In this document: positions 1-34,228 of the stretch, in pieces
How the letters are laid out: each line of letters opens with the position of its first letter
Numbering within the stretch: the stretch's first letter is position 1
Assembly (NCBI GenBank): GCA_029858555.1
Contig: JAOUEU010000007.1
Location: 1 to 34,228 of the forward strand
Length of the DNA: 34,228 nt
DNA from: Candidatus Zixiibacteriota bacterium
GTDB lineage: Bacteria; Zixibacteria; MSB-5A5; GN15; FEB-12
Reading direction: 5' to 3'
Made by a program: the position numbers and the translations under genes
Notes under the pieces: generated by a model
Database searches by the model: none
Told to the model about the DNA's origin: nothing
The model's input: the letters and a program-made list of their open reading frames with translations, nothing else

Positions 1-204
1 GACCGCGACAGCCGCTTTTTCGGCCACGTCCCGGAGCACCCGTCCATATCCGCAGCCGAGCTCCAGCACGGAATGAGAAGGTAATAGCCTCTCGGTGAGG
101 AATCGGATTTCCGCCTGCAGGTATTGCTGCACGCGGGGAGGTGCAATTTCATAAACGCGGCGCAGCCGCTTTGATGAGAGTTTCTCCGAGTAATAATCCG
201 ACAC
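1..204 (-). CDS. Class I SAM-dependent methyltransferase, N-terminal fragment (runs off window edge)
   Basis: Reverse-strand reading from a GTG at 204 gives MSDYYSEKLSSKRLRRVYEIAPPRVQQYLQAEIRFLTERLLPSHSVLELGCGYGRVLRDVAEKAAVAV; VLELGCGYGR is the SAM-binding motif I. Not in the ORF track because it is truncated. Confidence 0.75.
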   Translation of the reverse strand, partial: MSDYYSEKLSSKRLRRVYEIAPPRVQQYLQAEIRFLTERLLPSHSVLELGCGYGRVLRDVAEKAAVAV

Positions 205-213
205 GGTGTCGAC

Positions 214-1410
214 TCAGGCGTCTGTAGTGACGACGTTTCTGAAGTTGACCGGATCGGTGTCGCCCTCGGTGTTGATCAGCAGAACCGATGACCGGGGCCC
301 AAGATCCAGTTGCTCACGGGCAGAACTCATCTTGTCGCTCTCCATCAGGGCCAGGAGTCCGGCCAGGCCGGCCGCTCCCGATTCCCCTGAAACCAGCCGG
401 GGATCATCACCGCATGGATGGTAAAACAGCCTCATGGCTCGCCGTGAGTAGTCGTCCGGAATCGCCATAAAGAAATCCATCCCCCGCTTGACATACTCCC
501 AGGCCAGTATCGACGGCGTGCCGCAATTCAGGCCGGCCATCATCGAATCCTGGTCACCGCGACTGGTACGCGTATCACCGCATCCGAATCGAATCGACTC
601 CAGGAGGCAATCTGCGGCAAGCGGTTCAACCGAGATGAGCCGGGGCCTTCTGTTCCGACGATGAACCGTGTAATACCATGCCGCGGCGGCGGCCAGCGCA
701 CCCACGCCGACCTGGATAAACACGGTATCAAAGGCCGACGGGCTTTGGTCGCCCAAGATGTCGTCGATTTCTCTGAATATCGTCGTGTAGCCGGCCATAA
801 TCCACGAAGGGATGCCCATATTGCCCGGGTAGGAAGTATCGGATATTATGACCCAGCCGTTTCGACGGGCATCAGAAGCCGCTTTCGTAACCGCTTGATC
901 GTAGGTGCCGTCCACTACCACCACCTCGGCGCCTTCACTTCGTATGCCGTCGATTCTCGCCTGAGAACTGTTCCGAGGCATATATATCACCGCCCGCTGG
1001 TTCAGCCAACGCGCCGTCCAGGCGACGCCGCGCCCATGATTGCCGTCGGTGGCGGTACAAAATGTGTAAGACCCGCAGTCCCCGCTGCCGGCTGTGTCGA
1101 GAAACTCCGGAATCGAGAGTCGCCGACCAGTCTCTGCTTCGACTCTGCTCTTGATGAAGCGGTGGATAGCATAGGAAGCTCCCAGGGCTTTGAAGGCCTT
1201 CAAGCCGAACCGCAACGATTCATCTTTGACCAGAATTTCGCCGACACCGATGGCGGAGGCGAGTGACCCAAGACTCCTGAGAGGCGTCGGTTGATATACG
1301 TCCAGGGATTTGTGAAAGGGAAAGATGTCGTCGCTGCCGAAAGTATTGAGACTGACCGTCTCCCAGTCCGGGTGCAGCTCGCAGTAAGGATTAAAGCTGA
1401 ACTGACACAT
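214..1410 (-). CDS. Diaminopropionate ammonia-lyase-like PLP-dependent enzyme
   Basis: Fold-type II PLP protein: YQPTPLRSLGSLA..VKDESLRFGLKAFKALGASYAI, ATDGNHGRGVAW, GVGALAAA. ATG at 1410 (MCQFSFNPY...) preferred over the GTG at 1509 of the supplied ORF. Confidence 0.75.
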   Translation of the reverse strand: MCQFSFNPYCELHPDWETVSLNTFGSDDIFPFHKSLDVYQPTPLRSLGSLASAIGVGEILVKDESLRFGLKAFKALGASYAIHRFIKSRVEAETGRRLSIPEFLDTAGSGDCGSYTFCTATDGNHGRGVAWTARWLNQRAVIYMPRNSSQARIDGIRSEGAEVVVVDGTYDQAVTKAASDARRNGWVIISDTSYPGNMGIPSWIMAGYTTIFREIDDILGDQSPSAFDTVFIQVGVGALAAAAAWYYTVHRRNRRPRLISVEPLAADCLLESIRFGCGDTRTSRGDQDSMMAGLNCGTPSILAWEYVKRGMDFFMAIPDDYSRRAMRLFYHPCGDDPRLVSGESGAAGLAGLLALMESDKMSSAREQLDLGPRSSVLLINTEGDTDPVNFRNVVTTDA

Positions 1411-1605
1411 TCTATCGGGCGATGAGCAAATGGTTGCGATTGTCCTGCCGTAATCTAAAGGAGCGTCGCCAAAACAGCAAGGACTAATGCTCGAAAAAAG
1501 TCGCTGCACAAAAGCCCGGACAAATCCCGAGGCGGCCCGAGCCCCGCTAGCCGGTTTTGCCGACCACAGCCCGGCCTCAAAGAACGTGCCCGGTCAACGT
1601 TCCGG

Positions 1606-2535
1606 TCAAAGCATCAATCCGAAATTGCCGCTCTCGATCCATTGTGGACGCAGCACGGACCAGAAATCGCCGGCCAGTCGGCAAAGCACGTAATCGTACG
1701 GCAGCCAGCCGTAACCCCGTTCGCCCCAGCCCTCACCCCAGGAATTGCGGATAAGAAGGGCTCCTTTGGAGCTTTCACCGCCGGAGTCGTGCTCTATCTC
1801 CAGCGCATCATCATAACCAGCCGCCACCACGGCCTGTCCCCAGGACGCTTTCTCCCCAGGTCCGGGAAAGGGCACCTTTCCCCCGTCACCCGCGCGGTTT
1901 ATGGACGGGAAACAGAAGAAGCCGAATACCGATGGTATGCCGGCCGCCAGAAAGGTTTTGACCGATCCCAGTACCTGTTCGGGCGACCGGTGACAGGCTG
2001 AGGGATCGTGACGAAAATACCGCAGACCGGTCAGGATTTCGGTGGCGCTGTACACTGAAGCAGGCGGCTCTTTGTCAAAATCCTTTACAACGTACGGCCA
2101 TCGCGTTTCGGGCGGCACACCAAGCAAGGCGAGGGCTCGTAACGTCTTTCGCAACCAGGCGCCGGTGTCTCCGTCCATACCCATCAGGCCACGGGCGGTT
2201 TTGTAAACAAACAGGCGGGAACCGTTCATCTCTCGGCCGAAAGCCCGGTTTTCCGAATACTCGATTACGCTGACGGCGGCATGGGCCGCGCAGGACCGAA
2301 GACCTTGCTGATCGCCAGCCGGTGAGAACCATCTGCGCAGATCAGTTCTTGACGGCATTCCGAGAACCTCGGGATCGGACCCGATGCCAAGCACAGCGGC
2401 CATAGCGCGAATCTCCGGTTCGTCCGAACTGAAATCGCGGAGATCGGGCAAAGGGGGAATCCAGCCTGCCTCGCCGATCTGGCAGGATTTGAGTGCATCA
2501 ACACGTCCAGCATCAAAGTGCATACCGTACCCCAT
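1606..2535 (-). CDS. Papain-like (C1 family) cysteine peptidase homolog
   Basis: DQQGLRSCAAHAA (Q...C active-site region), WGQAVVAAGYDD (His-region equivalent), LLIRNSWGEGWGERGYGWLPYDYV (Asn motif NSWG). Confidence 0.8.
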   Translation of the reverse strand: MGYGMHFDAGRVDALKSCQIGEAGWIPPLPDLRDFSSDEPEIRAMAAVLGIGSDPEVLGMPSRTDLRRWFSPAGDQQGLRSCAAHAAVSVIEYSENRAFGREMNGSRLFVYKTARGLMGMDGDTGAWLRKTLRALALLGVPPETRWPYVVKDFDKEPPASVYSATEILTGLRYFRHDPSACHRSPEQVLGSVKTFLAAGIPSVFGFFCFPSINRAGDGGKVPFPGPGEKASWGQAVVAAGYDDALEIEHDSGGESSKGALLIRNSWGEGWGERGYGWLPYDYVLCRLAGDFWSVLRPQWIESGNFGLML

Positions 2536-2552
2536 CGTTTCTTGTTCGCCTT

Positions 2553-2607
2553 ACCTGCCGGTTCCTCCTTGCCCACGGCGCACTTCACATACTGCCGCCC
2601 GGCAGGT
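2553..2607. repeat. 55-bp intergenic inverted-repeat element
   Basis: Perfect 9-bp arms ACCTGCCGG...CCGGCAGGT, with a nested CTGCCG-CC-CGGCAG inverted repeat at the right end. Confidence 0.5.
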
Positions 2608-2750
2608 GTCCTCCCCAAGAATACTCTTATGTCCAGCCACGGTGTGGCGGCATTGCCATCAGGGAAACGGCCAGCACACGAGCCCGCAGCCGCTTCGCGC
2701 CTCGGCAGCCGAAAAACCGCCGCCGGGACCAAGGCCGTCCGTGGAAGGCA

Positions 2751-3368
2751 TCAGCCCAGGACAGACACTTTCTTGATGCCCGCGATGGATGCCTCCCGGG
2801 CGTCATCGTGTCTCTTTTCCGCCAGCTTCCAGCTCTTTTTAAACCACAGAGAGGGACTTTTTATCTCGACGAACCTTTTCGTTGAGCCGTTATCGCTGGT
2901 CACCAGGCTGACCTTCTTGTCACACATGATCGCCGCGTTGATCAGAATGGACGTTATCAGATCCGAGCAGTCGGCGGACCTGGCCAGATCGTCCAGTTCG
3001 TGTTCAAAGGTTTTCAATATCTCCTCGATCGGAAAGGATTGCCGCACGATGACCCTTCCGATGAGCTGCTCAATTTCCGCTCTGTACTCGTCGTTAAGTC
3101 TGCCTGCCAGCATTTTCAAAGCGCTGACAATCAACACCGATTCCTCAACCGTCAGATCATCAACGCTCCCTCGATCCTGGCTGTTCAGGCGATAAGCGCG
3201 ATGCTTACGGTCGAAAAAAACCGGAATGTTGGCCTCAGAGATGACATTGAGATACCGATAGGCCGTCCGTTCCGGTATTCTGCAAGCTGCCTTGATCGTC
3301 TCAAGGGTGGCTGACTGACGATGATTGAGCAGGTTGACCAGCAACAATATTCTATCTAGTTTGCTCAT
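2751..3368 (-). CDS. DeoR/HTH_11-type (WYL-like) transcriptional regulator
   Basis: N-terminal wHTH: LDRILLLVNLLNHRQSATLETIKAACRIPERTAYRYLNVISEANIPVFFDRKHRAYRL. Strong purine-rich RBS region upstream (ggaggagtaaggaggaggtg). Confidence 0.65.
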   Translation of the reverse strand: MSKLDRILLLVNLLNHRQSATLETIKAACRIPERTAYRYLNVISEANIPVFFDRKHRAYRLNSQDRGSVDDLTVEESVLIVSALKMLAGRLNDEYRAEIEQLIGRVIVRQSFPIEEILKTFEHELDDLARSADCSDLITSILINAAIMCDKKVSLVTSDNGSTKRFVEIKSPSLWFKKSWKLAEKRHDDAREASIAGIKKVSVLG

Positions 3369-3414
3369 GCCGCTATTCGGGATTCACCTCCTCCTTACTC
3401 CTCCCCGCGGAGCC

Positions 3415-3645
3415 TTATAGAGTCATGGCCCAGGCGGCGAGCAGAAAATCAATTATGGCTATGCTTTCGCCGGAATCTGCATACGGGGCCTGACTGGTGC
3501 CTTCCGGTGTCGAGTCTGCCGGTGGGTCGGTGCTGCTCCCGTCCGCAAAGGCCGCCGTCGGTGCCAGGATTCCACCTACCAGGCCAAGCAGCAGCAGAGC
3601 CAAGCAGTATCCAATCATGGTAGTTAACAGGGCTCTTTTTGTCAT
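3415..3645 (-). CDS. Small secreted peptide precursor (76 aa)
   Basis: MTKRALLTTMIGYCLALLLLGLVGGILAPTAAFA-DGSSTDPP...: Sec signal peptide with AFA cleavage site; consensus RBS TAGGAGGT-aatt-ATG. Confidence 0.65.
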   Translation of the reverse strand: MTKRALLTTMIGYCLALLLLGLVGGILAPTAAFADGSSTDPPADSTPEGTSQAPYADSGESIAIIDFLLAAWAMTL

Positions 3646-3692
3646 AATTACCTCCTACGCTTCCATGGGTGTTTGTAACGCAGGCGAGTTCA

Positions 3693-3709
3693 AACAAAAA
3701 GGATGCCAT
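3693..3709 (-). promoter_or_regulatory. Candidate sigma-54 (-24/-12) promoter of the secreted peptide gene
   Basis: Minus strand ATGGCATCCTTTTTGTTT: TGGCA -24 element, GG-N10-GT spacing, TTG -12 element (consensus TGGCAC-N5-TTGC). About 48 nt upstream of the ATG. Confidence 0.5.
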
Positions 3710-3792
3710 GATTAACTGCAGCCGTGGTGTCGGATTAACTCATTGCTATATAGACAATTACAGTAAAATGTCTGAGCCGGGATACCCCCCTG

Positions 3793-3818
3793 ATTTGCCG
3801 CTCAAGTTACCGGCAAAT
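3793..3818. promoter_or_regulatory. Inverted repeat ATTTGCCG-N10-CGGCAAAT, candidate upstream activating sequence
   Basis: Perfect 8-bp arms read directly from the sequence; centred about 125 bp upstream of the predicted sigma-54 TSS. Confidence 0.5.
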
Positions 3819-3869
3819 TCGCAACAGACCTTAACTTGTTGATATACAAACAGAAAGAATGACGGCGGG

Positions 3870-3888
3870 TTTGCCGAAAAACGGCAAA
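3870..3888. promoter_or_regulatory. Inverted repeat TTTGCCG-N5-CGGCAAA (TGCC-N7-GGCA), candidate upstream activating sequence
   Basis: Perfect 7-bp arms; an extra half-site (GGCAAA) is adjacent at 3891-3896. Confidence 0.5.
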
Positions 3889-3905
3889 GTGGCAAATTGC
3901 AGGGC

Positions 3906-6900
3906 CTACATGTCGCGGCTTATATTGTAACGCTTGATTTTCCGACGAAGCGTGCTCAAAGGCATATTGAGAGACCGGGCCGCTCGTAATTGAACCCAGT
4001 TTTGTTTTATCAGAGCGTCTCGGATAGTCTGCTTTTCGTAGGTTTCACCGGCCTGTTTGGATTGTGGGTTGTCTCGCCCGGCCTGCTGGAATTCGGCCGG
4101 CAGCCCCGAGACATTTATGCGTTCGCCGGGATACAGGATGCAGCAGCGCTCCACGAAGTTCTTGAGTTCTCGGACGTTCCCGGGCCAGCTGTAGAACACA
4201 AGAGCTTTCTGAACTTCGGGCGTGAAGACGGGCGCATTACCTGAGGGCGACGCATATATGCTTATGAAATGTTCTATCAAAAGCGGGATGTCGTCGCGAC
4301 GCTCTCTCAGAGGGGGGACTTCTATTATGATAGTGTTGATGCGGTAATAGAGGTCTTCGCGGAACTTCTCTTCCCTGATGAGACGATGCAAGTCCTTGTT
4401 GGTGGCATAAATGAACCGGGTATCACTGTAAATGGTCTTGTTGCTGCCAACCTTTTCGAACTCCTGTAGGTCCAGAACCCGAAGTACCTTGGATTGCACG
4501 TGCAGGGGCATGTCGCCGATTTCGTCAAGGAAAAGCGTGCCGCCATCGGCGGCAGAGAACTTGCCGTCTCTTTCAGCCACGCCGGTTGCCACGTTCTGCG
4601 CCACGCCAAACAACTCGCTTTCAATCAGCCCCTCGGCGATGGCCGAACAATTCAGTTTTATAAGAGGTTTCTTGGAGCGAAGGCTCAGGTTATGAATCAT
4701 CTGACACAGAATCTCTTTGCCGGTGCCGCTCTCACCCATAATAAGAATGGGTGTGTTCGTCCGTGCGATCTCCGGCAGCTTGCTGAGCAATTCCCGCATC
4801 GAGGAGTCATTCGTGATAAAGGAGAGGTTGTCCCCGAGATCGGTGGCATCTTCGATCAACTGCCGATTGACCAGACTGATATCGCGGTACTCCTGAATGG
4901 TGGTCAGCATGACGGCAATGAAATTGGCGGTGGAGCTGATGTAAGTGACGTCATCCCTGTCAAACAGTGCCGGAATCGTGTGGTGATCGAGATAGAGAAT
5001 CCCCAGCAGCTTTCCGTCGAACACGATGGGTGTGCAAATAACCGACAGGATGTTATGTACGACTATGCTTTTATATCCCTTGGTCCGGGCGTTGGTCAGA
5101 GCGTTATCGATAACGACCGGCCTGGGGTCTTTGACCACCTCCTGAGGAATGGTGGAACTGAAGTCGGCAACATCCCGCAGGCTGTCCTCATCGCAGTTGA
5201 CGAAAGCCCGTACGCGCAACTCCGAAGACTGCTGGTTTTTCAGGAGGAGAACGCCGCGTTCCGCACCCGTCTGATCCACGGCAAACTCGACGACTCTCGT
5301 AAGTGACTTATCATAGTCCCGAATGTTCTTGAATACCTCGGAGATTCTAAAGATGAGGTCGATCATTCTCGTTTGTTTACCACCGTGGTCGGCCAGACTC
5401 GCCACCTGCTCCGACAATGATCGTTCCATAGCCTCGTTTTTCAGGGTTTTGGCCAGCTTCTCCGCCTGGAGCAGGAACTTCTTGGCGAGCTTCTCCTTGG
5501 CGTCCTCGCGATAACGTTCGGCCACTCGCCTGTAGACGATCGTCGCCAGAAACATGGCGCCGGATTTATCCAGAATCCTGTAAGCAGATTTGAGAATACC
5601 TATGTTTTCCAGCTTCTCGGCTGGCCGGCGCACTATCCTGGCCAGACCATGAACGGCCTCGAACAAGGGCGCCTCGCCTCTTTCAAACAAGGGCTGCAAC
5701 GATTCCGCGACTCCGAGCGCCCGCGCCGAATCTTTCGGGCCGGCGTTGACCAGAATATGAAACAGGCACAGAGAGGCGTAGTAGCGACACCCATAATCGA
5801 TCAGGGTGCCGAGTTGCGGTAACAATATCTGAATCTCTTGAGGGCGACCTTGATACAAACTGTTAAGAGTGCCAATGAACTCGAGCTCGGCCAGAGATGA
5901 TTTGTCATCGCAGGCCCGAAATTTCTCCGCCGCGGCCTTAAGGTACTCCTCGCAGGACACAGACTGACCCTGGTAAAGAGCGATTTCCGCCAGATTGTGG
6001 TACACTTTGCCGGTCACTTTCTCCGGTACCCCGGGGAAAAGAGACTCCAGAGCCTTGAAGAGAATCCGCCGGGCCGACTGCAAGTCACCTTCGTTGCTTT
6101 TCAGGAAGCCGTTGGACAAAAAGTAGACTATCAGATTATTTCGCTTGTGCGCCTGGGATTCCGAGGTTAGCGATCTTTGCAGCCAGTACTCGGCCTTGGC
6201 GTATTCTGCCAGACGCGTGTAACTGTTCGAGAGGTTGGCAAAAATCAACGGCAGCTTGGACCTGTCACGGGCTTCCTGCAGGTTCTGTATCGCGAGTTTG
6301 CCGTACTTGACCGATTTCCTGTAATCAGCGAGTTCTAGGTAGAGAAGGCAAAGGCTGAAGATTGTCGAGATCGATTTCCCCAAAAGATCACAACCGGCCG
6401 CCTTTTCAAAGCTGGCCAGAAGGCGTTTCTCCGCCTGCCTGAAATCGCCTCGTTTCCACTCCAGGATTCCGTAAGTGTAGAGAATCCTGATGATCAACTC
6501 ATCGAGATTCAAATCAACCGCCGTATCCCGGATCGAATCAAGCAGCCTTTCGGCCTCTCGATATTTACCTTGCGAACCGAGCGCCCAGGCCTCAAGTCGC
6601 CGGAAACTCAATTCGCCGGCCCTGTCGCCACGACGTCCCGCCTCGGTAGCTCCCTGCCTGGCGAGTTCCATGGCCCGGTCGATCTGGCCCAGAGTGTGTG
6701 CCAGAGTCGCCCGTTCATAGACGAGTTTCAAGTCAGTCTGTTCAGGCGAGCCCGACAACTCCAGCGCGGTGTCATAATAAAGGGCGGCGTCCCGGGACCT
6801 GTTCAGAATTACGGCCAGGTCCCCTAACTCTTGCAGCAGGGATATACGCGAAGGCACACGTAAGGCAGTCAGCCTGTCTTCATCCTCGGCAAAACCCTTG

Positions 6901-8069
6901 AGGCACAGGAATGCCTTCTGATAGCATTCGGCTTTTCGATAACTCGCGACCCGTGCCAGACAGTGCTCCAGCGGCTCGACGGTCTCCCGAACAACTGCCG
7001 GGGGCGCGGAATCCTCCAGCGCGGCGTAAGCCGACTGCAACTGCTCGTCACCTAGCATGAAATGCCAGTAATCCCCATATCTTTCGAGAGTCGCGTCCCG
7101 GACAAGGTCCCTCATGACCCGGTAGGCCTTGGGACTGTCGATTTGTGCCACCCGCGCCAGCTCGCTGGTCAATTCCTCGCCCAAACCCAGGACCTTATTC
7201 TGCTCCAGGAACGTTTTCTTCAGACTTTTGCGTTTTCTCCCCTTGCCTGCCCTGCTTTCTCTCAGTCTGGCCAGCAGCAGCATGGTCAACAGGGTCTTGT
7301 TGGCTGCCTGTAAAGCTGCCATATCGATAATTTCTCTTCGAGCCAGAGCATCCAAGAGAACGCGGGGGCGAAGCAGAGCTTCGCGCCGAGTCAGGTCCTC
7401 TGCGAGCATTTTGACCTTGCTCAGCATGGCTTGTGAAGCAGGCGAACCGGGCAGCGATTGGCCAGACTCAACGCACTTCTCGAGAGTCTTACCCATGGAG
7501 AAAACATCCACCTGCGGCGTCACTAGCTCATTGGCGAATATTTCCGGGGCAATGTGATCGGGTGTACCCAGGACTTTGGCCTGAAGAGAAGACCCGGTCC
7601 TGACCAGAAAATCCAGGTCCACCAGGATTATCGTGGGTTCCTTATCCTGCAGGTTAATCATGAAATTACTGAGCTTGAGATCACAGTGAACCAGATCCAG
7701 AGTGTGCAGATAGTCAATCACCAGACACATCTGCAGGAGCGTCGCGGGGAAATGAGCCCAGAATTTAACGGGAGTTATTGGCTGCCAGATTCCGTCATCA
7801 AGAAAAGGATACTCGATATACAGATTGCCGTCCTCGATGTGCTTTTCTCTGGCAGACAATACCTTACGGCTTTTCAACATCTGCTGGCATCGGAAAGAGT
7901 TATCGAGGATCGATCTTGCGGTGTAAGCGCCGAGCGATGACTCTCGATTGAGCGTTTTCAAGAAACACTTGTCTCCGGAGGCGAGCCTTATGGCCTGCCA
8001 TGATTGGCATAATTCATTGTCCGACAATAATTTTTCGAGTTTGAACTTTTTTGTCGACGGTTTAGCCAT
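3906..8069 (-). CDS. Ser/Thr kinase - TPR - GAF - AAA+ sigma-54 activator - Fis HTH regulator (1387 aa)
   Basis: Kinase: HTLDLVHCDLKLSNFMI, LVDLDF, GTPDHIAPEI. Central TPR-like helical repeats. GAF: RGVLLLKNQQSSELRVRAF...LGILYLDHH. AAA+: GESGTGKEILCQMIH, GGTLFLDEIGDMP, LREDLYYRI-like (FREDLYYRINTI), WPGNVRELKNFVER. C-terminal Fis helix: RAARSLNMPLSTLRRKIKRYNI. Confidence 0.93.
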   Translation of the reverse strand: MAKPSTKKFKLEKLLSDNELCQSWQAIRLASGDKCFLKTLNRESSLGAYTARSILDNSFRCQQMLKSRKVLSAREKHIEDGNLYIEYPFLDDGIWQPITPVKFWAHFPATLLQMCLVIDYLHTLDLVHCDLKLSNFMINLQDKEPTIILVDLDFLVRTGSSLQAKVLGTPDHIAPEIFANELVTPQVDVFSMGKTLEKCVESGQSLPGSPASQAMLSKVKMLAEDLTRREALLRPRVLLDALARREIIDMAALQAANKTLLTMLLLARLRESRAGKGRKRKSLKKTFLEQNKVLGLGEELTSELARVAQIDSPKAYRVMRDLVRDATLERYGDYWHFMLGDEQLQSAYAALEDSAPPAVVRETVEPLEHCLARVASYRKAECYQKAFLCLKGFAEDEDRLTALRVPSRISLLQELGDLAVILNRSRDAALYYDTALELSGSPEQTDLKLVYERATLAHTLGQIDRAMELARQGATEAGRRGDRAGELSFRRLEAWALGSQGKYREAERLLDSIRDTAVDLNLDELIIRILYTYGILEWKRGDFRQAEKRLLASFEKAAGCDLLGKSISTIFSLCLLYLELADYRKSVKYGKLAIQNLQEARDRSKLPLIFANLSNSYTRLAEYAKAEYWLQRSLTSESQAHKRNNLIVYFLSNGFLKSNEGDLQSARRILFKALESLFPGVPEKVTGKVYHNLAEIALYQGQSVSCEEYLKAAAEKFRACDDKSSLAELEFIGTLNSLYQGRPQEIQILLPQLGTLIDYGCRYYASLCLFHILVNAGPKDSARALGVAESLQPLFERGEAPLFEAVHGLARIVRRPAEKLENIGILKSAYRILDKSGAMFLATIVYRRVAERYREDAKEKLAKKFLLQAEKLAKTLKNEAMERSLSEQVASLADHGGKQTRMIDLIFRISEVFKNIRDYDKSLTRVVEFAVDQTGAERGVLLLKNQQSSELRVRAFVNCDEDSLRDVADFSSTIPQEVVKDPRPVVIDNALTNARTKGYKSIVVHNILSVICTPIVFDGKLLGILYLDHHTIPALFDRDDVTYISSTANFIAVMLTTIQEYRDISLVNRQLIEDATDLGDNLSFITNDSSMRELLSKLPEIARTNTPILIMGESGTGKEILCQMIHNLSLRSKKPLIKLNCSAIAEGLIESELFGVAQNVATGVAERDGKFSAADGGTLFLDEIGDMPLHVQSKVLRVLDLQEFEKVGSNKTIYSDTRFIYATNKDLHRLIREEKFREDLYYRINTIIIEVPPLRERRDDIPLLIEHFISIYASPSGNAPVFTPEVQKALVFYSWPGNVRELKNFVERCCILYPGERINVSGLPAEFQQAGRDNPQSKQAGETYEKQTIRDALIKQNWVQLRAARSLNMPLSTLRRKIKRYNISRDM

Positions 8070-8129
8070 GATAGCGTATACGCTGTGACAACTGTGCCTC
8101 TGAAAACCGCTCCGTCAGAACTACACCTG

Positions 8130-8144
8130 GCAACATCCCTGCCT
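8130..8144 (-). promoter_or_regulatory. Candidate sigma-54 promoter of the kinase/sigma-54 activator gene
   Basis: Minus strand AGGCAGGGATGTTGCC: GGCA and TTGC elements with exact GG-N10-GC spacing, about 60 nt upstream of the ATG. Confidence 0.45.
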
Positions 8145-8206
8145 CTAATGCAATATACTCAAAAATGGAAAATTGCTGAACAACTTTGTAAAGATTTTAT
8201 GATCTC

Positions 8207-8227
8207 CACTGCCGCGGTTTGGCAGTG
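8207..8227. promoter_or_regulatory. Inverted repeat CACTGCC-N7-GGCAGTG, candidate upstream activating sequence
   Basis: Perfect 7-bp arms with the same TGCC-N7-GGCA core and spacing as 3870-3888; centred about 100 bp upstream of the predicted TSS. Confidence 0.5.
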
Positions 8228-8556
8228 AATTGCAGGATATTGTAGAGAATCGCGGTTCGGCGTGCTCAAGATGGAGGGGGGAATGAAATTTAAAGAGGGC
8301 GGGGCGAGCCCAAAGTAGAGGGGGATAGGGAACTACCAAGGGAAACTCGCCCAGTCCCTCGTTCTTATTCGCACCAATTACGGTTTCTTCGTAACCCCAA
8401 GCCTCCCTCCCCGCATTTCAGAACTCCTGGGTAACCCCCAAGCACAGCCTTCGGAGGTGTCCGCCGCTACCGCACTTGCCAGCACGCCGTAATACCGGAG
8501 ACCCGTTATCTCACTGGCATCCTGCCTGACACCGAAATCCTTTCGGCCGGCATATG

Positions 8557-8646
8557 CGGAGAGGCAGGGATTCGAACCCTGGATAGAACTATTCGCCCTA
8601 TAACGGATTAGCAATCCGCCGCCTTCAGCCTCTCGGCCACCTCTCC
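8557..8646 (-). tRNA. tRNA-Ser(GCT)
   Basis: GGAGAGGTGGCCGAGAGGCTGAAGGCGGCGGATTGCTAATCCGTTATAGGGCGAATAGTTCTATCCAGGGTTCGAATCCCTGCCTCTCCG: paired acceptor stem, GCT anticodon, long variable arm, GGTTCGAATCC T-arm. No encoded CCA. Confidence 0.95.
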
Positions 8647-8671
8647 GTCAGGCATATCAAATCTCACCGGG

Positions 8672-8700
8672 AATATATTCGAATCGGATACAGTTATCAA
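8672..8700 (-). promoter_or_regulatory. sigma-70-type promoter for tRNA-Ser
   Basis: Minus strand TTGATA-N17-TATATT, 26 bp upstream of the tRNA 5' end. Confidence 0.6.
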
Positions 8701-8722
8701 GGATTTTTTACTGTGTGCTTGG

Positions 8723-10150
8723 TCAATCTTCGCCGGGGCGCCATTCCGCAAGGACAATCTGACTGCCTTCCAGAACCAGCTTACGGGTCTTGATTTCCTC
8801 GCTTATGTCGCGGTAAATGATCCCGAAGTGGACGCGAACGCCCGGATACACCATACCTTCGGCGACAATGCGGGCATCTCGAAACTCGCTCATTTTCTCT
8901 TCAAGGCAGCTTCTAGTCTTGTTCAGACTTTCCAGAGCGCCGGGTAAATTTTTCTGAAAATCCTGCAGTTTCTGCAGGGCGGCCTCTCTGCCCGGCTCCA
9001 GCTTGCCGTCCATTTGCAGCTTATACAGGGCGACCAGACTTTCTTTTACGCGCACACCGTCGGTCTCAAGGCGGCGTATTTCCCGCAGCGTCTTTCGATA
9101 ATTCTTCATCAACTCTTCTTCATAAGCCACGGCTACGACGGTAAAGGTGCCGGCGTCGGAACCGAGAATGGTGGCTCTGATCTCCTTGCCCGCATTAACC
9201 TCGCCGCCCACAATTTTCCCCCGTCGGCCCTTTACCCACACTCGTTCTCGGGCCGTGACCTTGCAGTTAATCAACTCTCCGCCGACTATGATGTCGCGTC
9301 CGGCCTCGATATACTGCCCCACGGCATATTTGATTATGACGTTGCCGCCGGCCTTTATGTAGCCCTCGTCGCCGCTTCGGCAACCGCCCTTGACGACCAC
9401 ATCGCCTTTGGCCTCGATATTGCAGTTTTCGATACTGCCGAGGATTTCGATGTTCCCGCCGGCCTTGACGGTAAATCCGGCCCGGACATCACCGGTGACC
9501 CGAACCGAGCCGACGCTGTCAATATTGCCGACACTGAAATCGACATCACCGCTGATGATGGCGACGTCCTTGACAGCAATATAGCCGTGACTGAAAACGA
9601 TGGCGCCATCGACACTGGCTATCTGCTCGAGGCCGTCTGCGGATTCTTTGGTGTTCTCGCCGTACTTGAATGAAAAATCTCTTCCTCGGGCCGCCGGGAT
9701 ATCCTTGCCGTTGACGCCCTTGCCGTGGACACCGGGCGCAGGCGGAGTTTTTCTGGCCAGGACCGACCCCTTTGTGACGTTCTGAATGAAATTCATGTCC
9801 CGATAGTCAATCCGTCCGTCCTTGTCCTCGCGCGGGCGGATTTCATGTTCGGTGTCAAAGAGGTATTCGACGGTGGCATCTTTACCTCTCTGGGGGGGCA
9901 CGCCCCGGGCCACCTTGATGGGGGCAGCCCAGGCATTCTCCGCCAGGGCCTTCTCAATAGCGGCGTGGTCAATGCCGAACACGACGCCGGCCTTCTGCAG
10001 GGCCGCCGCCACCTCCTCCAGAGAGATATCCGCCTCGTGGGGTTCGGTGCGGGTCAGGGTCATGAAGGCACTCAGGTTGTCTTTGGTTGTAGTTACTCGA
10101 ACGCGCTGCCTGGTCGCGGATTCCTGAGTTTTTGCGCCGGCTTCGGTCAT
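8723..10150 (-). CDS. FapA/DUF342 family protein
   Basis: VDFSVGNIDSVGSVRVTGDVRAGFTVKAGGNIEILGSIENCNIEAKGDVVVKGG... beta-helical DUF342 repeats, followed by a coiled-coil region. Confidence 0.85.
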   Translation of the reverse strand: MTEAGAKTQESATRQRVRVTTTKDNLSAFMTLTRTEPHEADISLEEVAAALQKAGVVFGIDHAAIEKALAENAWAAPIKVARGVPPQRGKDATVEYLFDTEHEIRPREDKDGRIDYRDMNFIQNVTKGSVLARKTPPAPGVHGKGVNGKDIPAARGRDFSFKYGENTKESADGLEQIASVDGAIVFSHGYIAVKDVAIISGDVDFSVGNIDSVGSVRVTGDVRAGFTVKAGGNIEILGSIENCNIEAKGDVVVKGGCRSGDEGYIKAGGNVIIKYAVGQYIEAGRDIIVGGELINCKVTARERVWVKGRRGKIVGGEVNAGKEIRATILGSDAGTFTVVAVAYEEELMKNYRKTLREIRRLETDGVRVKESLVALYKLQMDGKLEPGREAALQKLQDFQKNLPGALESLNKTRSCLEEKMSEFRDARIVAEGMVYPGVRVHFGIIYRDISEEIKTRKLVLEGSQIVLAEWRPGED

Positions 10151-10160
10151 TTACAATCCC

Positions 10161-10568
10161 CTATCGATGCGGTCGATCCATCCGGTTGGCGTTAGAAAGG
10201 ATTCTCCAGTAGGCCCGTTCCACCACTAAAGATATTTCATGACTCTTGAAAGGCTTCGTGACATATTCGTCGGCACCGAGCAAAAGAGCATCCTTGACGG
10301 TATGACTATCGCCGTAAGCGGTCATTATTATGACTCCGGTCTGCGGATGCCGGCTCCGGATTTCCTTCAGAAGCTCAAACCCACCCATCCGCGGCATTTT
10401 TACGTCGGATATGACCAGGTCCATGGGCTCGGATTCCAGCACTTCCAGAGCCTCGATCCCGTCTCGGGCGGTTTTGATCCGGTAGCCCTCACGGGAAAGG
10501 ATTTTGTCCAGAAGGTCTCTCATCATTTCTTCGTCGTCGACGACCAGGATGGCGATGTCGTTTTTCAT
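10161..10568 (-). CDS. CheY-like response regulator receiver
   Basis: ILVVDDEEMMRDLL, LVISDVKMPRMGG, IIMTAYGD, YVTKPF. Confidence 0.92.
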   Translation of the reverse strand: MKNDIAILVVDDEEMMRDLLDKILSREGYRIKTARDGIEALEVLESEPMDLVISDVKMPRMGGFELLKEIRSRHPQTGVIIMTAYGDSHTVKDALLLGADEYVTKPFKSHEISLVVERAYWRILSNANRMDRPHR

Positions 10569-10629
10569 ATCCCAGCTCCGCGCTCAGCAAGGGCAAAGAC
10601 GCTCAACTCTCAGGCAGACCGGATCCACT

Positions 10630-11049
10630 CTAATCCCGCACGAGAGCCGACGTGATCTCGCTGAGGAAATGTTCCAGCATCACCGGTTTGTACAGCACCC
10701 GGCATGCTCCCATGACTCCGGCTTCGTTCACGAGCTTTTCAGTGGCGTTGCCGGTTATGACCATTACCGGAACATGCGGCGAGACATCCTGGATGGCCGA
10801 CAGCACCTCCAGCCCGGACATCTCCGGCATGATCAAGTCGAGGGTCACCAGGTCATAACGTGATTGGCGTATCTTCTCCACGGCTTCGGCCCCATTCCTG
10901 GCCTGATCCACTTCAAAAGCATCAGTCACCTTGCAGAAATCCTGGAACACCTCGCGCACCCATTTCTCGTCGTCGACGACAAGTACCCGAAACGGTTGCC
11001 CGCGTTTCTGAACGGCCCGGGTCAGCTTTGTGATATTTTCTGACGACAT
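10630..11049 (-). CDS. CheY-like response regulator receiver
   Basis: VLVVDDEKWVREVF, LVTLDLIMPEMSG, VMVITGNA, VLYKPV. Confidence 0.92.
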   Translation of the reverse strand: MSSENITKLTRAVQKRGQPFRVLVVDDEKWVREVFQDFCKVTDAFEVDQARNGAEAVEKIRQSRYDLVTLDLIMPEMSGLEVLSAIQDVSPHVPVMVITGNATEKLVNEAGVMGACRVLYKPVMLEHFLSEITSALVRD

Positions 11050-11315
11050 AGGCTCTTACCTTTGGCATTGCCTGTTCAAGACCTGAACAAACGGGTTCTG
11101 GTTTATATCGTCCTGCATCTGTATTTCGCGACTCTATGGCAGATTCGTTCTTTGCTCCTGTTCACGGCCTCGACTTACCAGGCCGTTCCGGAATGCACCT
11201 TACCCGGTTCCGAAATCCGCCATGCGGATCCCCGGCTCCTACATTATATCGACCGCTAAGGCTCTTTTCTGCACTCATGACGAACCCGTCCCGCCCCGCC
11301 GGCAGGCGGAGGCTG

Positions 11316-11672
11316 TCAGCTTACCCCACCGGCCCGTGTGAGCGTCTGCATTACGCGACGGCACTGGTCCAGGATCGACCGTAGTTTCATCTCCAGCAGG
11401 TCCTCGCCGACCTTTTTCGTCGCAACATCCCACGCCATTTTTTCCATGTTCCTGGCGGCATTGATAATCACCGCCAGGTCCTGAACAATCTTGACGGTAC
11501 CGTTAACAAGCCGGATGAAATCCGGCTCCAGCCGACTCAGGTCGTCGGAGCGACTCTTGTTCCTGGCCAGATAGATGGCCAGGTTGAGCGCCAGGGTTTT
11601 CACCTCTTCATTCAGGGCGTCCACCTGGTCGATCAGAATGAGTTCCCGTCTTCGTTCGGCGTTAGTCGTCAT
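11316..11672 (-). CDS. Conserved-looking helical protein of unknown function within signalling cluster
   Basis: 118-aa ORF overlapping the upstream CheY-like ORF by 4 bp (translational coupling); all-helical composition, no recognised motif. Confidence 0.7.
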   Translation of the reverse strand: MTTNAERRRELILIDQVDALNEEVKTLALNLAIYLARNKSRSDDLSRLEPDFIRLVNGTVKIVQDLAVIINAARNMEKMAWDVATKKVGEDLLEMKLRSILDQCRRVMQTLTRAGGVS

Positions 11673-12028
11673 GATCGCTCCAGCAGTTCTTTGATCTTCG
11701 CCTTTAACGGCTCCAGGTCGGAAGACTTGACGATGTAGGCATCAGCCAGCCAGGACTGAAAGTCCGACTTGTAGGTGCTGTAAGCCGAGTTCAAAATCAC
11801 CGACATCAGGGGGGCCTGTTCGCGCATTCTGCTGAGAACTTCAAGGCCGGACAAGTCAGGCATCTCAATGTCGAGCACCGCCAGGTCAAACGCGTCGGCG
11901 CTGGTCTTCTCGATGGCCTCGCGGCCCGTCGCCGCCGTCTCCACCCGGTAACCGGATTGGCTCAGTTCCTTCTGGTACAACAGTCGTATCCGGTCGTCGT
12001 CGTCTACCACCAGTATCCGATTAGCCAT
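11669..12028 (-). CDS. CheY-like response regulator receiver
   Basis: ILVVDDDDRIRLLYQKELS, LAVLDIEMPDLSG, YIVKSSDLEPLKAKIKELL. Overlaps next ORF by 8 bp. Confidence 0.92.
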   Translation of the reverse strand: MANRILVVDDDDRIRLLYQKELSQSGYRVETAATGREAIEKTSADAFDLAVLDIEMPDLSGLEVLSRMREQAPLMSVILNSAYSTYKSDFQSWLADAYIVKSSDLEPLKAKIKELLERS

Positions 12029-13811
12029 CAGTTGCCTCCTTGACCAGCGGAAGTTCCATATAGATCGAAGGCATTACGCCGCCGTTGGTGGCGATGCCGT
12101 AATTGCCGCCATGGTGCTTGATCGTCTCGCCGGCCACCATAATCACCAGCCGCTGGGATGCTTTGGTGTCGGTGAACACTTGTTTAAGCGTCCTTACCAG
12201 CCGTTCTCGGACACCGCTGCCGCAGTCAAAGGTGATCACCATAACGGCCATGCCGGCACGAGATTCCGTCCGCACTTCGGCCGCGCCGGGAGGAATGAGT
12301 TCCTCGCCGACCAGCATGAACATCTGGTAAACGGCGTGCGACAACTGGTCCCGATTGCCGTATACGGGCAAGGGCTCACCGGAACGGAAAAGGGCCATCC
12401 GGATATTGGAGCGATGCCGTCTTCCCAAAAACAGCCCGAGATTCTTTTCGACCAGGTCGGAGAAATCGAGTATTCCATTCTCGCGCTGACTGGCCTTGTG
12501 GAAATCCAGCACATGGTCCAGGACAGATTCCGTGCGCTTGGTTTCGCTGGCAATTATGTTGAGATATTCGCGGGTATCGTCGGTTATATCCGATTTCAGC
12601 ATAAGATTCGCAAAGCCCCCGATTATGGTCAGAGGGTTTCGCAACTCGTGAGCTATGACCGACGTCAGCTGACCGATGATCGACATTTTCTCAATCCGAA
12701 TTATCTGATCCTGGGATTCGGCGAGAAGGGCGTTGATGCGCTCCAGTTCGGCCGCTCGTTCTCTTTGTTCGTCATAAAGCCGGGCCTTCTCCATGGCCAC
12801 CGCGGCCTGGTTGGCCAGAAGTTGCAGCAGTTGGGCCGAGTCATCGGAAATCTGCCGATTGGTTATGAAGTTATCGGCGGCCAGCAAACCCAGCAGTTTT
12901 CCCTTGCTTTTCAACGGCACCAGGACCACGCGGTTCGTACCCAGGCGGGCCAGAAATTGCCCGGTGGCACCGTCGACATCGCGCCGGCGTTCCAAGTTTA
13001 CCCAGGAACCGGCCTCACAGACCTCAGCGATGATGGAATCGCCGCCCAGGTCGAACTGAAGATCGGCAATCAATTCTGTAAGAGCGTCATTGCGGTGGTC
13101 GGCCGCACCCTCATAGCTGTTTAAAAGCTCGCTCAACGTCAACTGCATCGAATCCAGGTTCCTCCAGATCCGGTCCGCCTCCTCGGCGCTGGACGGTCCC
13201 ACGGCCAGGTGACCGTGGAGGCAGTTGCCACTGCTGTCGTACCATAACAGGAAAGCGCGGTTGAAACCCAGACCCTGCGAGGCCGTCGCAGCTGTCAGAA
13301 TGACTTTCAGCACCTGGTCCAATTCGTACGACGAGGACAGGGCTGCCGACACTTCGGTCAGTATCCTCAACTCGGCGAATGGCGATGACGGGCTTTTCAG
13401 GCGGTCTTCACACCCACCCAGGTCCGCGACTATACCTAGAATCTCCGCCTTGTCCCCGCCGGCCGGAACACAACATATGTTCAGGACCATAAAGCGACCA
13501 CGGCTGTTTGTGCAACTCACACCGGCGCGGACAAAGCTTTCTCCATTCTCGAACATGACCGCGATCTTGTCCGCGAGGCCGATCCCAAGAAACCGGTCGA
13601 CCCTGATAACATGAAGGTCTTCCCATGCGGTATACTCGTCCACTCCGAGGATTTCGCCGGCCGTATCATTAAATTCGTCTATGTAGCCATCCTGATTGAT
13701 GCGGAACAGACCAAGGCACAGCGCGTCCAGGCCCTTTTGCATCTCACTGCTGAGCAGTCCTTTTACCTGCGGGTTCACATCTGTGTACATCTGTGCATCC
13801 ATATGTTTCAC
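12021..13811 (-). CDS. PAS-GAF-HisKA histidine kinase-like protein with divergent ATPase domain
   Basis: PAS: CLGLFRINQDGYIDEFNDTAGEILG; GAF: NRVVLVPLKSKGKLLGLLAADN; H-box: QLTSVIAHELRNPLTIIGGF; ATPase remnants FDCGSGV and ETIKHHGGNYGI. Confidence 0.88.
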   Translation of the reverse strand: MKHMDAQMYTDVNPQVKGLLSSEMQKGLDALCLGLFRINQDGYIDEFNDTAGEILGVDEYTAWEDLHVIRVDRFLGIGLADKIAVMFENGESFVRAGVSCTNSRGRFMVLNICCVPAGGDKAEILGIVADLGGCEDRLKSPSSPFAELRILTEVSAALSSSYELDQVLKVILTAATASQGLGFNRAFLLWYDSSGNCLHGHLAVGPSSAEEADRIWRNLDSMQLTLSELLNSYEGAADHRNDALTELIADLQFDLGGDSIIAEVCEAGSWVNLERRRDVDGATGQFLARLGTNRVVLVPLKSKGKLLGLLAADNFITNRQISDDSAQLLQLLANQAAVAMEKARLYDEQRERAAELERINALLAESQDQIIRIEKMSIIGQLTSVIAHELRNPLTIIGGFANLMLKSDITDDTREYLNIIASETKRTESVLDHVLDFHKASQRENGILDFSDLVEKNLGLFLGRRHRSNIRMALFRSGEPLPVYGNRDQLSHAVYQMFMLVGEELIPPGAAEVRTESRAGMAVMVITFDCGSGVRERLVRTLKQVFTDTKASQRLVIMVAGETIKHHGGNYGIATNGGVMPSIYMELPLVKEATDG

Positions 13812-14665
13812 ACGACCGCCGGTTGGTCCTCATTGTCACCGACCAGGATATTCGCAAGGGAGTGTATTTCTATCAGCTTGCGATTGACCTGGCCCACTCT
13901 GACGGCCGCCTCTTCAATTCGTCGCAATCTTGACAGCGCTTTCTGGTTGGCGGCAACCTTCTCAAGGAGAAGACATTGCACGTTGCCGATAATCACGGAA
14001 AGCGGGTTGTTTATCTCATGATTGATGCTGGCGGCCAAGCGGGCCACCTCTTTCATTTTGTTGAGACTCTCCCGGCTTTTGCCGGCCTGCTCCAATTTCA
14101 GTTGAGCCTGGGCCATCTGCGCGTTGAGGTCATCGAGTTCGCTCTGACAGCTCATGCTCTCCACCGCCACGGCCAGTTGGTCGGCCGTTAATATCATTAA
14201 AGAGACATCATGCTGATCGTAGGCCTGTTCTCTGACGTTTCCCAGGTTAAGGACGCCCCGGACGGCGTCACGGGTGACCAGCGGCACCGACAGAAACGTG
14301 GCGTACTCACCTTCGGAGCGGTCGGAACCGGCGGCCGACCGGCCGGATATCAGCACCGGTTTCTGGTTTTCAGCCGTCCAGCCGGTGAGTCCATCGCCTT
14401 TACCCATTCTGATAAAGCTGACCGGCTCCACCCTGCCACCGACGGTCGCTGCTTCTTCCAGTTTATCGTTCCGCCTGTTAAGCAGATAAAGAGTCGCCGC
14501 GTCGTGGGGGACAATTCGTCGTATTTTCTGGAGTACCAGTTCAAAGGTTTCCCGACTGGCCGGTCGGCTACGACAGAGGGCGGCCAACTCGCACACCAGC
14601 GTTATTGTCTCCCACGGGGATGACCGGTCGCGGTGCTGACGGTTTATTTTGCCGACAGTGCCCAC
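13808..14665 (-). CDS. GAF-HisKA (DHp) protein lacking HATPase domain
   Basis: GAF: ATFLSVPLVTRDAVRGVLNLGNVREQAYDQHD; H-box: ARLAASINHEINNPLSVIIGNVQ; stop codon about 50 residues later. 4-bp overlap with downstream kinase ORF. Confidence 0.85.
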   Translation of the reverse strand: MGTVGKINRQHRDRSSPWETITLVCELAALCRSRPASRETFELVLQKIRRIVPHDAATLYLLNRRNDKLEEAATVGGRVEPVSFIRMGKGDGLTGWTAENQKPVLISGRSAAGSDRSEGEYATFLSVPLVTRDAVRGVLNLGNVREQAYDQHDVSLMILTADQLAVAVESMSCQSELDDLNAQMAQAQLKLEQAGKSRESLNKMKEVARLAASINHEINNPLSVIIGNVQCLLLEKVAANQKALSRLRRIEEAAVRVGQVNRKLIEIHSLANILVGDNEDQPAVV

Positions 14666-14667
14666 CC

Positions 14668-15306
14668 TCAGCGACCCCGCGTGTACCTGGTGATTTTATC
14701 CGCCAGACGTCTGGCCAGTTTGTCTTCGAGGCTGTCGAAGAACCTGATTTTCTGCGAGGCCGTGAGGTGAATGCTGGGATCGTTCACGTCGTCGTCCATA
14801 GCCGCCTGAAAAATCCGTTTGCCCTTCTGGTTTACCTCAAAGGGTTCGGCTATAAGCAGCTTGCCTTTGCGCAGATCAACGAAACGCAGTTCGCCCTCAA
14901 TAACACCGACGGTCTCGTACCGGTGAAATACGAGCGGCACGTTGAACGTTTTGCGGCGCTCGAGTCGTTCACTGCCCACCATCACCAGCATCAGGTAATC
15001 CTGTCCGGTTTCCAGGCCCCAGTCAACGAGGCTGTCGAGATTGAACGTGTCCTCCGGAAAGGCAGGCATGGGCCCGGCCTGACGGCCGTGCGGCAGGGCG
15101 CGAATATTAGGCATCCGGGTAAGGTATTTCTGTAACTTGGTCTCGAGTTTGGATTCGCTCCAGGCCAGGGGCGCTGCATCCACGCGAATGACAATGCCGT
15201 AACCGTTAGTCCGCCCGGCCGCGGGCACCGCCGGTAATATCGCCAGGCCGACGACAAGAATCGGCAGCAGTCCGGTCAGCTTTGGCATCTTACGCGGATT
15301 GCTCAT
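14668..15306 (-). CDS. Exported protein of unknown function
   Basis: N-terminal signal: KMPKLTGLLPILVVGLAILPAVPAAG; no recognised domain. Confidence 0.65.
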   Translation of the reverse strand: MSNPRKMPKLTGLLPILVVGLAILPAVPAAGRTNGYGIVIRVDAAPLAWSESKLETKLQKYLTRMPNIRALPHGRQAGPMPAFPEDTFNLDSLVDWGLETGQDYLMLVMVGSERLERRKTFNVPLVFHRYETVGVIEGELRFVDLRKGKLLIAEPFEVNQKGKRIFQAAMDDDVNDPSIHLTASQKIRFFDSLEDKLARRLADKITRYTRGR

Positions 15307-15802
15307 GGTACAGATACCTTTCCAGCACTTTTTGCACTGACTGATGAAAATTGGCGACTCTTTCCGTGAGCAGTTCCATCTCCGCCGATGTCAGCTTGTC
15401 TTCGAGACGATTGCGACTGATGAACTCAATGCCGGCCAGAGAACAGTCGTCCTCCGGGTCACAGCGTTTCACCAGACCCAGAACATTATCCAGAACCTCG
15501 ACATCCTGCAGAGTGAATTTCATGGATACGACATCGCCTTCATTGAGGGGCTGGTCGCACTCGACGAGCAACCCGCCGGCGGAAATGTTCAGAATAGTCC
15601 CGTGGATGACCGGGGCGTTCTCGCCCGGCCAGAAACGGCCGAAGACGTCCTTGATCTTGTTCAGCGACATGGGTGACGATATCTCCAGTCGGATGTAGCG
15701 GCGGCTGTTGTCGGCTTCTACTCTGAAGGGTCTGCGCGCCCGGATACGGTTCTGCCCTACATTTACGTCAGAGACGAATTTCAGCTTGGATGTATCTTTC
15801 AT
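15290..15802 (-). CDS. PilZ domain protein
   Basis: RRYIRLEI (RxxxR) and ILNISAGGLLVECDQPLNEGDVV ([DN]xSxxG). Confidence 0.82.
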   Translation of the reverse strand: MKDTSKLKFVSDVNVGQNRIRARRPFRVEADNSRRYIRLEISSPMSLNKIKDVFGRFWPGENAPVIHGTILNISAGGLLVECDQPLNEGDVVSMKFTLQDVEVLDNVLGLVKRCDPEDDCSLAGIEFISRNRLEDKLTSAEMELLTERVANFHQSVQKVLERYLYHEQSA

Positions 15803-15814
15803 GATTCTCTCCTA

Positions 15815-16582
15815 TCAACGACTGCTTTCTGTTGACTGAATCAAAGCGGTGATTTTCTCGTTCAGGTCGGCTCGCGTTCGGGCCGTGTACTGGAAGACGG
15901 CCGACGGTAATCTTTGAATGGTCGATACCGAGAAGCATTTCTCGCGCATCTCTTTTACGAGGAATTCGACGCCTATACGAAAATGACCCCGTTCCTGGCG
16001 TTGGCAGTGGCGAACCTGCCCCAGCAAGAGCGACGGGAACGGGATTTCTTCGATGTCCAAATTCAAGAAGAGGTTGGTGCCGCTCTCGAGAAAGCCGGTA
16101 TACTCGACGGCGGTGCCGCCGCCGGAGATGTTTCTGGTGTCCGTGGCGACCCAGCGCAGGCGGTCGAGTTTGGTTGGGTTGAAAGTTGTGATGGGCAGCA
16201 CGGCCAGGTTTACACGGGTGTCGATATCGAGCCGGCTGAATCGCCTGCGCGCCAGTGGCACGACCTTGTCCTCCAACTCCAGAAGACAGTTTCCCGTGCC
16301 GGTTCTCTTGAGTGCGGCTCGCACCGAAACCCTCTGCCCCCGGTAATCGAATTGCACGAAGAGTCCCTGGTTGGTCACCAGATCGTCCACCTGCCCGGCG
16401 CTGCCGCTGCGGCCGATGGTTATCGAGCTCGTGCTGGCCGCCAGTATCTTGCTTTTGAGCGGCTTGCCCGGAAACTGTTCCGAGTACAGGGTGATCTCAC
16501 GACCGACCAGAGAGGAAAGGTCCAGTTTAAAAGACTCGATTTGTGTCTTTTCAAGCGATTTGCTCTTGTCCGCATTATTCAT
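15815..16582 (-). CDS. YcgR-like PilZ domain flagellar brake protein
   Basis: ARRRFSRLDIDTRV (RxxxR) and TRNISGGGTAVEY; N-terminal YcgR-N-like beta domain. Confidence 0.8.
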   Translation of the reverse strand: MNNADKSKSLEKTQIESFKLDLSSLVGREITLYSEQFPGKPLKSKILAASTSSITIGRSGSAGQVDDLVTNQGLFVQFDYRGQRVSVRAALKRTGTGNCLLELEDKVVPLARRRFSRLDIDTRVNLAVLPITTFNPTKLDRLRWVATDTRNISGGGTAVEYTGFLESGTNLFLNLDIEEIPFPSLLLGQVRHCQRQERGHFRIGVEFLVKEMREKCFSVSTIQRLPSAVFQYTARTRADLNEKITALIQSTESSR

Positions 16583-16584
16583 GT

Positions 16585-17346
16585 CTATAGTAACCCCTTT
16601 TTTCTCATTTCGATCTGATGGTCAAAAACGAACCTGACCAGCTTGTTCTGAGCGGTGAGGTCAAAAAATTGAACCGATTCCGGCAGCTTCTTGGATTCCG
16701 AGGCGCTGAAAAACCGTGAGAGATATTCACTGCGAATGAATTCGATGCCACAACCGTAAACCTTACCGTCGAGGTGGCAGCGGCGGCAGATGCCGGCGAC
16801 GGTCACCGGCAGACCGATTTCGAGGAACAGCCTCGACTTGAGCAGCAGCAGACTGTCCTTGGGTATCTCCTGCAAGCTGCGCACGAACATGCCTCCGCCG
16901 CTCAGGTTACTGGTTCTGGCGTCGTGCCAGCGCGGCTGGACGTAGCGGCAGGTGTCCTCGCGCCGTTGTTTGATGATGGCAAAAGTCACGTCTCGGAGAA
17001 GGTCAATACGGACAAACTGGCGTCTCTGGACGCGCTTGAGATACCGGGGTTTGCTCAGAAGAACAAGCTGCTCGCCTCTTATAGTCACTTTTTTTATCCT
17101 GGAGTAAAATCGGTAAACAGCGTCCCTTCTCGTGATGAAGACTCTCACTTCGGCGCTTGACCTCAGGCGCGTCCCGCCCTCGATAAACTCCGGGTTGCTG
17201 ACGATAAGCCCCTCTTCAGTGAAATCCTCGATCCTGGCCAGGTATCGACCGCATTCGTTCCCGTCGCCGATTACGATTTCGACTTTTTCCCACACTCGCA
17301 ACGGTTGACGGGATTGAGGTAAAGCGATCTGCACAGTCTGATTCAT
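16585..17346 (-). CDS. YcgR-like PilZ domain protein
   Basis: VQRRQFVRIDLLRDV (RxxxR) and SNLSGGGMFV. Confidence 0.8.
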   Translation of the reverse strand: MNQTVQIALPQSRQPLRVWEKVEIVIGDGNECGRYLARIEDFTEEGLIVSNPEFIEGGTRLRSSAEVRVFITRRDAVYRFYSRIKKVTIRGEQLVLLSKPRYLKRVQRRQFVRIDLLRDVTFAIIKQRREDTCRYVQPRWHDARTSNLSGGGMFVRSLQEIPKDSLLLLKSRLFLEIGLPVTVAGICRRCHLDGKVYGCGIEFIRSEYLSRFFSASESKKLPESVQFFDLTAQNKLVRFVFDHQIEMRKKGLL

Positions 17347-17353
17347 TTCGCTC

Positions 17354-18535
17354 CTATGCCGATTTCATGGCCGCCAGATTGGAACGTCCCTGCTCTATGG
17401 CCAACTCCAGGATTTTGCGAGCCAAGGCCGTCCGGGACTGGTCGCGGCGGTTCTCGTAAATGAACTCCTGACCAAGTTTGATAGTGCTGTTGAAGTACTG
17501 CTTGGCGCTGTCGTAGTCCCCGATACGGCGTGACAACTCGGCGATCAGGTAGGCCGCCTGAATCTGTTGATTGCCGGGTGCAATATCGCGGCCGTTGGTA
17601 AAGGCCTCCTTGTAATAGTGGGCCGCCTTCTGAAGCGCCTCTCGCTCGTTGACGACAATCCCGTCCCAGCTCTTCTTGAGGTCGATGAGGAACTCGGCGA
17701 AGCTGGCATGGCTGCCAAATGAAGTCAGACCGCCGCCGTCCTCGCCCGAAGCCAGCGTCTTGTACTCGCTTACGAGGTTGCTGATATCGCCCATGTCCTT
17801 CTCGCATCTGAACACTGAATCACCGAGAGTGCCCATCGCGCTCTGAAAGCGATCACGGTATGGCAACACCTGCGATTTCAAATCAGAGGATATCTCCTCG
17901 GTATCGAAGTGGCCGGTTACGTATCGGTGGAAACCGGCGGTATTTTCCTTGAAATTAGCCAGCGAATTTTTGACCACCTCGAAGTTCTTGTCCAGTTCCA
18001 GGAGCAGGCCGGTCAGGAACGTAATGTTGGGATTCTCACCGGTATTCAGATGGCGGAAGACCCAACCGATCCTGACGTAAAATCGACCAAGGTCCAGCCG
18101 GCTGCAATGCTCGTGGAAGGTCTCGTCAAGAACCGCCAGATGCAGCTTGAGGATAGCCGACTCGTTGGGAAAATTGTGCAGGTCGATACTGCTGCCAAGC
18201 CTCCGTATGACCGAGTCGGCCGCGGCCAGCCTCTCCAGGTGCCGCTCTTTCACGGTCTTCAGGCGATAGGTTTTGAAGGTGGTATCGCTTTTCCAGTCCT
18301 TGAACTTGTTGGTGAATTCCCGCGTGTAGTAGCAGTTGGAACAGGTGGCCGTAAAGAAGACCAGAGGGTTGTAGGCCTGGTACCTGGGGTTTTTCCATTC
18401 GATCCCGCTGGGGCCGAAGTCGGTCTCACGCCCCCTCTCCTTGTAAGCGCCCACCCGCACGGTTTCAAACTCGTTGATGGTCTTGCAGATTGGACACTCC
18501 ACCTTTGAGAGGAAGAAGGGATTATCATTGGACAT
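17354..18535 (-). CDS. DUF2225 family protein
   Basis: CPICKTINEFETVRVGAYKERGRETDFGP..NPLVFFTATCSNCYYTREF: paired CxxC motifs, TPR-like C-terminal half. Confidence 0.75.
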   Translation of the reverse strand: MSNDNPFFLSKVECPICKTINEFETVRVGAYKERGRETDFGPSGIEWKNPRYQAYNPLVFFTATCSNCYYTREFTNKFKDWKSDTTFKTYRLKTVKERHLERLAAADSVIRRLGSSIDLHNFPNESAILKLHLAVLDETFHEHCSRLDLGRFYVRIGWVFRHLNTGENPNITFLTGLLLELDKNFEVVKNSLANFKENTAGFHRYVTGHFDTEEISSDLKSQVLPYRDRFQSAMGTLGDSVFRCEKDMGDISNLVSEYKTLASGEDGGGLTSFGSHASFAEFLIDLKKSWDGIVVNEREALQKAAHYYKEAFTNGRDIAPGNQQIQAAYLIAELSRRIGDYDSAKQYFNSTIKLGQEFIYENRRDQSRTALARKILELAIEQGRSNLAAMKSA

Positions 18536-18560
18536 GTTTATATCTCCAGTATTCGTTTAA

Positions 18561-18971
18561 CTATTGGTCATGACTCAACAGGGCCAGTTCCGCCTCGGTG
18601 ACGGGCAGAAGGTCCTTTATCTGCTGATTCGGCGTACCGGCCCTGACCATTTCGCGGGCCAGTCGAATAACCTCCGAGCGGTCACGCCGTGCGCCGCCGG
18701 TACCGCATTCTCCTGCCGTCGACACAGCGTCTTTCTGCCGCCCCTCGTTCCCCAGCCTGACGAACTGAGCGCCCGGCCTGTCCCGGCCGGAATCCGATGT
18801 ACCGTTGTCGGCCGGCGCGGCCGCTACGGCGACGACCGGGGGCTGAACGGCCGCCCGGCTGCCACCCTGGAACAAACGATAAACGACTACCGAAAAAGCT
18901 CCGGCCGCGAGATAACCGAGGGCGTTGATGGCCACATCCGTCAGTAATTCGATTGAAATATCCATTTTCAA
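18561..18971 (-). CDS. Small single-TM protein of unknown function
   Basis: TDVAINALGYLAAGAFSVVVYRLFQGG TM segment, Ala/Pro linker, C-terminal EVIRLAREMVRAGTPNQQIKDLLPVTEAELALL helix-turn-helix-like segment. Confidence 0.6.
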   Translation of the reverse strand: MKMDISIELLTDVAINALGYLAAGAFSVVVYRLFQGGSRAAVQPPVVAVAAAPADNGTSDSGRDRPGAQFVRLGNEGRQKDAVSTAGECGTGGARRDRSEVIRLAREMVRAGTPNQQIKDLLPVTEAELALLSHDQ

Positions 18972-18983
18972 CCTTACCTTTCA

Positions 18984-19295
18984 CTATGCCTTCAGATCGA
19001 CGTGTTCGCCGGGCTCACCCGCGTCGGCCGCCTCATCGGCGTCGGCCGGGCCGCTCTCGTCTGAAGGTGGGTGCTGTTGGCTGGCATCATGTTTGTGTTC
19101 ACTGTCGTCTTCTCCTATTTCCAGCCTGTCTTTTGACTTCCTCTTTTTCTCCTCAAGCTCCTCTTCCATTTTCTCTTTCAGAGCCTTGGAGAAACCGTTC
19201 CGATCTTTTTCCGGGTCCGATCTTACAACCGGTTTCAGTTTGTCAGTTGTCGGGGGCTTGGATGAATAATCCGGTACTTCAATAGGGTCCACCAT
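18984..19295 (-). CDS. Small highly charged protein of unknown function
   Basis: 103-aa ORF between fliA and the DUF2225 gene; Lys/Glu-rich, acidic C-terminus. Confidence 0.5.
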   Translation of the reverse strand: MVDPIEVPDYSSKPPTTDKLKPVVRSDPEKDRNGFSKALKEKMEEELEEKKRKSKDRLEIGEDDSEHKHDASQQHPPSDESGPADADEAADAGEPGEHVDLKA

Positions 19296-19323
19296 CCGCC
19301 AGCCTCCTCTTCTGCGACCCGCG

Positions 19324-20196
19324 CTAACCTGTCAAGGCGAACTTCTCCCTGACCATTCCGCGCAACTTCAAGACAGCGCGAGTGTGTATTTGCGAAACTC
19401 TTGATTCCGAGATCGACATCACCGCGCCAATCTCCTTCAAGGTCAATTCCTCATAGTAATACAGAGCCACCACGAGTTTTTCCTGCTGGGTCAGGCGGTC
19501 GATAGCGACCACCAGGAAGGAGCGCAGTTCGTCCTTCTCGATCTCTCCCAAGATGCTGTGCACGGAGCGGTCAATCACCGTTTCGATGCGCGGCACCTGA
19601 CGGTTGTCATCCTCGCGGTAAACGACTTCGTCGAGCGACAGAATACCGGTACCGGAAACATCGTCCAGAGCGGTATAGAGTTCTTCGACGCTGATTTTCA
19701 TGTGCCTGGCCAGCTCCTCTTTTTCGGGCGGGCGACCCAACTCGTTCTCCAGGTTGACGAAGCTGCGTTCGATCTCCCGCGACTTGGCCCGGGTTGAGCG
19801 CGGGACCCAGTCCAGCGCCCGGAGTTCGTCAAGGATGGCGCCCCTGATCCGGGGTACCGCATACGTTTCGAATTTCACACCGCGGTCCGGGTCGAAGTTG
19901 CCGAAGGCCTCGATGAGCCCGATAACGCCGGTGTTTACCAGATCGGACAGCTCCACTGAGCGCGGGAAATTCATGGCCATTCGGGCCGCGACGTTGCGCA
20001 CCAGAGGAATGTACTTGTTCAGCAGCTTCTGCCTTATCTCCGGTGTCTGGAACTTGTGGTATCGCGACCAATCCCGTTTACTGACTTCCCATTTCGTGAC
20101 TCTTCTGGTTCTGGCCGTGATCACCTTTTCTTTCACGGCCTCCAGTTTTGGTTTCCTTCCGCGCTTTTTCGGCTCGACTGTAGTAGTGCTAATCAT
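19324..20196 (-). CDS. fliA: RNA polymerase sigma factor FliA/WhiG family (sigma-28)
   Basis: Region 2: YIPLVRNVAARMAMNFPRSVELSDLVNTGVIGLIEAFGNFDPDRGVKFETYAVPRIRGAILDELRALDWVPRS; region 4: LTLKEIGAVMSISESRVSQIHTRAVLKLR. Confidence 0.95.
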   Translation of the reverse strand: MISTTTVEPKKRGRKPKLEAVKEKVITARTRRVTKWEVSKRDWSRYHKFQTPEIRQKLLNKYIPLVRNVAARMAMNFPRSVELSDLVNTGVIGLIEAFGNFDPDRGVKFETYAVPRIRGAILDELRALDWVPRSTRAKSREIERSFVNLENELGRPPEKEELARHMKISVEELYTALDDVSGTGILSLDEVVYREDDNRQVPRIETVIDRSVHSILGEIEKDELRSFLVVAIDRLTQQEKLVVALYYYEELTLKEIGAVMSISESRVSQIHTRAVLKLRGMVREKFALTG

Positions 20197-20203
20197 ATGT
20201 CCG

Positions 20204-21076
20204 CTATTCCCTTATATCGGCCATAGCCTTGTGATTATTTATCTCTCTCTGTGTGGTTATGTCTATCCGGCCTGCCGGGCCGTTTTGATCCCCCGTCAGC
20301 TTGGCGCACAAATCTCTAAGTCCCTGTACCGCCTGCGAATTCGGGTCGATTTCGAGAACGGGTCTTTGCGAGGCGATACTCCGGCGGTATATGTCGTCAT
20401 CGAACAGGTATCCGATGAACGGCGGAGCCTGCCCCAGGAATTTTTCGGTCAGTGCCAGGAACTTGTTGTGGATGTACTCCGCCTCCTCGACCATCATGGC
20501 CCGGTTCAGCAAAAGACGACAGTCTATGTTCGAGTTGGTTTCAACCAGGGTCTTGAACAGGCCATAGCAGTTGGATATCGAAGTCAATTCAGGCACGAGG
20601 ACGAGGACGTTTATGTCCGAGCCGTGGGCCATGACTATCGCCGCACTGGAAATACCGGAACCGTGGTCGACCAGAATGAAGTCATACTTCGCACCCTGCT
20701 CCCGAAGCCGGTTCATCGTCGTCGCCGAACCGGTGACGTCGGCCTGATCCACGGCCGGCCCGTTCCAGGTCGAGGCCAGGAAATCCAGGTTGTCATCCGC
20801 CTTCGTTACGGCTTCCCCCAGCGACATGCACCCGCCCATAAAATGACCGATGCCGTGTTCGGGGGCGCGGTTGGCCAGGATGTGCAGGTTGCCGGCGGTG
20901 AAGTCGGCGTCGACCAGCAGTACCTTACGGTCGCCTGCCGCGGCCAGAATAGTGGCTGCATTGAATGACAAGACCGATTTGCCTACGCCGCCCTTGCCGG
21001 ACAGGAACGAGATCACTCTCGGTCGGCCGCTGATCGGCCTGCCCGCCGCGTCTGTTTTGTGAGCAGATTTACTCAA
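20204..21076 (-). CDS. flhG: FlhG/FleN MinD-like ATPase
   Basis: VISFLSGKGGVGKSVLSFNAA Walker A, VLLVDADFTAGNLHIL, FILVDHGSGIS; located directly downstream of flhF. Confidence 0.9.
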   Translation of the reverse strand: MSKSAHKTDAAGRPISGRPRVISFLSGKGGVGKSVLSFNAATILAAAGDRKVLLVDADFTAGNLHILANRAPEHGIGHFMGGCMSLGEAVTKADDNLDFLASTWNGPAVDQADVTGSATTMNRLREQGAKYDFILVDHGSGISSAAIVMAHGSDINVLVLVPELTSISNCYGLFKTLVETNSNIDCRLLLNRAMMVEEAEYIHNKFLALTEKFLGQAPPFIGYLFDDDIYRRSIASQRPVLEIDPNSQAVQGLRDLCAKLTGDQNGPAGRIDITTQREINNHKAMADIRE

Positions 21077-22202
21077 GGCTCACCTCCGCCTGTAGCAGCA
21101 ACCGCGCCAACCTGTCCGGATCCGGGACACGGATATCGCCCAGACCCCCGGGACTGTCGGTAAAGAAGCCGACTTTCAGGCCACTGCACTGGGCAGCGGC
21201 AATAACCGAGCCCAGGCGATTGGTAAGGTCGGTCATGGTAACGGCAATATGGGTCGGGCTGAGGGGCTTGATCCAACGGGCGAAGTCGGCCATGTCGTCG
21301 GATCGCGTCAGGGCCGAGTAAACCGCCAGACGGTGCGTCGGCCGGGCGCGTTCAATTCTGACCGCCAGGGCCTGGAGTTTCTCGCTGTTACGAGGCAGCG
21401 CCGGTGAGTCGATGAGCGTGATGGTCTGGTCGTCGCCGGGTATATCCTGCCCTGCTCGGGACGGGTCGGTAACCTCAATACCCAGCAGTTCGCCATAGCT
21501 GCATATCTCGTCGATGGCTCCGATTTTGATATCGTCAAGGGTAACGAGCTTGACCGTACGCTTCTGCTGGGCCACCAAACGCGCTGCCACCTTGCCCATG
21601 ACCGAGGATTTGCCGGCTCCAGCCGGACCGATAAAAAGGATACGATCGCCCGGATGAAACCTCAGGTCGGGCTGCGTCATACCTGAAAGGCGACTGACGA
21701 GGTGTTCCCTGGCGAGGGTCAGACAGTCGGTGTCGTCATGGCATTCGTCGGCCATTGCAGCCAGAAGTGACGCCAGGAATCCCGCAGGAACATCAGCTTC
21801 CTTCAGCCGGCGACCGATATCTTTAAAAGGCGCGTAGCGCTCGCCCTCGACAGTGTGCTCCAGGCCGAGCGAGAACATCTTCTCCAGCATGCCTTCAATC
21901 CTGCGGATTCTGTCGGGCAGATCGCTTTCGTCGCGGCTTTCGATCCGTGCCACGCCGGGCGGCTCCGCAACAGACGCCAGCGGAGTAGCCGCCTCCGACT
22001 TCTGCCGAGTGCGATCGGGCAGCACCGCCGAGGCCTGGGCCACCGACGGTTTGTCGAGACAAGCTGTGACTTCCATCCGTCGGCCGCCGACCTGATCGGA
22101 TATCTCTCGGGTCTTGAGGACGATGGCATCCCCCCCCATCTCCTGGCGGACCTTTTTGAGGGCTGACGCCGCCGTGTCTGCCGTAAACGTTTTAATTATC
22201 AT
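21069..22202 (-). CDS. flhF: FlhF, flagellar SRP-like GTPase (divergent)
   Basis: MIIKTFTADTAASALKKVRQEMGGDAIVLKTREI N-terminus, GPAGAGKSSVMGKVAARL P-loop; between flhA and flhG. Confidence 0.92.
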   Translation of the reverse strand: MIIKTFTADTAASALKKVRQEMGGDAIVLKTREISDQVGGRRMEVTACLDKPSVAQASAVLPDRTRQKSEAATPLASVAEPPGVARIESRDESDLPDRIRRIEGMLEKMFSLGLEHTVEGERYAPFKDIGRRLKEADVPAGFLASLLAAMADECHDDTDCLTLAREHLVSRLSGMTQPDLRFHPGDRILFIGPAGAGKSSVMGKVAARLVAQQKRTVKLVTLDDIKIGAIDEICSYGELLGIEVTDPSRAGQDIPGDDQTITLIDSPALPRNSEKLQALAVRIERARPTHRLAVYSALTRSDDMADFARWIKPLSPTHIAVTMTDLTNRLGSVIAAAQCSGLKVGFFTDSPGGLGDIRVPDPDRLARLLLQAEVSLE

Positions 22203-24276
22203 CTTGCAACCTCACCATGCCTGTGGACACGATCTCCACCTCCGACAGAATTTCGTTGTACGAGACAACGGCCATCTGCGGATGCGACGCCTCGATCAGG
22301 CGCCGCAAGGCAAGCCTTATATTGGGTGAGCAAATGCAGAGCGGCAGGTGCCCGCCGGCCTGCATTAACTCGGCTTGTTCTCCGATTTTATTCAGGAGCT
22401 TTTCTGCCAGGATCGGTTCCAGAACGAGCATGAGCCCCTGCTTGGTATTCTGGATAGCCTCGCCCAGTTGTTGTTCCAGAGTGGGGTCAAAGGTGAAGAC
22501 ACTGACACGCCCTTTCCTGTCCTTGTAAAGATCCGTGATCTGTCGCTTCAGCGACATGCGGGCGTACTCGGCCAGGACATCCGTCTCACTCGTGGCTCCG
22601 ATATAGTCGGAAACCGTCTCGAGAATCGTTGCCAGGTCACGGATGGGAACGCGTTCTTTCAGGAGCGACTGCAGCACCTTCTGCAGGCTGCCCAGCGGCA
22701 CCACCTCCGGTACCACCGATTCCACCAGCGCCGGAAAATCTTCCTTGAGGGTGTCAATGAGGTGCTGGACATCCTGGCGCGTCAGTATTTCCGCCGCCGA
22801 GGCGCGGATCGTCTCGGTCAGGTGCGTGGCCAGGACCGCCGAGGGTTCCACCACGGTGTAGTTCTTGGCTTCAGCAACTTCCCTCAAATTGGGGATTATC
22901 CATGTTGCGGGAAGTTCGAAAGCGGGCTCCTTGGTCTCAAAGCCATCAAGTTTGTCTTCCACGTAGCCCGGATTTATGGCCAGCACGTGATCCACCATCA
23001 ACTCGTAGCCGGCCACGCGCACGCCCTTCACTTTCAGCTGGTACTCATTCGGACGGAGCTGGACGTTGTCGCGGATACGTATCGGCGGTACGATGACGCC
23101 CAACTCGGCGGCCAGCTGCTTGCGAATGGTGCCGATGCGGTTCAGCAGATCGCCTCCCTGCTTGGCATCCACCAGCGGGATCAACCCGTAACCGATCTCG
23201 AGACCGAGCGTATCTACCTTGAGCAGGTCCTCGGTGCGCTCGTCCGGTTCCACGTGCGCGGCAGCCCGTTGCGCCGCGGCCGCTTCCGCCTGTTGCTTTT
23301 TCTTATGAGCCTCTTTGGTCATGTACCCGATACCGCCGACCGTCAGACCCAGCATCATAAAGGTCAGGGTGGGCATTCCCGGCACGAGCCCGAACAGAAA
23401 CAGCACGGCCGCCGTCACCAGTATGGCGCGCGGCTGACGCGTGAGCTGGTTGGTCAGGTCGGAGCCCATGTGGGAAGTTGAAGCCGCCCGCGTGACAATG
23501 ATGCCGGACGCCGTCGACACCAGCAGGGCCGGTATCTGCGTCACGAGACCGTCACCGATCGACAGGAGCGAATAGGTTCGCAAAGCGTCTCCCAGAGACA
23601 TCCCGTTGACAGCAAGGCCTATGACAAAACCACCGATAATATTTATCAGCGTGATCAGTATTCCTGCAATCGCGTCGCCCCGGACGAACTTCGAAGCTCC
23701 GTCCATGGCACCGTAAAAGTCTGCTTCGCGGGCTATCTCCCGCCGGCGTTCGCGGGCCTCCTGGTCGGCGATAATGCCGGCGTTGAGGTCGGCGTCAATG
23801 GCCATCTGCTTGCCGGGCATGGCATCGAGAGTGAACCGGGCGGCGACTTCAGAGATGCGCCCCGCTCCCTTGGTGATGACCACAAACTGGATAATGACGA
23901 GAATGACGAAGACGATGAAGCCCACAACATAGTTGCCCTGGACCACGAAATTGCCGAACGAGTTGATGACCTCACCGGCATACGCCTGCCCGAGAATAAG
24001 CCGAGTCGAAGCCACGTTCAGCGACAGACGCATCAGCGTCACGATTAGCAGCATGCCCGGAAAGACCGAGAGGTCCAGCGGATGTGTGACATATAGGGTG
24101 GTCAGTAACACTACCAGCGAGAAGGTAATGTTGAAGGCCAGGGCAAAGTCCAGCAGGGAGGTCGGAAGAGGGATCACCAGCACGGTGATGATGCCGACTA
24201 CCGCCACGGCCAGGACGATGTCCGACCGGGATGAAAGTTTTTCCAGAAGGGTGCTGTTTGTCGTCAGCGGCGCCAT
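22192..24276 (-). CDS. flhA: FlhA flagellar export gate protein
   Basis: VIPLPTSLLDFALAFNITFSLVVLL, MPGKQMAIDADLNAGIIADQEARERRREIAREADFYGAMDGASKFVRGDAIAGI. Confidence 0.98.
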   Translation of the reverse strand: MAPLTTNSTLLEKLSSRSDIVLAVAVVGIITVLVIPLPTSLLDFALAFNITFSLVVLLTTLYVTHPLDLSVFPGMLLIVTLMRLSLNVASTRLILGQAYAGEVINSFGNFVVQGNYVVGFIVFVILVIIQFVVITKGAGRISEVAARFTLDAMPGKQMAIDADLNAGIIADQEARERRREIAREADFYGAMDGASKFVRGDAIAGILITLINIIGGFVIGLAVNGMSLGDALRTYSLLSIGDGLVTQIPALLVSTASGIIVTRAASTSHMGSDLTNQLTRQPRAILVTAAVLFLFGLVPGMPTLTFMMLGLTVGGIGYMTKEAHKKKQQAEAAAAQRAAAHVEPDERTEDLLKVDTLGLEIGYGLIPLVDAKQGGDLLNRIGTIRKQLAAELGVIVPPIRIRDNVQLRPNEYQLKVKGVRVAGYELMVDHVLAINPGYVEDKLDGFETKEPAFELPATWIIPNLREVAEAKNYTVVEPSAVLATHLTETIRASAAEILTRQDVQHLIDTLKEDFPALVESVVPEVVPLGSLQKVLQSLLKERVPIRDLATILETVSDYIGATSETDVLAEYARMSLKRQITDLYKDRKGRVSVFTFDPTLEQQLGEAIQNTKQGLMLVLEPILAEKLLNKIGEQAELMQAGGHLPLCICSPNIRLALRRLIEASHPQMAVVSYNEILSEVEIVSTGMVRLQDDN

Positions 24277-24277
24277 C

Positions 24278-25348
24278 TTATCTCACCACCTTGTTTTTCA
24301 AGCGATAGACATAGGCCAGTACTTCGGCCACGGCCCGGTAGAGGTTGGCTGGCACCATCTGGCCGATATCGCACATCTTGAAAAGTGCCCGCGCCAGCGG
24401 CTTGTCCTCAACTATGGGGATGTTATGCTTTATGGCGATTTCCCTGATCATCTGTGCGATCAGTCGCTCACCCTTGGCGACCACCACTGGTGCCGTCATC
24501 TCCTCCTGGTCGTAGCGCAGGGCCACCGCTATCTCGGTGGGGTTGGTGATGACCACGTCGGCCGTGGGGATTTCCTGCATCATGCGATGACGTGACATTT
24601 CGCGCTGGAGCTGCCGCGTGCGCGACTTAATCAACGGGTCGCCTTCGGTGTCCTTGTACTCATCCCTCAACTCTTTCTTGGACATGCGGATAGATTTCTC
24701 ATAGTCGTAGCGCTGAAAGAGATAGTCGAGCACGGCGATGATGAAGATGACCGCGCCGATCTTCAAGGCCAGCAAGAGCGAGAGTCGACCCATCGATGCC
24801 GCTACTTCCGTGACACTCATGTCGGGCAGGTTGAAGAAGGACGGAAAATCTCTGCTGATGGCCTTGTACGCCACCAGTCCGATTACCAGCAGCTTGAGAC
24901 TGTTCTTGACGCCGTCGACGAGCGACTTGACGGAAACGAGTCGCTTGAGGCCTTTGGTGATGTCCAGTTTTTCGAACTTCGGTTCCAACGCCTTGGGGGC
25001 GATCTTGAATCCGACCTGAGCCACGTTGATGCCGACGGCGATGATCACCATCACGGCGAACACCGGCGTCAGAATCAGAAAGAACTTGGCCATGCTGTCG
25101 GTAAAAACTTTGGCGAAAGTCGGGTCAGAGGCGGCCAGGAACGGCGCGTTGGACATCGTGTAAGCCATCATTTGCTTTATCTGTCCGGCCAGCGAAGGCC
25201 CCAGCATGAACAATGTCAGAAAGCCGAGCACGATCACAGCTGCTGAGTTGAGCTCGACGGACTTGGCCACCCGGCCTTCTTCACGGGCTTTCTCCCGTCG
25301 CCGGGTTGTTGCCTTCTCTGTCCTTTCCTGAAAATCCTGATCAGCCAT
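24278..25348 (-). CDS. flhB: FlhB flagellar export switch protein
   Basis: ERTEKATTRRREKAREEGRVAKSVEL, MSKKELRDEYKDTEGDPLIKSRTRQLQREMSRHRMMQEIPTADVVITNPTEIAVALRYD. Confidence 0.98.
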   Translation of the reverse strand: MADQDFQERTEKATTRRREKAREEGRVAKSVELNSAAVIVLGFLTLFMLGPSLAGQIKQMMAYTMSNAPFLAASDPTFAKVFTDSMAKFFLILTPVFAVMVIIAVGINVAQVGFKIAPKALEPKFEKLDITKGLKRLVSVKSLVDGVKNSLKLLVIGLVAYKAISRDFPSFFNLPDMSVTEVAASMGRLSLLLALKIGAVIFIIAVLDYLFQRYDYEKSIRMSKKELRDEYKDTEGDPLIKSRTRQLQREMSRHRMMQEIPTADVVITNPTEIAVALRYDQEEMTAPVVVAKGERLIAQMIREIAIKHNIPIVEDKPLARALFKMCDIGQMVPANLYRAVAEVLAYVYRLKNKVVR

Positions 25349-25354
25349 TTGCGT

Positions 25355-26143
25355 TTAGGCCCTCCCCATGGCGAGAAACATCAGCTTCAATTCCTGGTCG
25401 AGATAGCCGACCGACTTTTCGAGCACGTAGGACACCATGGGCAGCGAAATCGCCATCACGACCAGCCCCACGGCAATCTTGATGGGAAATCCGACGAAGA
25501 AGACGTTCATCGTCGGCATCGTCTTGGCAATCGTGCCGAGCGCGACGTCGGTCAGAAAGAGAGTTATCATCACCGGCGCGGCAATCTTGACGGCGACGAC
25601 AAACACGTACGCCGTGTACTTGATGATCAACTCGCCGACGCCGCCGGCCATACTGACGCCACCCGCCGGGATCACCAGGTAGCTGTCCACGAACGCACTT
25701 ATCACCAGGTGGTGACCGTTGATGGTGATAAAAATCAGGGTGGCCACCAAAAACCAGAAACGTCCCAGCAGCGAAACCTGACCGGCCATTTCCGGATCGA
25801 ACTCGGTGGCAATAGCCAGACCGACCTGGTAACCGATCATCGAGCCGGCTGTCTGCACTCCATAGAAGATGATCTGGAAAAACAGACCGATGACGAAACC
25901 GACCATTATCTCCTTGAGCGCCAGCCCGGCTAACTGCCACAGCGATTGCACCTCGGGCAACTCGACCGGCTGCAGGACGCTGACAAGGATCAGCGCCAGC
26001 AGTATCATCAGGCCGATCTTGACCAGGTTCGGAAACGAGTTATGACTCCAGACCGGGGCAATCAGAAAGATCCCGGACAGACGCAGAACGATTACGAGAA
26101 GTAACTGGAGTTTGTCGGCGGTATAGTTGATGAATTCGAACAA
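25355..26143 (-). CDS. fliR: FliR flagellar export protein
   Basis: LRLSGIFLIAPVWSHNSFPNLVKIGLMILLALIL, LALKEIMVGFVIGLFFQIIFYGVQTAGSMIGYQVGLAIA. Confidence 0.96.
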   Translation of the reverse strand: MFEFINYTADKLQLLLVIVLRLSGIFLIAPVWSHNSFPNLVKIGLMILLALILVSVLQPVELPEVQSLWQLAGLALKEIMVGFVIGLFFQIIFYGVQTAGSMIGYQVGLAIATEFDPEMAGQVSLLGRFWFLVATLIFITINGHHLVISAFVDSYLVIPAGGVSMAGGVGELIIKYTAYVFVVAVKIAAPVMITLFLTDVALGTIAKTMPTMNVFFVGFPIKIAVGLVVMAISLPMVSYVLEKSVGYLDQELKLMFLAMGRA

Positions 26144-26184
26144 CGTTCCAATTCCTATAATTAGGGTTAATCGACTTTTACCTA

Positions 26185-26202
26185 TTTCAAACCGTGTGCC
26201 AG
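26185..26202 (-). promoter_or_regulatory. Candidate sigma-54 promoter upstream of fliR
   Basis: Minus strand CTGGCACACGGTTTGAAA: perfect CTGGCAC -24 element, GG-N10-GA spacing with TTGA at -12; inside the 217-bp fliQ-fliR gap, about 42 nt from the fliR ATG. Confidence 0.5.
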
Positions 26203-26360
26203 AATGAAACAGTTCTAAGGATTTCTTAACGGGTTGACTGACAAGGCCTTAGAAGAGGCCCCGAGAATGAGCGCCGCGATTGGTCAGCGGCCTGAGGAAA
26301 AATTTACCAGCGTTGTGGGAAAATCGTTCAATTGACCACTTGGCAAGCATCGTTGCTTCC

Positions 26361-26630
26361 CTACCCGGCCAGCTGCGGAATCATCTCGAACAGGTGGCGC
26401 GTAAAATCGGTGGCCATATTGATCATCCATGGCAGAAAGATTAACAAAGCCAGCGCCATGGCGAGAATCTTGGGGACGAAGGTTAGCGTCATCTCGTTGA
26501 TCTGGGTGACAGCCTGGAAGATGGAGATAGCCAGGCCGACGATCAGCCCGAACAACAACATGGGTCCGGCAATCATGACGGTCAGAATCAAGGCCTCGCG
26601 CCCTATCGAAACAACCATCTGCGGTGTCAT
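26361..26630 (-). CDS. fliQ: FliQ flagellar export protein
   Basis: 89 aa: MTPQMVVSIGREALILTVMIAGPMLLFGLIVGLAISIFQAVTQINEMTLTFVPKILAM. Confidence 0.97.
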   Translation of the reverse strand: MTPQMVVSIGREALILTVMIAGPMLLFGLIVGLAISIFQAVTQINEMTLTFVPKILAMALALLIFLPWMINMATDFTRHLFEMIPQLAG

Positions 26631-26645
26631 TTTTCGACTCCCTTA

Positions 26646-27398
26646 CTATACGTGAAATGATTCCACCAGCGACTTGACCAGCAAGTACCAGCCGTCAACC
26701 AACACGAAAAGCAGTATCTTGAACGGCAGCGATACGATGATCGGCGGCAGCATCATCATACCCATCGACATTAACACCGAGGCCACCACCATGTCTATCA
26801 CCAGGAAGGGCACGAACAGCACAAAGGCTATCTGGAAGGCCGTGCGCAGCTCGGAGATGACGAATCCCGGGACGAGCACGTGCAGGGGAATATCATCGGC
26901 GTTTTGCGGCTGCTCTATCTTGGCGATGTTGACGAAGAGGGCCAGGTCTTTTTCCCTGGTCTGAGCCAGCATGAATTTCCGAAACGGCGCTACGGCCGTG
27001 TCAAACGCCTCCTCCTTGCTGATCTGTTGGTCCAGATACGGCTTGATGCCCTCGTTGTATGATTTGTTGATGACGGGTGACATGACGAAAAAGGTCAGTA
27101 TCAGTGCCAGCGCCAGAAGCAACTGGTTGGGCGGCATTTGGTGAATGCCCATGGCCTGCCGCAGAAAAGAAAAGACGACCGTGAAGCGCACGAACGATGT
27201 CACCATTATGATAATCGACGGCGCCAGCGCCAGGACGGTCAACAGGACAACTATCTGCAGCGTTGTTGACAAATCCGCCGGCTCGGTGGCTTCACCGACC
27301 TGCACGGATACCTTGGGCAGGGTTTGCGCGCCCAGATCCCCAGTTAAGAGCAAGATGGCGCCAAGCGCCTGAGAGATTTTACCGGCTGATGCTTTCAT
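26646..27398 (-). CDS. fliP: FliP flagellar export protein
   Basis: VLLTVLALAPSIIIMVTSFVRFTVVFSFLRQAMGIHQMPPNQLLLALALILTFFVM; IDMVVASVLMSMGMMMLPPIIVSLPFKILLFVLVDGW. Confidence 0.98.
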   Translation of the reverse strand: MKASAGKISQALGAILLLTGDLGAQTLPKVSVQVGEATEPADLSTTLQIVVLLTVLALAPSIIIMVTSFVRFTVVFSFLRQAMGIHQMPPNQLLLALALILTFFVMSPVINKSYNEGIKPYLDQQISKEEAFDTAVAPFRKFMLAQTREKDLALFVNIAKIEQPQNADDIPLHVLVPGFVISELRTAFQIAFVLFVPFLVIDMVVASVLMSMGMMMLPPIIVSLPFKILLFVLVDGWYLLVKSLVESFHV

Positions 27399-27466
27399 AT
27401 CCTATATGCTTCTGCAGTCAAATCGCAACGTCCCTGTCGCGAATCTGATGTTTCGGACCGTGCCGT

Positions 27467-28057
27467 TCACTCATGCCTGCCGGCCAGAGCCGCCCGATTC
27501 CGTGTCAGGCTCAGGCTTCTCATCTTCTGTGAAGCGGCGCTTAACATTCTTCTAAAACTGTAGTTTTCCTTTTCGACATTTTCACGAGCCGTGATCTCGG
27601 CGGTCTGGTTCGCATCCAGCTCGGCCAGCACCGATATGGCGCCGTCCGTGATACCCACCAGTACCGCCTTGTCGGCCACTCGAATGAGCGAGACGGTCTT
27701 TTTGGGACCGACGTAGGTCGTCTCCAGCACTTCCAGCACGCTGTTTCGGCGGTTACCTGCATAGCGCCGCCCCATGGTCCTTTTGAGCAGGAATATTCCC
27801 ACGTAGATGCACAGGACAACGACTACCAGGGCACTGAGCATTTTGAGCAGCGAGGGCAAGGCCGAGGTTGCCATCGCCGACGAAAGGTCACTCTCTGTCA
27901 CTTCCGTCTGCCCCTGGCCTTCCTGCAAGACGGACGCCGCCGTTCGGTCGGCCGTCACCGGGTCGGTGTTTATAAACAGCAACCCCATAAACGCCAGACC
28001 GAGAATGGCGGCCACGGCCGCAATTCGCCTGCGGTTCGCCTTATTGCTGTTCGGCAA
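27467..28057 (-). CDS. fliO: FliO flagellar biosynthetic protein
   Basis: TM segment followed by LEVLETTYVGPKKTVSLIRVADKAVLVGITDGAISVLAEL; position between fliN and fliP. Confidence 0.88.
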   Translation of the reverse strand: MPNSNKANRRRIAAVAAILGLAFMGLLFINTDPVTADRTAASVLQEGQGQTEVTESDLSSAMATSALPSLLKMLSALVVVVLCIYVGIFLLKRTMGRRYAGNRRNSVLEVLETTYVGPKKTVSLIRVADKAVLVGITDGAISVLAELDANQTAEITARENVEKENYSFRRMLSAASQKMRSLSLTRNRAALAGRHE

Positions 28058-28724
28058 TGCTTCTCAGCCTTTCTTCCGGCGTCATCAGTTGGGTGATGCG
28101 TACCCCAAAGTTTTCGTCGATGACAACTACCTCACCTTTGGCGACGGCCTTGTAGTTGACGAGGACATCAACCGGCTCGCCGGCCAGTTTACTGAGTTCG
28201 ACCACTGACCCGGGCCCCAGCGCCAATATATCCGAGATCGACAACCGGGTACGCCCCAGTTCGATTGACACCGGCAGGTTGACGTCCATCAAAAGATCGA
28301 TATTGCGCGGTGTCGGCCTCTCGGCCGGTTCCGATAGATGCTGAAATTCCGCCCGAGAAGCCCTGGCCGAACCGAAGTTGATCTCCTCGGGGGAGGTCTG
28401 CGGGCTCTCCTCGGGAAGGTCCTCGAGCATCGCCAGCATCTCGGCATCGGCGTCCGACACATCCTGTCCGGTCGCGGCGGAAAGACTCGACCCGTCAGCA
28501 GCATCGACGGCCGAAGGACCCGGCTCGGAAGGCGCTTTGTCTATCGCCGCCTCACGGGCACCGGTAGGCGTGCCCGCCGGGGACTGAGTGAAAGCAGCCT
28601 CGTTTGACTGATCTGCCCTGGGGCCGGGCGGAGCTTCTCGCCCGGGGGAGACATCGCCTTGCTGATGGTCGACATTCTCCTCCTGCCGGTCCTTCGCCTG
28701 CTGCAGATCTTTTTCGTCTGTCAT
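28041..28724 (-). CDS. fliN: FliN flagellar motor switch protein
   Basis: C-terminal SpoA domain: LLMDVNLPVSIELGRTRLSISDILALGPGSVVELSKLAGEPVDVLVNYKAVAKGEVVVIDENFGVRIT. Confidence 0.95.
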   Translation of the reverse strand: MTDEKDLQQAKDRQEENVDHQQGDVSPGREAPPGPRADQSNEAAFTQSPAGTPTGAREAAIDKAPSEPGPSAVDAADGSSLSAATGQDVSDADAEMLAMLEDLPEESPQTSPEEINFGSARASRAEFQHLSEPAERPTPRNIDLLMDVNLPVSIELGRTRLSISDILALGPGSVVELSKLAGEPVDVLVNYKAVAKGEVVVIDENFGVRITQLMTPEERLRSIAEQQ

Positions 28725-28727
28725 ATG

Positions 28728-29723
28728 TCAATTCTCCTCTAAAAGGCCTTCGCAAACCCTGATGACCTGGAATGATTTCTTCTTACCGGTAAGGCCCGGC
28801 TTGGCTACATACTTCTTGCGTTTGTTGACAAAAATATCCATCGGCTGGTTGATCTTTTTCTCCGAGGGGATAATGTCACCGATTTTCAACTGCAGGAAGT
28901 CCTTCATCTTAATGTCGGTGTTGAGCAGGACCGCCGAAAGTTCGGCAGAGACGGACTGCAGGTTCCGCACGTTCACCGACCGGTCGGCTTCAAGATTCTT
29001 TTTCTTAGTGGCGTCAATCCAGTTCTGTCCGGAAAGCTTGGTGATGACCGGTTCCAGGGCCACGTACGGATAACAGACGGTCAATAGCCCCGTCGATTGA
29101 AACAGTTTGATCTGAAAGGAGACAACCACCACGGTCTCACCGGGGGGCACAATCTGTATGAACTGGGGATTAGTCTCGAAACTCTTTTGCTCAACCTCTA
29201 TTTTGATTATGTTTTCCCACGATTTCTCGAGATCATGATACAGCTCATTGGCCAGGCGAAGCATCACCGACCTCTCGATACCGGTCAACTCCCGCTCCGT
29301 CTCCAGGATTTTCCCGTTGCCGCCGAACATGCGGTCTATCAGGGCAAAGGTCAGGGTAGGATTATAGTCAGCCAGGCAGGCCGCGTCGAGCGGAGGAGCT
29401 GCAAAAGTGTAGGTGCACGACGGTGTGACCAGCGACATGATAAACTCCGAGTATGTAATCTGGTCGACCGACACCAGGTCCACATCGACAATCGTCCTGA
29501 GGATGGCCGATAAGGAGGAAGCGTATTGGCCGGCGAAGTTGTCGTGCATGTTTTCAAGAGTCCGGATCTGGTCCTTGGACACCCGGTTGGGATGTTTGAA
29601 ATCATAGGTGATCACCGAGCGCAGCTTATCGCCGTTACTTTTCTCCTCGGCGGGCTGGTCCTCACCCGACGATACCGTCGTCAGGAGGGCGTCTATCTCG
29701 TCCTGTGAAAGAATCTTTGCCAC
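28728..29723 (-). CDS. fliM: FliM flagellar motor switch protein
   Basis: MAKILSQDEIDALLTTVSSGE, YDFKHPNRVSKDQIRTLENMHDNFA. Confidence 0.97.
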   Translation of the reverse strand: MAKILSQDEIDALLTTVSSGEDQPAEEKSNGDKLRSVITYDFKHPNRVSKDQIRTLENMHDNFAGQYASSLSAILRTIVDVDLVSVDQITYSEFIMSLVTPSCTYTFAAPPLDAACLADYNPTLTFALIDRMFGGNGKILETERELTGIERSVMLRLANELYHDLEKSWENIIKIEVEQKSFETNPQFIQIVPPGETVVVVSFQIKLFQSTGLLTVCYPYVALEPVITKLSGQNWIDATKKKNLEADRSVNVRNLQSVSAELSAVLLNTDIKMKDFLQLKIGDIIPSEKKINQPMDIFVNKRKKYVAKPGLTGKKKSFQVIRVCEGLLEEN

Positions 29724-29735
29724 TTTCTGAAATCC

Positions 29736-30338
29736 TTATTGCAGCACAAAATCAGTGTAATAAACGCCGGCCAGGTCGTCCGTCCTCATGAGTTGACCGA
29801 TTCGCTTCTTGATCTGGAAACGTACCACCTCTTTTTGCTTGGCGTCGGTCAGCTGAGCAATCGTCTTGGACGACAGAATCGTAATCAGAGCGTCCCGGAT
29901 GATCGGCTCTCGCTCCTCGAATTGGGCGACCAGTTTGGCCGATTCGAGCTCAAAACCGAAAGACACCGAAAGGAAACGCGAGCCGCCGGTTCCGGCCGGG
30001 TTTATGACGATGTCCTGAATCGAGTAGATGTAGGATTCGTCTTTGCCCCCACTTTTTCGGTCGCCGGTCGGTTTATTGGGTTCTTTCTTGGGCTTTTCCT
30101 CTTTCTGCTGCTGGGATTGCGCGACCCGGGTCGGTCCCGAGTCGTCCTCAGCGGAGCCCGACATCAGCGGTTTGATGACAAAGGCCGTCAGAGCGATCCC
30201 TATGACAACCGCCCCCAAACCGACGCCGCCAAAGAGAAACAGCCGTCGGCGCCCCGCTTTGACCGGGGTCGCCTTGGGTGTCTCTTCAACGCCGGTATCG
30301 TCCGATTCGATCATCGTCTTCTCGTCTTCATTGGCCAT
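29736..30338 (-). CDS. fliL: FliL flagellar basal body-associated protein
   Basis: Single TM (LFLFGGVGLGAVVIGIALTAFVI) and IVINPAGTGGSRFLSVSFGFEL..REPIIRDALITILSSKT. Confidence 0.93.
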   Translation of the reverse strand: MANEDEKTMIESDDTGVEETPKATPVKAGRRRLFLFGGVGLGAVVIGIALTAFVIKPLMSGSAEDDSGPTRVAQSQQQKEEKPKKEPNKPTGDRKSGGKDESYIYSIQDIVINPAGTGGSRFLSVSFGFELESAKLVAQFEEREPIIRDALITILSSKTIAQLTDAKQKEVVRFQIKKRIGQLMRTDDLAGVYYTDFVLQ

Positions 30339-30340
30339 TG

Positions 30341-30565
30341 CTAAACCCCTTCAGGATTTGCGGCGGTATCCGCGCGCTGCACACGGATACCGCACATTCT
30401 CTTGAATGCCGCCACCCTCGCGATGATGTCATCGATGGATTCCTTCACCATTATCTTCTTGCCGGTGGTCAGCGAAACAATGGTATCGGGACTGGCCTCG
30501 ACGAACTCAATGAGATCGGCGTTGAGGACCAGCAGGGAATCGTTTAAACGGGTGACTTTTATCAT
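30341..30565 (-). CDS. flbD: FlbD family flagellar protein
   Basis: MIKVTRLNDSLLVLNADLIEFVEASPDTIVSLTTGKKIMVKESIDDIIARVAAFKR. Confidence 0.92.
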   Translation of the reverse strand: MIKVTRLNDSLLVLNADLIEFVEASPDTIVSLTTGKKIMVKESIDDIIARVAAFKRMCGIRVQRADTAANPEGV

Positions 30566-30569
30566 CTAA

Positions 30570-32522
30570 TTATCTCTTTATGTTTACCAGTTCATCGAGC
30601 ATGTTGTCGGAGGTGGTGATAATCCGGGCATTCGCCTGGAAACCGCGCTGGGCCGTGATCATGCTGGTAAACTCCTGAGCGATGTCGACAGCCGACGATT
30701 CCAGGGCGCCGGATGATATTCTGGCGGCTACGGTTGAGCCGGCTACACCTTCCACCGCTTCACCGGAGTTGGCCGACGGCTGATACATCGACTTGCCGGC
30801 TTTCCTGAGTCCGGCCTGGTTGGAGAAGTCCGCCAGGAGTATCTGCGCCAGGACGCGCGTGACACCGTTGGAGAATATGCCGGAGATGTTGCCGGCCTCG
30901 TCAATGGCAATCTTTTCCAGAATTCCCAACCCGTAGCCATCCTGGGCTACTATGGAAGCCGTGTGTCTGCCCGACGCGAACCCGGTCAAACCGTTGAAAT
31001 TGCCCGGGGTGCCCGCGTCCAGAGTTATGCTGAGGTTATCGGCTCCGTTATTGGGGTCGATGATCACAGCGGTAGCGCCGCCGTTGTAGTCAAAGCTCCT
31101 CAGCGAGCCGTCCGAATCAAACAGAACGTAGCCGCTCCCTCCGGTAGTCACCGTCTCGTTACCCAGGGTCGAAGCGTTCCATTCCCACCGGTTGTCAATT
31201 ATCGACTTGAAGAACTCAATGGTAAAGGTGTGCTTGGCACCCTGCGAGTCAAACACGTTAATGGACGTTGAATGGGTCGTGGCGGCGGTCTCGATAACCA
31301 GTTCGTTACCCACGGTTGTGGCCGCCAAGCCGGCCGAACCGGCGCTGATCTCCACACCGCCTTCGCCCAGCCCGCTTAAGCCCGTGGCCAGACCAGTATT
31401 GTCATCAATGACTAAATCCAGAGTCGTCGTCACAGGCCCGGCCGCCGGACCGCTGCCGCGCGAAGGGACAAAGGTATCGGTAGCCACAAACGTGGCGTCA
31501 TTACCGCCGGCCGAAACGAACGTATTGCCCGCCCCGGGTGCAACGCCGAATACGAGGTTGACGATATTGCCGGCCACCGCGTCGTTCGACTGAAAGTTAT
31601 AGACAGCATCCGAGCCGGCCTTGTCCCGCGTGATTTGCATCTCGCCACCCGCCGTCAGCGTCGCCGTCACTCCGGCGATCTGATTGATGCCATTGAGCAG
31701 GTCTTCGACAGTCGAGGTCCCGCTCAGGCCGGTGATATTCTCGGTGCGTGAGCCGTCAATGGTCAATGAAAAATCGAAGACGGTGATACCCAGACCGCCT
31801 GCCCCCAGACTGGTGCCAAGCGTGAGAGCGGGCACGCCGCCGATAAAGGTGCCCCGCGTCGCCTGGTTGCCTACGATGTCAATGGTGTGAATACCGCCGA
31901 CGCCGTTGAGAGCCGTGCCGGAAACATTAAACACGTTTGACGTGCCGGCGTGGACCAGTCGGGCGATGGAGTCGGTAGCCGAGGCATCAATGTTGTTGGC
32001 CAATGTCACTACTTCGGTGGCTCTGGCCGGGTCCTGCTGTCCGAACGGCAGGGTGATGGTTCCGATAGTGGCCAGCGATGGAATGTTGCCCGAGGAGTCA
32101 GCCATCTTACCCAGCACAAAAAGTCCCGTAGCCGGGTCCACCAGGCTGGAGTTAGCGTCGAAGCCAAAGGCGCCCGCTCTAGTGTAGAACTTGTTGTCGT
32201 TGGCGTCTCCCAGAATGAAAAATCCGGAACCCTGAATGGCCAGGTCGGTGATCTGGCCGGTTGTCTCCAGCCCACCCTGTTGAAACATGGTATCAATAGC
32301 CGCTACCTGCATGCCCAGACCGAGCTGCAGCGGATTGGTGCCGCCGGATACAGCCGACGGCCGGCCGGCCCCTCTGAAAGTCTGGACCAGCGCCTCCTGA
32401 AAATTCACCCGGCTTGCTTTGAAACCAATAGTGTTGATGTTCGCGATGTTGTTACCTATCACGTTCATCTTCGTCTGGTGGTTTTTCAAGCCAGATACAC
32501 CTGCGAACAATGATGCCATCAT
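30570..32522 (-). CDS. flgE: Flagellar hook protein FlgE
   Basis: SLFAGVSGLKNHQTKMNVIGNNIANINTIGFKASRVNFQEAL N-terminus; SSGALESSAVDIAQEFTSMITAQRGFQANARIITTSDNMLDELVNIKR C-terminus. Confidence 0.96.
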   Translation of the reverse strand: MMASLFAGVSGLKNHQTKMNVIGNNIANINTIGFKASRVNFQEALVQTFRGAGRPSAVSGGTNPLQLGLGMQVAAIDTMFQQGGLETTGQITDLAIQGSGFFILGDANDNKFYTRAGAFGFDANSSLVDPATGLFVLGKMADSSGNIPSLATIGTITLPFGQQDPARATEVVTLANNIDASATDSIARLVHAGTSNVFNVSGTALNGVGGIHTIDIVGNQATRGTFIGGVPALTLGTSLGAGGLGITVFDFSLTIDGSRTENITGLSGTSTVEDLLNGINQIAGVTATLTAGGEMQITRDKAGSDAVYNFQSNDAVAGNIVNLVFGVAPGAGNTFVSAGGNDATFVATDTFVPSRGSGPAAGPVTTTLDLVIDDNTGLATGLSGLGEGGVEISAGSAGLAATTVGNELVIETAATTHSTSINVFDSQGAKHTFTIEFFKSIIDNRWEWNASTLGNETVTTGGSGYVLFDSDGSLRSFDYNGGATAVIIDPNNGADNLSITLDAGTPGNFNGLTGFASGRHTASIVAQDGYGLGILEKIAIDEAGNISGIFSNGVTRVLAQILLADFSNQAGLRKAGKSMYQPSANSGEAVEGVAGSTVAARISSGALESSAVDIAQEFTSMITAQRGFQANARIITTSDNMLDELVNIKR

Positions 32523-32550
32523 GGTTTAGTGCCCTCCATGCATTATGGCA

Positions 32551-32580
32551 GGGTTTCTCCATCGCGATGGAGACCAACCC
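32551..32580 (-). repeat. Palindrome/hairpin upstream of flgE
   Basis: TCTCCATCG|CGATGGAGA is a perfect 18-bp palindrome (32556-32573), flanked by GGGTT...AACCC outer arms with a 2-nt bulge. Confidence 0.6.
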
Positions 32581-32620
32581 CGTTTTACGTTACTGTTGTA
32601 TGTGCTTTTCATCTTTCATC

Positions 32621-33025
32621 CTATATGATCACGGCCGAATCAATCGCCGTGACAACTCCTTCGCGCAGACGCTGAGGATCGAACACCGTCACCACCGTAC
32701 GCTCCTTGACCGATACGACAAAGGCCGCGTTGTCCGAGAGTATCAGCGTATCCCTGGAACCCTTGCTCTGTGCCTTGTCAATAGCGTCGACGATGCGATT
32801 GAGGTGCCCTTCCGACAGCTCGATGCCACGCGAGTAAAGACGCTCCTGAGCGTGCTTGGAGAAGGTCACGTTTCTCTGGCTGGCCAGCTCGCGTGAGAAC
32901 ATGTCTTTGAAAGACTCGCCCTCGATCTTATCGCGTCCGACGGCCTTTAATCCACGGTTGGCGATCTCGATGAGATCGATGGGCCTTTGATAGTTGTTAA
33001 TCTTGACGCTACTGTTTGCGCTCAT
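32621..33025 (-). CDS. TIGR02530-type flagellar operon protein
   Basis: SFKDMFSRELASQRNVTFSKHAQERLYSRGIELSEGHLNRIVDAIDKAQSKGSRDTLILSDNAAFVVSVKERTVVTVFD; between flgD and flgE. Confidence 0.88.
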   Translation of the reverse strand: MSANSSVKINNYQRPIDLIEIANRGLKAVGRDKIEGESFKDMFSRELASQRNVTFSKHAQERLYSRGIELSEGHLNRIVDAIDKAQSKGSRDTLILSDNAAFVVSVKERTVVTVFDPQRLREGVVTAIDSAVII

Positions 33026-33036
33026 GGCCCTTGCCC

Positions 33037-33759
33037 TTAACCTTCATCCTCGCGCCCGTCGTCGCCTTCGGTGCCCGTAAAGGCCCCGGGTTCGCCGATA
33101 GCGATGACGTCAGAAATTGGAATTTCGACACCCTGTACCTTCAAAAAAGCGATGCCGTCGCGGTACACGACTGATTCCACGCGACCGGCCAGAGCCAGGC
33201 TTGGCGTGAAGGTCACCCCGGAGGCGGCCGTAGCGGTGGCTTCAACAGTGTAGTAACCGTCCGCCACCAGATTACCCGTCCGATCCCTGCCGTCCCAGGA
33301 AATAGTGTCCGCTCCCGGAAGCAAATCTTCTTTGTTAAGAACGGCCACGACGGTGCCGTCGGTGCTCCGGATAGTGAATTGGACGTCTTTTGCAGCCTGG
33401 TCGAGAGTAAATGATATCGTTGACGAGTTCCCCTGATCGACGTAGACGCCATTGTACTCCGCCCTGACATCCTTGCCGATCATACCGGCGGCCATGGTAT
33501 TATTGAGCGACTGCATCTGCAAAAAGCTCAACTGGTTGGCTTCCTCGAGACCGCTGGCGATGTTGTTCATCTGCTCCAGGGAAGAAAACTGGGCCAACTG
33601 GGCGATAAAATCCTCATCGTCCATCGGCTCCAGCGGATCCTGATACTGCATCTTGGTGACCAGTAACTGCAGAAAGTCGTCCTTCCCCAGAGTCCGCATG
33701 CTTTCTGCCGTCTTCTGAGTCCCGTTCGGGTCGGTGGCAATCGGTGATATATAAGACAT
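33037..33759 (-). CDS. flgD: FlgD hook assembly scaffold protein
   Basis: LGKDDFLQLLVTKMQYQDPLEPMDDEDFIAQLAQFSSLEQMNNI. Confidence 0.96.
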   Translation of the reverse strand: MSYISPIATDPNGTQKTAESMRTLGKDDFLQLLVTKMQYQDPLEPMDDEDFIAQLAQFSSLEQMNNIASGLEEANQLSFLQMQSLNNTMAAGMIGKDVRAEYNGVYVDQGNSSTISFTLDQAAKDVQFTIRSTDGTVVAVLNKEDLLPGADTISWDGRDRTGNLVADGYYTVEATATAASGVTFTPSLALAGRVESVVYRDGIAFLKVQGVEIPISDVIAIGEPGAFTGTEGDDGREDEG

Positions 33760-33771
33760 AATTCGTAGCTC

Positions 33772-34228
33772 CTACGCCAGGAGGTTTACGCCGCTCTCCC
33801 CTACGTAAGTCCGGGGAGCCTGATAGATACTCGGGGTAATTATGGCGCTTTCGGCGTCTGTTTCATTCCCACGCATCAGGATGGCAGCACGATTTCGCTG
33901 CGACCACAGCATCCGGCGCTCAAACTGGCCGCTTTCGGCGCCGCTGCCGCCTACTTCTACTTCTATTTTTTCAAGGTTAATGTCCGCCCGGGCCAACTGC
34001 TCGACCAGAGTGTCCAGGTTTCTTTCGATTAGCATTTTAGCCTGCACGCTGTCCACAACCACTCTTGCCACCAGCGTATCGTGACGCATGAGCAGGTTCA
34101 GACGGGCCGGGCCAAGATGTTCCGGCTCGATTTTCAACATTATCGACTGGCTGTGCGGACGTGACGCCGCCTGGAAAGTCTCCGGCAGAGAAATGCGGAC
34201 GGGCCGCGCGCTGAACCTCTCTGTGGAT
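33772..34228 (-). CDS. fliK: FliK flagellar hook-length control protein, C-terminal part (5' end beyond window)
   Basis: Open frame continues past the ORF-track start to the window edge: ...VRISLPETFQAASRPHSQSIMLKIEPEHLGPARLNLLMRHDTLVARVVVDSVQAKMLIERNLDTLVEQLARADINLEKIEVEV (Flg_hook domain). Confidence 0.9.
   Translation of the reverse strand, partial: STERFSARPVRISLPETFQAASRPHSQSIMLKIEPEHLGPARLNLLMRHDTLVARVVVDSVQAKMLIERNLDTLVEQLARADINLEKIEVEVGGSGAESGQFERRMLWSQRNRAAILMRGNETDAESAIITPSIYQAPRTYVGESGVNLLA

Follow-up and report, generated by a model that had tools for sequence, protein, structure and literature searches.

A family of predicted secreted peptides encoded beside kinase-TPR-sigma54 activators in Zixibacteriota: a candidate feedback signal

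A short open reading frame lies directly behind the gene for a TPR-containing sigma54-type activator in the window, which is the whole stretch of 34,228 nucleotides that was analysed. An earlier note on this DNA had described the frame as a secreted 76-aa peptide with a hydrophobic C-terminal tail, and had likened it to precursors of signalling or membrane-active peptides. This raises the question whether the frame is a gene and, if so, what its product would do beside such a regulator. Here the peptide is called PEP, the activator K and the regulator gene downstream of PEP H (Table 1).

Table 1. Features of the K-PEP-H locus in the window
Feature	Position	Strand	Basis
H, HTH + WYL-like regulator, 205 aa, downstream of PEP	2751..3368	-	
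PEP, predicted precursor of a secreted peptide, 76 aa (CDS with its stop codon)	3415..3645	-	
Conserved hydrophobic C-tail of PEP, last 17 residues ESIAIIDFLLAAWAMTL, D at -11	3418..3468	-	statistics over 48 peptides
Predicted signal peptide of PEP, residues 1-34, ends A-F-A	3544..3645	-	sequence inspection
Shine-Dalgarno TAGGAGGT of PEP, strong	3649..3656	-	
Sigma54-type -24/-12 promoter TGGCATCCTTTTTGTT, 48-63 nt before PEP start	3693..3708	-	
Inverted repeat ATTTGCC-N12-GGCAAAT, candidate K binding site	3793..3818	-	
Repeat TTTGCCACTTTGCCGTTTTTCGGCAAA, candidate K binding site	3870..3896	-	
K, Ser/Thr kinase, winged helix, TPR superhelix, GAF, AAA+ sigma54 domain, Fis-type HTH, 1387 aa	3906..8069	-	

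A predicted exported peptide under coding constraint

The frame, for which the earlier note named no strand, is a real ORF of the minus strand; it reads from 3645 to 3415, and the plus-strand frame of 3415-3645 is not open. The sequence of PEP is MTKRALLTTMIGYCLALLLLGLVGGILAPTAAFA followed by DGSSTDPPADSTPEGTSQAPYADSGESIAIIDFLLAAWAMTL, with the predicted cleavage between the two. Inspection of the leader showed a basic start, a hydrophobic core and A-F-A, and the cut after AFA, judged by eye, would leave a mature peptide of 42 residues, reproducing the site and the length of about 42 residues proposed before. A-F-A is followed by DGSSTDPP and then by a linker in which S, T, D and P abound; the hydrophobic terminus contains no basic residue. 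The ribosome binding site is indeed strong. The statement that the peptide has no recognisable family holds for the curated families and structures searched, as no match to PEP was found in Pfam, NCBIfam, PHROGs or PDB sequences.

Homologues were found in a search of 99 related genomes, the best with about 30-42% identity. Their translations show the full layout, each with its own hydrophobic tail: a signal peptide, a D-G-G-x-PP start, an S/T/D/P-rich linker and a hydrophobic C-tail of 13 residues, in precursors mostly 68-90 aa long. The hydrophobic core and A-x-A with DG after it are conserved in the family. This profile, built from 45 members and used with a cut-off of E<=1e-4, identified 50 places in 48 of the 133 genomes of the class; a search at the level of the phylum gave the identical 133 genomes. 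The modular organisation seen in the earlier note (signal, disordered linker, hydrophobic C-terminus) recurs in about 50 diverged homologues. That note had staked its reading on conservation among relatives with the same neighbourhood, and there both the ORF and its C-terminus are conserved.

Codon comparison of close PEP pairs gave dN/dS values of 0.16-0.64, and third codon positions change most in all of these pairs but one. Judged by these values, PEP is translated and constrained, that is, under purifying selection.

The K-PEP-H cassette and its promoter

Using K as an anchor, 47 loci across the class were read. A PEP-like short ORF is present 228-366 nt downstream of K in 44 of them (260 nt at the source locus), usually followed by H. 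The order K-PEP-H is kept across several families; the outer neighbours vary between genomes. All 50 PEP matches at the cut-off adjoin a TPR-sigma54 activator or H. Where no close K orthologue is present (G013, G017, G130, G131 and G132), PEP stands behind a sigma54 activator of K's kind, which in G130 and G131 is split into two genes, and in G048 PEP precedes H at a contig end. The three K loci without PEP are those of G094 (L065) and G104 (L089) and the second K copy of G061. G094 and G104, which form one lineage, have kept K and the sigma54 promoter; PEP is absent, H is cut to its HTH, and a hairpin-containing non-coding stretch lies between K and the shortened H. One PEP member, in G072 (L070), is without the hydrophobic tail.

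PEP is a lineage-specific family. In a GTDB scan with the K alignment, PEP-bearing loci were labelled Zixiibacteriota/Zixibacteria, unassigned bacteria, GN15 and, in one case, Ignavibacterium, and none was found elsewhere. The Ignavibacterium label is probably wrong, because the peptide of this record (L205), which carries the cassette, is identical to that of G060, a genome of the class. At the source locus a papain-like (C1) cysteine peptidase is encoded just past H (1606-2535), which was not found beside the cassette in other genomes, and a tRNA gene (8557-8646, minus strand; Rfam RF00005) is located upstream of K.

Pfam matches of K comprise PF00158 (3e-58), an AAA lid, HTH_8 and TPR_12 (3.1e-8). 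The AlphaFold model (pLDDT 86.6) places the kinase at residues 1-275, the winged helix at 283-340, a long TPR superhelix at 367-891 and the GAF domain after 900. Conservation reaches 90% or more at the kinase residues K38, D130, K132, N135 and D151; within the protein it is lowest in the TPR array. A Foldseek search with the whole model returned only kinases as top matches and nothing on the TPR part. The loop at the GAFTGA position reads NVATGV, with similar xxATGV loops in the orthologues, so that T-G alone is kept; since this loop is altered, contact of K with sigma54 is not assured. We know of no ligand for kinase-TPR-sigma54 proteins. H is predicted to fold as an HTH plus a WYL-like domain: HTH_11 is present in 30 of 34 orthologues, and the fold matches of H are headed by WYL proteins (E 1.5e-6, with a TM of only 0.29), with no WYL match in Pfam.

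The motif GGCA-N6-TTG occurs exactly, 35-65 nt upstream of PEP, in 28 of 44 loci, where shuffles predict 0.07; the same search yielded 2 sites on the antisense strand. Within one mismatch it precedes PEP in 39 of 44 loci (1.6 expected), and the sigma54-type element lies at a nearly constant distance from PEP across loci. The -12 element often reads TTTG(A/T), not TTGC. Both this element and the altered loop of K may have changed together. Between K and PEP the source locus carries the repeats TTTGCCG-N5-CGGCAAA and ATTTGCC-N12-GGCAAAT. Half-sites resembling theirs occur in several relatives; two repeats of this form together occur only at the K-PEP locus within the assembly. We do not claim a wider regulon sharing the repeat, because 12 sites in the assembly compare with 7 for a reversed-pattern control and two of the 12 are at the locus itself. 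From the sigma54-type promoter and the repeats upstream of it we infer, as the natural reading, that K would activate PEP and H.

GC-rich hairpins are found between PEP and H at L043, L046, L051, L053, L061, L063 and L066, one of them with a T run after it. Such a hairpin could reduce H relative to PEP.

The C-terminal tail and the possible role of PEP

Over 48 PEP peptides the last 13 residues are hydrophobic with almost no K or R, and the residue at position -4 is usually polar or small. An acidic residue (D or E) occupies position -11 in 48%, against 5.5% for the other tail positions (p ~1e-15, in a set with close relatives thinned), and 62% have S, T, P or G at position -14. In 17 of 43, S/T-x-x-D/E leads into hydrophobic residues near the -14/-11 register. 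Because this pattern is that of a helix N-cap, the tail probably forms a short helix whose C-terminus is free. It is conserved in its hydrophobic pattern and its distance to the C-terminus, not in residue identity.

In some copies the tail is also the part that changes. The tandem PEP copies of G021 (L054) are 91-94% identical in leader and linker and 58% in the tail (Fisher p=0.0016), and between G013 and G035, too, most of the divergence is in the tail (p=0.001 for tail against leader); both p-values are descriptive, because the pairs were chosen after viewing the data. In the pairs G130/G131 and G099/G084 the tail is conserved as much as the rest or more, so that tail diversification is episodic.

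We propose, with a probability of roughly 0.45, that PEP is an exported, RRNPP-like peptide signal that feeds back on K as its TPR-sigma54 receptor. K would bind the repeats just behind its own gene and activate the sigma54 promoter, from which PEP and, probably at a lower level, H would be transcribed. Sec would export PEP, with cleavage after A-x-A. The hydrophobic segment at its C-terminus, in the mature peptide or further trimmed, would re-enter the cytoplasm, most simply via an OPT-type transporter, and bind the TPR superhelix of K, changing the activity of K, whatever the sign of this feedback. An autocrine or quorum-type loop would thus be closed, with H relaying the output.

A peptide sensed by the TPRs of its neighbour would fit the pairing of the two genes, the promoter and the C-terminal motif, and also the way in which some duplicates differ specifically in the tail; the low conservation of the TPR array, the presence of OPT transporters and a second system in the same class (see below) are also in favour of this reading. 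To this extent the likeness to signalling peptides drawn in the earlier note agrees with the sequence features of the locus. For its other comparison, with membrane-active peptides, the evidence speaks neither for nor against; a tail of about 13 residues is short for a transmembrane helix. Against the feedback signal stand the altered NVATGV loop, the tail divergence that is not universal, the PEP-less loci of G094 and G104, and the GAF and kinase domains of K, which could be the real sensors. The absence of OppA also counts against it. An OppA-type binding protein (PF00496) is missing from the source genome and from most carriers (32 of the 133 genomes in the class have one), which removes the usual RRNPP import route, and for most carriers we rejected classical Opp import of PEP. 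OPT transporters could take the place of Opp; 120 of 133 genomes, the source genome among them, encode such transporters.

The source genome encodes a second TPR-GAF-sigma54 activator on contig C52 (L022:395-3331, minus strand), directly preceded by a second secreted peptide (MAVKGLKLIAF...SGENPWDADGG..., L022:3383-3787, minus strand). This activator is present in 111 of 133 genomes, and in 29 of the 30 loci examined a peptide of the second type starts 372-424 nt before it; G051 has two in tandem. Most members have a mature start like SGEHPWDADGG. No sigma54 promoter was found at a fixed place before these peptides; they are often preceded, at about 140-175 nt, by an inverted repeat GGCGCA...TGCGCC. 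With two peptide systems paired with TPR-sigma54 activators, the pairing is a repeated theme in the class. That Zixibacteriota possess at least two parallel systems, each with a Sec-exported, fast-evolving peptide sensed by a TPR-sigma54 activator, one of them kinase-fused, is possible, and we hold it tentatively, with the odds somewhat against it.

Alternatively, and as one of two main rivals, K may sense another cue (a GAF ligand, phosphorylation or a protein partner) and switch on PEP as an exported effector without feedback, such as an antimicrobial peptide, a surface peptide or one that acts on membranes. The kinase and GAF domains that K has besides its TPRs, the promoter that places PEP downstream of a sigma54 activator, and a hydrophobic tail that could act on membranes would all suit such an output. 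We nevertheless consider it somewhat less likely than the feedback signal, given that two separate peptide systems are each strictly paired with TPR-sigma54 activators, a tail almost devoid of K and R, unlike most antimicrobial peptides, and the neighbourhood comparison, in which no immunity or export gene conserved beside PEP was found.

The other main rival, less probable still, is that PEP is an internal monitor of export or of the envelope, either because unexported PEP builds up under limiting Sec and its C-tail then reaches K in the cytoplasm and acts on it, or because the tail stalls the ribosome and so controls translation of H. This would account for a cytoplasmic receptor without an Opp importer, and a signal peptide combined with a C-terminal motif near the stop and the next gene is a SecM/MifM-like layout, to which the hairpins between PEP and H at several loci could be added. 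However, the tail is kept in pattern and not in identity, without a residue-specific arrest motif; H is a transcription regulator, neither a Sec nor a YidC part; the hairpin in the PEP-H gap of the source locus (3369-3414) is not significant (z -0.8), and some loci have none; and the conserved D-G-G-x-PP start after the cleavage site suggests a role for mature PEP. That the stretch acts as a leader or regulatory RNA with an incidental ORF is hardly credible. In its favour, G094 and G104 have no recognisable PEP but retain K and the promoter along with a shortened H; the dN/dS values reject it, and the strong Shine-Dalgarno sequence, the length and frame kept across about 50 genomes and the lack of an Rfam match at the PEP stretch speak against it.

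Comparison with known systems

The published signature of RRNPP systems comprises a propeptide of 10-100 aa, a receptor of 250-500 aa with TPRs, and genes adjacent at -60 to 400 bp (PMC10075063). TPR receptors for cytoplasmic peptide signalling are known from Gram-positive Firmicutes and from the mobile elements that these carry (PMC10075063). PEP (76 aa), the TPRs of K and a spacing of 260 nt agree with this signature. For the Sec signal peptide that it also includes, the conserved hydrophobic core and A-x-A point the same way at the level of sequence features. Like Rap-Phr, PlcR-PapR, NprR-NprX, Rgg-SHP, ComR-ComS and AimR-AimP, the pair consists of a small precursor, predicted to be of Sec type, beside, and on the same strand as, a cytoplasmic TPR regulator, and the variable, presumably functional end is at the C-terminus. 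In contrast, K has 1387 aa with kinase, GAF and sigma54 AAA+ domains, and Opp re-import is lacking in most PEP carriers; for these two reasons PEP-K is not an RRNPP member, although by analogy it may work like one. It further differs in its sigma54-type promoter, its occurrence in Zixibacteriota instead of Firmicutes, and a longer, helix-like, hydrophobic tail.

No earlier description of the K-PEP pairing was found in the literature searched, which was mostly without subscription journals and bioRxiv. A conserved K-PEP pair across an uncultured phylum would bring a new lineage and a new class of regulator into peptide communication. If the two parallel systems considered above are real, enhancer-binding proteins would be the basis of an architecture for peptide quorum sensing in diderm bacteria. 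PEP would also supply a defined ligand hypothesis for kinase-TPR-sigma54 proteins. With activator, promoter, peptide and second regulator the cassette is self-contained, so that E. coli can serve to test it and the source organism need not be cultured.

K shares the AAA+ sigma54 interaction domain and the HTH with sigma54 enhancer-binding proteins. PEP-CTERM proteins with PrsR-type sigma54 regulators are exported, as is predicted for PEP, with a C-terminal hydrophobic segment and a sigma54 activator; PEP has no PEP motif, 20-residue membrane helix or basic end, and identity with them was rejected by its short tail, almost without K or R, and by the lack of an NCBIfam match to such models. The secretion-monitor arrest peptides SecM, VemP and MifM have, as PEP has, a signal or membrane segment, a linker and a C-terminal motif before another gene, whereas PEP is without conserved arrest residues and without a Sec or YidC gene downstream. 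In streptococcal ComRS, a regulator, its peptide gene and an output regulator form one feedback circuit, as we propose for K-PEP-H; here, instead of a sigma factor, the output regulator would be H, which is WYL-like and encoded in the same operon, and K belongs to the AAA+ enhancer-binding proteins.
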